Assembly: GCA_039028635.1 (NCBI GenBank)
Contig: JBCCHV010000045.1
Span: 1 to 52,675 of the forward strand
Reading direction: 5' to 3'
Origin: Acidobacteriota bacterium
GTDB lineage: Bacteria; Acidobacteriota; Thermoanaerobaculia; Multivoradales; JBCCEF01
Length of the DNA: 52,675 nt
Shown: positions 1-52,675 of the stretch, piece after piece
Numbering within the stretch: the first letter of the stretch is position 1
Layout of the letters: every line of letters starts with the position of its first letter
The notes under the pieces: model-generated
What the model saw: the letters and a program-made list of their open reading frames with translations, nothing else
Databases searched by the model: none
What the model was told of the DNA's origin: nothing
Made by a program: the position numbers and the translations under genes

Positions 1-28
1 AAGTCCAATTCCTAAAAAAGAACTCAAA

Positions 29-53
29 CCTGGTTCGATTCCCGGTGGTGCGA
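29..53 (+). other. tRNA-like T-arm and acceptor remnant at window edge
   Basis: Positions 29-33 (CCTGG), 34-40 (TTCGATT) and 41-45 (CCCGG) fold as a T-arm with the invariant TTCGA loop but one T-C mismatch in the stem. Seven bases and a discriminator-like A follow, with no encoded CCA. The 28 bases upstream do not give a convincing anticodon arm, and a 5' half would lie outside the window. It may be the tail of a tRNA or tmRNA gene, or chance. The rest of 1-289 shows no gene that I can support. Confidence 0.25.
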
Positions 54-289
54 CTGATAATTTTCCATCTTGGCTTGCAAATGTTTGATTTGGAAGGTAC
101 TAGTAAATGCAGATCGCGACGTGAAAAGGGCTTGCTGGCCCGGCTGGTTTAGTTTTGGGACAGGGCCTGGCAATCCACCCTGGAGAGGGTGTTGCCGGCC
201 GAGTGAGGGCGGGGATCGCCTCTAGAGCAGGACCGGTTTAAACCCAGGCCTGGGAGCTCCGGGGTGGCCGCCTTCCGGAAATCGTTGGA

Positions 290-697
290 TCAGGCCGGAT
301 CGGAGTTTGCTCGCCGAGCGCCTGTAGGATAGTCGTCAACTTCTCCAAGCGCTTCGCTGTTTTCTGCCGCCTGTTGCCGAACTTTGAAGGCTCGGCCCCA
401 GGCCTGCATGGGAACCAGAATGGTCTCGAGGGATCGTCCGAAGTCGGTGAGCTCGTACTCGACCCGCGGTGGGACTTCCGCGTAGACGTGGCGGGTGAGC
501 ACGCCGTCCGCCTCGAGCTCGCGCAGCTGCAGAGTGATCATGCGCTCGGTGGCGTTGGGGGTGAGGCGGCGCAGCTCGCCGAAGCGTTTGCGGCCCGCGA
601 GTAGGTGGCAGACGAGGACCGGCTTCCAGCGGCCGCCGATCACGCTGAGCGCCGCTTCGACATCGCATCCCGTTTTCCAACAGTACTTTCGGGCCAT
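290..697 (-). CDS. HxlR-family winged-helix transcriptional regulator
   Basis: A 135-residue protein of HxlR (DUF24) type, matching the usual length. The core runs from about residue 11 to 100: the CDVEAALSVIGGRWKP start, the F-G-E-L-R-R helix, a recognition helix with RMITLQLRELEADG, and the wing with RVEYELTDFG. Cys6 and Cys11 lie near the N-terminus, and in YodB-type members an N-terminal Cys senses quinones or electrophiles, so thiol sensing is possible (inference). The start ATG at 697 is preceded by AAGGAG at 706-711. The gene is divergent from a DUF1330-like gene at 820, with a palindrome between them, so it probably controls itself and that neighbour. Confidence 0.93.
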   Translation of the reverse strand: MARKYCWKTGCDVEAALSVIGGRWKPVLVCHLLAGRKRFGELRRLTPNATERMITLQLRELEADGVLTRHVYAEVPPRVEYELTDFGRSLETILVPMQAWGRAFKVRQQAAENSEALGEVDDYPTGARRANSDPA

Positions 698-729
698 GGG
701 ATCTTCTCCTTACGTTCAAGGACGTCCAT

Positions 730-757
730 TACTTACAAAAATGTAGGTACTTGTCAA
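730..757 (-). promoter_or_regulatory. hxlR promoter with embedded palindromic operator
   Basis: Positions 730-749 form an inverted repeat, TACTTACA-AAAA-TGTAGGTA, with one mismatch between 8-base arms. On the minus strand a perfect -35 TTGACA (752-757) is followed after 16 bp by TAAGTA (730-735), so the palindrome fills the spacer and -10 of the regulator's own promoter. TACT/AGTA-type palindromes are known for HxlR/YodB proteins. Autorepression is inferred from the position. Confidence 0.7.
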
Positions 758-779
758 GGATGGTGTGTCGACCTACGCT
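751..779 (+). promoter_or_regulatory. promoter of the DUF1330-like gene
   Basis: TTGTCA at 751-756 and TACGCT at 774-779 are separated by 17 bp and point to the gene at 820. The -35 directly abuts the palindrome at 730-749 and overlaps the -35 of the divergent regulator promoter, so one bound regulator could influence both directions. Confidence 0.55.
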
Positions 780-819
780 CCTCGCCGAAGCAACTTGACC
801 GACTTCTGAGGAGAAGACC

Positions 820-1122
820 ATGGCCTATTACTCCGTCCTCGCCGTCACCCCGACCACCGAAGACTGGATCCCGGACTACATCGAGCCCGCGAACCGACTG
901 GTTGCCCAGCACGGTGGCAAGTACCTCGCCCGCACCGCCAGCCACGAGCGCCTCGAGGGTGAGGGCGACGACGCCGCGCTGCGCATTGTCATCGAGTGGC
1001 CGTCGAAGGAAGCGGCGATGGCCTTCATGAACGACCCGGCCTATCAGCCCCATCTCGAGGCTCGAACCGCCGGCTCGAACAGTCACCACTTCCTGATCGC
1101 GGGGCAAGACGACCTCGCCTGA
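820..1122 (+). CDS. DUF1330-like dimeric alpha-beta barrel protein
   Basis: A 100-residue soluble protein with the layout of DUF1330/ferredoxin-fold barrel proteins: an N-terminal strand (MAYYSVLAV), a helix (DYIEPANRLVAQHGGKYLAR), a central strand with IVIEWPSKEAAMAFMNDPAYQP, and a final strand. The segment W-P-S-x-x-A-A-x-A-F-x-N-D-P-x-Y is typical of the family. The start is supported by GAGGAG at 808-813. Its biochemical role is unknown; such genes are often the single target of a divergent HxlR/MarR regulator, as here. Confidence 0.85.
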   Translation: MAYYSVLAVTPTTEDWIPDYIEPANRLVAQHGGKYLARTASHERLEGEGDDAALRIVIEWPSKEAAMAFMNDPAYQPHLEARTAGSNSHHFLIAGQDDLA

Positions 1123-1271
1123 GGGATCTGGGTTACCTTGACGGCATCGCGCCTCCCTCGTAGGCTTTCCGAAATTGCCGAGATCTCTGGTTGAGGTTGT
1201 CGAAAATTTCCGGCGGAGAGCGCCTGGGGGGCCTGTGAACCCTCGGCGAGCCGCGATGAGGGGGCCGAGTC

Positions 1272-2330
1272 TTGAAGTGTTTCGTGATCATGCCGTTCGC
1301 TCAGGATTTCAACGACGTCTACTTCAGCATTCAGGCGGCGATCAAGGAGCTGTCTGGGGAGCACCAAGGGCTGACCTGTGGACGCCTGGACGAGATCATG
1401 GGGCCGGGCAAGATCACCGATGACCTGGTCCGTGAGCTGAACCAGGCGGACGTCTGCATCGCCGATCTGACCGGCAACAACCCCAATGTGATGTGGGAAG
1501 TCGGCTATGCCATGGCTCTCGGCAAACCGGTGGTCTCGATCGCCCAGAGTGTTTCTGATCTGCCTTTCGATCTCCAGGCGATGAGAACGATCCAGTATTC
1601 GCGGAGCGCCCTCGGGGAGTCCCTCGCGCAACCCCTCTCCGAGGCGATGGATCAGACCTGCAACGAGCTGACGGCACGGCGCTTCAAGAAGTCGCCGGCC
1701 GCTCTCGAGGAGGGGTCGGGTTCCGAAGTCGACAAGCTGCTCGCAGACCTGATGGAGCGCCAGGCCTCGGGTCATCGGATCGACATCATTCCAGCCCGTT
1801 CGAGACGAGACAAAGAGAAGATCTACGCCTCGGTTCGAGAGATCATCGAGACGACGGAGAAGAGTCTCCTTTGCGTGACCCACCACGTGGGAGGTCCCGA
1901 TCATCCCGGTGAGCATCTCGAAGACTATTACGGCGCGATCGAACGCAAGATCCAGGCGATCCCGGACTTCGAGTATCGTCGGGTCTTTCAGATGGTCGAC
2001 GAGAAGGCGGAGGTTTCGGCCACCACGATCGGTGATCGCGGCTATGACCACTATGTTCACTTCAACGGCATCGAGGATCCCGGCCCCAAGTCTGTCTTTT
2101 TCTATCGCACCGCCCTGAAGATCCATGCCTCCTATCTCATCGCTGATGAAAAGTGCCTCTTCTTGGGAATTCCTCACGTGGATCAGGATGGTTCCGAGAT
2201 CAGAACCTTGATCTGCGTCAAGGGCAGCGACTCGATCATCGTGCGGCCATTCGTCGAGCACTTCGATGAGCTCGCCCAAAGGGCGACGTTGCTCGAACGC
2301 AGTGAAGGGGATTTCGGAATCAGCTTCTAG
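1272..2330 (+). CDS. deoxyribosyltransferase/TIR-like protein with C-terminal PLD-like domain
   Basis: A 352-residue soluble protein with TTG start and GAGGGG at 1258-1263. Residues 1-110 look like the nucleoside-deoxyribosyltransferase/TIR-like Rossmann fold: the first strand MKCFVIMPF, a Q-A-D-V-C-I-A-D-L-T strand, then G-N-N-P-N-V-M-W-E-V-G with Glu76 at the place of the catalytic or base-contacting glutamate, then A-L-G-K-P-V-V. Residues about 155-345 resemble a phospholipase-D-like fold without a visible HKD signature (K-I-H-A-S-Y-L-I-A-D-E-K is the nearest segment). Proteins of this N-terminal class take part in nucleotide-based signalling or immunity, but catalysis here is unproven. 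A 2OG oxygenase follows 16 bp downstream. Confidence 0.7.
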   Translation: MKCFVIMPFAQDFNDVYFSIQAAIKELSGEHQGLTCGRLDEIMGPGKITDDLVRELNQADVCIADLTGNNPNVMWEVGYAMALGKPVVSIAQSVSDLPFDLQAMRTIQYSRSALGESLAQPLSEAMDQTCNELTARRFKKSPAALEEGSGSEVDKLLADLMERQASGHRIDIIPARSRRDKEKIYASVREIIETTEKSLLCVTHHVGGPDHPGEHLEDYYGAIERKIQAIPDFEYRRVFQMVDEKAEVSATTIGDRGYDHYVHFNGIEDPGPKSVFFYRTALKIHASYLIADEKCLFLGIPHVDQDGSEIRTLICVKGSDSIIVRPFVEHFDELAQRATLLERSEGDFGISF

Positions 2331-2346
2331 CGGGGAGTTCTCGAGA

Positions 2347-3063
2347 ATGGACCTTGCTCCAGAGGGAATGGATCCGGCCTCCTTTCGGGAGCGAGGTTTT
2401 CTTGTCGTCCAGGACGTTGCGCCACGCGCTGGATCCTGGGCTCGAGCGGTCCTGTCTGGCGAGCTCGCTCCGGTGCGGGTCGAGCTCGAGGAGTCGCAGC
2501 GGGCCCTCTGTCGCGGGCGGGGGAGTGCGCGCAGCTACGTCTTCGATCGCTTCGCCACGGACCAGGTGATTCCCGAGCTCGAGGCCTTCTACCAAGCCTT
2601 GCTGCCCATATTGGCGTCCGCCACCGGGTCCACCTGGTTGGAATCGCCCTTCGCGCGCAGTGCCTACACCGTCAAGATCTATCAACCGGAGTCCTGCTCC
2701 CAGGGTTGGCACGTCGACACCAACAGCTTGACGGCGCTGCTTTACCTGACCACCAACGCTCAGGGCGGAGAAACGGTGATTCGCGGGCTCGACGGCCAGG
2801 TTCACCGGGTGCGGCCGGTTGCCGGTTCCTTACTGCTGATGGACGGAGTCCGCTGCGAGCACCGGGCCGAGCCCGTCGAGCTCACCCCCAAGGTGGTGTG
2901 CCTGTTGAACTACTACGACCACCATCCGCAGCGCCGAGACCTTGAGATGGACGGCCTGGCCTTCGGCGATCCTCCACTCGACCAGGCTGATGCTGGCGGT
3001 CGAGGCTCCTCAGGAGGCGCGGCGTCTCAGCAAGCCGATCCCGGCAAGGGTGACGAGCCCTAG
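2347..3063 (+). CDS. 2-oxoglutarate/Fe(II)-dependent dioxygenase (prolyl 4-hydroxylase-like)
   Basis: The open frame is longer upstream, but ATG 2347 follows GGGGAG at 2332-2337 and gives 238 residues. The double-stranded beta-helix core has the iron facial triad: His122-x-Asp124 in G-W-H-V-D-T-N and distal His172 in C-E-H-R, with Lys182 or a nearby basic residue placed to bind 2-oxoglutarate. The strand A-L-L-Y-L-T and the G-G-E-T segment between them fit P4H-type hydroxylases. Substrate is unknown. It is likely cotranscribed with the TIR-like gene. The last 18 codons run antisense into the 3' end of the convergent IPTL gene and encode a Gly/Ser/Asp-rich tail with no family support. Confidence 0.85.
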   Translation: MDLAPEGMDPASFRERGFLVVQDVAPRAGSWARAVLSGELAPVRVELEESQRALCRGRGSARSYVFDRFATDQVIPELEAFYQALLPILASATGSTWLESPFARSAYTVKIYQPESCSQGWHVDTNSLTALLYLTTNAQGGETVIRGLDGQVHRVRPVAGSLLLMDGVRCEHRAEPVELTPKVVCLLNYYDHHPQRRDLEMDGLAFGDPPLDQADAGGRGSSGGAASQQADPGKGDEP

Positions 3064-4347
3064 CAGGGCGGCCAGACCCGCTCCCGAGAGGGTCGGAATC
3101 TCCAGCACTGCCGCGCTCGAGCCGAGACTCGAGACGTCGATGCAGAGGACCGCCTCGTCGTCGTTGCCGCCTTCGAGATCAACCTCGACGCAGACGTTGT
3201 CGCCCTCCGCGAGGTCGAGGCGTCGAAAGGTCGTCCAGTTGAAGTTGAACTCGGTGACGGCGCCATCGACCGCACCATCGCCGTCGGTGTCGATGCGGTC
3301 GCCGACGCTGAGCAGGGCGGTGGAGGTGTTGGCGGGATCTCCGGCGTCTTGGGCCAGATACAGGGTTTCGACGCCGTTGGACCGCCAGGCGTGGAGCATC
3401 CGGCCGCGATTGTCGAGGGCGAGGCCCTTGATCAGGGCCGGTGCCGTCAAGACGCGGTCGGCGATGGCGTCGCCCTCGCGCAGCACGATGTGGTTGTCGA
3501 GGCTGATGACGTCGTCGCGGTCCTCGGGACCGGCGAGCTCGCCGGAGACGGCCAGGTTTCCGCGGTCGTTGACGGCGACGAGCTGAAAGCGCTCCCAGCT
3601 CTCCCCGGTGGTGGTGACCAGCTCGCCTTCGCGGCCCGCGAAGGCACCGTCGAGAATCAAGATCAGGTCGGTGTCGACGGAGCCGCTGTCGGTGAGGGCG
3701 ATCGCGGCGTAGTGGTCGCCGCCGTTCGAAGCGTCGAGGTCGATGAAGCGGATGATGGTGGTGCCGTCGATCGGTTCGGCGCCGTTGACGAGGAGGTCCA
3801 CCGGTGCCCCCGGTCCGGTGGATCGATAGAGGGCACGGTCGCGCGACGCAGGACCTTCCGGGTCGACCCAGGCCGCCCAGAAAATGCGGTCATTCGCCGT
3901 CATCTCGAGAAAGCTGAAGCCGACCAGCGTGGCATCGGGGAGACCCGGTGCGGCGGCACCGGCCTCGGCGAGGAGGCCGCGGTCGGTCCACAGCGCCGCC
4001 TGGCCGTCGATGGTCGGAGGATAGACGAATTGCCCCCCATCGCCGATCCCGAAAGCTCCTTCCCCGGAAGTGAAGCCGCCGGGGCCGAGGGAGTTGAACC
4101 AGACGGGACCGTCGTCGATCCAGACGAAACGATCGGACAGAGAACCACGCTGGGCGATCCCGAAGAAGCCGACTTCACCCGCCTGATTGACCTTGGGATC
4201 TTCCAGGCGAAAGACCACCGCATCGCCATCGATGATGCTGCCCTCGCGCAAAACGACGCTGATCGGCAGCTCGGCCGAAAGCGGCAGGACCGTCAGCCAA
4301 CAGAGGGTTGGGAGCCAGCAGAAAAGAGGCGGTCTCGAAAATCGCAT
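3010..4347 (-). CDS. secreted NxxGxxAF-repeat-like protein with IPTL C-terminal sorting signal
   Basis: A 445-residue exported protein with an N-terminal signal peptide (hydrophobic about residues 7-25). The body holds repeated units resembling the NxxGxxAF choice-of-anchor repeats: N-Q-A-G-E-V-G-F-F, N-D-R-I-F-W-A-A, N-D-R-G-N-L-A-V and D-N-R-G-R-M-L-H-A, each beginning a beta-propeller-like segment with many Asp residues. The C-terminus has E-I-P-T-L-S-G-A-G, a hydrophobic helix and R-R-R-A-S. This is an IPTL-CTERM signal, but with A where the consensus IPTLxxWG has W. The 3' end overlaps the convergent oxygenase gene by 54 bp. Function is unknown beyond export and surface sorting. Confidence 0.85.
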   Translation of the reverse strand: MRFSRPPLFCWLPTLCWLTVLPLSAELPISVVLREGSIIDGDAVVFRLEDPKVNQAGEVGFFGIAQRGSLSDRFVWIDDGPVWFNSLGPGGFTSGEGAFGIGDGGQFVYPPTIDGQAALWTDRGLLAEAGAAAPGLPDATLVGFSFLEMTANDRIFWAAWVDPEGPASRDRALYRSTGPGAPVDLLVNGAEPIDGTTIIRFIDLDASNGGDHYAAIALTDSGSVDTDLILILDGAFAGREGELVTTTGESWERFQLVAVNDRGNLAVSGELAGPEDRDDVISLDNHIVLREGDAIADRVLTAPALIKGLALDNRGRMLHAWRSNGVETLYLAQDAGDPANTSTALLSVGDRIDTDGDGAVDGAVTEFNFNWTTFRRLDLAEGDNVCVEVDLEGGNDDEAVLCIDVSSLGSSAAVLEIPTLSGAGLAALLGLVTLAGIGLLRRRAS

Positions 4348-4526
4348 GGTCGGTCTCCGAACGATGGAGCGCGAAGCGCAGGGGTTTCACCATCCCGACC
4401 GATGGCGACGGAGTTGATTCCCAGGGCCTGAGGTTATCAGGGGCCATGGCCGCCGGTGGCCGCCGAACAGGGACCTTTCTTTGATCAGTGCACGGACTGA
4501 GGGGGCGGGCCGCAGTGGTTCGGAGA

Positions 4527-4555
4527 TTGACCAGAAAATTTATATTCTGTAATAT
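4527..4555 (+). promoter_or_regulatory. strong promoter in an AT-rich island upstream of the CHAT gene
   Basis: TTGACC (4527-4532), a 17-bp spacer and TAATAT (4550-4555) form a near-consensus promoter aimed at the CHAT gene. They sit in an A/T-rich block (about 4533-4590) that stands out from the GC-rich surroundings and contains short inverted repeats such as ATATG-TTTC-ATAT. The rest of 4348-4526 shows nothing I can name. Confidence 0.65.
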
Positions 4556-4612
4556 CAAATATATTAATATGTTTCATATTGAGAGATCTTCGATCTGTGG
4601 TGGGTCCCGAGG

Positions 4613-7600
4613 TTGTCGCCCTGGACTGCAAACAGGACTCCGTTGCCGATGCCTCGCGCTCAGCTCGCGGCCGCCTCAGAGATGGTTGGGCGACTGCTGA
4701 CCGACAACGCATTTCTGCGGACCTTACTTTGGCTTTGGCTGTACTTGGCCTGGGCACCCGCGGTATGGGGTGGCGTGGTGGTCGAGACTCTCGGGCCAGA
4801 CTCGGCGCTGGCGCAGGCGGGGGTCGAGGCCGGGGACGTGCTGGAGACCTGGTCGGCGGTGGATGGCCGAGATGCTCGCGAGGCGTTGGCCCATCCCTGT
4901 GCTTTCGAAGCCCTCCGTCTCGAGCAGGGGCCGCGCGGTCCGGTGAAGATTTTCGGAAGGCGCGGTTCGCGACCGGTGTCCTTCGCGGTGCCGCCTGGAA
5001 ACTGGACCGCGGTGATTCGGCCGGATCTGAACCTATCGAGCCTCGAGTCCTATCGGCAGCTGGTCCGCGAGGTCGAGAGAGGAGAGGCCGGTAGTGCCTT
5101 CTCTATGGCCGAGGCGGTGGTCGCATCCTTGCCGGAGGAAGTCGCCTGGGAGATCGAGCTGTGGTGGTGGTTGCGCTTGGGCGAGCTTCTGCAGGAGGCA
5201 GGAGCTCTCGAGCAGGCCGAAAACGCCCTGATTCGGGGCGAGGAGATCGCCGGCGAGACCTTCGGCAAGGTTCTCTTGCATCTGGCTCGCGGGCGCTTGG
5301 CGGAACGGGCGCTCGAGCTCGATGAAGCTTCGAAACACTACCGAGCGGTTCTCGAGCCGAGCTTCGGTGAGGTGTCGATGCCGCTGGTCCGAGCATTGGC
5401 TCATTCGCACCTCGGCAAGGTCGCTCTGGCGCGGGGTGAGATGGCGCAGCTGCACGAGCACACGCTCCGCGCTCTGGCGCTGACCGAGGAGGTGGCGCCG
5501 CAGAGCTTCGCATTGGCCCGGTGCCTCAACGCCGCGGCCCACGTCGCCACCTTCATGGGGGCGATCGATGTCGCCGAGTCCTCCCTGATTCGTGCCCGAG
5601 AGTTGCTCATCGAGCTGGCCCCGCAGAGCAATGAGCTGGGCACGACACTGCTCCTCCTCGGTGCCGTCGAACGGCATCGCAACCGACTTGGCTCATCGGA
5701 GGCCTTTGTCCGAAGGTCTTTGGAGATCGCGGAGAGGCTAGCGCCCGAGGAGCGCGACGCGGTGGTGGCCTATCGCCAGCGGGCGATGGCCGAGCTGGCT
5801 CGCATGAAAGGCGATCTGGCGACGGCGGAAGACTTCGCCCGCCGAGCTCTGGACGCTGCAGAGACGGAGACTCCCGGCAGCTGGCAGCTCGCCATGACCT
5901 TGACGACTCTGGGCGACATCCTCGGCGACAGCGGTCGTGAGCAACTCGCCGAAGGGCTTTATCGTCGGGCTCTCGTCGTCTTGGAGGGCCTTGGGAATGG
6001 ATTTTTTGGCGCTCACGTTCGCGGCAATCTGGCAGCCGCCTTGGCCGACCTCGGCAGGCTCGAGGAGGCGGAGGAGCACACCCGAAGGACCCTGACCTTC
6101 TATCGCGAAGTGACTCCTCGAGGATTGTCCATTCCCTGGGCATTGCGACAGCTTGGCGAGCTCGCCCAGGCACGGGGTGATCTCGCCGCGTCGGAGGGTC
6201 ATTTGCGAGAAGCCGTGGCTTTTCTCGAGAATCACGCTCCCCATCACCTCCTGCTGGCCACCTGCCTGGTACGCCTGGGTGATCTATTGCGCCTCCAAGA
6301 CCGACTGCCGGAGGCCGAGGCGGTGCTGCGCCGCAGCTTCGGCATCTACGAACGTGGTGGAGGGCTCATCGAGGAGATTGCGCGCCACCGATTGGGCCTG
6401 GCTTTGGCCCAGAAGGGCGATTCGGAGGCCGCTGCCGAGGAGCTCTCCCGTGCCGTTTTGGTGCTCGAGAATCAGTTCCTCCGCATGGGCGGCTCGCGAA
6501 TGGCCCAGGGTGGATTGCGAGCCCGGGCCCGCCAGCTCTACGATGATGCGCTCGCCGCGCAGCTCACGGTGGGTGATCACGAGCAAGCCTTTCAGCTTCT
6601 GGAGCGTTCGCGGGCGCGCAGCCTCCTCGACATGCTGGCCGAACGCGATCTCGATTTTGCGTTGGAGCTTCCGGAGGCGTTGCGTCAGGCCCAGCTCGAT
6701 CTCGAGCAGCGCTACCGTCGCGCGGTCGATGCTGCGATGGTCTCGGGGAAGCCCGAGGAGCTCCGGGAGCGCCTTGCCGCTTTGGCCCTACTACGCGAAG
6801 AGCAAAGCAGTCTGGTGGCGAGCCTGCGAAGGACTGCTCCTCGCTATGCGGCCCTGCGATACCCACAGCCGCTCGAGGTCGAAGCGGTGAGGCGGCGCTT
6901 GGATCCGGGAACGGTATTGGTTGCATTCCACGTTGCGAGCAGTCGGACCGACCTCTTCGTGGTCACGGCCGAGAAAGGGCTGGTCGAGACGGCGACGCTG
7001 CCGGTGGGCTCTGCGGTGCTGGAAGAGAAGGTCGAAGAGTTTCGCACACTGATTCGCCAAAGGCGTCACCCCGGCTCGCCGCTGTTTCGTTCTCTGACGA
7101 CGGCGGGGCGCGATCTCTACGACCTGTTGATTGCTCCCGTTGCCGACTCCATCGAAGGCGGCGAGCGACTTTTGATCGTGCCCGATGGAGCACTTCACCG
7201 GCTACCCTTCGCCGCCTTGGTGCGGCCCGCGGGCGACTATCTGATCGCTTGGCGCCCGCTCCAGTCTGTTCTCTCGGCGACTCTCTATGCTCAGCTCACA
7301 GAGCGGCCGAGGCCGACCGGCGCCGCCGCATCCCGTGTCCGGCTCGCCGCCTTCGGTGATCCTCGTTATCCGTCCTGGGCCGCTCGGAGATCGGAAACGG
7401 TCGCGGAATCGCGAGCCCGCGGGAGTGAGGCCTTCCGCTGGACGGAGCTGCCCTTCAGCCGGTTCGAGGTCGAGGCCATCGCAGGGCTCTTCCCGGCAGC
7501 CTCGGTGCGTCTCTACCTCGGAGACGAGGCGACGGAGGAGGCGGTTTTGGACCTCCCGGCAGGACTCGATCTGGTCCACTTCGCGGTCCACGGTCAGGTC

Positions 7601-8050
7601 GACGACCACTTTCCGCTCAACTCCGCCTTGGCTCTGACCATTCCGGAAGACCTCGAAGAGGCGTCGCAGAACGGTTTGCTCCAGGCTTGGGAGATCTTCG
7701 ATCGGCTGCGCCTCGATGTCGACCTGGTGGTCCTGTCGGCCTGCGCCACGGCCTTGGGCCAGGAACGAGGCGGCGAGGGATTGGTGGGGCTGGCTCGAGC
7801 CTTCCATTACGCCGGGGCTCGCGCGGTTCTCGCTTCACTTTGGAACATCGACGATCGGGCTACCGCTGAGCTGATGGTGCACTTCTACCGTGGGCTTCGC
7901 GAGGGGCGGTCCAAGGACGAAGCCTTGAGGGCGGCCCAGCTTGCGTTGATCGGTGGCGCCTCGCCGAGCGATTCCCCAGGCGTTCGGCGAGGGCATGAGG
8001 TGGCAGCGCCTTACTACTGGTCCGCGTTTCAGATCTACGGGGCGCGGTGA
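4613..8050 (+). CDS. PDZ-TPR-CHAT caspase-like peptidase, membrane-anchored or secreted
   Basis: Up to 1145 residues. A hydrophobic segment at about residues 31-53 acts as signal peptide or anchor. A PDZ-like segment follows (S-A-L-A-Q-A-G-V-E-A-G-D-V-L, about 60-110), then at least ten TPR-like helical repeats (about 130-640), a coiled region, and a C-terminal CHAT domain (about 780-1140). The CHAT dyad is intact: His993 in H-F-A-V-H-G and Cys1044 in L-S-A-C-A-T, followed by G-E-G-L-V-G-L-A-R-A-F and S-L-W-N-I-D-D. CHAT domains are caspase-like cysteine peptidases. The TTG start is uncertain; ATG 4649 (AGGA 11 nt upstream) or ATG 4682 would keep the signal segment. It lies convergent to the PKD/sigma genes. 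Confidence 0.9.
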   Translation: MSPWTANRTPLPMPRAQLAAASEMVGRLLTDNAFLRTLLWLWLYLAWAPAVWGGVVVETLGPDSALAQAGVEAGDVLETWSAVDGRDAREALAHPCAFEALRLEQGPRGPVKIFGRRGSRPVSFAVPPGNWTAVIRPDLNLSSLESYRQLVREVERGEAGSAFSMAEAVVASLPEEVAWEIELWWWLRLGELLQEAGALEQAENALIRGEEIAGETFGKVLLHLARGRLAERALELDEASKHYRAVLEPSFGEVSMPLVRALAHSHLGKVALARGEMAQLHEHTLRALALTEEVAPQSFALARCLNAAAHVATFMGAIDVAESSLIRARELLIELAPQSNELGTTLLLLGAVERHRNRLGSSEAFVRRSLEIAERLAPEERDAVVAYRQRAMAELARMKGDLATAEDFARRALDAAETETPGSWQLAMTLTTLGDILGDSGREQLAEGLYRRALVVLEGLGNGFFGAHVRGNLAAALADLGRLEEAEEHTRRTLTFYREVTPRGLSIPWALRQLGELAQARGDLAASEGHLREAVAFLENHAPHHLLLATCLVRLGDLLRLQDRLPEAEAVLRRSFGIYERGGGLIEEIARHRLGLALAQKGDSEAAAEELSRAVLVLENQFLRMGGSRMAQGGLRARARQLYDDALAAQLTVGDHEQAFQLLERSRARSLLDMLAERDLDFALELPEALRQAQLDLEQRYRRAVDAAMVSGKPEELRERLAALALLREEQSSLVASLRRTAPRYAALRYPQPLEVEAVRRRLDPGTVLVAFHVASSRTDLFVVTAEKGLVETATLPVGSAVLEEKVEEFRTLIRQRRHPGSPLFRSLTTAGRDLYDLLIAPVADSIEGGERLLIVPDGALHRLPFAALVRPAGDYLIAWRPLQSVLSATLYAQLTERPRPTGAAASRVRLAAFGDPRYPSWAARRSETVAESRARGSEAFRWTELPFSRFEVEAIAGLFPAASVRLYLGDEATEEAVLDLPAGLDLVHFAVHGQVDDHFPLNSALALTIPEDLEEASQNGLLQAWEIFDRLRLDVDLVVLSACATALGQERGGEGLVGLARAFHYAGARAVLASLWNIDDRATAELMVHFYRGLREGRSKDEALRAAQLALIGGASPSDSPGVRRGHEVAAPYYWSAFQIYGAR

Positions 8051-8088
8051 TCGGCTTGGTGGTTCCCTCGATTGGCAGGATGGAATGG

Positions 8089-8114
8089 GGCTCGCTCGCA
8101 GGAGCGAGCCCCAG
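8089..8114. terminator. perfect 11-bp hairpin between convergent genes
   Basis: GGGGCTCGCTC (8089-8099), loop GCAG, and GAGCGAGCCCC (8104-8114) form a perfect stem between the CHAT gene and the PKD gene. No T-tract follows on either side, so it is a transcript-end hairpin rather than a textbook intrinsic terminator. It could serve both directions. Confidence 0.6.
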
Positions 8115-8144
8115 ATCGGGAGTCGAGGATCAAGTCATGATCGT

Positions 8145-8630
8145 CTAGGGTTCGGGACCTTCCGAGCCTTGACCACCGTCGCTGTTGCCTCCGCTCCCCG
8201 AGTGCCCGCCGCCGCTACCGTGAACGTGAATGGGGAAGCTCGTGCTCCGCGACAGACCTGAGTTGTCCGTCACCGTGAGGGTGATCGTGTAGTAGCCCCA
8301 GCGAGTGTAGACCTGGCTCAGGCGTCTTCCCGTTCGAATGGTGCCGTCTCCCATGGTCCAGCGATAGCTGGAGATGAAACCGTTGAAATCCGAGCTGCAG
8401 GAGGCGTCGACTCTCACCACCAGGGGTGCCGGGCCGAACCTCGGTGAGACCGTGAAGCAGGCCGTCGGGGGAAAGAAGGGAAAGTAGACCTGATGGTCTG
8501 TCATGGTCTCAGGACCAGAGTGCGATCCGTTTGCCAGGTCGACCCTCGAGCTGCGATCGCCCGCCGCCCCGGCCGCCGTTGACAACAAGACGAGTCCGAT
8601 GAGCCAGGCGATGATTGTCAGATTTCTCAT
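8145..8630 (-). CDS. small secreted PKD-domain protein
   Basis: A 161-residue protein with a signal peptide (about residues 1-23, A-A-G-A-A cleavage region) and one PKD/Ig-like domain (about 55-135). The PKD signature appears as F-G-P-A-P-L-V-V-R-V-D-A-S, Y-R-W-T-M-G-D-G and S-Q-V-Y-T-R-W-G-Y-Y-T-I-T-L-T-V-T-D. Two cysteines (C-F-T-V and S-C-S-S) could form a disulfide. The tail is Gly/Ser/His-rich and probably disordered. An AAGGAGG ribosome site precedes the ATG. It lies downstream of the sigma factor/membrane protein pair, separated by about 210 bp, and may be the exported part of the same unit (inference). Confidence 0.85.
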   Translation of the reverse strand: MRNLTIIAWLIGLVLLSTAAGAAGDRSSRVDLANGSHSGPETMTDHQVYFPFFPPTACFTVSPRFGPAPLVVRVDASCSSDFNGFISSYRWTMGDGTIRTGRRLSQVYTRWGYYTITLTVTDNSGLSRSTSFPIHVHGSGGGHSGSGGNSDGGQGSEGPEP

Positions 8631-8838
8631 AGCAATCCTCCTTGAAATGCCACGCGCTCTTCAGTGAGCGGTGGGTGCTGTCGAGCGGTCTTCAAGGGGG
8701 CTTAACGGCGCGAATCTGAAATTGGCACGATCGAAGGCCGAGCGGATGTTGGGTTCTCTCCGAGGATCCCTTCGAATCTTCTTGGGACGAGCAAGGACGT
8801 TGGTCTGGCGTCGGCAACGCCAGGGTTGGCGGCCTGCT

Positions 8839-9870
8839 CTATGGGCTCTGCAGAATGCGAAGCTCGTAAGTGCCTGCCGATCGTTCGAGGTCGCCCTCCC
8901 GGGCCGTGAGCTGCAGGTGATAGTCGCCGGCTGGAAAGTGGCGGGTCGGGAGGAGGACGAAGAGCTCCGGCAGAGCTCCCCCGGCCATCTCGCCATTCCA
9001 GAGGGGACGATCGTCCCCGTGAGCGAAGATCTTCAGTGAGTAGGACTGCTGAACATGGCCGGTGACCTCGGGAATCAGGAGGAGGACGATGTAGGGAGTC
9101 CCTTCGGCAACGGCTCCAACCTCTCGAGATCCCCGGTCGTTGCCGGGCTCCAGCCAGACGACGGGCGGATTGGGGATTGGCGCCGCGGTCGTCCTCTCCA
9201 GGTCGTCGATGACACTCTTCTGGTGGATCACGATTATGGAGGCCGCGGCGAGGAGGCTGGCCGCCGCCACCGCCGGGAACCAGCGTCGAGCCTCCCGAGA
9301 TGAATCTGTTGCCTTCGCGGTCTTCGACGCGAAGGCACTGTCCGCCGTCGGTTCCCGGAAGGCGTCTTCCAGCTCGAGACGGATTGCTTCGATCCGGCCC
9401 AGAAGCTGTCGGTACTCTGGATCCTTCTCGGTCTCGAGGACGACGAGGGGCGCTGCTGCCGAGCCATCTCGCAGATCGCGACGGCGCTGACGAGCGGCTT
9501 GGACCTGTTCCCTGGTGAGACTCCCGGAACGAAATCCCGACGCGAAGGCCGCCGGATCGATCCAGCAGCCCTGACCACAGCGCAGAACTCGGGCGTCATC
9601 TGCCAGAACGTCCGCCCTGCCCTGCATCGGGCAGGTGTCGACCGGAATCAGAAGGAGTGCTCCCTGCGGCTCGACCTCGAGGACCGCCCATTCGATGGGG
9701 GTATCGGTCTGATCGTCGAGCTTCGTTCCCGAGGGCAATATCCAAAGGTCACCCACTCTCGGGCCCGCGGCCGGCGGCGCCATGGGGGCGCTGAGGCGAG
9801 CTCGGGCCTCGCCGCCTTGGCGCACCAAGCGTTCGAAGATTGACGACTGCGTCGAGGATCTTTCAGTCAT
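8839..9870 (-). CDS. single-pass membrane protein coupled to a sigma factor (anti-sigma-like)
   Basis: A 343-residue protein. A cytoplasmic part (residues 1-196) contains a small beta-rich segment beginning G-D-L-W-I-L and ending R-C-G-Q-G-C-W-I-D-P, then a charged helix. One TM helix spans about 197-216. The C-terminal part (about 235-343) is an Ig-like beta domain with F-P-A-G-D-Y-H-L-Q-L. Its ATG overlaps the stop of the upstream sigma-like gene (ATGA), showing translational coupling. A cytoplasmic-TM-periplasmic layout beside a sigma factor suggests an anti-sigma or sensor, but I see no ZAS/HxxxCxxC motif, so this is inference. Confidence 0.75.
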   Translation of the reverse strand: MTERSSTQSSIFERLVRQGGEARARLSAPMAPPAAGPRVGDLWILPSGTKLDDQTDTPIEWAVLEVEPQGALLLIPVDTCPMQGRADVLADDARVLRCGQGCWIDPAAFASGFRSGSLTREQVQAARQRRRDLRDGSAAAPLVVLETEKDPEYRQLLGRIEAIRLELEDAFREPTADSAFASKTAKATDSSREARRWFPAVAAASLLAAASIIVIHQKSVIDDLERTTAAPIPNPPVVWLEPGNDRGSREVGAVAEGTPYIVLLLIPEVTGHVQQSYSLKIFAHGDDRPLWNGEMAGGALPELFVLLPTRHFPAGDYHLQLTAREGDLERSAGTYELRILQSP

Positions 9871-11072
9871 TCCAGGTCACCGTTCGACGGGCGAGAAAGT
9901 GACAAACAGTGTCTCACCTTCCGCTGCAGCGAAGAGTAGAGGTCTCGGATTCGGGCACGAGGAATCTTCAAGGTCTCCGAGAGCTGGCGACGAGACGGAG
10001 GGTTGCCGCGGTCCTCGAGACAGTGACTCCAGAGGAAGGTCCACAAGCGGTGCAGGTAGGCTTGGGTGCGTGGAGTCGTCGGATCGGCTTCGACGGCTTC
10101 GCTGACGCAGGCGACGAGTTGGTGAAAGGCCTCGCGCTCCTCGAGGGCGAACCCCGGACGGAGTGCTTCGGCGAGGCTTCCCAGGGAATGGTCGACCTCT
10201 GCGACGGGGGTCTCGCGCGGCCAGCTGGCGCTCCATAGGTGGCGGACTCGGGCTTGGAAGTGTCGCGAGACTTCACCGAACCGAAGCTCGGCGACTCCGT
10301 CCCGAGAAAGCTCCAAGATCCTCGCTCTCAGGATTTCGATCACGGGATCGAGGGCGCGTCCACGAGCGGTCACCAGGTCCGGCATGGTTTCGTCGGCCCA
10401 ACCCCAGATGGTGGCCCGAAGCTCGCTGGGAGATCGTTTGGTGGCTCTGGTGAGCGGGCCTGAGTCGATGGGCGGCGCGACGGCGGTGTTTGTCCGCACT
10501 TCGGGGTCTCCCTGCACGACGACGAGCGTGCCTTCCTCGACGGCACGACAGATGGCAGATCTCAAGGCCAGATAGGAGCGGAACCCCAGGGGATCGTGCT
10601 TGCGCTGCAACTCGTGGAGGAAGTATCGGACGTTTCGAAAGATGAGCCCTTCGATGTTGGCCTTTTCGCGTCCGAGCTGGGCATTGAGGCTGCTGAGGCG
10701 TTTCAGAAACACGAAGATGTAGCAGTCGGCGGTCAGCTCATCGATGGCGTTCCGAGTCCAGCGTGGGGATCCGAGGATTCCCACACACGTCGGCGATACC
10801 GAGAACAGAGAGCGGGCTCTCAGCTCCGAGACGAGAGCGCTCCGCAGCTTCTCCCAGGAGGGACTCAGCTCTTGCGCCGAGACGTCACCCCGGACCAGCT
10901 GACGGACATGCTCGGTGAAGATGAGATTTCGAATAATTTCCACTTCGAACAATCTACATCGAATGCGGAGGATCGGTTCTAACCAACCGAGGGTTTTGCG
11001 CCGATGCGCCGGTCGTCGCTCGAGACTTGAAAGTGGCGAGTGTTCGATAGCGCACCGTTTCCCGCTTCTCAA
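9867..11072 (-). CDS. ECF-like sigma-70 family factor with large insert
   Basis: Up to 401 residues. A sigma region 2-like part is seen in D-E-L-T-A-D-C-Y-I-F-V-F, then A-N-I-E-G-L-I-F-R-N-V-R-Y-F-L-H-E-L. A region 4-like helix-turn-helix lies at the end (R-R-Q-L-S-E-T-L-K-I-P-R-A-R-I-R-D-L). Between them are about 200 residues of helical sequence, far longer than the usual ECF linker. The start is unsure: TTG 11072 has no ribosome site, and the first 40 Arg-rich residues look non-coding; a GTG or TTG near 10945-10955 is likelier. No internal ATG is available. It is coupled to the membrane protein and divergent from the cysteine-rich secreted protein at 11121. Confidence 0.7.
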   Translation of the reverse strand: MRSGKRCAIEHSPLSSLERRPAHRRKTLGWLEPILRIRCRLFEVEIIRNLIFTEHVRQLVRGDVSAQELSPSWEKLRSALVSELRARSLFSVSPTCVGILGSPRWTRNAIDELTADCYIFVFLKRLSSLNAQLGREKANIEGLIFRNVRYFLHELQRKHDPLGFRSYLALRSAICRAVEEGTLVVVQGDPEVRTNTAVAPPIDSGPLTRATKRSPSELRATIWGWADETMPDLVTARGRALDPVIEILRARILELSRDGVAELRFGEVSRHFQARVRHLWSASWPRETPVAEVDHSLGSLAEALRPGFALEEREAFHQLVACVSEAVEADPTTPRTQAYLHRLWTFLWSHCLEDRGNPPSRRQLSETLKIPRARIRDLYSSLQRKVRHCLSLSRPSNGDLE

Positions 11073-11120
11073 GGAAGGGGAAGACTGTCTCTTCCTCGAG
11101 GCTCCTGGAGGATCCAGCAG

Positions 11121-12395
11121 ATGAAGAAGCTTCTATTGCTTGTGGCGGTGGTGGCCCTCGGATGGACGACGACGGCGCTTTGGTCGGTGGATGGGGCCGC
11201 CGATCTTTGGCAGCAGGTGGAGGCGCCGCTGGTGGCGCCGGCGGACAGCGGCATCGTCTATGGCAATGCCTTCGGTGAAGTGGTGAACGACGAAGGGCGC
11301 TCGGCGATGACGCCGATGACCAGCCTGCGGGTGGAGATGCTCGGGCCGGAGCGGGTGATCAAGGTGGCGCGGGCGGACGCCACCGGTCGTTATCGCTTCG
11401 ATGGCCTGCCGGCAGGCCGTTACCAGGTGCGCGCCACGGACGCCCATGGCCGCAGTCACGAGGAAACGGTGGAGGTGGCCAAGGGGGTTGCGACGCGTCT
11501 GAACTGGTTGGTCGATGCGCGCAAGAAGGACGGCTTGTTCCCCTCCTATGCCGCGGTGGCGGTGGATCGCGATGGCGAGAGCCCGGACATCAATGGCGAT
11601 GGCTTCGTTGGGCAGTACGATCTCGACTTCGTGTCGGCCAACCGCGGCCTCGAGGGCGATGGCTACAGTGGCGACTTCGATCGCAACGGCCGCATCGATG
11701 ATCGCGACATCGCCGCGCTGCGGGCCGTCTTCGGTCGGGCGGTGATTCGGGTGCCGGCGACGATTCAAGCCCAGGTGACGCCCGGCGGAAGCTTCGCCAC
11801 CCTCGGCGACGGGGCGTCGGTGCTCTCCGGTCATGGCTACACCAAGGGCGTGCTGACCCGCACCGCGGATCCCAAGGTGGTGCGGTTCACCGTCTCCGAG
11901 GATCGCGGTGACGCCAGCTCGCCGGAGCTCGGGGAATTCCGTTTCCGCGAGAACCCGGAGAATCCCACCTGGATCGAGGTCTCCCTCGACACCGGCCTGG
12001 TCCTCGATGGCCAGATGACTCTCTTGTTCGACGACGCTCCCTTCGGTGCTCGGGCATCCGCCAAGGCGGAGATCGGCGGCGGCGCCATCGCCCTCGCCGC
12101 CGGCGGCTTCTGCGCTTATCGCGTGGTCGAGGTCGAGGGCGTGGTGTCCGCCGAGCTCTCGCCGCTGATCGAGGCGACGACGGCCTTCGTGATGGGGAAG
12201 GGAGACGACAAGAAGGAGGACAAGGCCTGCGGCACAGTGGCAGCGCCGGTCGGCGACCCGATGTGCAATCTCGGTGGGACCAAGTGCGCCAACAACGGTG
12301 CCGAGTGCGCTTCCGGAGGCTCCTGTGGTTTCTGCTCTGACGTCACGGCCGGAGGTGTCGGCGGGACCTCCTGTCAGGGCTGCGCCTGTTGGTAG
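11121..12395 (+). CDS. secreted protein with Cna-B-like, dockerin-like and cysteine-rich C-terminal regions
   Basis: ATG 11121 with GGAGG at 11107-11111 gives 424 residues and a clean signal peptide (MKKLLLLVAVVALG). In order: a carboxypeptidase-regulatory/Cna-B-like beta domain (G-R-Y-R-F-D-G-L-P-A-G-R-Y-Q-V), a pair of calcium-loop motifs like type I dockerin (D-I-N-G-D-G-F-V-G-Q-Y-D-L and D-F-D-R-N-G-R-I-D-D-R-D-I), a cohesin-like beta segment (about 220-365), and a tail of about 60 residues with nine cysteines ending C-A-C-W. The tail would need oxidative folding or modification after export. Divergent from the sigma-like gene. Confidence 0.8.
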   Translation: MKKLLLLVAVVALGWTTTALWSVDGAADLWQQVEAPLVAPADSGIVYGNAFGEVVNDEGRSAMTPMTSLRVEMLGPERVIKVARADATGRYRFDGLPAGRYQVRATDAHGRSHEETVEVAKGVATRLNWLVDARKKDGLFPSYAAVAVDRDGESPDINGDGFVGQYDLDFVSANRGLEGDGYSGDFDRNGRIDDRDIAALRAVFGRAVIRVPATIQAQVTPGGSFATLGDGASVLSGHGYTKGVLTRTADPKVVRFTVSEDRGDASSPELGEFRFRENPENPTWIEVSLDTGLVLDGQMTLLFDDAPFGARASAKAEIGGGAIALAAGGFCAYRVVEVEGVVSAELSPLIEATTAFVMGKGDDKKEDKACGTVAAPVGDPMCNLGGTKCANNGAECASGGSCGFCSDVTAGGVGGTSCQGCACW

Positions 12396-12438
12396 AGCGC
12401 GCCAGCTCTCGGCGGTGACCTCGCGGTGTCGAGGTGAG

Positions 12439-12475
12439 CGGCCCGGCCCCGAGGGGTCGGGCCGTTCCTGTTTCT
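12439..12475 (+). terminator. rho-independent terminator after the cysteine-rich secreted protein
   Basis: CGGCCCGGCCCC (12439-12450) pairs with GGGGTCGGGCCG (12453-12464) with one G-T pair and a tiny loop, followed by the T-rich stretch TTCCTGTTTCT. Confidence 0.75.
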
Positions 12476-12621
12476 CCATAGGACTTTCGAACCAGTTCCA
12501 AAAGACCTCGTTGGGAATCTCCAGGGACGCTGTCGAGTACAGTGGATAGACGGCTCTCGAGGGCAGTCCGCTTGTTCAGGGATCCCGCCGCTGGCGATGG
12601 GATCGACGGAACGGAGGAGAG

Positions 12622-13755
12622 ATGGGGACACCGCGTGCACGGATTTTCTTCCTCGACAAGTTGAGGGCCTTCCTGATTCTGTTGGTGGTGCTCTACCACG
12701 TCGGGATCGTTTACGAGGCGAGCGGAGTCGGAGCTGTGTTCTGGATTGTCGACGATCCCGCCACCAACGACCTCGCGGGTCTCCTCAACCTGGTGATCGA
12801 CATCTTCGTCATGCCGACCCTCTTCCTGGTATCCGGCTACTTCGCGCCCAGCTCCCTCGAAAACAAGGGTGGGCGAGGGTTCTTGCTCTCCCGGGTTCGT
12901 CGTTTGCTGGTTCCCTGGGCTCTGGCGGTGTTGTTACTGATGCCCCTCTACAAGATCCTGTTTCTCGCTTCGCGTGGTCTGCCACAGGAGCCTTGGTGGA
13001 GTTACTTCCATTTCAGTAACGGAATTCTGAGCCAGAGTTGGTTGTGGTTCCTGCCGATTTTGTTCCTCTTCGACTTGCTCTACTGGCTCGGTTCGAGGCT
13101 GGGCCTCGAGACTCCCAGGATCTTGCCGCGATCGGCCGTGACGGGTGCTCTCGTGATCGGCTTCGGCTACGGGCTGGTGTTCGATCTTCTCGATCTCCGA
13201 GGTTGGACGAAGACTGTTCTGGTCGACTTCCAGAACGAACGCATCCTGATCTACTTCATGGCCTTCCTGCTGGGCGTCCTGTTCTATCGCCGTGGTGTGT
13301 TCGATCACCCTCCGAAAGGCAAGGCCTGGTACCACGTGGTCAACTCGCTGGCATGGTTGCCGGTCATGGGCTATCTCGTCTTCTTGCTCTTCCCTTGGAT
13401 CAATCCTGGAAAGGTTCTGGTCGGCGAGGTGGCGGACCGGGTGATCCTCTGGCTTTTCTTCCAGCTCTCCCTGCTTTGTCTGGTCTATGCCGTGATCGAG
13501 ACCTTCCGGCGATATGGCGCCAAGCCCGGAGGGAAGATGACCACGGCCTTGGTGAAGAGCGCTTACGGGGTCTATATCGTCCACGTCGTGGTGCTCGGCG
13601 GGCTGGCGCTCCTGCTTCTCGAGCTTGCTTGGCCCTCCTTGCTCAAGTATTTGATCCTGACCTTTCTGGCCTATGCCGTGAGCAATCTCCTGGTGACCGG
13701 GTACCGCAACTGGCTCGGAAGCGGTGCTTCCCGACGCCGACTCGAGTCCTCCTAG
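12622..13755 (+). CDS. acyltransferase family 3 integral membrane protein
   Basis: A 377-residue polytopic membrane protein with about ten hydrophobic helices. The N-terminal signature F-F-L-D-K-L-R-A-F-L-I-L-L-V-V-L-Y-H-V contains the conserved His of acyltransferase 3 (OafA/OpgC-type) enzymes, and S-G-Y-F-A-P follows in the second loop. The family transfers acyl groups to surface polysaccharides or small molecules at the inner membrane; the acceptor here is unknown. ATG 12622 follows GGAGGAG at 12613-12619. It appears monocistronic. Confidence 0.9.
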   Translation: MGTPRARIFFLDKLRAFLILLVVLYHVGIVYEASGVGAVFWIVDDPATNDLAGLLNLVIDIFVMPTLFLVSGYFAPSSLENKGGRGFLLSRVRRLLVPWALAVLLLMPLYKILFLASRGLPQEPWWSYFHFSNGILSQSWLWFLPILFLFDLLYWLGSRLGLETPRILPRSAVTGALVIGFGYGLVFDLLDLRGWTKTVLVDFQNERILIYFMAFLLGVLFYRRGVFDHPPKGKAWYHVVNSLAWLPVMGYLVFLLFPWINPGKVLVGEVADRVILWLFFQLSLLCLVYAVIETFRRYGAKPGGKMTTALVKSAYGVYIVHVVVLGGLALLLLELAWPSLLKYLILTFLAYAVSNLLVTGYRNWLGSGASRRRLESS

Positions 13756-13961
13756 GCCTCGACGGGCCCGCCGCAAGATCGCGATCGCCAAGGGTGTCGC
13801 AATTGGGCCGCAATCTGTCCAGATCTCGTCCCAACGAAGCCTTTCCCAAGGCTAGGCTGTCTCTGCTAACGAAGAACGTGAACATTCTCCGACCGGGCGG
13901 GTCGAAACTTCGTCCGCCTGGCGAAGTATCCAAAGTGTTCATGGACCCTCAGGAGGTGGAG

Positions 13962-15953
13962 ATGAGAAAGAAGAGCTGGTGGCGTTTGTTGAGCCCAGGT
14001 CTCGCGATCGTCCCGTTGTTGTTGGTGGGTTGCGGGGGGACTGATGCGGTGACCACGGAGACCGTGAAGGAGATCGATCGGCCGGGTATCGGACCGGTTG
14101 GAAAGCGCGATGCACTGTTTACCGAGGCGCTGGCAAATTTGCGGTTCGAGGACGGGCGGTTGCGACGGCAGGCTGCGGAGGGTGTTCTCGATTCGATGGT
14201 CGACCGGCTTCAAGAGACTGAAGTCGCCCTGCGGGAGGGTCGCAAGGACGTGGCTCTGAAGGCCGCCGCCCGAGCGGTGGTCGCGGCGCCGAGAAATCCT
14301 CGGGCCCTGGAGCGGTTGGGGCATGTGCTCTGGTTGCTCGGCCGTCGCGATCAAGCCGAAGCAGCCTTCGCAACCGCCCTCGACCACGACCCGGATGATG
14401 CGCCAGCCCTCGTTGGCATGGCCTGGATTCGCGGTTCCCAGCAGCGCTGGGAAGAAGCCGCCGGGCTGTGGCAGCGAGTGCTGGCGCTCGATCCGCAGCA
14501 TCCCCGGGCCGCCGGCCGATTGGCGGTATCGCTCTACATGCAGGGAGATCTTGAAGCCGCTCGGTTGGCCGTGGAAGAAGCCCGACTGCGGGACCAGGTC
14601 GTGCCAACAGCCCTTGCCGGGCTGCTGGACGGCAAGCCTGCGCGGGCGTCGCTGTTGCCGCCGAGTGGCTCCCTGCAGGTCAGTGCGCCGCGCCGGGTCG
14701 ACAACGGTGGCAGCGCCAATGCGGTGGAGACCAGCCTCGCCATCGCCCCTGGCGGAAACCAGATCGTCGCCGCCTGGAACGATGCCCGCGAGCCCGGCAG
14801 CGGCGGCTTCTGGAGTCTCGGAGTGGGGGTGAGCGACGACGGCGGAGTGACCTGGTCCGATTCGCTGATTCGCCGACCGGGCGTCAGCGTCGACAACCAC
14901 GAGGGCGATCCCATGACCCTCTACGAGCCGCGCTCCGGCTACTTCTTCGTCGGTGGCGTCCAGTTCACCACCACGCCGGCCTTGTTCGTGGCTCGCAAGG
15001 CTCCCGGAGCGAGTTCCTTCGAGACTCCGGTCACGACTCACGACGGCGGCTTCGTCGATCGCGGTTGGCTGGCTTCGGGGCCGATTCCCGGCAACCTGGC
15101 GGCGACCCGGATCTATGCCGCCTTCAGCCTTGGCGTTCAGAGCTCTGACGACCTCGGCTCGACCTGGACGCCGGTCACCTCCTTGGAGATCGGTATCAGC
15201 CAGCATCCGGAAGTCGACTCCCAGGGCAGGCTCTACGTGCTCGATTGGAATTTCGATGCGGCGGTGCGCTTGCAGCGCAGCTTCGATGGCGGCTCGACCT
15301 TCCTGCCGCCGGTGACGGCGGCGACCCGCCTCGACGTCTGGGACGCGCCCGATGGCTCGCGGTTCCCGGGCCAGTTCCGCGTCGCTCCCCTGGTCTACCT
15401 GGCGATCGATCCCACCGATGACGACCTCTATGCGCTCTACTTCGACACCACGGCGCAGGTCGACGGCAACGCCGATGTCGATCTCTACCTGGCTCGCTCG
15501 AGCAATCAGGGCGCCACCTGGTCGACTCCGCGGATCATCCCGGCCCAACTCCCCGGGGATCAGTTTCACCCCTGGCTGGAGATCGATGCCCTCGGCCGCT
15601 TCCACCTGCTCTACTTCGATGGTGGTTCTTTCGATCAGGACGACGATGTCGAGAACGGTCGCTTCCACATGCACTACGGTCTGAGCCTGGACAAAGGGCA
15701 GAGCTGGGAGACGGTTCAGCTCACCAGTCAGCCGATCGAAAGTACGCGTTCGATTTGGTCACCGCTGGGGCAGTTCCTGGGCGACTTCGTTCAGCTCGGA
15801 GTCGATGGGGATCGCGTGTACGCTCTCTACCCGAGAACCTCCACCGGCAACGCCGACATCGTCCTCCAGACCATCGATGTCAGCGGGGCGCCGCTGTTCG
15901 CGGACGGTTTCGAGTCCGGCAACACCAGCGCCTGGTCGGGGACGGTGCCGTAG
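13962..15953 (+). CDS. TPR/BNR-repeat lipoprotein with GFESG C-terminal tail
   Basis: The frame is open much further upstream, but that part is antisense-like shadow of the acyltransferase gene. ATG 13962 follows AGGAGG at 13951-13956 and gives 663 residues with lipobox L-V-G-C (Cys24). Residues about 70-210 hold TPR repeats. Residues about 230-640 hold sialidase-like BNR/Asp-box repeats (S-D-D-G-G-V-T-W-S, S-S-D-D-L-G-S-T-W, S-F-D-G-G-S-T-F, S-S-N-Q-G-A-T-W-S, S-L-D-K-G-Q-S-W). The C-terminus F-A-D-G-F-E-S-G-N-T-S-A-W-S matches a tail seen again in the metalloprotease at 42061-45696. Sialidase catalytic residues are not evident, so a structural or binding propeller is likelier. Confidence 0.85.
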   Translation: MRKKSWWRLLSPGLAIVPLLLVGCGGTDAVTTETVKEIDRPGIGPVGKRDALFTEALANLRFEDGRLRRQAAEGVLDSMVDRLQETEVALREGRKDVALKAAARAVVAAPRNPRALERLGHVLWLLGRRDQAEAAFATALDHDPDDAPALVGMAWIRGSQQRWEEAAGLWQRVLALDPQHPRAAGRLAVSLYMQGDLEAARLAVEEARLRDQVVPTALAGLLDGKPARASLLPPSGSLQVSAPRRVDNGGSANAVETSLAIAPGGNQIVAAWNDAREPGSGGFWSLGVGVSDDGGVTWSDSLIRRPGVSVDNHEGDPMTLYEPRSGYFFVGGVQFTTTPALFVARKAPGASSFETPVTTHDGGFVDRGWLASGPIPGNLAATRIYAAFSLGVQSSDDLGSTWTPVTSLEIGISQHPEVDSQGRLYVLDWNFDAAVRLQRSFDGGSTFLPPVTAATRLDVWDAPDGSRFPGQFRVAPLVYLAIDPTDDDLYALYFDTTAQVDGNADVDLYLARSSNQGATWSTPRIIPAQLPGDQFHPWLEIDALGRFHLLYFDGGSFDQDDDVENGRFHMHYGLSLDKGQSWETVQLTSQPIESTRSIWSPLGQFLGDFVQLGVDGDRVYALYPRTSTGNADIVLQTIDVSGAPLFADGFESGNTSAWSGTVP

Positions 15954-15955
15954 GT

Positions 15956-16771
15956 CTACTCGGCGTCCATCGCCAGGCGAAAACCCAGGCCGGGGCCGTC
16001 GTCCTGGGGCCGGTGGGTGTAGCGCAGGCCGCAGCGGGCGCTGTCGGCGCCGTAGTTCCAGGCGCCGCCGCGGATGACGAGGAGCTCGCTGTCGCAGTCA
16101 CCTACCGGGTCGGTGACTGCGCCCCTGGGGTAGGGACAGTGCTCGTCCTGAGTCCACTCCCAGAGGTTGCCGTGGAAGTCGTAGAGGCCCCAGCCGTTGG
16201 GGGCGAAGGAGCCGACCGCGACGGGAGTCCGGGGAACCGGGCCGCGGCGGGCTCCCGGATAGGGATCGGAACCGTCGAACTGAGCCTGGTCCGGCTGCAG
16301 GGTGTCGCCCCAGGTGAAGGCGGCCGCGCTGCCGGCCCGACAGGCGAACTCCCATTCGGCCTCGGTCGGTAGCCGCAGGCGGTGACCGCCGGCGACCTCG
16401 AGGCGATCGAGGAAGCGCTCGATGTCGAGGGCGCTGACGGTTTCCACCGGGCAGTCGCCGCCACAGTTCTGGAAGAAGCTCGGATTGCCGCCCATGACGC
16501 GCTGCCACTGCTCCTGGGTGACCTCGTGGCGGGCGATGAAGAACGCGCCGCTGAGGGTGACAGGGTGACGAATCTCCTGGGGTTCCCGCAGGGGCTCCGC
16601 TTCGGGAGTGCCCATCAGGAACCGTCCGCCTTCGAGGCGCACCAGCTCGATGCCGGTGACCGGTTCGGTCCAGGTGACGGCGGCAGGAAGTGGCTCGGGA
16701 GTCTCGCATCCTAGAGCAGTCAAGAGCAGCCACAGGATGAGACACCCGTGCCCGAATCCAGAGCCGGTCAT
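15956..16771 (-). CDS. formylglycine-generating-enzyme-like (SUMF1) lipoprotein
   Basis: A 271-residue exported protein with N-terminal hydrophobic segment and lipobox L-T-A-L-G-C. The FGE-sulfatase fold is clear: G-G-R-F-L-M-G-T, H-E-V-T-Q-E-Q-W, R-L-P-T-E-A-E-W-E-F-A-C-R-A-G, G-L-Y-D-F-H-G-N-L-W-E-W, R-G-G-A-W-N and the terminal G-F-R-L-A. Many bacterial members are not sulfatase activators, and no sulfatase gene is in the window, so substrate is unknown. It lies 31 bp downstream of the permease on the same strand and may share its transcript. Its stop is 2 bp from the convergent BNR lipoprotein stop. Confidence 0.88.
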   Translation of the reverse strand: MTGSGFGHGCLILWLLLTALGCETPEPLPAAVTWTEPVTGIELVRLEGGRFLMGTPEAEPLREPQEIRHPVTLSGAFFIARHEVTQEQWQRVMGGNPSFFQNCGGDCPVETVSALDIERFLDRLEVAGGHRLRLPTEAEWEFACRAGSAAAFTWGDTLQPDQAQFDGSDPYPGARRGPVPRTPVAVGSFAPNGWGLYDFHGNLWEWTQDEHCPYPRGAVTDPVGDCDSELLVIRGGAWNYGADSARCGLRYTHRPQDDGPGLGFRLAMDAE

Positions 16772-16802
16772 CGTCGGCTTCTCGATCGATCGCCGGCGGT
16801 AG

Positions 16803-18095
16803 TCAAGACTCGCGGCTTTCGGGTAGCAGCCGATTCAGCAGCAAGGCCGTCAGGCCGCCGGTCACCAAACTCGAGGTGAAGAACCCGTGGACCGCTGGTG
16901 GCAGGGCCGCCAGGGCATCGGGCCTGAGCTCGGCGCCGAGGCCGAGGCCGATGGACAGAGCCAGAATGACCAAGGTGCGCTGGTTCCACGGAGCGCCCTG
17001 GTGGAGGATTATGGCGCCGCTGGCGAAGATCATGCCGAACATGATCAGCCCGCCGCCGCCGATCACCGGTGGGGGAATGGTGGCGAACAGGGCGCCGGCT
17101 TTGGGCAGGATTCCGAGCACCACGAGGAGACCACCGGTCACCGCGGTGACGTGGCGGCTGGCGACGCCGGTGAAGCTCACCAGACCGACGTTCTGAGAGT
17201 ACGAAGTGTTGGGAAAGGCGGACCAGAGGGCGGCCAGGCCGCTCATCACGCCATCGGCCACCAGGCCACCCCGCAGCTCGCGATGGCTGGCTTTGCGGCC
17301 GACCGCCGCGAAGGTGCCGGCGATATCCCCGAGGGTTTCCATGGCGCTGATGACATAGAGACAGGCGACCAGGAAGATCGAGGGCCAGTGAAACTCGAGG
17401 CCGAAGGTGAGGGGGGTGGGAATGGACACCCAAGAAGCGGTTGCGAGGGGCGCGAAGTCGACCTTGCCGAGGCTCAGGGCGACGCCGTAGCCCGCCGCGA
17501 CGCCGAGCAGCAAGCTGCCGTAGCTCCAGAAGCCTCGCCCCCACTGATGCAGAACCACGACGACGCCGGCGACCAGGGCGGCGATGGCGAGGTTGGAGAT
17601 GGTGCCATAGTCGGTGGCGCCTTTGCCGCCGGCCATGAAGTCCATGCCGACGGGGATCAGATTGAGGCCGATCAGCATCAGCACGATGCCATTGACCAGA
17701 GGTGGAAACCAGCGTTTCAGGCGTTCGATCGAGAATCCCAGGATGACCTCGACGACGGCGGCCGCCAGGCAAGCACCGAAAACCGTCGGCAAGCCGTGGG
17801 CTCGGCCGACGGCGACGAGACCGCCGACGAAAGCCACCGAGGTGCCCATCACCATCGGGATGCGTCCACCCACGGGGCCGAGGGGATAAGCCTGAACCAG
17901 CGTCGCCAAACCGGCCATGAAGAGCACGAGCTGGATCAGCAAAGCGCGGTCGGCGGCGGAGACGCCGAGAGCGCCCGCGATCAGCAGCGGGGGAGTGATG
18001 TTGCCCAACAGCATCGCCACCAAGTGCTGGAGACCCAGGGGCAAGGCTTCGGCGAGGGGAGGTCGGTCGTCGAGGTCGTAATTCAAGGATCGCAT
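16803..18095 (-). CDS. NCS2-family nucleobase permease (uracil/xanthine/urate type)
   Basis: ATG 18095 gives 430 residues, normal for NCS2 transporters; a longer open frame upstream is not membrane-like. About 12-14 hydrophobic helices are visible. Family marks include G-L-Q-H-L-V-A-M near the N-terminus, the A-M-E-T-L-G-D-I segment (transport Glu in TM8), F-P-N-T-S-Y-S-Q-N-V-G with the NCS2 N-x-G, and P-P-V-I-G-G-G-G. The substrate is a purine or pyrimidine base, not resolvable here. No strong ribosome site is seen. Confidence 0.93.
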   Translation of the reverse strand: MRSLNYDLDDRPPLAEALPLGLQHLVAMLLGNITPPLLIAGALGVSAADRALLIQLVLFMAGLATLVQAYPLGPVGGRIPMVMGTSVAFVGGLVAVGRAHGLPTVFGACLAAAVVEVILGFSIERLKRWFPPLVNGIVLMLIGLNLIPVGMDFMAGGKGATDYGTISNLAIAALVAGVVVVLHQWGRGFWSYGSLLLGVAAGYGVALSLGKVDFAPLATASWVSIPTPLTFGLEFHWPSIFLVACLYVISAMETLGDIAGTFAAVGRKASHRELRGGLVADGVMSGLAALWSAFPNTSYSQNVGLVSFTGVASRHVTAVTGGLLVVLGILPKAGALFATIPPPVIGGGGLIMFGMIFASGAIILHQGAPWNQRTLVILALSIGLGLGAELRPDALAALPPAVHGFFTSSLVTGGLTALLLNRLLPESRES

Positions 18096-18111
18096 GGGCA
18101 GACTCGGACGA

Positions 18112-18118
18112 TATTCTA
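18112..18118. promoter_or_regulatory. overlapping divergent -10-like elements
   Basis: Plus-strand TATTCT (18112-18117) and minus-strand TAGAAT (18113-18118) occupy the same bases between the permease start (18095) and the secreted protein start (18159). No matching -35 boxes are convincing. Confidence 0.35.
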
Positions 18119-18158
18119 GAGACGAGCGTTGGCGCCAATCGCTAGGGAGCTCGATCGC

Positions 18159-18773
18159 ATGAAACAGAAATCGACCGTCGTCCTGCTGGCTCTGCTCTTG
18201 ATCTGCGTTGTGGGTGGTTCTGCGGCGGCCGAATCCGAGCCGGTCGAAGAGCTTCCCTTCACCATGCCCCAGCCCGAGGGTTGGCGCTCCGAGACGATCC
18301 CTTTCCCCTTGCCGTTTGCACCTGAGCTCGCCTACCGAGGCCTGGAAGAGGTGCGCCTGCCGGGTGGCATGTTCGAGCCGGAGAGTCCCGAGTTTTGGAG
18401 CTATGTGTTTGCCTGGTGGCTGCCGATCGGGACCGACATCGAGGCGGGACGCCTCGAGCAAGACCTGGTGCTCTACTACCGCGGCCTGGCGGAAACCATC
18501 TCCGGTCGCCTGGAGTACGAGCCCGGGCCGTTGGAGATCGAGGCCGAGCTCGAGCCCGTTGCAGGTCGAAAGCGGCAGTGGAACGGGTCGGTCGCTGCCT
18601 TCGATCCCTTCGTCACCCGCAAGGCGCTACGGATCGCTGCTCGAATCACGCTCTGGGACTGCCTACCGGATCATCGGGTGGTTTTCTTCGAGCTTTCTCC
18701 CCAGCCCATGACACACGCCATTTGGGAGACCCTCGCCGGCATTCGGGAGGGATTCTCCTGCCCGGCCGACTGA
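18159..18773 (+). CDS. secreted protein of unknown function
   Basis: ATG 18159 with GGGAG upstream gives 204 residues and a good signal peptide (MKQKSTVVLLALLLICVVGG, cleavage near A-A-A). The mature part is rich in aromatic residues and Glu (E-F-W-S-Y-V-F-A-W-W-L-P, Y-Y-R-G-L-A-E), has no internal membrane segment, and contains two Cys (W-D-C-L and F-S-C-P-A-D) that could form a disulfide. I do not recognise the family. It is divergent from the permease and stands 65 bp ahead of an alpha/beta hydrolase, possibly one transcript. Confidence 0.75.
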   Translation: MKQKSTVVLLALLLICVVGGSAAAESEPVEELPFTMPQPEGWRSETIPFPLPFAPELAYRGLEEVRLPGGMFEPESPEFWSYVFAWWLPIGTDIEAGRLEQDLVLYYRGLAETISGRLEYEPGPLEIEAELEPVAGRKRQWNGSVAAFDPFVTRKALRIAARITLWDCLPDHRVVFFELSPQPMTHAIWETLAGIREGFSCPAD

Positions 18774-18838
18774 GGGACTCTCTGCCTTTGGCGGCGTCTC
18801 CGAGCGGCGAGGAGTGCCTCCGATAGGATGAAGGCATC

Positions 18839-19699
18839 ATGGCTGCGATTCCGGAAGGTGGTCCTCCTGTTGCCGACGAGATGAAGAGTCACGACGTCGA
18901 AATCGAGGGGCTTCGACTGCACTATGTCGAGGCCGGAGAAGGGGAGCCGGTTTTGCTGCTCCACGGCTGGCCGACCTCGTCTTACCTCTGGCGTCACGTC
19001 ATGCCGCCGATGGCGCGCCACCGCCGGGTGATCGCTCTCGACCTACCGGGGTTCGGCAAGTCGGACAAGCCGCTCGAGGCGAGCTACAGCTTCCGCTTCT
19101 TCGAAAAGATCATGAACGATTTCCTCGCCGAGCTCGGTATCGACCGATTGGGGTTGGCGGTGCATGATCTCGGCGGCCCGATCGGTCTCTACTGGGCGGT
19201 GCGCCAGCCGCAGCGGCTGCAGTCGCTGGCACTCCTCAACACGTTGCTCTATCCCGAGCTGTCGTGGGCGGCCAAGGCGTTTGTCATGGCAATGAAGGTT
19301 CCCGGACTTCGCTCCCTCGGCACCTCTCCTTGGGCTCTCGAGAAGACCATGCGCCTGGGTGTCGCCCAGCAGAAAGGTCTCACGGCGGAGATCATCGCTC
19401 GAGTCCAGGAGCCCTTCCGCGACGGCGCCGCCCGTCGGGTGCTCGCCAAGGCCGGCTCGGCCCTCAGCCCGAAGGGCTTCGTCGACATCGAGCAGGGACT
19501 CGAGGCCCTCGAGTGCCCGGTGAGAGTGGTCTACGGCAAGCGCGATCGCATTTTGCCGGACGTCGCCGAAACCATGGCGCGGGTGCAGAAGGACCTGCCG
19601 CAAACCGAGATCACGGCCCTCTCCGACTGCGGCCACTTCCTACAAGAAGACCGCCCCGATGAAGTCGGGCGCTTGCTGGCGGAGTTTTTCGGCGCCTGA
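18839..19699 (+). CDS. alpha/beta hydrolase (haloalkane dehalogenase/epoxide hydrolase-like)
   Basis: A 286-residue cytoplasmic alpha/beta hydrolase. The oxyanion-hole motif H-G-W-P-T-S follows strand 3. The nucleophile elbow is V-H-D-L-G-G-P, with Asp as nucleophile, as in haloalkane dehalogenases, fluoroacetate dehalogenases and epoxide hydrolases rather than Ser esterases. The acid lies near Y-G-K-R-D-R and the His in C-G-H-F-L-Q-E-D. A cap region spans about residues 135-215. Substrate cannot be told from sequence. GAAGG precedes the ATG. The stop is 3 bp from the convergent DUF2268-like gene. Confidence 0.9.
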   Translation: MAAIPEGGPPVADEMKSHDVEIEGLRLHYVEAGEGEPVLLLHGWPTSSYLWRHVMPPMARHRRVIALDLPGFGKSDKPLEASYSFRFFEKIMNDFLAELGIDRLGLAVHDLGGPIGLYWAVRQPQRLQSLALLNTLLYPELSWAAKAFVMAMKVPGLRSLGTSPWALEKTMRLGVAQQKGLTAEIIARVQEPFRDGAARRVLAKAGSALSPKGFVDIEQGLEALECPVRVVYGKRDRILPDVAETMARVQKDLPQTEITALSDCGHFLQEDRPDEVGRLLAEFFGA

Positions 19700-19702
19700 C
19701 GC

Positions 19703-20476
19703 CTACGACGGCGGCCGGAAGGCGTCCGAAGGGGTGTGGACCAGCGATGCAGCGTCGCTGCCCGGATTGCGAGTCCGGTACTCGCTGACCAGGTGGAAGC
19801 CGAGGGAGTAGCCCGTCCAGGCGGGAATGTCGGCCCCGCTGCCGAAGAACCAGGCCTGGAAAGAGAAGGCGCTGCTGTCGAGCTCCGGGCGAGCGCGTTG
19901 GAGCATCTCGGTGATCTGACTTTCCGACAGCGCTTCCGACCAGGGGGGTGGCAAGATGCCCAGCAGGTCGACGGCGAAGTGGTCGGCCATGCCCTCGAGA
20001 ACCATGTGGTCGAGGAGGGTGCGGGCGAAGCCCAAACCGCGGAAGCGGGCGGCATGGTGGAGCTCGTGGGCGACGATGTGCGGTAGGTACTGCGCGATCG
20101 ACGTCTCGAGGCTGCCGAAGGCCGGATCGACCACGATTTCGATGTCGTTCGGTCCCTGAGCGTAGCCGCCGAGGCCGAAGCCTGGAATGGTGCGGGCGGC
20201 ATCGGCGGTGACCGTCACCCGGACGCCGGCGATCGAAAGGCGAGTTCCGGCCAGCCGATAGTTGTCCTCGATGATCTGGGTGATGGTGGCCTGGTAGGGC
20301 GCCAGAGCCTGGGGATTGGCGAAGACGATGTTGCCCGCCGGTGACGGTGGCGCGGGCTCCGTCGGGCTCGAGCTGTCGCAGGCGGCGATGGTCAGGGCCA
20401 GCAGGCTCACCAGCAATAGGTATCCAGGGCGCCGAAGGAGCTTGGCGGCATTACCCTTTGGCCATAAGGCGATCAT
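19703..20476 (-). CDS. DUF2268-type zinc metalloprotease lipoprotein
   Basis: A 257-residue lipoprotein (signal segment with lipobox L-T-I-A-A-C). The metal site is V-A-H-E-L-H-H-A-A-R (HExxH), with E-G-M-A-D-H-F-A about 20 residues later supplying the third ligand, the arrangement of the DUF2268 predicted Zn-protease family. Ser/Pro-rich linker follows the lipidated Cys. The start ATG has only weak GAAGAG before it, and a -10-like TATGCT lies 6 nt further up (minus strand 20483-20488), so the message may be leaderless. It follows the coiled-coil lipoprotein on the same strand after 82 bp. Confidence 0.85.
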   Translation of the reverse strand: MIALWPKGNAAKLLRRPGYLLLVSLLALTIAACDSSSPTEPAPPSPAGNIVFANPQALAPYQATITQIIEDNYRLAGTRLSIAGVRVTVTADAARTIPGFGLGGYAQGPNDIEIVVDPAFGSLETSIAQYLPHIVAHELHHAARFRGLGFARTLLDHMVLEGMADHFAVDLLGILPPPWSEALSESQITEMLQRARPELDSSAFSFQAWFFGSGADIPAWTGYSLGFHLVSEYRTRNPGSDAASLVHTPSDAFRPPS

Positions 20477-20558
20477 CTCTTCAGCATAACATTCCGTGTC
20501 AAACGACTTGATTCAGCTCGTGCTCGAACTCCGGCCAAGGGGCGCGAAGTGGCTGACT

Positions 20559-21377
20559 TCAGTTGCCTCGCAGGCGTTCGAGCTTGCGTGCATCGCGCTC
20601 GGAAAAGCGGTGGCTGCGGAAGAGGGATCGGCCCTCGTCGGTATCGAGTCGAATCGGCGTGACGGCGAAACGGCTGCCCGGAGAGGGCTCGAGACTGCCC
20701 CAACGGTCGTAGCGGTTGAACTCAATCGTCCAGGCCCCGACGGCGCCGGCGGCGAGTCCTTCCGTCGGTCGGTAGTCGAACTGGCCTTCGAAGGCGGCTT
20801 CCATTCGCCCCGGTACCTCCAGGCGGACGAGGAATCGGGCGCGTTCGATGGTGCTGCTGGTGCCGTTGGTGACCACCAGGTCGATGCGTGGCCTGGCTTC
20901 GGCGGTTGCCGGGGAGAAGGCGGCGTGGGTGACCTCGAAGGCGTCGAGGTGCTGCTGGGCGCTCTCGGCCGATGAGCGTCGGGCTTCGAGACGGTCGATC
21001 TCACGGCGCTGACTCTCGCGCCGTTGGCGTTGGCCTTCGACCGCGGTCAGGCTGAGCTCGATATGTAACCGCCGGCCGGTTTCGAGCACCTCGCGTCCCG
21101 ACAGGCCGTCGAGCTCCGGAACCACTCCGATCTCGAAGGGGCGAGAGGATTCGACTCGCGATCGTGCGAAGAGCTCGGCGTCTTCCAGATTCCGATAAGC
21201 GATCAGACCGAGGGCCTGGTCGAAGTCGGGTCGCTGGCTGGCAGGCAACGAGCTGCGCACCCGCTCGACCGAGGCCGCCGAGGCCTGCGGAGAGCTCATG
21301 TCGAGGCGCGGTGGACCGCAGGCTAGAAGCAGCGGGAGCGTAGTGCCGGCAAGGACGCGGGTGAACCAACTCATCAT
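20559..21377 (-). CDS. lipoprotein with coiled coil, unknown function
   Basis: ATG 21377 (or the next codon, ATG 21374), with GAGGG upstream, gives about 272 residues and a lipoprotein signal ending L-L-L-A-C-G. Residues about 70-110 are a helical TPR-like segment (Q-A-L-G-L-I-A-Y-R-N-L-E-D-A-E-L-F). A strongly charged coiled coil (Q-R-Q-R-R-E-S-Q-R-R-E-I-D-R-L) follows, then a beta domain with V-T-N-G-T-S-S-T-I and a final basic helix. I do not recognise the family; the layout suggests an outer- or inner-membrane-tethered periplasmic protein. Divergent from the kinase fusion. Confidence 0.7.
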   Translation of the reverse strand: MMSWFTRVLAGTTLPLLLACGPPRLDMSSPQASAASVERVRSSLPASQRPDFDQALGLIAYRNLEDAELFARSRVESSRPFEIGVVPELDGLSGREVLETGRRLHIELSLTAVEGQRQRRESQRREIDRLEARRSSAESAQQHLDAFEVTHAAFSPATAEARPRIDLVVTNGTSSTIERARFLVRLEVPGRMEAAFEGQFDYRPTEGLAAGAVGAWTIEFNRYDRWGSLEPSPGSRFAVTPIRLDTDEGRSLFRSHRFSERDARKLERLRGN

Positions 21378-21540
21378 TCGAAAACCCTCGGTCAAACGGT
21401 GGGACTCTTTTTCGCGCGGCCAACTCGAGAGGCGGCCCGAGGCACTGACTGTTCTGTCCGAGATCGCCACGACTCTACGACAGTTCCCAGGGCTCCCGGA
21501 CTCGATCGTTTGTAATACTCCTGAGAGTCCGGATCACATG

Positions 21541-21550
21541 CTTACGTAAG
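21541..21550. promoter_or_regulatory. perfect palindrome upstream of the winged-helix kinase
   Basis: CTTACGTAAG is a perfect 10-bp palindrome ending 17 bases before the kinase-fusion start, in a locally AT-richer divergent region with TAATACT nearby (about 21511). It is a natural candidate site for the DNA-binding domain of the downstream protein. Confidence 0.4.
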
Positions 21551-21566
21551 GAATTGGGAGGCTTTG

Positions 21567-24500
21567 GTGCCGCGCGCAGCACAAGTGTTTCGTATCGGCG
21601 AGTGGGTACTGGACCCTGAGCTGCATCAGCTCACCGGGCCCGAGGATAGCGTCCACCTCGAGCCGCGGACCGCGGCGGTGCTGCTGGAGCTGGCGCGCCA
21701 TGCCGGTCGAGTGCTGAGTCGGGACGAGCTCCTCGATGCGGTCTGGGATCAGGCCTTCGTCGGGGAAGGAGCCTTGACCCACTGCATCTGGGAGCTGCGC
21801 AAGGCTTTTGGCGACGACGCCAAGAATCCTTCCTTCATTCAAACCGTGCCGCGCCGGGGATATCGGCTGCTCGCGCCAGTCAGTCGCCCAGCGGTGGTGG
21901 CGGTTCGAGCTCTGGTCATCTGGCGCCAGGAGGTCGCCGCGGCGGAGGCTGACGAGCTTTGCCAGGGCTTGCTCGGCCGGCACGAAGGTCGCCCGATCTG
22001 CTTTGGTGATCCCGTGGAAGGACCGGTCGAAGGTGTGTTCGGCGGGCTCTTCCGGAGCGCGGTCGCGGCGGTACGTTTCGCCCTTGGATTTCAGCAGGAA
22101 TGGGCCCGCCAGCTGCCGGCCCTCGGAGCGCCGGCCGTGTCGGTTCATCTCGACGAGGTCGAAGTGCAGGAGTCGACGGATTCGTCGGCCCTGGCGGAGG
22201 TCGGAGGATCCGGGGTTTCCTTGGCGACGGCGCTGGTCTTCGCTGCTGTCGGTCGGCAGGTTCTGGTGTCGCGCAGCGTCTTCGATCTCTCCCGGGCTGC
22301 GGGTGAGGAGGTCTCGGACGAGGGAGCCACCCTGCGCTGGCTCGCCCATGGGGACTATGCCCTGGAGGGGGCGACGGAATCGATCGAGGTCTTCGAGGTC
22401 GGCGTCGAAGGTTTCGCACCCTTGTCGCCTCCGGCCGGGGGCACCGGACTCCTGCGCCCGACCGGAGTCGAGCGCACCGTGCTTGGCTGGCGGCCGGCTT
22501 CGGCGCTGGTGGTTCCGCAGCGCCCCCACTGGCAGCTGGTTCGGAAGCTCGGTGAAGGAGGTTTCGGTGAGGTGTGGTTGACCCGCCACGCCAAGACCGG
22601 TGATTTTCGAGTCTTCAAGTTCTGCACTGAGGTCGAACGCCTGCGCGCACTGCAGCGTGAGGTGACGCTGTTTCGGCTCCTCAAGGAAGGGCTCGGGGAT
22701 CGTCGCGATATCGCCCGCATCCTCGACTGGAACTTCGACGAAGCGCCCTACTTTCTCGAGCTCGAGTACGTGGAAGGGGGCAGTCTTGCGGATTGGGCCG
22801 AGTCGCAGGGCGGCCTGGAGGAAATCCCGCTCGCGACTCGCCTCGAGGTGGTGGCGCAGGCCTGCGAAGCGCTCGCCTCGGCGCACTCGATCGGCATCCT
22901 GCACAAGGATGTCAAGCCCGGAAACCTGCTGCTCGGTGAGGGACGGGAGGGCGAGCCGAGGGTCTGTCTGACCGATTTCGGGATCGGGCGAGTGTCCGAT
23001 CCCAGTCAACTGGCGGCGGCCGGGATCACCGCTCTCGGCCTGACCGAGACGCACGACACGTCGAGCGAGAGCGGAACCCGTCTCTACCTGGCGCCCGAGC
23101 TGCTCGAGGGCAAGCCGGCGAGCATTCAATCCGACCTCTACGCCCTCGGAGTCGTGCTCTATCAATCGGTCGTGGGACGTTTTGATCGCGCCATCGGGCC
23201 GGGCTGGCAGCGCGACGTCGAGGACGACCTGTTGCGCGAAGACATCGCCTTGTGTGTCGATCGCTCCCCCAAGCAGCGCTCGATGAGCGCCCTCGACATT
23301 GCCGAACGCCTGCGCACCCTCGAGATACGACGTCATCGGTGGGAAGAAGAGCGTCGTCGCCTCGCCGAAGCGGAAGCGACGCGCCAAGCGCTGGCTCATG
23401 CCCAGCGTCGGCGTCGACTCTTGAGCGCCTTGGCGGCGGTGGCTGGACTGGTGGCGGTGGTGGTCAGCGTGCTGACTTTCTGGGCCGTCGAAGCCCGCCA
23501 TCGGGCCGAGGCCCACCGCGAGCGTGCCGAGACCTTGGTGTCCTTTCTGCTGGGAGATCTGCGCGGCACCCTCGAGGGGGTGGGTCGTCTCGATGCTCTC
23601 GAATCGGCGGCCGGCGAGGTGTTGCGGTACTACGGCTCGCTCCCCGTCGAGGAAATGACCGACGAAGCTCTGGCGCGCCATGCCGAGGCGCTTCGGCAGA
23701 TCGGCGATGTCCGCATGCGCGCCGGTTCTCTCGAGCGGGCCGAGGAGGCCTTCGCCGAGGCCGCCCGCGTCGCCGAGAGCCTGGCGCGCCGAGATGCGTC
23801 GCGGGCGCAGTGGCAGGCGGATCTGGCTGATAGCCGCTTCTGGCTCGGCGATGTGCAGCGCAGACGGGGAAACGTGAAGGCTGCCTTGAAGGCGTTCGAG
23901 GCTCACCGATCGGTCTACGGCAGGCTGGTCTCAGACGATCCGGCGCGGCGCAAGTGGCGTCTCGAGCTGGCCTATGGGCACGGCAATGTCGGTGGAGTGC
24001 TCGCCGACCTCGGTCGCAGTGACGAGGCTCGCGAGCAAATGACGAAGCGTTTGGAGATCATCGAACAACTGGTGGCCGAGGAACCGGAAGATCGCGAGCT
24101 GCAGCTCGCCCTGGCCTCGAGCTTTCACCGCCTGGGGCGGGTGCTGGAGCGGCAGGGAGATCTCGCCGGAGCCCTCGAGCGTTATCGCAGCGATCATCGA
24201 GTGCTGCTCCAACTGACGGCCGAGGAGCCCGAGGACAGCCGTCTCCAGGAGCGCCTCGCCACCAGTGCCGGCTATGTTGGCTTGATCCACTGGCTGCGCG
24301 GCGACGCGGCCGCGGCACAAAGTTTCTATGAGACCGAGCAGGCGGTTTTCGAACGCCTGCTGGCCATCGATGGCGACAATGCTCGCTGGCAGCGCAACCT
24401 GGCGATCGCCCTCGGCAAGGTTGGGCGGGCGCGGCAGTTTCTAGGAGACCTTTCCGCTGCCGAGGGTTTGTATCGACGCTCTCTGGAGATGTTCGAGGGA

Positions 24501-24968
24501 TTGGTCGAGCGCGACGAATCACGCGCCGGCTGGCGCCGAGAGTTGGCCGCTCGACATCTGCGGTTGGCCGATCTCGCGCTGGCGCGGGGAGCGGCGCCGG
24601 TCGGTCTCGATGAGGCCGACCGGGCTCGCCGCGTGCTCGAGTCCGTGCTCGATCGCAATCCAGCCGACCGCACAGCCCAGGGCAGCCTGGGGGCCGTCGA
24701 GCTCCTGCGGGGGGAGGCTCTGCGGGCTGCTTGCGACGAATCCCGAGCACGGCAGACCTGGCAGCGGGCCCGCGACCTGCTCGAGCCCTTGGCCACCGGG
24801 GCCGAGGATGGACGCCTTCTCGCGGATTTGGCGCGTGCGCTGATCTTGCTCGGCGAAACGGAATCGGCGCTGCCGCTTTTCGTGCGGCTGCGCCGGGCGG
24901 GCTACCGAGCTCCGGATTTCGTCGAGTTCTGCCGGCGCTCGGACATTTCCTACCTACAGAATCCCTGA
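21567..24968 (+). CDS. winged-helix / pseudo-cyclase / Ser-Thr kinase / TM / TPR fusion
   Basis: GGGAGG (21556-21561) best fits GTG 21567 (TTG 21564 is the alternative), giving 1133 residues. In order: OmpR/CadC-type winged helix (about 7-100, with R-R-G-Y-R-L at the end); a nucleotidyl-cyclase-like fold (about 105-290) that has lost both metal-binding Asp positions; a Hanks-type kinase (about 320-590) with G-E-G-G-F-G-E-V, Lys351, catalytic H-K-D-V-K-P-G-N (Asp448), DFG Asp470 and A-P-E-L-L; one TM helix (about 620-644); and six or more TPRs to the end. The kinase looks active. A DNA-binding domain on a membrane kinase would put promoter, kinase and extracytoplasmic TPR sensor in one chain. 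Its stop abuts the convergent beta-helix gene. Confidence 0.92.
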   Translation: MPRAAQVFRIGEWVLDPELHQLTGPEDSVHLEPRTAAVLLELARHAGRVLSRDELLDAVWDQAFVGEGALTHCIWELRKAFGDDAKNPSFIQTVPRRGYRLLAPVSRPAVVAVRALVIWRQEVAAAEADELCQGLLGRHEGRPICFGDPVEGPVEGVFGGLFRSAVAAVRFALGFQQEWARQLPALGAPAVSVHLDEVEVQESTDSSALAEVGGSGVSLATALVFAAVGRQVLVSRSVFDLSRAAGEEVSDEGATLRWLAHGDYALEGATESIEVFEVGVEGFAPLSPPAGGTGLLRPTGVERTVLGWRPASALVVPQRPHWQLVRKLGEGGFGEVWLTRHAKTGDFRVFKFCTEVERLRALQREVTLFRLLKEGLGDRRDIARILDWNFDEAPYFLELEYVEGGSLADWAESQGGLEEIPLATRLEVVAQACEALASAHSIGILHKDVKPGNLLLGEGREGEPRVCLTDFGIGRVSDPSQLAAAGITALGLTETHDTSSESGTRLYLAPELLEGKPASIQSDLYALGVVLYQSVVGRFDRAIGPGWQRDVEDDLLREDIALCVDRSPKQRSMSALDIAERLRTLEIRRHRWEEERRRLAEAEATRQALAHAQRRRRLLSALAAVAGLVAVVVSVLTFWAVEARHRAEAHRERAETLVSFLLGDLRGTLEGVGRLDALESAAGEVLRYYGSLPVEEMTDEALARHAEALRQIGDVRMRAGSLERAEEAFAEAARVAESLARRDASRAQWQADLADSRFWLGDVQRRRGNVKAALKAFEAHRSVYGRLVSDDPARRKWRLELAYGHGNVGGVLADLGRSDEAREQMTKRLEIIEQLVAEEPEDRELQLALASSFHRLGRVLERQGDLAGALERYRSDHRVLLQLTAEEPEDSRLQERLATSAGYVGLIHWLRGDAAAAQSFYETEQAVFERLLAIDGDNARWQRNLAIALGKVGRARQFLGDLSAAEGLYRRSLEMFEGLVERDESRAGWRRELAARHLRLADLALARGAAPVGLDEADRARRVLESVLDRNPADRTAQGSLGAVELLRGEALRAACDESRARQTWQRARDLLEPLATGAEDGRLLADLARALILLGETESALPLFVRLRRAGYRAPDFVEFCRRSDISYLQNP

Positions 24969-26687
24969 CTACGTTCCATCGCCGGACTCGATGGCCGTTT
25001 CTGGATCCCAGAAGTCGACCTCACCGTCGACAAACTCCATGACGTAGTTCACTCGCTCGAGGTAGCAGGTGGGAACGTCGACGACGAAGTAGGCGTCGTC
25101 CGCGGTGGTGTCGTCGGCGGAGGCTTCGACGCCGCTGGGCAGGCTCGCTTCCCAGTCGGAGTTATCGGCGGTGCAGTGCTGCTGACAGCCGGCGGGATCC
25201 GCAAAGCAGTCCAGCTCACAGTCCGGCTCGAGAAACCAGACGGCGCGGATGCCGAGGCTCAGGCCGTGGACCTGCCAGGCGAGCTGACAACCGTCGGCGG
25301 GAACCGGATCGAAGGTGAAGGTCTCTTCGGCCCCGGCACAGGAGCCGTTGTTGAGCACGTTGCCGTCGCTCTTGTACTGGTCGGTGTAGAGAAGGGTGGT
25401 GACCGAGTCGGGATCGGCGATGGAGGTATGGCAGATCGACTCGTAGGCGCCGATGTCGCAGAGGGGGGCCGGGTTGTTGAGGCCGTCGCCGAAGTTGAAG
25501 CGGTCGACTCCGCGCTGGTCGGGAACGCGGCCGACGTTCTCGCAGGGGTACTGGTCAAACAGGATCGAGCAGAAGGGATCTTCGTCCGCCGGGATGTCGC
25601 AGAGCGGAATGTGGACCTTGGTGAATGCACCGTCGTCGACGAGGGCTTCCGTCAGGGTGAAGGTGACGTCTTCATGGTCGTCGAGATGGGTCAGGGCGCA
25701 GCTCGCGTCGGTGGCGGCGTTGTGTCCGCCGCTCGCCAGACCGGCGAGGTCGCCGGCGCAGAGGTCGGCGTCGCCGTGCAAGGCGGTCTTTTCGATGGCG
25801 AAAGCACGGTCGCCGGCGAGGTAGAGGGAGCTGCCGCTGCCGGCCGGAAGAATGCTGTTGCCCTTGAAGGTCACCTGCTCGACGGTGTCGGCAGGCGTAT
25901 TGGAAGGTCCGCTGCGGTAGAGGGCACCGCCCTCGAAGGCCTCATTGCCCGAAAAGGTGCTGTTGCGGAAGGTGAGCTGATCGACGTTCGACCAGGCGAC
26001 GATGGCGCCGCCCCGGTTGGTTGCGGTGTTGCCCGAGAAAGTGCTGTTGAAGACGTCCAAGCGACCGCGGTCGGCAGCCAGGGCTCCACCGCTCACCGCG
26101 GCATTGTTCCTCAGGGTGGCGAAAATGAGATCGACCTCTCCTCGACTGTAGATGGCGCCGCCGGCGATGGTCGCTTGGTTGTCGGAGAGCTCGAGGCGCA
26201 GTCCCTCGACCTTGCCCTCCTGGCTGATCCAAATGGCCCCTCCGCGGGGAGCTCGGCCGCCGGCGAGGGTGAGCCGAACCAGATTCAAGGAGCCCGTGCC
26301 CCCGACATTGAAGAAACGATGATCGCTGGCCGAGGTTGCGGCTTCGATGCGCGCGCCGTGACCGTTGATGGTGACGCCGCCAACGATCTTGGGGAGCTGG
26401 CCTTCGGTTTTGTAAGTGGTGTCCGCGGCGAGCTCGATCACGGCTGCCGCGCTACCCGAAATCCAGCGGCAGCCGCCGGTGGAAGACGCTTCTTTGGCGG
26501 TCTTGACGGCCTCCCAGAGGGTGCAAGTGCTTTCACCGTCGTCTCCCCAGGCTGTCGAGGTCACCGAGATGGTGGTGCCCGTGGCCGTGGTGGCGAGGGT
26601 GAGCAAAAGCACGGTCGTGAGGATCAGACCGCGGCCGGCGGAGCGGGACGAGGTTGAGGAAGGACGGAACTGGATGCAGGTCGACAT
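24969..26687 (-). CDS. secreted right-handed beta-helix protein (choice-of-anchor/CSLREA-like)
   Basis: ATG 26687 with AGGAG gives 572 residues. Signal peptide about 20-38 (L-I-L-T-T-V-L-L-L-T-L-A). The segment S-T-C-T-L-W-E-A-V resembles the CSLREA region that begins such proteins. Residues about 110-330 are parallel beta-helix coils (N-A-A-V-S-G-G-A-L, N-S-T-F-S-G-N-T-A-T-N-R-G-G-A-I, N-S-T-F-S-G-N-E-A-F-E-G-G-A-L). The end of the helix has D-I-G-A-Y-E. A cysteine-rich beta domain follows (about 340-572). Probably surface-attached or released. No C-terminal IPTL signal. Confidence 0.85.
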   Translation of the reverse strand: MSTCIQFRPSSTSSRSAGRGLILTTVLLLTLATTATGTTISVTSTAWGDDGESTCTLWEAVKTAKEASSTGGCRWISGSAAAVIELAADTTYKTEGQLPKIVGGVTINGHGARIEAATSASDHRFFNVGGTGSLNLVRLTLAGGRAPRGGAIWISQEGKVEGLRLELSDNQATIAGGAIYSRGEVDLIFATLRNNAAVSGGALAADRGRLDVFNSTFSGNTATNRGGAIVAWSNVDQLTFRNSTFSGNEAFEGGALYRSGPSNTPADTVEQVTFKGNSILPAGSGSSLYLAGDRAFAIEKTALHGDADLCAGDLAGLASGGHNAATDASCALTHLDDHEDVTFTLTEALVDDGAFTKVHIPLCDIPADEDPFCSILFDQYPCENVGRVPDQRGVDRFNFGDGLNNPAPLCDIGAYESICHTSIADPDSVTTLLYTDQYKSDGNVLNNGSCAGAEETFTFDPVPADGCQLAWQVHGLSLGIRAVWFLEPDCELDCFADPAGCQQHCTADNSDWEASLPSGVEASADDTTADDAYFVVDVPTCYLERVNYVMEFVDGEVDFWDPETAIESGDGT

Positions 26688-27097
26688 GGTTCGACTCCTG
26701 AAAGGAAAAGCCCTGCGGCGGTGATCTGTCGCGAGGACTGAGTGATTCGGTGCTGCGTTGAAGGTCATTGAAACGCGGTTCCAGGGAGCGAGTCCTCTAG
26801 CTCGTCTCTGGAAACTCTCTGGATGACCAAGGCTCGTCTTTTCAGTGGTTTGAAGGGGCTGATCGTTGCAGCCCCGAGGACATCCTCGAGGCTGTCGGCA
26901 GCCAGGCCAGCGGAAATTCCTTTGTCCGTGGGGCTTTTCGGCGGCCTCCGAGGGGAGGACGAGGTTTCCAGAGGAAAGCCCGAGAGTTCCTAGAGGACGC
27001 CGGGACCCGCTGTGGGCTGAGATGGGGCCGTCACAGCACGGGGCCGATCCCAAGAACGCTTCCGTGCTCACCGAATCCGAACTTCAAAGGAGACGTC
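26688..27097. other. 410-bp divergent intergenic region
   Basis: It separates two divergent beta-helix genes. It holds both ribosome sites (AGGAG near 26695 on the minus strand and AAAGGAG near 27087 on the plus strand) and a bulged hairpin at about 26782-26814 (arms CCAGGGA and TCTCTGG plus CGAG/CTCG). I see no coding sequence and no clear -35/-10 pair. Confidence 0.4.
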
Positions 27098-27868
27098 ATG
27101 TCCCAAGCCAAATCGATCCTGATCCTCTTCGTCCTGTTCTTCGCGACCTCGCTGGCTGCTCAGTCGGCGACCCTGACCGTCTGCGCTTCCGGCTGCGCCT
27201 ACAGCTCGATCCAAGGTGCCCTGGCCGCCGCCAGTGACGGCGACACCCTGGAGCTCGCGGCCGAGACCTTCTTCGAGGGTGATCTGATGGTTGATCGCGA
27301 CCTCACCATCCGTTGCGCCAGCGGCTTCGCCACGGTCGATGGCAATGGCGCTCTCACGGTGTTCGAGATCGACAGCGACGCCTACGTGACCTTCGAGAAC
27401 CTGCGCCTGACGGACGCCACCCGCGCCGTGATCACCAATCACGGCACGGCCCGGCTGGAGACGGTTTATGTTCTCGGCAGCGGGGCCGACAGTACCTACG
27501 GCGGCATCGTCAACTATGCCGACGCCTTCTTGCAGGTGCTCGATGCCAGTGTGGTGGCCGGCCATCGCTCGCCGACCCTCGGAGGCGGGATCAACAACTT
27601 CGGTGATCTCGAGATCGACAACAGCACCATCCTCGGCAACCGGGGGCGTCTGGGTGGCGGCATCCTCAACTCCCAGGGTGATGTGGTGGTGACGGCCAGC
27701 AGCATCAGTGGAAACCGGGCGACGCTGCGCGGTGGTGGCTATGCCAACGTCAACGTTCATGGTGGGGCGGTCATCGTGCTGCCGAGCGCAAGCTTCAGCA
27801 GCAACATCGCCGACGTCGACTGCGACCGCTACTACGACATCCATCGCACGCCAGCTTGCGTCAACTAG
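27098..27868 (+). CDS. secreted right-handed beta-helix protein
   Basis: A 256-residue exported protein (signal MSQAKSILILFVLFFATSLA, cleavage near A-Q-S-A). A short Cys pair (V-C-A-S-G-C) is followed by Y-S-S-I-Q-G-A-L-A-A-A, the usual entry of pectate-lyase-like and PbH1 beta-helix proteins. Coils with G-G-I-V-N-Y, G-G-G-I-N-N-F-G, G-G-G-I-L-N-S-Q-G and S-G-N-R-A-T-L-R-G-G-G-Y continue to the C-terminus. No catalytic motif is evident. AAAGGAG lies before the ATG. It is a smaller relative of the divergent beta-helix protein at 24969-26687. Confidence 0.85.
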   Translation: MSQAKSILILFVLFFATSLAAQSATLTVCASGCAYSSIQGALAAASDGDTLELAAETFFEGDLMVDRDLTIRCASGFATVDGNGALTVFEIDSDAYVTFENLRLTDATRAVITNHGTARLETVYVLGSGADSTYGGIVNYADAFLQVLDASVVAGHRSPTLGGGINNFGDLEIDNSTILGNRGRLGGGILNSQGDVVVTASSISGNRATLRGGGYANVNVHGGAVIVLPSASFSSNIADVDCDRYYDIHRTPACVN

Positions 27869-27875
27869 CAGCGCT

Positions 27876-27899
27876 GAAAAGTCCGCTTCGCGGCTTTTC
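27876..27899 (+). terminator. terminator hairpin after the beta-helix gene
   Basis: GAAAAG-T-CCGC (27876-27886), loop TTC, GCGG-CTTTTC (27890-27899): a stem with one bulged T that begins 7 bases after the stop codon. T-rich bases lie in and after the 3' arm. Confidence 0.65.
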
Positions 27900-28011
27900 C
27901 TTCGCTTGCTGATTGCTTTTCGGGCCGCGCACCCCGTCAAGGGCGGCAGGGAGCTGTCTGCCATGAAGTCTTACTGACCGTGGCGTCCTGCTCTCAGCGC
28001 GGCCGGTTGCG

Positions 28012-28045
28012 AATCGACCCCCGGAGGTACCTTCGGGGGTCGATT
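28012..28045. terminator. perfect 12-bp hairpin directly upstream of the MarR promoter
   Basis: AATCGACCCCCG (28012-28023) and CGGGGGTCGATT (28034-28045) form a perfect 12-bp stem with a 10-base loop. It ends 3 bases before the MarR gene -35 box. It may insulate the MarR operon from upstream transcription. Confidence 0.6.
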
Positions 28046-28048
28046 GTC

Positions 28049-28077
28049 TTGACATCAAGAATCTTGATTCCTAGCAT
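28049..28077 (+). promoter_or_regulatory. MarR operon promoter with palindromic operator in the spacer
   Basis: Perfect -35 TTGACA (28049-28054), 17-bp spacer, -10 TAGCAT (28072-28077). The spacer carries ATCAAGA-A-TCTTGAT-type dyad at 28054-28068, perfect except for its central base. A regulator bound there would block RNA polymerase. The predicted start site falls at or beside the ATG at 28084, implying a leaderless message. Confidence 0.8.
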
Positions 28078-28083
28078 GGGGCC

Positions 28084-28596
28084 ATGGGAAGAGAAGACCT
28101 GCTCGATGAGCTGCAGCGGGAATGGCGGCGCGAGAGGCCCGACCTGGCGACCGACGGCATGGCCGTGGTGGGGCGCCTCATCCTGCTCGGGGAGGCCCTC
28201 AAGAAGCGCGCCCACCGAGTCTTGGCGCCCTTTGGCCTCGGTTACACCGATCTCGATGTGCTGGCGACCTTGCGGCGCAGCGGTGAGCCTTGTGTCTTGC
28301 GGCCGGCCGACCTGCTGCAGAAGGTTCTGATTCAAAGTGGTTCCTTGACCGCCTGCCTCGATCGGCTGGAGCGGCAGGGCTGGGTCGAGCGGGTGCCGAA
28401 CCCACAGGACCGGCGGGGACGCTCGGTGGCCTTGACGAAGAGCGGCCGCGAGCTGGTGGATCGCGCCATTGCGGCGCGCTTTGCCTCGGCCGAGGAGCTG
28501 ATGGCGTCCGTCGCCGCTTCCGATCGCGACCGCCTCGCCGACCTGCTGCGCGATTTGCTCGCGATCGTCAACTCCGTTCAAGAGGAGAGTCCATGA
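28084..28596 (+). CDS. MarR-family transcriptional regulator
   Basis: A 170-residue MarR protein, typical length. N-terminal dimerisation helix (about 1-45), winged helix about 55-130 with L-G-Y-T-D-L-D-V-L-A-T-L, recognition helix S-G-S-L-T-A-C-L-D-R-L and the wing D-R-R-G-R-S-V-A-L-T-K-S-G. Cys71 and Cys96 are present but no known sensing pattern is clear. No ribosome site precedes the ATG; the promoter lies 6 bp away, so translation is probably leaderless. Its stop overlaps the start of the downstream hydrolase (ATGA), which marks that gene as the likely regulated target. Confidence 0.93.
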   Translation: MGREDLLDELQREWRRERPDLATDGMAVVGRLILLGEALKKRAHRVLAPFGLGYTDLDVLATLRRSGEPCVLRPADLLQKVLIQSGSLTACLDRLERQGWVERVPNPQDRRGRSVALTKSGRELVDRAIAARFASAEELMASVAASDRDRLADLLRDLLAIVNSVQEESP

Positions 28597-30089
28597 GCCT
28601 GCAGCGTTTTCTGGTGGTGTTTTCTGGAATGACGGCCGTCTTGCTGCTGGGCGCTTGTGCGACTCAGACCGTCGAGCGCCGTTCCCTCACCCTGTTCCAA
28701 GAGACCCTCGCCCTCGAAGACGGTGGCGAGGCCACGTACGAGCGCGGTGTCCTCGAGACGGCGGTGCGGCGCTCGCTCGAGGGGGGAGATCGCATCGAGG
28801 TCGAGTTCTTCCGCTTTCCTCGTCAGCCCGGTGCGCCTGCGGAGGCACCACCGATCTTCATGCTGCGCGGGGGCCCGGGATTCGGAGGGCTGGGCCCCTA
28901 TCTCGATCGCCCCGGGTACTACGAAGACCGCATTGCGCCGCTGACGGCGCTGTCCGATGTGGTGATTCCCGGCCAGCGAGGCTTCGGCTCGTCTGGCGAG
29001 ACGCCCTGTGGGCCGAGCCGCGAGCTCACCGCTCGCGAGGTGTTCGATGACGACTTGCTCGCCGAGGCGCTGAGCGATGCGACCGAGGAGTGTCGGCGAG
29101 CCTGGGAGGAGCAGGGGCTCGATCTCGGGGGCTTCACGGTGGTGGAGGCGGCGGCCGACGTCGCCGAGATCGCGACCGAGCTGGGCTATGGCGCGATTCA
29201 GCTTTGGGGCGTGAGCTTCGGCTCCCACTGGGCGATGACGGTGATGCGCAACCATCCGGAGCTGGTGGCGCGGGCCACCCTGGGAGGTCTCGAGGGACCG
29301 GATCACACCTACGACATGCCGAGCGACTATCTGGCGGCCCTCGAGCGCATCGCGGCCGCCGCCGAGGCCTCGCCGGAGCTGTCCGCGGCGATGCCGGCGG
29401 AAGGTTTGCTGGCGGCCTATCGGAGCCTGGTCGAAGCGGCCGACGGGAATCCGATTGCGGTGAGCGTGGATCATGACGGAGAGGCGCTGCAGGTCGAGCT
29501 CGATGGCGACGCCCTGCGCTCGCTGGTGCGCGGCTACTCTGGCAGCACGGCCTTTCGGCACCGCATGGTCGCCTGGCCCAAGGATCTCCTCGCCATGATT
29601 TCGGGAGACTTCCAGGAAGCGGCCGTGGACTATGTCGACGACCGCCTCGACCGCGACATGAGCGATGCCGCGTTCTTCCTGATCGACTGCGCCTCCGGCA
29701 TCAGCGAGGAGCGCGGTGAGCGATTGCGCAACGATCCGGCAGCGGCCCTGGTGGGGCGCACCTGGCGCTTCTACGACGTCGCCTGCGCGGCCTGGGATGC
29801 GGACCTCGGCGAGGACTTCCGTCGGCCCTTCGAGAGCGATATCCCGACCCTCCTGGTGCAAGGCAACTGGGACACCTCGACGCCCTATGAAAACGCCGTC
29901 GAGCTGCGGCCGTTCTTCCGCAGGCACCGCTTCGTCCACGTCGAAGGGGGCTCCCACGGCGCCCTGCGGGAAGCGCGCGAAGAGGTCGAGGGCTTTCGCG
30001 AGGCGGTCGACCATTGGCTGGCCACGGGGGAGCTCGAGGCCATTCCGGAGCGGGTCGAGCTGCCGCCGATGGCCTGGTCCGCGCCCTGA
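28593..30089 (+). CDS. TAP-like alpha/beta hydrolase lipoprotein (peptidase S33 type)
   Basis: ATG 28593 with GAGGAG at 28582-28587 gives 498 residues; the longer upstream frame is a shadow of the MarR gene. Lipobox L-L-L-G-A-C. Alpha/beta hydrolase fold with oxyanion G-G-P-G, nucleophile Ser in G-V-S-F-G, Asp in G-N-W-D-T-S-T-P and His in E-G-G-S-H-G. The C-terminal part matches the TAP-like domain of tripeptidyl/proline iminopeptidases. These enzymes cleave short peptides or hydrolyse peptide-like antibiotics. Translational coupling to a MarR gene suggests an inducible detoxifying or peptide-processing hydrolase (inference). Confidence 0.9.
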   Translation: MSLQRFLVVFSGMTAVLLLGACATQTVERRSLTLFQETLALEDGGEATYERGVLETAVRRSLEGGDRIEVEFFRFPRQPGAPAEAPPIFMLRGGPGFGGLGPYLDRPGYYEDRIAPLTALSDVVIPGQRGFGSSGETPCGPSRELTAREVFDDDLLAEALSDATEECRRAWEEQGLDLGGFTVVEAAADVAEIATELGYGAIQLWGVSFGSHWAMTVMRNHPELVARATLGGLEGPDHTYDMPSDYLAALERIAAAAEASPELSAAMPAEGLLAAYRSLVEAADGNPIAVSVDHDGEALQVELDGDALRSLVRGYSGSTAFRHRMVAWPKDLLAMISGDFQEAAVDYVDDRLDRDMSDAAFFLIDCASGISEERGERLRNDPAAALVGRTWRFYDVACAAWDADLGEDFRRPFESDIPTLLVQGNWDTSTPYENAVELRPFFRRHRFVHVEGGSHGALREAREEVEGFREAVDHWLATGELEAIPERVELPPMAWSAP

Positions 30090-30104
30090 ACGCCGAGTAG
30101 ATCC

Positions 30105-30605
30105 TTGGAGATTTCGAGCCCCCGCCTGGTTCTGGCACCGCTGTCTGCCGACGATACGGAGGCGCTTCACCGCTTGTGGACTTCCGAGCCGGTGCGGCGC
30201 TTTCTGTGGGATGACGAGGTCATCCCCTTGGCGACCACCCGTGACCTGATCGAGGAGAATGAGCAGCGCTTCGCCGAGCTCGGGCACGGCCTGTGGGGGC
30301 TCCGTCGGCGGGACGATGCGGAGCTGATCGGCTTTGCTGGCTTCTGGCCGTTCCACGAGCCGCCGGTGCTCGAGCTGATCTTCGGTCTGGCGGCCGATCA
30401 CTGGGGCCAGGGCTTTGCCTTCGAAGCGGCGACGCGGGTGATTCGCCATGGCTTCGAGGCTCTCGCCTTCGAGCGCATCGCCGCCAGCACCGATGTCGGC
30501 AATCGGCCTTCGCAGAAGCTGCTGGACCGGCTCGGGATGGTCCGCCGTCGGCAGGCCGTGGTCGCCGGCCTAGACACTCTTTTCTACGAGCTCGAGCGGG
30601 GCTGA
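30105..30605 (+). CDS. GNAT N-acetyltransferase (RimJ/RimL type)
   Basis: A 166-residue GNAT enzyme. The N-terminus P-R-L-V-L-A-P-L begins the fold; the acetyl-CoA site is in D-H-W-G-Q-G-F-A-F-E-A (Q/R-x-x-G-x-A pattern); N-R-P-S-Q-K-L-L-D-R-L-G-M is the classic C-terminal helix. Likely substrate is an amine of a protein N-terminus or small molecule. TTG start with only weak ribosome signal; 15 bp after the hydrolase stop, so it is probably the third gene of the MarR operon. Confidence 0.88.
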   Translation: MEISSPRLVLAPLSADDTEALHRLWTSEPVRRFLWDDEVIPLATTRDLIEENEQRFAELGHGLWGLRRRDDAELIGFAGFWPFHEPPVLELIFGLAADHWGQGFAFEAATRVIRHGFEALAFERIAASTDVGNRPSQKLLDRLGMVRRRQAVVAGLDTLFYELERG

Positions 30606-30639
30606 ACCGAGGTCCTACGCCGAGGGGTGAGCTACCGTT

Positions 30640-30676
30640 ATTCGTGATAATCTCTATTTTGCATATTTAAATTATC
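30640..30676 (+). promoter_or_regulatory. AT-rich promoter island before the S1 protease
   Basis: A short A/T-rich block (GATAATCTC, TTTTGCATATTTAAATTAT) interrupts GC-rich sequence 35-70 bp before the protease start. Several -10-like hexamers occur, and I cannot choose one. It resembles the AT-rich block upstream of the CHAT gene. Confidence 0.45.
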
Positions 30677-30709
30677 TGGACTTTGAATGTCCGAGCCAAG
30701 GAGATCGTC

Positions 30710-32017
30710 ATGACGCGGATGCGGATGCTGTGCCTGGGACTCGCTCTGATGGTTGTCGTATTGGCCGCCTCGCCCCTGTCGGCGCAGCTGGTCGAGTTCC
30801 GGGAGGAGGTCGCGAAGTACACGGCTCTCTACGGAGTTCATGAAGCGGAAGCCCTGCGTCGCCTCCAGCTGCAAGCAGCGGTGGGAGAGCTCGACGCCAA
30901 GCTGATGGCCGAGCACGGTGGCGCCTTCGCCGGCTTGTGGATCGAGCACGAGCCGGACTTTCGCGTGGTGGTGCGATTCAAGGCACCCCACGGCCGCCAC
31001 GTCCTCGATGGACTCAAGCTCGATCGCAAGCTGCGGCCGCACCTCGAGCTGCGCAGCGACGCTCGCTACTCGCGAGAGGAGCTCAAGGCGGCCCAGCAGG
31101 CGGCGATCTACATGGCGCGCGAGCTGGGAGCCGAGATCGATGCGAATCTCGACGTCGAGGGCAATCGGGTCGAGCTCTACAGCACCGATGCGGCGGGCCT
31201 GAGGGGCCGTTTGGCGGATCGTTCTCTGCGCCTGCCGGCGGCAGTCGAGGTCCAGGCGGTCGAAGCTTTGGCGCAGCCGGTCGAGCTCGCCAAGGTCTAC
31301 GCCGGCCTGCGTTTCTTGAAGAAACCCCTGGGCAATCTCAACTGCACCACCGGCTTTGCCGCCTTCGACAACGCCACCCGCCTGCGCGGCATTTTGACCG
31401 CCGGACACTGCCTGGATCGTCTGTACTACATCGGCACCCACTTCCCGATGCAGCGCGAAGACGTGCGCGGCTCGCAGGACATCCAGTGGCATCGCTACGA
31501 CGTCTATGCGTTGAAGCCCTGGATGCAGGCGGCCAACGCCATTCGCCCGGTGTCTGGAACGCGGCACCGCAACAATCAGGCGAACGGCACCTTCGTTTGC
31601 AAGCACGGCTCGTCCACCGGCTTCACCTGCGGCACCATCAGCGGTCGCGATTTCGCCCCGGGTTATCTGATCGAAGCGGAAGCCACTTTCATGCTCGCCG
31701 AGCCCGGGGACGATCCCCTCGCTCAAGGCGGCGATAGCGGTGGCCCCGTGTTTGCCGGCGAGATCGCCTTCGGCATCGTCAGCGGCCGAGTGTTCGACGA
31801 GATGATCTACATGGCGATCAACTTCGTCGACGAGCTCGACGTCACCGTCATGACCGGGCCTCTCGATCCGCCACCGGTGACCTGCACTGACGAGTGCGAC
31901 GACGCCTTCGCAAACTGCATCAACCGCTACTGCAACCTGACGCCGAACACCTTCATGTGCACCGAAGGCTGCGAGCTCGACTGGGAAGACTGCATGTGTG
32001 ATTGCGGCGAGTGCTGA
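30710..32017 (+). CDS. secreted S1-family serine protease with pro-domain and cysteine-rich tail
   Basis: ATG 30710 with AAGGAGA gives 435 residues. Signal peptide about 1-25. A pro-region (about 26-195) resembles the alpha-lytic/streptogrisin propeptide class by position and charged helices. The trypsin-like domain has His233 in L-T-A-G-H-C, an Asp near 257 (G-S-Q-D-I-Q-W-H) and Ser343 in G-G-D-S-G-G-P-V. Disulfide candidates occur in C-K-H-G and T-C-G-T. The last 45 residues contain ten cysteines (C-T-D-E-C to C-D-C-G-E-C), an unusual extension for bacterial S1 proteases. Probably released outside the cell and autoactivated. Confidence 0.88.
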   Translation: MTRMRMLCLGLALMVVVLAASPLSAQLVEFREEVAKYTALYGVHEAEALRRLQLQAAVGELDAKLMAEHGGAFAGLWIEHEPDFRVVVRFKAPHGRHVLDGLKLDRKLRPHLELRSDARYSREELKAAQQAAIYMARELGAEIDANLDVEGNRVELYSTDAAGLRGRLADRSLRLPAAVEVQAVEALAQPVELAKVYAGLRFLKKPLGNLNCTTGFAAFDNATRLRGILTAGHCLDRLYYIGTHFPMQREDVRGSQDIQWHRYDVYALKPWMQAANAIRPVSGTRHRNNQANGTFVCKHGSSTGFTCGTISGRDFAPGYLIEAEATFMLAEPGDDPLAQGGDSGGPVFAGEIAFGIVSGRVFDEMIYMAINFVDELDVTVMTGPLDPPPVTCTDECDDAFANCINRYCNLTPNTFMCTEGCELDWEDCMCDCGEC

Positions 32018-32076
32018 GGCCGACGGTCGAGAGGTCGTCCCAGGGCCGAAGTGCGGTCTCCGGTTAGGATAGGCCG

Positions 32077-32496
32077 GTGAGCACCGAAGATCTTCGTGAT
32101 TCCCGGCCCCGGCGGGCTCTCGCCGGCTTGCGCATCGCCGTCGCCTTGTTGTTGGCGATCCACGGCGGTGCCCGCATCGCGCTCGGGATCGTCGATGATT
32201 TCGGTACTTTTCTTACCGCCAGTGGCTTTCCGTTGGGTTTGGCCTGCGCCTGGGCGGTGACCGTCTTCGAGCTGCTCGGCAGCGGCCTTCTCGCCCTCGG
32301 GCGCTGGATTCGCCCGATCTCCCTGGCCTTCGCCGCCGAGCTCGCCCTCGGGGTCGTTCTGGTACACGCTCAGGAAGGTTGGTTCGTGGTCGGTGCCGGG
32401 CGTAATGGCATGGAGTACAGCTTCCTGCTGATCGTCGTTCTACTGGCCCTGGCGTTTGTCGGCGCCGGTGGTGGGCGCGCCTTCCGAGCCCCCTGA
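32077..32496 (+). CDS. DoxX-family membrane protein
   Basis: A 139-residue protein with four hydrophobic helices (about 15-38, 48-72, 80-98, 112-132), the DoxX/DoxD pattern. The first helix begins A-G-L-R-I-A-V-A-L-L-L-A-I-H-G-G. DoxX-like proteins associate with redox functions but members are diverse. GTG start; TAGGAT lies 6 nt upstream (32065-32070), which could be a -10 box of a leaderless message or a weak AGGA ribosome site. Confidence 0.85.
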   Translation: MSTEDLRDSRPRRALAGLRIAVALLLAIHGGARIALGIVDDFGTFLTASGFPLGLACAWAVTVFELLGSGLLALGRWIRPISLAFAAELALGVVLVHAQEGWFVVGAGRNGMEYSFLLIVVLLALAFVGAGGGRAFRAP

Positions 32497-32617
32497 GCCG
32501 ATTCGACTCCAGAGTCCTTTTCGAAGGGTGACGACGTCTGCAAGCTCGATCCGGATTGCAGCCATGATGGCAGCAGCGGCTCGAGACCCGTCGAGCGGTG
32601 GTCGCTAAGCTGTCGCC

Positions 32618-33541
32618 ATGAAACCGAGGGCTCGGAAACCGAACGGTGATGGCTCCCAGACTGAGGGCCTCCTTTTGCTGGGGTTGGCCGTTCTGCTCGC
32701 GGCGACCGCTTGCGCTTCGGTGAGCAGGATGGGTGCGCCGCCAGCCGAGTGGATCGTCTTTTCGTCGGCTCGCAGTGGCGATGGCGACCTCTATGCCCTG
32801 CAGCCGAAGACCGGTGAGTTGCGCCTTGTCGTCGGCTCGCCGGAGGCAGAAGGTGGAGGCCGCTTCGATGCGGCTCGGGATCGTCTGATCTATCAACGCT
32901 TCGGGGAACCGACGATCCTGATGTCGTCCGGTGAGAAAGTGTTGGACGATCTCGCCGGGGATGCGGCGCCGGTGTGGTCACCGGACGGCGAGAGGATCGC
33001 CTACAGCGCGCGCCGGCGGGGGCAGGAAAACCTCTATGTCGCCCGTATAGATGGTCGTCAGGAAGAGCAGCTCACGAGTGGTCCGGCCAGCGATCGATAT
33101 CCCGCCTGGTCACCCGATGGCAGCGAACTGGTCTTCGCTCGTCGTCTCGAGACCGGTTGGGATCTGCATGCCATTGCGCTTGGAGGCCAAGCCCCCGAGG
33201 TGCGCCGTTTGACTCGGCGGGGTGTCTACGTTGGACACCCTGCTTGGTCACCGGACGGGCGATCCATCGCCTTCGATACCAGCTTCGACGGCGAAATCGA
33301 GATTGCTCGGCTCGATCTTGCGACGGGGAGGGTGGAGCGCTTGACTCGCCGACCTGGGAACGATCTGGTTCCCGCCTGGTCCAGGGATGGCAAGAGTCTC
33401 GCCTTTGGTGGCGAGAGCGAGGGCGACTGGGAGCTTTGGCTTCTCGAGCTGGCCAGCGGCCGCCTGACTCGCTTGACCGAGAGCGAAGGCTTCGACGGCG
33501 GCCCGGTCTTCGTGCCCGCCGATGTGCTCCGGAAACGCTAG
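32618..33541 (+). CDS. TolB-like beta-propeller lipoprotein
   Basis: A 307-residue exported lipoprotein (lipobox A-A-T-A-C). The mature part is built of PD40/WD40-like TolB repeats: S-A-R-S-G-D-G-D-L-Y, P-V-W-S-P-D-G-E-R-I-A-Y-S, P-A-W-S-P-D-G-S-E-L-V-F, P-A-W-S-P-D-G-R-S-I-A-F and P-A-W-S-R-D-G-K-S-L-A-F. It is shorter than TolB and lacks its N-terminal domain, so it is not TolB itself. Binding partner unknown. TAAGCT lies 6 nt before the ATG and there is no ribosome site, again fitting a leaderless message. Confidence 0.87.
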   Translation: MKPRARKPNGDGSQTEGLLLLGLAVLLAATACASVSRMGAPPAEWIVFSSARSGDGDLYALQPKTGELRLVVGSPEAEGGGRFDAARDRLIYQRFGEPTILMSSGEKVLDDLAGDAAPVWSPDGERIAYSARRRGQENLYVARIDGRQEEQLTSGPASDRYPAWSPDGSELVFARRLETGWDLHAIALGGQAPEVRRLTRRGVYVGHPAWSPDGRSIAFDTSFDGEIEIARLDLATGRVERLTRRPGNDLVPAWSRDGKSLAFGGESEGDWELWLLELASGRLTRLTESEGFDGGPVFVPADVLRKR

Positions 33542-33726
33542 TTCGACCTAATCAATCGTTCTCTGCTTCCCGGCCGCCGGTTGCCGAAGCTGCCGCGACC
33601 TTGCGCCAAGCAATCTGGTGAGAAGATCGGGGCCGGCTTTACGACCGGGAGATTGGCATGGCGGTGGTCTGAGTTGCCGCCACCGATCGTGATCGAGTGA
33701 AATCAAGGGAAGGATGGGAACGGGAT

Positions 33727-34338
33727 ATGACCAAGACCTGTCGCGGATGGATGGTCCTGATGGCGGTAGCGCTGCTGTTTCCGGCGCTGGCGGAAGCCCG
33801 CAAGGGCAAGGGCGCCCCGACGGCGCCGGGCGAGTACGTCGACTGGAACGACGAGATGGACCAGATCGAGATCGTCGAGACTTTCGACCTGGACGACTAC
33901 CAACGTTTGGTGGTCACCGAACTGGCGACCGAGGATACGCCCCTTCCGGAGCCCGATGACAACAGCTATCGCCACGTGGTGGCGGTGCTCGAAGATGTCG
34001 AGTCGTCGCTCATCGAAGGCCTGCGCAAGGAGCTGTCGCGGCTGAAGGTGGAGGCCGGCGAGTCGGGCGGCGAGGGTGCGCTGCTGCTGCGCGGCCGGGT
34101 GGTGGAGATGGATCCGGGGTCGCGGGCGGCCCGCTATTGGGCCAGCTTCGGAGCCGGGGCGACGCGCGCCAAGATCTCCGCCGAGGTGGTCGATGCCGCC
34201 ACCGGAACGGTCTTTTTCCGCTTCACGCAGGAACGGCGATCGGGAGTCGGCGTGGGGGGCGGCAAGTACGACAAGCTGATGCACCGCAGCGTGCGCGCCA
34301 TCGGCAAGGACTTGGGGGCTGGCCTCGAGCAGTTCTGA
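33727..34338 (+). CDS. DUF4410-like exported protein
   Basis: ATG 33727 gives 203 residues with a signal peptide (M-V-L-M-A-V-A-L-L-F-P-A-L-A-E-A); a longer GTG start at 33697 would bury it. The C-terminal half has the DUF4410 look: L-L-L-R-G-R-V-V-E-M-D-P-G-S-R-A-A-R-Y, F-G-A-G-A-T-R-A-K-I-S-A-E-V-V-D, T-G-T-V-F-F-R-F and a final basic amphipathic helix. Function in the family is unknown. It faces the YceI gene across a hairpin. Confidence 0.75.
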   Translation: MTKTCRGWMVLMAVALLFPALAEARKGKGAPTAPGEYVDWNDEMDQIEIVETFDLDDYQRLVVTELATEDTPLPEPDDNSYRHVVAVLEDVESSLIEGLRKELSRLKVEAGESGGEGALLLRGRVVEMDPGSRAARYWASFGAGATRAKISAEVVDAATGTVFFRFTQERRSGVGVGGGKYDKLMHRSVRAIGKDLGAGLEQF

Positions 34339-34348
34339 GGCCGGAGGT

Positions 34349-34377
34349 GCCGGTCGCCCAGGCGATGAGCGACCGGC
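34349..34377. terminator. hairpin between convergent DUF4410-like and YceI genes
   Basis: GCCGGTCGC (34349-34357) pairs perfectly with GCGACCGGC (34369-34377); TTT follows on the plus strand. It lies 11 bases after one stop and 28 before the other, so it likely ends both transcripts. Confidence 0.65.
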
Positions 34378-34404
34378 TTTCGAAGCCTTCTCCGGGATCT
34401 GGCC

Positions 34405-35025
34405 TCAGGACTTTTCCTTGACCAGCTGAGTCTCGAGCTCGATTTCGATCTCGACCTCGTCACCGAGGATGGCGCCGCCCTGGTCGAGGGCCTTGTTCCA
34501 GACGATGCCGAAGTCCTTGCGGTCGATCACCGTCTCGGTGCGGAAGCCACCCTTGGTGTTGCCCCAGGGATCGTCGATGGTGCCGAGGAACTCCACCGGC
34601 AGCGTGATGTCCTTCGAGACGCCGCGCATCGAGAGGGTGCCGGTGACGCGGTACTGGCCGTCCGACACCTTTTGAACCCGCTTGCTGACGAAGTGGATCT
34701 CCGGGTGCTCTTCGACGGCGAAGAAGTCGTCGCTCCGCAGGTGCTGATCGCGATCTTCGTTGTTGGTGTCGATGCTGCCGGCGAGAATGGTGAACTCGAC
34801 TGACGAAGCCGAGGGCTCCTTCTGGTTGACCACGATGGTGCCGCTGAAGTCGTCGAAGCGGCCGCGCGCCTTCGACAGCAGGTGGCGGACCTCGAAGCCG
34901 ACCTCGGAATGGCTGGCGTCGATGGTGTGGGTGCTGACCTCGGCGCTCGCCGGCAGGGTGGTACCGATGGCGAGGAGGGAGACGGCGATCAGGGCGATGA
35001 GGGTACGGCGAAGGGTCTTGTTCAT
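34405..35025 (-). CDS. YceI-family lipocalin-like periplasmic protein
   Basis: A 206-residue protein with a signal peptide (about 1-28, A-S-A-E). YceI features: T-H-T-I-D-A-S-H-S-E-V-G-F-E-V-R-H, the G-R-F-D-D-F-S-G-T strand, R-D-Q-H-L-R-S-D-D-F-F, G-T-L-S-M-R-G-V-S-K-D-I and the F-G-I-V-W-N-K strand. The family binds polyisoprenoids in an eight-stranded barrel. GAGGAAA precedes the ATG. Just upstream on the same strand is a MarR gene, whose own transcript could run into it (84 bp gap). Confidence 0.94.
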   Translation of the reverse strand: MNKTLRRTLIALIAVSLLAIGTTLPASAEVSTHTIDASHSEVGFEVRHLLSKARGRFDDFSGTIVVNQKEPSASSVEFTILAGSIDTNNEDRDQHLRSDDFFAVEEHPEIHFVSKRVQKVSDGQYRVTGTLSMRGVSKDITLPVEFLGTIDDPWGNTKGGFRTETVIDRKDFGIVWNKALDQGGAILGDEVEIEIELETQLVKEKS

Positions 35026-35108
35026 GGTTTCCTCGTGGTTTTGGATGACAGGTCTATGGTTGACCAGTCAAGTTTTTCTTGAAAAATCGCTTCGAGCGGG
35101 TGGATTCC

Positions 35109-35579
35109 TCAGAGGCTGGCCCGTAGGCGGCCGAGAAGCTCGATCAGCTGGGCCTGCTCTGCGGCGTCGAGGCCGGCCATGGTCGCAACCTCGTCGGCGT
35201 TGACCGGGCCATCGAGCTCGGCGAGCAGCTCGAGGGCGGTCGGCGTCGCCCAGCAGAGGACCTGTCGACGATCTTCCGGGCAGCGCTGCCGGCGCACCCA
35301 TCCTTTGCTTTCCAGGCGGTCGAGTAGCCGGGTGATCCCGGGTGCTTTTTCGACCATGCGGTCGGCGATCTCGAGGGTGGGTAGGCCTTCCGGCAGCGCC
35401 CCTCTCAAGATGCGCAGGACGTTGTACTGCTGGACCGTCAGTCCGCGCTCCTTGAAGATCGCCGCGGTGCGCGAGCGCACCATGTCGGCGGTCTTCAGAA
35501 TCGACAGCAGTGCTTCCGTTGCCTGAGAGGCAAAGGGCCGGCTCTGCTTGAGCTCGCGGAGGAGGCGGCTTTCGACCAT
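35109..35579 (-). CDS. MarR-family transcriptional regulator
   Basis: ATG 35579 gives 156 residues; the frame upstream is open but is antisense to the YCII gene. Winged helix about 45-115: L-T-V-Q-Q-Y-N-V-L-R-I-L-R-G, recognition helix A-P-G-I-T-R-L-L-D-R-L-E-S-K-G-W-V and the wing E-D-R-R-Q-V-L-C-W-A-T. No ribosome site; the -10 box ends 6 nt before the ATG, so translation is probably leaderless. It stands upstream of yceI, a common pairing of MarR and YceI genes, and probably represses itself and that gene (inference). Confidence 0.93.
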   Translation of the reverse strand: MVESRLLRELKQSRPFASQATEALLSILKTADMVRSRTAAIFKERGLTVQQYNVLRILRGALPEGLPTLEIADRMVEKAPGITRLLDRLESKGWVRRQRCPEDRRQVLCWATPTALELLAELDGPVNADEVATMAGLDAAEQAQLIELLGRLRASL

Positions 35580-35585
35580 GGCGAA

Positions 35586-35617
35586 ACTGTAGAGGAAATT
35601 AGATGACGTGTCAACTA
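35586..35617 (-). promoter_or_regulatory. second MarR promoter with overlapping operator
   Basis: Minus strand: -35 TTGACA (35609-35614), 17-bp spacer, -10 TACAGT (35586-35591). An inverted repeat TAGATGAC-GT-GTCAACTA (35600-35617, one mismatch between 8-base arms) covers the -35 box. The predicted transcription start falls at the ATG. Confidence 0.8.
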
Positions 35618-35843
35618 TTGATTTGGTCGGTAATCGGGTGAGCGCTAGCAGAGGGGTTGCGGAGGGCTCGGAGAGAGCGGCAAGATGTGGCGCCCGGGTT
35701 CGGTTCGCGCCCGCTGCCGGGTGGGCGCTCGAGAATTTTTTGGGGCTGCTTGTCGATTCTCCGGCGGGCCGTTCGTCTAGGGGTCGACACGGCCGAAGAA
35801 ACGCTCTTCGGTGATCGTTCGAACCAACGAGAGGAGAAGGACC

Positions 35844-36200
35844 ATGGCTCAGTTCATGCTGATTTTGCACGACCGCCCCGCCGACTTCAGTGATGTTTCC
35901 GCCGAGGAGATTCAGAGCATCGTGGGAGAGTACGTCGCCTGGCGCCAGCGCCTCGAGGGCCAGGGACGCCTGATCGGGGGCGAGAAGCTCGCCGACGAGG
36001 GCGGTCGGCAGCTTTCCCTGGTGGACGGCGGCGTGCGGGTGACGGACGGCCCCTACAGTGAGGCGAAGGAGATCGTCGGGGGCTACTTCACCATCGCCGC
36101 CGAGGACTATGACGAGGCCGTCGAGCTGTGCCGTGATTGCCCGCACCTGAAGTACGGCGAGCGCATCGAGCTGCGCCGCATCGATGACGTTCACGGCTGA
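35844..36200 (+). CDS. YCII/DGPF-domain protein, partner of ECF42 sigma factor
   Basis: ATG 35844 with GAGGAGAAGG gives 118 residues. YCII-related fold: M-A-Q-F-M-L-I-L-H, a helix V-G-E-Y-V-A-W-R-Q-R-L, L-I-G-G-E-K-L, and the signature V-T-D-G-P-Y-S-E-A-K-E-I-V-G-G-Y-F (DGPF type). Genes of this family are known to lie beside ECF42 sigma genes, as here: the sigma frame begins before this stop codon. Catalytic role unknown; expected to be the main sigma target. Confidence 0.92.
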   Translation: MAQFMLILHDRPADFSDVSAEEIQSIVGEYVAWRQRLEGQGRLIGGEKLADEGGRQLSLVDGGVRVTDGPYSEAKEIVGGYFTIAAEDYDEAVELCRDCPHLKYGERIELRRIDDVHG

Positions 36201-37533
36201 GGCGATGACTGACTCGTCCGGACGGACTCCCGGCTCGCAGGCTGCCGTCGGAGAGTCGATCGACCATCTCTTCCGTCACCAGGCGGGGGAGATGGTCGCC
36301 GTTCTGACGCGCATCTTCGGGCTGCGCCATCTCGATCTGGTCGAGGACATGGTGCAGGAGGCGCTACTCCAGGCCCTGCGCCTCTGGCCCTTTCGGGGAA
36401 TGCCCGACAATCCCAGCGCCTGGATCATCCAGGTGGCCAAGAACCGGGCTCTCGAGGTGCTGCGGCGGCGCGGCCGATGGCGCGAGGAAGGACCGCGCAT
36501 CGAGGCCCTGCTGACGCGTCTACCGGATGATGGTGAATCGCCGCCGCCGGCCTTCGCCCGGGAGGTGCGGGACGATCAGCTGCGCATGATCCTGGCCTGT
36601 TGCCATCCGCTGCTCAAGCGTGACGATCAGGTGGCCTTGACCTTGAAGACGGTGGGAGGCTTCTCGGTGGGGGAGATCGCTCGCGCCCTGCTGACCCGCC
36701 GCGCGACCATCGCGCAACGTCTGGTGCGCGCCAAACGCCGTCTGCGCGATGCTGGTGTCGAGCTCGCGATGCCCGAGTCGGCGGATCTGATCGCGCGCCT
36801 CGAGGTGGTTCACGAGATCGTCTACCTGATGTTCAACGAAGGGTGGGACGCGGCCGAAGGCGAGTCCCTGGTGCGCCGTGATCTGCTCGCAGAGGGTCTG
36901 CGCCTGAGTGCTTTGTTGGCCGCCCATCCCCTGACCTCGCTGCCGTCCACCTATGCCCTCGCGGCGCTGTTGAGGTTCCAGGCGGCCCGCCTGTCGACCC
37001 GCGTCGACGGTGCCGGTGATCTTCTCCTGATGGCAGATCAAAACCGCTCGTGCTGGGACCGCTCCTTGATCGCCGAGGCCCTGGACTATCTGCTGCGCGC
37101 GGCTCGCGGAAGCGAGCTCACGCCCTATCACTATCAGGCCGAGATCGCGGCCTGTCACGCCACGGCGGAAACCTATGACTCCACCGATTGGGGCCGTATC
37201 TTGAGCTGCTACGACGGGTTGATGCGCTCTGCGCCGTCACCGGTCGTGGCGCTCAACCGGCTGGTGGCCCTCGCCCAGGCGAAGACGCCGCAGGAGGCTT
37301 TGGAGCAGGGGACCGAGGTGTTCTCCGATGCCGCCCTGGCGACCTACCTCCCGGCCTGGGCCACTCGTGGCGATCTGGCCGCGCGATGCGGCCTGCGGGA
37401 CGAGGCCGAGACGGCTTTTCGGCAAGCCCTCGCCCTCAGTCCGAGCCCGGCCGTCCGTCGCCATCTCGAGAAACGTATCGCCCGGCTCCGGGCCTCTGCG
37501 GAATCGACCGATTCAGTGAGCGGGTCCGGCTAG
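36184..37533 (+). CDS. ECF42-type RNA polymerase sigma factor with C-terminal TPR extension
   Basis: 449 residues from ATG 36184 (ATG 36205 with GAGG close by is also possible). Region 2: D-H-L-F-R-H-Q-A-G-E-M-V and D-M-V-Q-E-A-L-L-Q-A-L-R-L-W-P; W-I-I-Q-V-A-K-N-R-A-L-E. Region 4: D-Q-V-A-L-T-L-K-T-V-G-G-F-S-V-G-E-I-A-R-A-L-L. Then the DUF6596 segment V-L-Y-L-like (V-Y-L-M-F-N-E-G-W-D-A-A) and TPR-like helices to the end, replacing an anti-sigma partner in this group. Overlap with the YCII gene shows translational coupling. Confidence 0.94.
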   Translation: MTFTAEAMTDSSGRTPGSQAAVGESIDHLFRHQAGEMVAVLTRIFGLRHLDLVEDMVQEALLQALRLWPFRGMPDNPSAWIIQVAKNRALEVLRRRGRWREEGPRIEALLTRLPDDGESPPPAFAREVRDDQLRMILACCHPLLKRDDQVALTLKTVGGFSVGEIARALLTRRATIAQRLVRAKRRLRDAGVELAMPESADLIARLEVVHEIVYLMFNEGWDAAEGESLVRRDLLAEGLRLSALLAAHPLTSLPSTYALAALLRFQAARLSTRVDGAGDLLLMADQNRSCWDRSLIAEALDYLLRAARGSELTPYHYQAEIAACHATAETYDSTDWGRILSCYDGLMRSAPSPVVALNRLVALAQAKTPQEALEQGTEVFSDAALATYLPAWATRGDLAARCGLRDEAETAFRQALALSPSPAVRRHLEKRIARLRASAESTDSVSGSG

Positions 37534-37569
37534 GTTGCCGGGGATCGTAGGTGCGTTTGGAGGTGGCTC

Positions 37570-38934
37570 TCAGCCGTTCGGAGCGCCCCAGCCGAGCAAC
37601 GCCCCAAGGCGTTGCGGGATCTCGGTGTTGTCGAGGGCGCCACTGAAGCTCTCGGCGCCGGGGCCGCCGGCGTAGAGGGGAACGTCGTCGCCGGTGTGTC
37701 CGGCGGTGTTGAAGCTGTCGATTTTCGGCACCCAGGTGACGCCATGGCGCTCGGCGAGCAAGTTGCCGAGGGCGCGAGCGGCCTCATACTTGTCGCCGAT
37801 GACGCGGATTTCTTCGAGAGTCTCTTCCGGCAGGTCTTCGTAGCCCATCCAATCGCGGACGTCCTGCGCCGGCGCCGGATCCTCGGCGTCCTGGAGTGAG
37901 GAGACCGTCCACTCGATCGAAGCCTGCTGGCGTTCGGCCGCTGCCCAATCGACGAAGTCGTTGACGGCGAGGCCGCCGGTGGCGTGGTCAGCGGTGAGCA
38001 GAATCAGCGTGTCGGGGTGCTCTTTCTGGTAGTCGAGGACCACCTGCACGGCGCGATCGAAGGCCTCGACCTGGGCGGCGACGCCGGCGGCGTCGAAGTC
38101 GTGACCGGCGTGGTCGATGCGGCCACCTTCGAGCAGCAGGAAGAAGGACTGGCCATCGCGGCCGAGGGCCTCGAGGGCGATGCTCGCGAGCTGATCGAGG
38201 GGCGGCGTGCGCAGGCTCTCCGGCAGGCGTTCGCGGTCGAGCTCGAAACCGAGGTGATTGCCCGCGAACAGGCCGAGGAGGCGCTCCGGTGGCCGCTGGC
38301 CGAGGTCGGAGTCGTAGTTCCAAACCGTGTAGCCCTGCTCGCGAGCCTCGTCGAGCAGGTTGCGGCCGTCCTTGCGACGACCGAAGTCGACCGGCGACAC
38401 GAAGTCTCGGAAGCCACCCCCGAGGGCCAGATCCGGAGCCTGCTCGAGAAGGTCGACGGCGATCTGGTCGGCGTCGAGATAGCGGTTTTCGACGTGGGCG
38501 TAGAAACCGGCCGGCGTGGCGTGGGTGATCGCCGTGTTGGTGACGTAGCCGATCTTCCAACCGTTTTCGCGCGCTTGCTCGCTGATCGTCTTCAGGTGGT
38601 TGCCGTCGGGATCGATGCCGAGCTGGCCGTTGACCGCCTTGACGCCGGAAGCGAAAGCGGTGGCGGCGGCGGCGCTGTCGGTGACGGCGTTCGAGGCCGA
38701 GTAGGTCGAGACCATACCGATGACCGGCAGCGATTCGAAGGCGAAGCGCTCACCGACCTCGAGGGCTTGCCGCCGGGCATAGGCGATCTGGGCGGGGCCC
38801 AGGCCATCGCCGATGATCATCACGACGGCGGTGGGTCGCTCGCCGGAATCGGTCCCGGCGCCGCCGCAGGCGAAAAGGCCGGGGACGAGCAGAACGAGTG
38901 CCATGATCCAAAGGCGAGTGGGTGCAGTGCGCAT
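37570..38934 (-). CDS. alkaline phosphatase (PhoA family) lipoprotein
   Basis: ATG 38934 with GGAGG gives 454 residues and lipobox L-F-A-C. Metal and catalytic motifs are all present: I-I-G-D-G-L-G (metal Asp), nucleophile Ser in V-T-D-S-A-A-A-A-T-A-F, T-H-A-T-P in the second metal region, L-L-E-G-G-R-I-D-H-A-G-H (Asp/His), T-A-D-H-A-T-G-G and the final H-T-G-D-D-V-P-L-Y-A. Hydrolyses phosphate monoesters outside the cytoplasm. Membrane anchoring by lipid rather than a plain signal peptide is worth noting. No Pho-box was recognised upstream. Confidence 0.95.
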   Translation of the reverse strand: MRTAPTRLWIMALVLLVPGLFACGGAGTDSGERPTAVVMIIGDGLGPAQIAYARRQALEVGERFAFESLPVIGMVSTYSASNAVTDSAAAATAFASGVKAVNGQLGIDPDGNHLKTISEQARENGWKIGYVTNTAITHATPAGFYAHVENRYLDADQIAVDLLEQAPDLALGGGFRDFVSPVDFGRRKDGRNLLDEAREQGYTVWNYDSDLGQRPPERLLGLFAGNHLGFELDRERLPESLRTPPLDQLASIALEALGRDGQSFFLLLEGGRIDHAGHDFDAAGVAAQVEAFDRAVQVVLDYQKEHPDTLILLTADHATGGLAVNDFVDWAAAERQQASIEWTVSSLQDAEDPAPAQDVRDWMGYEDLPEETLEEIRVIGDKYEAARALGNLLAERHGVTWVPKIDSFNTAGHTGDDVPLYAGGPGAESFSGALDNTEIPQRLGALLGWGAPNG

Positions 38935-39280
38935 GGTATTTCCTCCCTCGAAAAGACCGTCATCGGCTGGACGGCTGAGCATAGCGGCAGCCTACCGTAG
39001 AAGGTGCATGTGACCCTTCGGCGTCGACGGTGCGACAGGAAGCGCGGCGAAATCCTGTCGGTGCCGGGGCGGAATCCACAGCGCGGTGCCGGCACCGGCC
39101 CGATCATGGCCAGCGGGCGAACCCGCTGCCCGTTCGCCCGGGGTGGCGGAAGACGGCCTTCGAGAACCACTCCATGGTTCGTGGGCCGCGAAGGTTCCTC
39201 GGCTCTTCCTGGGAACGGAACCTCGCCACGCTCCTCTTCTCTCTCGACACCCCCGTATCATCGCAAGGGAAGAGGAGTGG
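38935..39280. other. 346-bp divergent intergenic region
   Basis: Between the phosphatase and the SBBP-repeat gene. It contains the ribosome sites of both, a perfect 12-bp palindrome GGTGCCGGCACC at 39085-39096, and TATCAT at 39256-39261 as a possible -10 for the rightward gene. The open frame that crosses it is not supported by a start site. Confidence 0.4.
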
Positions 39281-41494
39281 ATGATGATCGAGATCGTAGA
39301 GGAGAAGGGCGCGGCGGCGGAAGTTTCGAGTCGCCGATGGAGGGCTCGCGGGCTGAGCTTTGGGGCAGCACTTCTGACCATCGCTTGTGGCTTGGTGCCG
39401 GCCGCTGCCGCCTCGCCGGGGGTGTTCTTCGAGGTCAATGGCGGGCAGCTCGATCCGCAGGTTCTGCTGTCGGCTCGGGGACCGGGCTATGGTGCCCATC
39501 TGCTGGCCGACGGAATCGTCCTCGACGCCCACGGGCCGGCGGCGCCGATCGCCTTCAAGTGGGGAAGGGCGGAGACGGTGCAGCCCCGGGGAAGCCTGCC
39601 GGGGCGCAGCCACTACTTGCTGGCAGACCGCCATGTCACCGGCCTCGTGCATTTCCGAGAGGTGCTCTATCGGCGGATTCGGCCAGGGGTCGATGTGCGG
39701 CTGCACGGCTCGCCGGGCGCTCTGCGCTATGACTTCGAGCTCGCCGCCGGCGTCTCGCCGGAGGGGGTTCGAATGGCCGTCGAGGGTGCTTCCAAGGTCG
39801 AGCTGGCGCCGGATGGCTCCCTGGTCGTGTCGTCGGCGGCCGGTGGCCGCTACCGGCAGGCACCGCCGATCGCCTTCCAGCAGGTGGCGGGAGAGCGCCG
39901 GGTGGTGCCCAGCTCCTACGTCCTCGAGTATCTCGAGGGCGCGGTCGAGGTCGGTTTCCGGGTGGCTTCCTTCGATCCCTCGCTGCCGCTCGTGATCGAC
40001 CCCACGGTGTTGGTTTTCGCGAGCTTTCTCGGCGGTACCGGCGTCGATGTGCCGGTGCGGGTGAAGTTCGACGCGGACGGCGACCTCTATCTGGTCGGGA
40101 CGACCGATTCGCCGGACTTCCCGGTCGTCGGGGCGGCGCAGCCGGCCACCGGCGGCGGTCGCGATGCCTTCGTCAGCAAGCTCGCTTCCGATGGCGGAAC
40201 GGTTCTCTGGTCGACCTACCTCGGCGGCAGCGGCGACGAGTTCGGGATCGACGTCGCGATCGATCAGGCCGAGAATGTCTACGTCGTCGGGCAGACCGAT
40301 TCGCCGGACCTGCCGGTCACCCTCGGGGCTTTCGATGGCGCCTGCGGCTCTGACGGGGCCTGCGATGGCGGTCAGCCGGACGCCTTCTTCGCCAAGCTCG
40401 CTGCCGCCGGCGACCGCTTCGTCTACCTGAGCTTCCTCGGCGACGATCGCTGGGACCGGGCCAATGGCGTCGCGGTGGCGCCGAACGAGTCCCTTTATGT
40501 CACCGGGTTCACCGAGTCGCCGGCATTTCCGGTCCCGGCAGGGGCGTTCCAGCCGGCGTTGGCTGGCCGCCAGGACGCTTTCCTGATCCACCTCGACGAC
40601 ACCGGCAGGAACTTGGTGGCCGGCACTTTCCTGGGAGGAAGCGACGACGAGGCCGCGAGCACCGTCGCGCTTTCACCGAGCGGTGAGATCACCCTGGCGG
40701 GAGCCACCTTCTCGGACGATTTTCCCTTGGCCGGTAGTCCCGCACCCTTCCAGAGCGTGCGCCGCGGCATCGCCTCCGATGCCTGGGTGGCTCGCCTCGA
40801 GGCCAATGCTTCGGCCCTGGTGTACTCGACCTACCTGGGAGGAACGGAGCTCGAGTTCGTGCTCGACGTCGACCTCGATGCGGCGGGCAATGCTTGGGTG
40901 GGGGGCTACACCCAATCGGACGACTTTCCGGTGCAGGCGGCCGGGGGGCAGGCGGTGCCCTTTCAGCCGCGGCTCGGAGGCGGCCGTGATGGCTTCTTCG
41001 CTGCCCTCGAGCCGAGCGGCGCGGCGCTCCAGGTGGCGAGCTACTTCGGGGGCGTCTTGACCGATGAGATCTTGTCGCTGACCCTCCTGCCGGAGGGCGG
41101 CCTCGCCGTTGCCGGCTCGACCGCCTCCCCGGATCTGGCGGTGCGCGATGCCTTTCAGGATCGTCTGATCCGGGGCCGCGACGGCTTTGTGGCGCTGCTG
41201 CGCCAGGAAGCCACGGAGCTCGCCTTCGGGACCTACTTCGGAGGTGAAGGGGACGACTTCATCAACGGCGTCGAGCAGCTACCGGCCGGTGACTTCGTGT
41301 TCGCCGGGTCGACCGACGAGGGGCTGGCCTTTCCGATCGCGCGCCCCTTCCAGCCGACCTTCGGCGGGGGCGTCGACGGCTTCGTGGCGCGGCTGCGCTA
41401 TCAGCCGCCGGCGGTCGAGATCCCGACCCTGTCGAGGTGGGGGCTGTTGGTTTTGGCGCTGCTCTGCGCCGTCGCGGCTCGCCGCTGGTTGTGA
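39281..41494 (+). CDS. SBBP-repeat secreted propeller protein with IPTL-CTERM sorting signal
   Basis: ATG 39281 (or 39284) with GAGGAG gives 737 residues. A hydrophobic segment at about 28-47 is the signal peptide. An N-terminal beta domain (about 48-245) ends in L-V-I-D-P-T. Then seven or so SBBP beta-propeller repeats: S-T-Y-L-G-G-S-G-D-E, D-V-A-I-D-Q-A-E-N-V-Y-V-V-G-Q-T-D-S-P-D-L-P, V-Y-L-S-F-L-G, Y-V-T-G-F-T-E-S-P-A-F-P, S-T-Y-L-G-G-T-E-L-E, G-G-Y-T-Q-S-D-D-F-P and more. It ends E-I-P-T-L-S-R-W-G plus a hydrophobic helix and R-R-W-L, a perfect IPTLxxWG sorting signal of the type processed by exosortase-like enzymes. Surface role unknown. Confidence 0.9.
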   Translation: MMIEIVEEKGAAAEVSSRRWRARGLSFGAALLTIACGLVPAAAASPGVFFEVNGGQLDPQVLLSARGPGYGAHLLADGIVLDAHGPAAPIAFKWGRAETVQPRGSLPGRSHYLLADRHVTGLVHFREVLYRRIRPGVDVRLHGSPGALRYDFELAAGVSPEGVRMAVEGASKVELAPDGSLVVSSAAGGRYRQAPPIAFQQVAGERRVVPSSYVLEYLEGAVEVGFRVASFDPSLPLVIDPTVLVFASFLGGTGVDVPVRVKFDADGDLYLVGTTDSPDFPVVGAAQPATGGGRDAFVSKLASDGGTVLWSTYLGGSGDEFGIDVAIDQAENVYVVGQTDSPDLPVTLGAFDGACGSDGACDGGQPDAFFAKLAAAGDRFVYLSFLGDDRWDRANGVAVAPNESLYVTGFTESPAFPVPAGAFQPALAGRQDAFLIHLDDTGRNLVAGTFLGGSDDEAASTVALSPSGEITLAGATFSDDFPLAGSPAPFQSVRRGIASDAWVARLEANASALVYSTYLGGTELEFVLDVDLDAAGNAWVGGYTQSDDFPVQAAGGQAVPFQPRLGGGRDGFFAALEPSGAALQVASYFGGVLTDEILSLTLLPEGGLAVAGSTASPDLAVRDAFQDRLIRGRDGFVALLRQEATELAFGTYFGGEGDDFINGVEQLPAGDFVFAGSTDEGLAFPIARPFQPTFGGGVDGFVARLRYQPPAVEIPTLSRWGLLVLALLCAVAARRWL

Positions 41495-41497
41495 GTC

Positions 41498-41908
41498 TCA
41501 GCTGCCGTAGTCGAAGATCACCGGCCGCTCGAAGTCGGGCCGCAGGGTGCGCTGCACCGGGCAGGTCATGGCGGCGCGCTCGAGGAAGGTGCGCTGCTTG
41601 CCGTTGAGGCCGGCCGGCATGCGGATCCGGATCGGCACCGACTCGACCCGCCGCGGCGCCAGACTCATGTGCTTCTCGAGGCTGAAGCCCAAGCCGGCGC
41701 AGTCGATGCCGTCGCGCTCGGCGGCGATGGCGATCAAGGTCACCATGCAGCTGCCGAGGGCCGCCGCCACCAGGTCGGTGGGAGAGAAGGAGCTGCCATC
41801 GCCTTGATTGTCGACCGGCGCCGCCGTGGTCAGGCTGGTGCCGGAAGGACCGTGAGTCATGTTGACCTTCAGGTTGCCGGCGTATTCTCCGCTGATCTCG
41901 ACCGCCAT
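41498..41908 (-). CDS. OsmC-family protein
   Basis: ATG 41908 with AGGAG gives 136 residues. Features: S-P-T-D-L-V-A-A-A-L-G-S-C-M with the first Cys, and R-A-A-M-T-C-P-V-Q with the second, the two-cysteine site of OsmC/YhfA peroxidases; F-S-L-E-K-H-M-S-L-A-P-R-R-V is the central strand. Probably a thiol peroxidase for organic hydroperoxides or an OsmC-like detoxifier. Stop lies 3 bp from the convergent SBBP gene stop. Confidence 0.93.
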   Translation of the reverse strand: MAVEISGEYAGNLKVNMTHGPSGTSLTTAAPVDNQGDGSSFSPTDLVAAALGSCMVTLIAIAAERDGIDCAGLGFSLEKHMSLAPRRVESVPIRIRMPAGLNGKQRTFLERAAMTCPVQRTLRPDFERPVIFDYGS

Positions 41909-42060
41909 GCTCGTCTCCTGGTAGTCGGCGCTCCTGGCGCCTCGGCATCGGCCCATGTTGGTCCGGTGTGGGACGGAATCTATCAAGAGTCGGCGCCTCC
42001 GGGAGGGCTCGCCAAGGGCGGTCTGCAGACCGCCCCGGGTGCTTCGCCGGCGGCGGGGGT

Positions 42061-45000
42061 CTACTGCACAGCGGTCGTCCAGGCGGTGGTGTCGCCGGAC
42101 TCGAAGCTGTCCGCGAAGATCAGGCTCGGGTCGTTGCAGACGGAGCCTTCGATGACTTCGACGTCGTCCACCCACCAGCCGTCTCGGGATACCGAAGCGT
42201 CGCTGGTCATGCGCCAGCGGAAGCGCACCGAGGTGCCGGCGAAGTCGGCGAGATCGACCACCACCTGGACGAAGTCGCTGCCGTTGTTGCCGCTCCAGGC
42301 GTCGCGGCCGGCGGCCGGGTTGGTGGTGGCGGTGGCGCGGATGGTGGCGGTGTAGCCGTTGGCGAGGAAGCGGTCGGCGTTGTCGGGAATCGCGCCGCCG
42401 TTGGCGGCGAGGATGTCAAACCAGGAGGCGCCGGCGTCCACCGAGTACTCGAGGACACCGCCGTCGTAGGTCGCCTCGGTGTTGAAGCGGTGCCAGAAGC
42501 GCAGCAGGCCGGCGCCGGAGGCCAGCGCCGTGTCGCCGACCAGCTCGATGCGCTGATCGCCGATGTCGGGAGTGTCGGGCGCGAACCAGGAGGTCGGTGC
42601 CGAAGTGCTGAAGTCGGTGACCAGGGCCCAGCCGACGGTGCCCTCGTCGGTGGGGCCGGTGGTGGTGGACCAGGCCGCCGTGCCGCTTTCGAGGTCGTCC
42701 TGGAAGAGGGCGCCGAAGGGGCCGCTCGGGATCGCCGAAACGGTCGACACGTTGGGATCTTCGACGCCGCCGTTGGGTCCACCGCCGACGCCGCTGAGGG
42801 CCTCGGCGCGCACGATGTAGAAGTACTCGGTGCCGGACTCGACGTCGCTGTCGAGATAGCTGGTGGCGGCGAGGTTGGTGGCGATGCGATTGCCGTCGCC
42901 GGGCAGGAAGCCCGGCGAGGTGTCGCGATAGACGTTGTAGACCACCGCCTGGGCCGGGCAGGTGGTGGCGCCGTCGCCCCACTCGAGGCGGACGCCACAG
43001 ACGATGTCCTCGCGATTGCTGGCGATGACCGCCGCGGCGTCGAAGGACGGCATTTCGTTGCAAGCACCGGTCGGGGTGATCTCGCTGCACGGCGACCGGC
43101 CGGTTTCGAAGGACCCGGTGGGATCGAGGGCCGAGATCTGGTAGCCGTAGGCGATGCCGCCGGAGACGGCGAGGTCGCTGTAGGGCGAGCCGGCCTCGCC
43201 GGCGGCGATGCGGACGAATCCGCCACCGCCGGTGCAGCCGCCCTGCTGGCGATAGATGTTGAAGCTGGCGCAGCTGCCAGCGTCATCCCACCCCACCTCG
43301 ACCTGGTTGTCGGCCGGATTGCTCAGCGACGGAGCCGCCGCCAGGGCGGCCGGACAGGCGCTGATGGTGGCCTCGGCGCAGTTCGAGAGATCCGAGTAGC
43401 AGCTATTCGAAGCCAGGTCCGCGGCGGTCTCGAGGGCGACCACCCGGTAACTGTAGGGCTGGTTGTCGAGGACGTCCGAGTCGATGAAGCCGGTGGCTGC
43501 GGCGCCGAGGTTGGCGACCTGCTGGTAGCTGCGGTTGCACTCGCCGTGGTTCTTGAGGACGGTGTAGCCGCCGGCGTTGGGCACCGTCGGCCAGCTCACG
43601 TCGAGGGTGCCGGCGGTGGCCGCGGCGGTCACCACCGGGGCGGCCAGAACGGGGCAGCCGGAGCTGTTCTGATTGCCGGCGTCGGCGGCGCTGCCGCAGG
43701 CGATGGCGTGGTCGTCGAAGGCCGCGAAGATGTGGGCGGCGTGGGGCGTGCCGTTGGTCAGGTCGCCGTCGTCATCGTCCGCCGCCAGCATGGTCTGAAA
43801 CCACGAGGTGGTGGCGCAGCCGTCGGACACGAAGGTGGTGGAGTTGCAGTTGAAGGCGCCGGTGGCGCCCTGCATGGCGAGGAACCAGGTGCGTTCGGTG
43901 ATCAACCAGGCGGTGTCGATGTCGAAGGCCGGGCCGAGCTTGCGCACCGCCAGATCCCAGATGGCGCCGCCGCCGGGCATCGATTCGCAGTGCACCTGCT
44001 GGCCGCAGGGACCGGTACCGAAAAAGCCGCCGGGGCAGGTGCGGGTGAAGTTGTCGGGGGTGAACGGCGTGGTCACCGGTTCGCCATTGCCGTCGAGGTG
44101 TTTGGCGTAGTCCTGGTCGCGGACGCCGGTGCAGTCGGTGCAAGGGAAGCCATAGCTCGGGCACATCTGGTCCCAGAAGCCCGGGCCGCCGCAGGACTCG
44201 TGGCTGTCGAGCATGGCGAGGACGTCGGCATAGGTCTCGCCGGTGCCGCCATCGGCGGTTCCCTGAGCGTCGTTCTGATCGAGGCCGTGTCCGACCTCGT
44301 GCTGGAAGATGGCGGCGATCTCACCGGTGTTCCAGCACAGCAGATCGAGCTGAGTGTTGAAGCCTTCCTGGAAGAAGCCGTTGAAGCCTCCCGGCGGGCT
44401 CCAGTAGGCGTTGCAGGTGTCCTCGATATTGACCCGCACCTCGTGGGAGCTGTCGAGCCAGCCGTTGGCCGGCAACCAGCTGCGGCCCTTATCCTTCAGG
44501 CGCGTGGTGTGGTAGTACGCCGAGCGCGCCGCATGGGTGTTGTGCTCGTCGCCGAGGCCGTTGGTGGTGCAGTCGGCATCGCCAGCGGGATTCGGTGGTC
44601 CGATGCCGAAGTTGACGTTGTGGTTGCTGTCGGCGGCCAGCACCGGGGCCCCTGGCGTGCCGCACTGGTCGGCGATCTGGATCAGCTCGCCGTCGAGGGA
44701 CGCGGTGAAGGGAGCGGTCGCCGAGAGCAGCCCCTCGAGGCTCGAAAAGCCCCCGCTGCTCAAGGTCACCAGCGGTAGCGGTCGGTTGACCTCGGTGTCG
44801 GTCCAGGTCGAGGGCTCGATGCCGCCGCGGATCCAGCCGTACTGGTTGATGTCGGCGAACTGCAGGATCTCTCCGCGGACGGCGTCGACGTGGGCCAGCC
44901 AGGTGCCGACCACGCCGGCGCGGCGGAAGGTCAGCTCCCACACCAGCCGGTGTCGCTTGCCCGGCAGGGCGCTGCTCAAGGCGCCGAGGCCGGCCTTCTC

Positions 45001-45696
45001 GGGCAGAAAGAGGAGCTGCGGCTCGCCGATCCAGGCGTCGCGCTTGGTGTCCCAATCGACGTACTGGGCGGTGAAGGCTTGTGCCTGCTCGCGCCCGAAG
45101 GTCGGCTCGGCGACGCTGCCTGGGCGGCGCGGGAAGATGTCCTCGCTGCCCCAGGAGACCAGGTTGCCGTGGCTGATCAGCAGGGTCAGGCGCGAGCTCG
45201 CCACCAGCACTCCGGCGGGCTGGTGCTCGAAGGTCACCACCCACAGATGGTCGCTGGCGCGAAAGGTCTTGCGATGAACGATCTCCAGCCGAGGCACCGG
45301 CAGAAGAGCGGCGTGGCGGTCGAGAAAGGCGTCCGATCGCGAGGTCACCAGAGTCTCGTCGACGCCGTGGGGTGGTGTCGGGAGCTGGTTGCCGCGGCCT
45401 GGAATCATGGCGATCGGGGCGCCCTTGACCATCGCCGGCTCGCCGGTCGACAGATCGAAGTAGACTTCTCCTCGCGGGCCCAGGGAAGGCAGGAAGGCGC
45501 TCCAGGCGGTTCGGCCCGGAAGGCGGTTCATCACCGCGGCGGCGGCGGCCACCTCACGGCCCTCGCGCATCGCCGGCATGGCTTTCTGCAGCGGCTCGAG
45601 CTCACTCCGGTGGGTCGGCCGGGTGAAGGCGCCGAGGGGCAGCGCCGACGAAATCGTCAGGACGAGGCACAGCATCCACCGGATCGACTGCCGCAT
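42061..45696 (-). CDS. large secreted gluzincin metalloprotease with Fn3 domains and FESG tail
   Basis: ATG 45696 with GGAGG gives 1211 residues. Signal peptide about 6-23. A propeptide region (about 25-330) precedes the catalytic part: zinc site His466-Glu467-x-x-His470 in Q-H-E-V-G-H-G-L-D, and G-E-T-Y-A-D-V-L-A (Glu487) as the likely third ligand, like M36/M4 gluzincins. At least three fibronectin-III-like modules (about 660-960) carry paired Cys and I-D-S-D-V-L-D-N-Q-P-Y-S-Y-R-V. A jelly-roll or MAM-like beta domain (about 985-1190) follows. The end I-F-A-D-S-F-E-S-G-D-T-T-A-W matches the tail of the lipoprotein at 13962. Extracellular protein degradation or adhesion is likely. Confidence 0.9.
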   Translation of the reverse strand: MRQSIRWMLCLVLTISSALPLGAFTRPTHRSELEPLQKAMPAMREGREVAAAAAVMNRLPGRTAWSAFLPSLGPRGEVYFDLSTGEPAMVKGAPIAMIPGRGNQLPTPPHGVDETLVTSRSDAFLDRHAALLPVPRLEIVHRKTFRASDHLWVVTFEHQPAGVLVASSRLTLLISHGNLVSWGSEDIFPRRPGSVAEPTFGREQAQAFTAQYVDWDTKRDAWIGEPQLLFLPEKAGLGALSSALPGKRHRLVWELTFRRAGVVGTWLAHVDAVRGEILQFADINQYGWIRGGIEPSTWTDTEVNRPLPLVTLSSGGFSSLEGLLSATAPFTASLDGELIQIADQCGTPGAPVLAADSNHNVNFGIGPPNPAGDADCTTNGLGDEHNTHAARSAYYHTTRLKDKGRSWLPANGWLDSSHEVRVNIEDTCNAYWSPPGGFNGFFQEGFNTQLDLLCWNTGEIAAIFQHEVGHGLDQNDAQGTADGGTGETYADVLAMLDSHESCGGPGFWDQMCPSYGFPCTDCTGVRDQDYAKHLDGNGEPVTTPFTPDNFTRTCPGGFFGTGPCGQQVHCESMPGGGAIWDLAVRKLGPAFDIDTAWLITERTWFLAMQGATGAFNCNSTTFVSDGCATTSWFQTMLAADDDDGDLTNGTPHAAHIFAAFDDHAIACGSAADAGNQNSSGCPVLAAPVVTAAATAGTLDVSWPTVPNAGGYTVLKNHGECNRSYQQVANLGAAATGFIDSDVLDNQPYSYRVVALETAADLASNSCYSDLSNCAEATISACPAALAAAPSLSNPADNQVEVGWDDAGSCASFNIYRQQGGCTGGGGFVRIAAGEAGSPYSDLAVSGGIAYGYQISALDPTGSFETGRSPCSEITPTGACNEMPSFDAAAVIASNREDIVCGVRLEWGDGATTCPAQAVVYNVYRDTSPGFLPGDGNRIATNLAATSYLDSDVESGTEYFYIVRAEALSGVGGGPNGGVEDPNVSTVSAIPSGPFGALFQDDLESGTAAWSTTTGPTDEGTVGWALVTDFSTSAPTSWFAPDTPDIGDQRIELVGDTALASGAGLLRFWHRFNTEATYDGGVLEYSVDAGASWFDILAANGGAIPDNADRFLANGYTATIRATATTNPAAGRDAWSGNNGSDFVQVVVDLADFAGTSVRFRWRMTSDASVSRDGWWVDDVEVIEGSVCNDPSLIFADSFESGDTTAWTTAVQ

Positions 45697-45852
45697 TACA
45701 ACCTCCGTGGGCCGTACGCCATGGGGCACAAGGGCCGAAAGGGCGGGAATCCTTTGCTTCCAGACGCTTAGGCAATCTATGAGATATGCATTCATGCTAA
45801 CCGTTCGATCTTCGAAAGCGCAAGTCGACGAGATCGACTATGCTTTGGCAAC

Positions 45853-47499
45853 ATGATTTTCAGGCGTTATCTCTGGGCGGGACTCGCTGGATTGTTGTCT
45901 GCGACGGCGGTTGCGGCGCAAGGGTGGACCTTCACCGACGTCACCCGCGCGGCCGGCGTTCTCTACGAACATGGATTCGGTACGCCGCCGCTCACCGAGC
46001 CGGCGATGATGTCCGGCGGGGTGGCGGCCGGCGACTACGACCGCGATGGCTTTGTCGATCTCTATGCGGTGCGCGGCACGATGGGCCCCAACCTGTTGTT
46101 CCGCAACCGCGGCGACGGCACCTTCGAGGAGCTCGGAGCGGCCGCCGGCGTCGCGATCAGCGGTGAGCGTGGCAGTGGCCCGACCTTCGCCGACATCGAT
46201 GGCGACGGCTGGCCCGACCTGGTGATCGGAGGGGTCGGCGGGACCTCACCGCGGGCCTTCCTCAACCAGGGCGACGGCACCTTCGAAGAGATCAGCGATC
46301 GCACCGGCTTCGCGACCTTCCGCAACACCTTTTCGGCGGCCTTTGCGGATATCGATCTCGACGGTGACCTCGATGCCTTCTTGAGCCATTGGGGACCGCC
46401 CGGTGCCGGCGAGCATCTGTGGCGCAACGAGGGCGGCGGCGTCTTCACCGACATCGACGAAAGCTCGGGCCTGGGCGTCGCCTTCGAGCGCGAGGATTTC
46501 AGCTTCACCCCCAACTTCGCGGACATCGACCTCGACGGCCTCCCGGATCTTCTGCTCGCCGCCGACTTCGGCACCAGCCGGGTGTTTCGCAACCTCGGCG
46601 ACGGACGGTTCGAAGACGTCACCGGACCCGAGATCGACGACGAGAACGGCATGGGTGCGGCGGTCATCGACTACGACCACGACGGCGACCTCGACTGGTT
46701 CGTGTCGAGCATCTGGGATCCCGACGGCATCGTGCCCGGCAACTGGGGGATCAGCGGCAACCGCCTCTATCGCAATCGCGGCGATGGCACCTTCGAAGAC
46801 GCCACCGACGAGGCCGGCGTGCGCTACGGCTACTGGGGGTGGGGGAGCTGCTTCGCGGACCTCGACAACGATGGTCACCCGGACCTCTTCCACGTCAACG
46901 GCATGCCGCTGTCCGGCGCCAACGAGTTCTTCGACGATCCGGCCCGCCTCTATATCGCCAATGGCGACGGCACCTTCAGCGAGCGCGCCGCCAAGCTCGG
47001 CGTCGAGGCCCTGCGGCAGGGTCGCGGCGTGGTCTGCTTCGACTACGACCGCGACGGCGACATCGACCTCTTCATCGCCAACAACGCCGGGCCGTCCCGC
47101 CTCTTCCGCAACGACGGCGGCGATGCCCTGGGGCACTACTTGGGGGTGCGTTTGCGGGGCGCCGATGGCAACACCTCGGCGGTCGGGGCCCACATCGAGG
47201 TCACCGTTGGCGGCGTCACCCAGCTCCAGGAGCTGCGCGCCGGCAGCAACTACGTGTCGCAGAACCCCATCGAGGCGCACTTCGGCTTGGGCTCCGCCAC
47301 CCGCGTCGACGAGCTGGCGGTGCGCTGGCCGAGTGGCCGCCGCGATGTGCTGCGCAACCTCGACGTCGACCGCGTGATCGAGCTCGAGGAAGGCGCCATC
47401 CCGGCCGATATCCCGACCCTGCGCTCCTGGGGCCTGTGGCTGCTCGCCCTTTGGATTGGCCTGGCTGCCTCGAGGCGGCTGGCGCGCTCGATCACCTAG
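45853..47499 (+). CDS. FG-GAP/VCBS and ASPIC/UnbV secreted protein with IPTL-CTERM
   Basis: 548 residues. Signal peptide about 1-22 (A-V-A-A-Q). Integrin-like repeats bind calcium: D-Y-D-R-D-G-F-V-D-L, D-I-D-G-D-G-W-P-D-L, D-I-D-L-D-G-D-L-D, D-I-D-L-D-G-L-P-D-L, D-Y-D-H-D-G-D-L-D-W, D-L-D-N-D-G-H-P-D-L and D-Y-D-R-D-G-D-I-D-L, with R-N-x-G-D-G-T-F-E between them. The ASPIC/UnbV domain is at about 430-510 (L-R-A-G-S-N-Y-V-S-Q, V-R-W-P-S-G). It ends D-I-P-T-L-R-S-W-G, a hydrophobic helix and basic residues. TATGCT lies 8 nt before the ATG and no ribosome site is seen. Confidence 0.92.
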   Translation: MIFRRYLWAGLAGLLSATAVAAQGWTFTDVTRAAGVLYEHGFGTPPLTEPAMMSGGVAAGDYDRDGFVDLYAVRGTMGPNLLFRNRGDGTFEELGAAAGVAISGERGSGPTFADIDGDGWPDLVIGGVGGTSPRAFLNQGDGTFEEISDRTGFATFRNTFSAAFADIDLDGDLDAFLSHWGPPGAGEHLWRNEGGGVFTDIDESSGLGVAFEREDFSFTPNFADIDLDGLPDLLLAADFGTSRVFRNLGDGRFEDVTGPEIDDENGMGAAVIDYDHDGDLDWFVSSIWDPDGIVPGNWGISGNRLYRNRGDGTFEDATDEAGVRYGYWGWGSCFADLDNDGHPDLFHVNGMPLSGANEFFDDPARLYIANGDGTFSERAAKLGVEALRQGRGVVCFDYDRDGDIDLFIANNAGPSRLFRNDGGDALGHYLGVRLRGADGNTSAVGAHIEVTVGGVTQLQELRAGSNYVSQNPIEAHFGLGSATRVDELAVRWPSGRRDVLRNLDVDRVIELEEGAIPADIPTLRSWGLWLLALWIGLAASRRLARSIT

Positions 47500-47510
47500 C
47501 CCGAGAAACA

Positions 47511-47545
47511 GAACCGCCCGCGAGCGTTGGCTTCGTGGGCGGTTC
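47511..47545. terminator. hairpin between convergent ASPIC and VOC genes
   Basis: GAACCGCCC (47511-47519) pairs perfectly with GGGCGGTTC (47537-47545) around a 17-base loop, 12 bases after one stop and 30 before the other. Probably a shared transcript end. Confidence 0.6.
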
Positions 47546-47574
47546 GAATCGACCTGCTGTCGGCTGGACAGCCT

Positions 47575-48363
47575 CTATTCGGCTGGCGGTGCTCCCACCT
47601 GGTGGAGGGCGAACATGGCGCCCTGGGGATCGCTGGCCTGGACCACCCAGTCGCCGCCCGGCACCTCGATCGGGCCGACCACGATCTGGCCGCCGAGCTC
47701 CTTGACCTTGTCCACCGCGACGTTGATGTCTTCGACCCGCGCATAGTGCAGCCAGGACGGCGGCATGGGCATTTCCGGCGTCAGGTTCATGGCGCCGCCG
47801 AGGGGCATCTCGGTGCGGCCGTAGAGCTGGTAGATGCCGGCCTCGCCCATGTCCATGGCGTCGAGCTTCTGCCAGCCGAAGAGGTCGCTGTAGAAGGCCA
47901 TGGCGCCTTCGTAGTCGCTGGTCATCAGCTCGTGCCAGGAGAACTCGCCGAGCTCCGGCGGGCCGTCGTGGCCGCCGGCCTCGGCGGCCGGCGTGTAGGC
48001 GGCGAACTTGGCGCCCTGGGGGTCGAGCAAGAGGGCGAAGCGGCCGGTGTTGGGAATGTCCTCGGGGCCGTGCAGCACCTGGCCGCCGAGCTCCTTGCAG
48101 CGCGCGGCGGTGGCGTCGACGTCGGGGGTGGCGATGTAGGCGACCCAGTGCGGCGGCATGCCGCCGTCGAGCTCCTCCTTGGAGAGGCCGACGACACCGC
48201 CCATCGGCATCTCGCCACGGGTCCACATGGAGTAGTCGGCGGGGCCATCCCACTGCATCGTTCCCCAGCCGACGATGGCGCCGTAGAAGGCCTTGGCCGC
48301 CTCCGTATCGGGAGTGATCAGGTCGTACCAGACAAAGCGGCCGCGCGGGAAGTCTTCGGACAT
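47575..48363 (-). CDS. two-domain VOC (glyoxalase-fold) protein
   Basis: ATG 48363 with AAGGAG gives 262 residues. Two vicinal-oxygen-chelate repeats, about 8-125 and 138-258. Each begins with a W-Y/W-H segment (F-V-W-Y-D-L-I-T-P-D and F-S-W-H-E-L-M-T-S-D), continues with A-F-Y and W, and ends in a D-P-Q-G-A-x-F strand. Similar actinobacterial and acidobacterial proteins are annotated as glyoxalase/bleomycin-resistance-like; the metal ligands are not complete in each half, so enzyme activity is uncertain. The longer upstream frame is antisense to the cysteine synthase gene. Confidence 0.9.
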   Translation of the reverse strand: MSEDFPRGRFVWYDLITPDTEAAKAFYGAIVGWGTMQWDGPADYSMWTRGEMPMGGVVGLSKEELDGGMPPHWVAYIATPDVDATAARCKELGGQVLHGPEDIPNTGRFALLLDPQGAKFAAYTPAAEAGGHDGPPELGEFSWHELMTSDYEGAMAFYSDLFGWQKLDAMDMGEAGIYQLYGRTEMPLGGAMNLTPEMPMPPSWLHYARVEDINVAVDKVKELGGQIVVGPIEVPGGDWVVQASDPQGAMFALHQVGAPPAE

Positions 48364-48549
48364 CGGGAACTCTCCTTGAAGTTGGTTCTGAAAGTGCCGG
48401 CTTGAACTAGGGATCATACGCTGTCCGCCTTGGAGTAGCGACGCGGTGACCGAGAGTCGATCATCGACCGTCGGGAAGATCCTCGGGTCGAGCAGGGAAG
48501 CGGTCACGGAATGGCCGGGGGCTGCCCCGGAAATGTCGCATTCGCTGGC

Positions 48550-48555
48550 TATAAT
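48550..48555 (+). promoter_or_regulatory. consensus -10 TATAAT six bases before a GTG start
   Basis: TATAAT, a perfect -10 box in a GC-rich region, sits 6 bases before GTG 48562. A good -35 is not visible at 16-18 bp. If used, the transcript begins at the start codon. Confidence 0.6.
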
Positions 48556-48561
48556 CCGCCC

Positions 48562-49578
48562 GTGAACGAGCTGAGAGTCTTCGACCGCTTGAGCGACGCC
48601 GTCGGCTGGACACCCTTGGTGCGGCTGGGCAGGACGGTGCCGGCGCCGTGTGAGGCCTACGCCAAGCTCGAGTACCTGAACCCGATGGGGAGCGTCAAGG
48701 ATCGCATCGCTCGCCACATCGTGCGCCGCGCCCTCGACGAGGGCAAGCTGCGGCCCGGCGGCGTCGTGCTTGAGGCCTCCTCCGGCAACACCGCCATGGG
48801 ACTGGCGATGATGGCGGTGCTCGAAGGATTGCGCTGCCGCATGGTGGTGCGGCGCCAGACCAGTCCCGAGAAGCTCGACTGCCTGCGCGCTCTGGGGGTG
48901 GAGCTGGTGCTGGTCGACGGCGAGCTGCCGCCGGAGCATCCCGAGAGCTACAACCGCAAGGCGCGCCGGCTGGCCGAAGCGGAAGAAGGCCTCTACTTTC
49001 CCGATCAGCACAACAACCGGGTCAACAATGAGGCCCACTACCTGACCACCGGCCCGGAGATCTGGCGCCAGATGGACGGCCGCATCGATGCCTTCGTTTG
49101 CGGCATCGGAACCGGTGGCACGGTTTCCGGCGTGGCGCGCTATCTCAAGGAGCAGGATCCGACGATTCGGGTGGTGGCGGTGGATATCGAAGGGTCGGTG
49201 TTCACCGAGTACTTCCGCACTGGCCGTCGTGTCGAGCCCAAGGCCTCCTGCGTCGAGGGCCTGGGCGACGAGGAGATCATCGACTGTCCCGAGTTCGAGC
49301 TCTTCGACGACATGGTCCAGGTGTGCGACCGGGACGCCTTTCTGGCGGCTCGCGAGCTGGCCCGGCGGGAGGCCATGTTCGTCGGCGGATCGGCCGGGGC
49401 GGCGCTGGTGGGTGTGCGCCAGGTTGCCGAATCCCTCGCTCGGCCGGCGCGACTGGTGACCCTGTTCGCCGATTCTGGCTCGCGCTACCTGAGCACCATC
49501 TACAACGATTCTTGGATGCGAGCCCGCGGCCACCTCGCCGCGGCGAAGTCGGCGGCCGTTGTTCTGCCCAACCTTTAG
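48562..49578 (+). CDS. PLP-dependent cysteine synthase family protein
   Basis: GTG 48562 gives 338 residues; an upstream ATG at 48511 would place the TATAAT inside the gene. PLP lysine Lys46 in N-P-M-G-S-V-K-D-R, cofactor-binding S-S-G-N-T-A-M-G, and the phosphate loop G-T-G-G-T-V-S-G are all intact. It belongs to the CysK/cystathionine beta-synthase fold; whether it makes cysteine from O-acetylserine or performs another beta-replacement is not decided. It is somewhat longer than CysK and lacks CBS domains. No sulfur-assimilation neighbours here. Confidence 0.93.
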   Translation: MNELRVFDRLSDAVGWTPLVRLGRTVPAPCEAYAKLEYLNPMGSVKDRIARHIVRRALDEGKLRPGGVVLEASSGNTAMGLAMMAVLEGLRCRMVVRRQTSPEKLDCLRALGVELVLVDGELPPEHPESYNRKARRLAEAEEGLYFPDQHNNRVNNEAHYLTTGPEIWRQMDGRIDAFVCGIGTGGTVSGVARYLKEQDPTIRVVAVDIEGSVFTEYFRTGRRVEPKASCVEGLGDEEIIDCPEFELFDDMVQVCDRDAFLAARELARREAMFVGGSAGAALVGVRQVAESLARPARLVTLFADSGSRYLSTIYNDSWMRARGHLAAAKSAAVVLPNL

Positions 49579-49666
49579 ACAGTCCCTCCTTCTGCCCCTG
49601 TCGGTACCGCCTGCCTGAGCCGGCCTCGGAGCCCGGCCGTTGAGGCCGCCTGGTAGGCTGATTGTC

Positions 49667-51118
49667 ATGGCCGAAAGACAATTCGATCGGCGGCGCTTCG
49701 TCACCGGCCTGGGGCTGCTGGCGGCCTCTCCCTGGCTCTCCGCCTGCGGCGCCGGGACTCCGCGGCGGGTGGCGGTGGTGGGGGCCGGGCTGGCCGGCCT
49801 GACGGCGGCCTGGGAGCTGCGCGACGCGGGGGTCGAGGTGCGGCTCTTCGAAGGCTCGGAGCGGCCCGGCGGGCGGGTCTGGACCTTGCGCAATCCCTTC
49901 GGGGACGGTCTCCCGATCGACGCCGGCGCGATGAGCGCCGGCAGCGACTATCGTCACTGGCGCGGCTTCTGCGACCGCCTCGGGCTGGCGATCGAAGAAG
50001 TCCTCATGCCGACGCCCCGTCCAGACACTCTCGTCCGACTCGCGGGTAGCACCGTGCGCGGCTCGGACCTGCGCCAAGACCCCGATCGCTGGCCCCTCGA
50101 CCTGCACCCGGCGGAGAAGCCGCTGGCGCCCTTTCGCCTTCTGAGCCACTATCTCCGCCCGCTGGCAGAGGAGATCGGCCAGGTCGAGGGGGTGATGGCC
50201 CCGGAATGCGCCGCCTATGATCGCCTGTCGCTGCTCGAGCTCTTGCAGCAGCAGGGCGCCTCGCCGGCGGCCCTCGGCCTGATCGAGCACTCCCTCAACT
50301 ACAACCGTCTGAGCACCGTTTCCGCCTTGAGCGCGCTGCGCGATTTCTTGCGCCGGCTGGGGGACTCCGGCATCGCCCTGCGCCTGAAAGACGGCCAGGG
50401 CGCCCTGCCGGAGGCGATGGCCGCCGGCCTCGGTGGGGCGATCACCTATCGCCGCAAGCTGAATGCCGTGGTGCGGGACGGCGACGGTTTGCGTCTGGTG
50501 TTCGCTTCACCGGGGGGCGAAGAAACCTACCGCGCCGCCCGCGTCATTCTGACCCTGCCGTTCACGGCCCTTCGCCAAGTCGAGTTCGAGCCGCCTCTGC
50601 CGGCGGAGCGGCAGCGCATGATCGATGATCTGCCCTACACCCAGGTGGCGAAGACCTTCATCCCGACGAAGCGGCGGTTCTGGCTCGCCGATGGGAAGTT
50701 CTCGGTGCTCTACAGCGACTCGAAGTTCGAACGGCTGTTCGATCTCTCGGAGGGGGAAGGCAGTCGTGGCTTGCTGCTGAACTGGATCAACGGGGCGGGT
50801 TTGGCGGAGTTCTCGCAGCTGAGCGCCGAACGGCACTCGGACCAGGTGGTGGAGTGGCTGGCGACGCTGTGGCCCGAGGCGGCCGACGCTTGCGAGGCGG
50901 CGATGACCATCAATTGGGCCTCGACCTACGCCCAGGGCGCCTACGCGCACTACGCTCCCGGCCAGCTACAGGCCTTCGCCTCGGCGATTCCCCAGCCGAT
51001 CGGTCCGATTCACTTCGCCGGCGAGCACACCGAGCTGGTCGCCCCGGGCCTCGAGGGGGCGATGACGTCGGGTATTCGAACCTCCGCAGAGGTGGTCGCG
51101 GCGTTGGCGCCGGGCTAA
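49667..51118 (+). CDS. flavin amine oxidase with Tat lipoprotein signal
   Basis: ATG 49667 gives 483 residues. The N-terminus has a twin-arginine motif D-R-R-R-F-V-T-G followed by a short hydrophobic stretch and lipobox L-S-A-C, so it is probably exported folded with FAD and lipid-anchored. FAD site: V-A-V-V-G-A-G-L-A-G-L-T, then E-G-S-E-R-P-G-G-R-V-W-T. The C-terminus H-F-A-G-E-H-T-E and A-M-T-S-G-I-R-T-S-A closes the FAD fold. It is monoamine-oxidase/polyamine-oxidase-like; substrate unknown. TAGGCT stands 7 nt before the ATG. Its stop overlaps the stop of the convergent glycosidase gene. Confidence 0.92.
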   Translation: MAERQFDRRRFVTGLGLLAASPWLSACGAGTPRRVAVVGAGLAGLTAAWELRDAGVEVRLFEGSERPGGRVWTLRNPFGDGLPIDAGAMSAGSDYRHWRGFCDRLGLAIEEVLMPTPRPDTLVRLAGSTVRGSDLRQDPDRWPLDLHPAEKPLAPFRLLSHYLRPLAEEIGQVEGVMAPECAAYDRLSLLELLQQQGASPAALGLIEHSLNYNRLSTVSALSALRDFLRRLGDSGIALRLKDGQGALPEAMAAGLGGAITYRRKLNAVVRDGDGLRLVFASPGGEETYRAARVILTLPFTALRQVEFEPPLPAERQRMIDDLPYTQVAKTFIPTKRRFWLADGKFSVLYSDSKFERLFDLSEGEGSRGLLLNWINGAGLAEFSQLSAERHSDQVVEWLATLWPEAADACEAAMTINWASTYAQGAYAHYAPGQLQAFASAIPQPIGPIHFAGEHTELVAPGLEGAMTSGIRTSAEVVAALAPG

Positions 51119-52206
51119 CGGTCCCAGGCGTCGCCGATCACCCGGCGCAGTTCGGGCGTGGCGAGCTGAAAGTTCCGTCCCACGGTGTGGGGCGGCGGAA
51201 ACCACTTCCACAGGAAGGAGCCCAGCACCCGCGGCTCGCCTTCGACGGCGTCGAGAGCGACTCGCAGGCACACGGCCTGGATGGCCTCCGCTTCAGCGCC
51301 GTCGGTGCGGTACTCCCAGGGCGCTACCGGGGCGGAGAAGGAGCGGTTGTAGCCCAGCTCCGTAAACACGATGTCGCGCTCGTGGCGGTCGGCGAAGGCG
51401 CGCAGCCGCTGCATCTCTTGGCGCCAGCCGGCAGTGATCTCGGGCTCCAGCGCTCGCGGATCCTTGAGGGCCTCTTCGGTGAGCGGGAAGTAGGCCTGGA
51501 TGCCGATCCAGTCGAGGTCGTCCCAGAACTCGACGCGCTGGTAGTCGGTCCAGTTGGCGGCGTAAGTAAGGGGGGCTTTCTGGATGCGGCGCACTTTGGC
51601 GATCAGGGTGCGCCAGCGCTCGCTCTGGTCGAGGGTGCGGTCGAGCTCGGTGCCGACGGCGAAGGCGTCGGCGCCGCGGGCGGCGTGGGCCATGGCGAGG
51701 ATCCAGCGCTCGTAGCTGCTCCAGAAGCGCTCCCAGGAGGCGTCGTCGTCGAAGGTGATGTCGCCGCGCCAGCGGAAGGGCGAGCGCCAGTAGCCGAGGT
51801 GCGGCTTGATCAGAATCTTGAGGCCGCGGGCGTGGGCCGCGGCGATGGGGCGCGTGATGTGGGCCGGTGGGTTTTCGGGATCGAATTCGCGAAAGCGCAC
51901 GGTGCCGTCGCCGCGAATCCAGCCATAGGGGTGGATGGCGACCCAGTTGGCGCCGACGCTCTGCAGATCGTCGAGGGCGGGGTCGATGACGTCGGTGCCC
52001 CAGTCCTGACCGTCGCGGTGGGTGGAGACGGTGATGCCGCGGATGGTCGGCGAGGTGGTGGCCGATTTCGGGTCTCCGGGGGCCTTGAACTCCTTGGTCG
52101 CCGGACTGCCCGGGTTGCCGCCGGCGCTGGCCGCGGCGACGTGGGCGGGCGGCGCGGTGCAGGCGGCGATCGGGAGGAGCAGGAGGGCGATGCAGGCTCG
52201 CAGCAT
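51115..52206 (-). CDS. GH113-like TIM-barrel glycoside hydrolase lipoprotein
   Basis: ATG 52206 gives 363 residues with lipobox L-P-I-A-A-C. After a low-complexity linker the barrel begins I-R-G-I-T-V-S-T-H and continues G-A-N-W-V-A-I-H-P-Y-G-W, L-K-I-L-I-K-P-H-L-G, the acid/base Glu in F-A-V-G-T-E-L-D, D-W-I-G-I-Q-A-Y-F-P, the nucleophile Glu in I-V-F-T-E-L-G-Y and F-L-W-K-W-F. This order matches GH113 beta-mannanase-like proteins of clan GH-A. Substrate not proven. TATTCT lies 8 nt before the ATG (minus strand 52215-52220). The stop shares bases with the amine oxidase stop. Confidence 0.88.
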   Translation of the reverse strand: MLRACIALLLLPIAACTAPPAHVAAASAGGNPGSPATKEFKAPGDPKSATTSPTIRGITVSTHRDGQDWGTDVIDPALDDLQSVGANWVAIHPYGWIRGDGTVRFREFDPENPPAHITRPIAAAHARGLKILIKPHLGYWRSPFRWRGDITFDDDASWERFWSSYERWILAMAHAARGADAFAVGTELDRTLDQSERWRTLIAKVRRIQKAPLTYAANWTDYQRVEFWDDLDWIGIQAYFPLTEEALKDPRALEPEITAGWRQEMQRLRAFADRHERDIVFTELGYNRSFSAPVAPWEYRTDGAEAEAIQAVCLRVALDAVEGEPRVLGSFLWKWFPPPHTVGRNFQLATPELRRVIGDAWDR

Positions 52207-52675
52207 GGCGTTTGAGAATACGTCAAGTTCGGGGCTGGGGTTTGCGGGGCCTCGCTCCTTCGGGACCTTGACTGGCCCCGCCGACTGCTCGTGGAGGGCC
52301 GCCGGCCATCCCCCGCCGCCTGCGCGCGGTGCTCGGAACTCGCCTGGGGGTTGGTGGCTTCGCGGGTCGCGTTTGTCTTCGAAGGTTTCCTGCTTCGGTT
52401 CACTTGGTGGGCTCGGACATCTGCGCTCCGTGCTCGTTCGGCGGGGGCTGGCCGGCTCCGTGGATGTGGGCCGGCGCCGTTGGTTTGGATGGAGGGGTCG
52501 CCGGCACGGGTTGATAGGTGTGCGGCCCGTGGTTTGGGAGGTTGGTTGCAGGAGGCCGCCGGCCCACCCCCCCCCCACCCCCCGCGGGACCGACAACACC
52601 AGCGGGGTGGGGGGGTGGGGGGGGGGGAGATGGTTTTAAAAAAAATAAGGATAGGGGGAGTAGTTTGGGGGAAAC
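52207..52675. other. gene-free right edge, decaying into homopolymer
   Basis: The first 340 bases are ordinary GC-rich DNA with the glycosidase upstream region and no convincing gene. From about 52560 the sequence becomes long C runs, then long G runs, then an AT-rich scrap ending in GGGGGAAAC. I take the last 115 bases as a contig-end artefact or unresolved repeat. Confidence 0.6.
52563..52627. repeat. imperfect C-run/G-run inverted repeat at contig end
   Basis: C runs broken by single A bases and ending GC (52563-52584) face GC followed by G runs broken by single T bases (52601-52627), with a 16-base loop. Run lengths differ slightly between arms. This pattern suggests a fold-back or polymerase slippage product rather than genome sequence. 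Confidence 0.5.

Follow-up and report, generated by a model that had tools for sequence, protein, structure and literature searches.

We identified a gene that encodes five modules on one chain, and our preferred reading, to which we give an even chance, is that it specifies a membrane-spanning transcription regulator, laid out like ToxR and CadC, with a Ser/Thr kinase of the Hanks type built into its cytoplasmic part. The gene lies in a 52,675-nucleotide stretch of DNA from an Acidobacteriota bacterium, called the window here. Sequence profiles and predicted folds place the modules in a fixed order, with metal ligands lost from the cyclase fold and motifs intact in the kinase. The features are as follows.

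21567..24968, + strand: whole gene, 1133 aa, winged helix, pseudo-cyclase, Hanks kinase, transmembrane helix and TPR (open reading frame, Pfam, full-length model)
21541..21550, no strand: CTTACGTAAG palindrome, not counted as a functional part (chance frequency genome-wide, none near orthologues)
21556..21561, + strand: probable ribosome-binding site GGGAGG, with 5 nt between its end and the GTG (read from the sequence)
21582..21881, + strand: CadC/ToxR-like winged helix-turn-helix, residues 6-105 (Pfam PF00486 Trans_reg_C, E 2.8e-17; CadC 5ju7, E 8.4e-24)
21894..22430, + strand: class III cyclase-fold domain lacking the two metal Asp, residues 110-288 (profile to 1ybt, E 9.1e-19; model Z 21.6 to 1ybt; Asp positions)
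22521..23336, + strand: Hanks-type Ser/Thr kinase of an FKF/HKD subfamily, residues about 319-590, all catalytic motifs (Pfam PF00069 Pkinase, E 2.6e-30; motif table; PknB, E 3.2e-17)
23418..23474, + strand: predicted single transmembrane helix, residues 618-636 (hydropathy peak 2.69, basic N-flank)
23661..24896, + strand: TPR-like superhelix of nine helical hairpins, residues 699-1110, predicted periplasmic (TPR_12, E 1.5e-14; model helices)

The frame opens with GTG at 21567 and its stop codon ends at 24968. As a TTG stands immediately 5′ of the GTG, the start may sit one codon earlier. The order of modules named in the original prediction held up in domain profiles, in a profile-to-PDB search and in a high-confidence model of the cyclase region. 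Of the checks that it had proposed, domain HMMs recovered the winged helix, kinase and TPR through Pfam, and structure prediction recovered the cyclase fold and the TPR hairpins. The full-length model had a pTM of 0.50, so contacts between domains could not be derived from it.

At the N terminus, we found an OmpR/PhoB-type winged helix, as in ToxR/CadC-like regulators. The profile-to-PDB search also matched ToxR (about 2e-13), while the NCBIfam equivalog for CadC (NF007540) covered residues 6-107 only and scored 103.4 bits against a cut-off of 400. Excerpts of a study of CadC report impaired alanine variants at 12 residues (Arg32, Arg50, Arg60, Val63, Thr64, His66, Thr69, Gln70, Ser73, Arg76, Lys95, and Arg96), with DNA binding nearly abolished in R50A and R76A and His66 termed crucial (PMC5430869). 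By our own mapping through the query-5ju7 alignment, six of these 12 are identical in the query (R34, R52, V65, T71, R78, and R97) and Lys95 is replaced by R96. The other five differ (Q62, G66, G68, H72, and W75), the counterpart of His66 among them. These differences would suit an ordinary transmembrane Hanks receptor kinase whose winged helix and cyclase fold were remodelled into protein-protein or dimer modules that do not bind DNA. The neighbouring cyclase fold is clearly remodelled, and kinase matches that lack a winged-helix match are frequent in the query's own genome, where no other frame among 72 matches has both. However, three CadC arginines (R50, R76, and R96) are retained in the query as R52, R78, and R97, and the query and its four orthologues all carry the wing motif T[VI]PRRGYR. 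We consider this alternative unlikely and predict that the winged helix is competent to bind DNA.

The kinase scored 106.1 bits against the PF00069 cut-off of 31.7. The original prediction that all kinase residues are present was confirmed by the motif table, which contains the glycine loop (GEGGFGEV), the VAIK Lys (K351), the alpha-C Glu (E365), the HxD motif (HKD448VKPGN), D470FG, and APE. Within a kinase tree, the query's subfamily formed one 37-row branch (100/100), including rows that lack a cyclase domain; L075, the sole type B kinase in the tree, sat on a long branch. HKD replaces HRD in 34 of the 37 subfamily rows, and some relatives, such as L044 (HQD, DFQ) and nine cyclase-less rows with no GxGxxG loop in their slices, are degenerate in their catalytic parts. 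Such features could indicate a CadC-like regulator whose kinase fold serves as an ATP-binding or dimer module without phosphotransfer. That is improbable for the query, since no catalytic residue examined is missing from it or from its four orthologues (motifs kept in 5 of 5 proteins with a winged helix, cyclase fold, and kinase). The kinase may transfer phosphate.

Between these two modules lies a domain assigned to the class III nucleotidyl cyclases by both fold and homology. A 27-row profile of the region matched Ma1120 (E 1e-18) as well as Rv1900c (1ybt) in the profile-to-PDB search. For this alignment, L060 was left out and one of each pair of identical contigs was kept (L037/L061 and L058/L062). 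An AlphaFold model of the region (pLDDT 91.7, pTM 0.90) superposed on Rv1900c over 151 residues with an rmsd of 1.7 by VIA, and on Ma1120 with a Z of 20.8. The query region had no Pfam match at a limit of E 10, where HMMER drops most matches above about 0.1. PF00211 was found in three of eight cyclase regions scanned (above cut-off in L050, below it in L034 and L038), the query being among the other five, and was not among the 25 commonest families listed of 35 in a scan of 27 members.

The original prediction held that this fold lacks both metal-binding Asp, and the alignment agrees. The first position (TDLVDST in relatives) is a gap in the query, and the second (DKTDG) is Glu151, adjoining a 5-residue insertion. 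The Lys and Arg of the motifs next to the metal sites are lost as well. With both Asp missing, catalysis is very unlikely. Both are present in 15 of the 27 family rows, including the orthologue L034, and both are absent in nine rows where the cyclase and kinase still stand together. By this alignment, the metal Asp have been lost repeatedly within the family, while Q231, F239, R243, W258, H261, and G262 are invariant across its 27 rows. That the pair is kept even without both Asp argues for a non-catalytic job. Sequence comparison also identifies the cyclase domain as the partner of its kinase and not as a mere addition to a regulator; the pair occurs behind other N-terminal modules too. Among 23 cyclase-kinase relatives without a winged helix, 15 have a second kinase in the N-terminal place. 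Repeated loss of a metal site inside a preserved pair shows, as a natural experiment would, enzymes that have become control domains.

Exchange of the N-terminal module around a constant cyclase-kinase core is also what might be seen if the winged helix were an address label and the kinase the output, acting near certain promoters on transcription proteins in trans while the chain's own DNA binding is not switched. The kinase motifs are intact, and Ser/Thr kinases that act on separate winged-helix regulators are documented in extracts of PMC4601284. Nevertheless, a membrane-bound chain reaches only limited DNA. An N-terminal winged helix is, moreover, the layout of ToxR/CadC regulators, whose output is DNA binding itself. 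We regard this alternative as possible but doubtful.

A predicted membrane crossing follows the kinase. Using our own hydropathy script, we found a transmembrane helix after the kinase in 25 of 27 proteins that combine a winged helix with a kinase. Of the other two, L032 is cut off and L089 showed no such helix. Lys and Arg number eight in the 25 residues before the query helix and four in the 25 after it, so that the C-flank is also fairly basic. Across the 25 proteins with such a helix, the N-flank is the more basic in 19, with five ties and one reversal. These flank charges support, as a predicted topology, the earlier proposal that the winged helix and kinase lie inside and the TPRs across the membrane; the head and kinase are thus predicted to be cytoplasmic and the TPRs outside. 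In the TPR part of the model, 14 of 16 helix-to-helix steps are exactly 48 residues.

Altogether, the preferred reading of a kinase-bearing ToxR/CadC-type regulator suggests the following mechanism. The periplasmic TPR superhelix would bind an envelope protein or peptide, and as a result two chains would pair differently across the membrane. The cyclase-fold domain, presumably unable to make a cyclic nucleotide, may provide a pairing and control surface for its companion kinase. The kinase would then autophosphorylate and so change the way in which a pair of N-terminal winged helices contacts promoter DNA; it probably phosphorylates other proteins too. We only infer that the kinase is active, that dimers form, which way the signal flows, and that phosphorylation has any effect on DNA binding.

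Orthologues with 42-65% identity were found in at least four of 58 further genomes from the query's order. All counts of this kind are lower bounds: the orthologue scan scored up to 22 candidates per genome, and other scans scored up to 34, only 3, or only 4. Scans across the phylum scored few candidates per genome, which makes absences there weak. Alignments to three loci from other genomes (L033, L034, and L035) run from the winged helix through the transmembrane helix into the TPRs, and Pfam recovered the winged helix, kinase, and TPR in the orthologues of genomes G033 and G029. Only the unusual mix of domains and an assembly of 117 contigs speak for a chimeric contig or for two genes joined in error; with orthologues elsewhere, three of them readable into the TPRs, the gene is no assembly artefact, and we consider that explanation exceedingly improbable.

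The original prediction had noted the merger of a ToxR/CadC-like regulator with a Hanks kinase. The combination is real and is no one-off: it recurs in many proteins. When the architecture was surveyed, a winged helix was likewise fused to another kinase type in no fewer than 15 of the 59 genomes sampled from the query's order. The kinase subfamily of the query also has a form without the cyclase domain, with 129 matches in 43 of 85 genomes of one gammaproteobacterial order, so the group is not rare. The form represented by L066 had no match in a plasmid collection at E 1e-30. Winged helices are fused ahead of a transmembrane helix to at least two Hanks kinase lineages. Together with orthologues in four of 58 genomes, this argues for some benefit in carrying the two on a single chain.

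The cyclase-less proteins (L063-L067 and L070-L073, from Lysobacteraceae/Nevskia MAGs and some Acidobacteriota) share with the query its kinase subfamily, a winged helix in front, and a transmembrane helix behind. They differ in lacking the cyclase fold and the GxGxxG loop (9 of 9 loop slices), and their winged helix comes from another branch. TPR exceeded the Pfam cut-off in five of seven scanned (L063, L065, L066, L070, and L071), fell below it in L072, and was not found in L067.

The query resembles ToxR, CadC, and TcpP in its N-terminal OmpR-type winged helix, single transmembrane helix, and predicted periplasmic sensor, with CadC 5ju7 the closest structure in the PDB, but two further modules, a cyclase fold and a Hanks kinase, separate its winged helix from the membrane. 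In the portions available from a survey of transmembrane regulators, mentions of kinases refer to histidine kinases or the GHKL superfamily, and the term tetratricopeptide does not appear (PMC10269533). With PknB, StkP, and kinase-TPR receptor kinases, it shares kinase motifs, one transmembrane helix after the kinase, and a predicted outer sensor; unlike these, it has an N-terminal DNA-binding head, HKD for HRD, and a cyclase fold before the kinase. Bacteroides hybrid two-component regulators, as described in the same portions of PMC10269533, also carry sensor, membrane segment, kinase, and DNA-binding domain on one chain, whereas the query kinase is of the Ser/Thr type and its DNA-binding domain is N-terminal. 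No HisKA, HATPase_c, or receiver domain was found in the query by a Pfam scan with E up to 1. Rv1900c and Ma1120 share the fold of residues 110-288, from which the query differs by lacking both metal Asp. The TOMM kinase/cyclase fusion (TIGR03903) likewise has a kinase and a cyclase domain on one chain; the query scored 64.2 bits against its cut-off of 705.75, with a match confined to residues 381-537 in the kinase.

A search of titles and abstract beginnings, mostly outside subscription literature, found no published description of a winged helix-Hanks kinase group. We tentatively propose, with somewhat less than an even chance, that such proteins, most with TPR sensors, form a separate class of bacterial signalling protein with kinase, DNA-binding output, and outer sensor on one chain. 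They would match hybrid two-component regulators on the Ser/Thr side, would have arisen more than once from different kinases, and would span at least two phyla; the query would be the form with a dead cyclase as control surface. Cases of Ser/Thr control of bacterial transcription described in the excerpts of PMC4601284 involve a kinase and a separate regulator. With kinase and DNA-binding domain on one membrane-bound chain, a single purified protein and a single point mutant would be enough to ask whether a Hanks kinase can switch its own DNA-binding domain.

Of the DNA site, the original prediction had named the region of CTTACGTAAG, and this was not borne out. The genome of 6.28 Mb holds two such sites against 1.8 expected from base composition, and none occurs in the stretches fetched around four orthologues; we therefore rejected it as an operator. 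The window alone contains 117 perfect 10-bp palindromes. A shuffle control within the window only gave a match in 0 of 100, for a pattern chosen after it had been seen. No gene conserved beside the orthologues suggests a target: G033 and G029 have different genes upstream, and the contigs of G016 and G040 are short.

We also looked in the winged helix for a phospho-acceptor. In a first set, Ser or Thr occupied position 35 in 4 of 5 winged helices with a cyclase and kinase, 13 of 13 of type B, and 1 of 10 others, the last being L101, a G027 match split over two frames that was left out of the winged-helix tree. We then compared 97 winged helices, labelled by our own HMM on stretches of about 2 kb as kinase-fused (31), unfused (63), or too short to tell (3). 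Position 35 was Ser or Thr in 21 of the 31 fused and 8 of the 63 unfused. It is Pro in all nine cyclase-less FKF-kinase proteins and Ala in the G040 orthologue. Five unfused winged helices have the same H-[AC]-[IV]-W signature as the fused ones, and four of these also carry Ser at this position. T35 therefore marks a branch of winged helices, and we rejected it as an acceptor tied to kinase fusion. Among the 97, we found no acceptor residue specific to winged helices that are fused to a kinase. The original prediction's idea that phosphorylation in cis tunes DNA binding is plausible but unsupported. As a separate observation, position 71 is Ser or Thr in 27 of 31 kinase-fused and 38 of 63 unfused winged helices.

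Pfam, PDB matches, a transmembrane (TM) scan and a profile and model of the cyclase region confirmed the observation of a putative DNA-binding kinase with several domains on one chain, and the originally named modules and their order were correct. The query gene and other features of the window are as follows.

Open reading frames of the window
21567-24968, plus strand: query ORF, 1133 aa, GTG start
20562-21470, minus strand: divergent neighbour of the query, DUF6694 (E 3.5e-7)
19706-20476, minus strand: predicted Zn protease after the DUF6694 ORF, DUF2268 (E 6.6e-27)
24969-27071, minus strand: ORF matching Chlam_PMP, with weak hits to beta-helix families
4616-8047, plus strand: TPR-CHAT protein, PF12770 (E 4.7e-71) preceded by TPR_12 repeats

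GGGAGG ends 5 nt ahead of the query start codon. At the other end, the stop of 24969-27071 lies directly against the query stop at 24968, tail to tail with zero gap. Pfam matches are Trans_reg_C (residues 28-101, E 2.8e-17), Pkinase (residues 323-538, E 2.6e-30) and, starting near residue 700, TPR families. The nearest PDB entry for the winged helix was the CadC DNA-binding domain (E 8.4e-24), followed by ToxR, and a structure-database search put the kinase nearest to PknB and other kinases. As the full-length model (mean pLDDT 85.5) had a pTM of 0.50, it was taken as silent on domain packing.

The cyclase-like fold was borne out by family profile and structure, though Pfam returned no match for this region of the query at an E limit of 10. 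Among eight cyclase regions scanned, Guanylate_cyc was above the cut-off in L050 (22.7 vs 21.9 bits; L-numbers denote proteins and loci from other genomes), below it in L034 (17.5 bits) and L038 (16.0 bits), and absent from the other five. A 27-row profile of the region matched Rv1900c (E 9.1e-19) and Ma1120 (E 1e-18). The model of residues 110-288 (pLDDT 91.7, pTM 0.90) superposed on the Rv1900c cyclase domain with Z 21.6 and rmsd 1.7 over 151 residues.

Loss of both metal-binding Asp residues, as originally noted, was evident in the family alignment, where the query has a gap at the first position and, adjoining a 5-residue insertion, Glu151 at the second. Both Asp are kept in 15 of the 27 rows, one in three (L035, L041, L058) and neither in nine (query, L032, L033, L039, L042, L043, L047, L048, L057). 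Since the orthologue L034 has both, the metal site was probably lost late, inside the winged-helix group itself. We infer that the domain is kept for structure or control.

Cyclase plus kinase without a winged helix has many more members than the winged-helix form. Of 23 such members, 15 have another kinase ahead of the cyclase domain; among the remaining eight, some sequences are incomplete. This N-terminal second kinase suggests that the cyclase-kinase pair is a unit whose N-terminal modules swap. In the kinase-cyclase-kinase-TM chains (L038, L039, L040, L046, L047, L048, L049, L052, L055, L057 and others), two different Hanks kinases flank the cyclase fold, with metal Asp retained in some (L038) and gone in others (L039).

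Motif inspection found all catalytic kinase residues examined, as originally stated. Within the query kinase subfamily (37 rows), HKD replaces HRD in 34 rows and 35 have FKF. Comparison of the winged helix with 12 CadC activity residues gave six identical, one Lys-to-Arg and five different, including the counterpart of His66, a residue termed crucial in PMC5430869. We read this pattern as putative DNA binding with a different specificity; the rival reading is that binding has been lost.

A hydropathy scan predicted one strong TM at 618-636, with eight basic residues in the preceding 25 and four in the following 25. A weaker peak at 216-234 was rejected as a second TM because it lies inside the globular cyclase fold, mapping to a helix and strand of the model. 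A TM follows the kinase in 25 of 27 winged helix-kinase rows examined; its N-terminal flank was more basic in 19, equal in five and less basic in one. With ATP and DNA inside and a single TM, the query TPRs are predicted to lie outside the cytoplasm. In the model they form nine helical hairpins whose helix-to-helix spacing is exactly 48 residues in 14 of 16 steps, longer than the 34-residue period in the Pfam TPR_1 model. This near-exact period covers residues 699-1078 (window 23661-24800).

The original distribution was too narrow. A scan of 59 same-order genomes, the source genome included, recovered the winged helix-cyclase-kinase form in four others (G016, G040, G033, G029), and no match to it in the same-genus genome G001. 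The G016 copy is incomplete (657-aa frame). Alignments to the remaining three reach from the winged helix as far as the TPRs, with identities of 42-58%, and for G033 and G029 Pfam matched families of all three kinds, winged helix, kinase and TPR. These matches indicate that the query is neither an assembly artefact nor unique. Inspection of 72 matches in its own genome gave no second frame with winged helix and kinase.

Among the best three candidates from each of 396 genomes of the phylum, no further match reached into the winged helix, and cyclase-less winged helix-kinase proteins occurred in G348, G313 and G397 (two genes). When named genomes were scanned, the cyclase-less form turned up in MAGs assigned to Lysobacteraceae, Nevskia and unclassified Gammaproteobacteria. 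A search started from one gammaproteobacterial cyclase-less protein gave 129 matches (E <= 1e-75) in 43 of 85 genomes of that order; 126, counted from the listing, start at or before residue 18 of that protein and so include the winged helix. TM and TPR content was checked in a few of these. Across seven cyclase-less proteins, Pfam TPR families were above cut-off in five, below in one and absent from one. Winged helix plus Hanks kinase is not peculiar to the query and recurs across many genomes. Single gammaproteobacterial genomes hold up to eight matches (G442, G446, G433, G487), some clustered on one strand (G433:C28, G446:C5, G487:C80).

A separate fusion, type B, lies one small ORF from the G029 orthologue.

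L075:5682-8462, minus strand: winged helix-kinase-TM-TPR protein, kinase of the common HRD kind

Matches running from its winged helix into the kinase occurred in 15 of the 59 same-order genomes (G029, G033, G005, G020, G040, G013, G015, G021, G028, G014, G046, G002, G003, G027, G010), counting G027 (two frames) and G010 (contig end). In a tree of 53 kinase domains, query-like kinases formed one 37-row branch (support 100/100). The single type B kinase fell outside it, on a long branch among N-terminal kinases (98/90 with two), which argues that winged helices were joined to two or more kinase lineages. Within the query's lineage, the kinases of the winged helix-cyclase-kinase form grouped together apart from the unplaced L035 (four of five, 89/68), as did the nine cyclase-less winged-helix ones (100/98). 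The winged-helix tree likewise separated the cyclase-bearing five (98/92) from the cyclase-less nine (84/75). With both domains in different branches, the two forms may stem from one fusion or from separate ones.

No description of the winged helix-Hanks kinase-TM-TPR architecture was found in the literature, an absence that is weak evidence as subscription papers mostly fell outside coverage. A survey of transmembrane transcription regulators describes hybrids with histidine-kinase and receiver domains; where the passages retrieved from it mention 'kinase', they refer to histidine kinases or to the GHKL superfamily, and the word 'tetratricopeptide' is absent (PMC10269533). In a review, Ser/Thr kinases are described as acting on regulators that are separate proteins, and PknK as having a STAND domain at its C terminus (PMC4601284).

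The proposed operator and cis control are unsupported. The 10-bp palindrome at 21541-21550, upstream of the query, was rejected as the DNA-binding region, its genome-wide frequency being at chance level; a shuffle control restricted to the window gave a match in 0 of 100, though the pattern had been chosen after it was seen. Residue comparison found no kinase-linked phospho-acceptor in the winged helix. Chains might pair in a ligand-dependent manner, after which the kinase would be activated, with changed DNA engagement or trans phosphorylation as the output.

Upstream neighbours are unlike between the two readable orthologues, so the target gene was left unnamed. One large ORF lies near the G033 orthologue.

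L074:10899-16640, minus strand: 1913-aa ORF, by eye an N-terminal Hanks kinase, then an ATPase-like part

It is adjoined by ORF 9316-11040 of L074, which by eye has a TIR-like appearance and an ATPase part.
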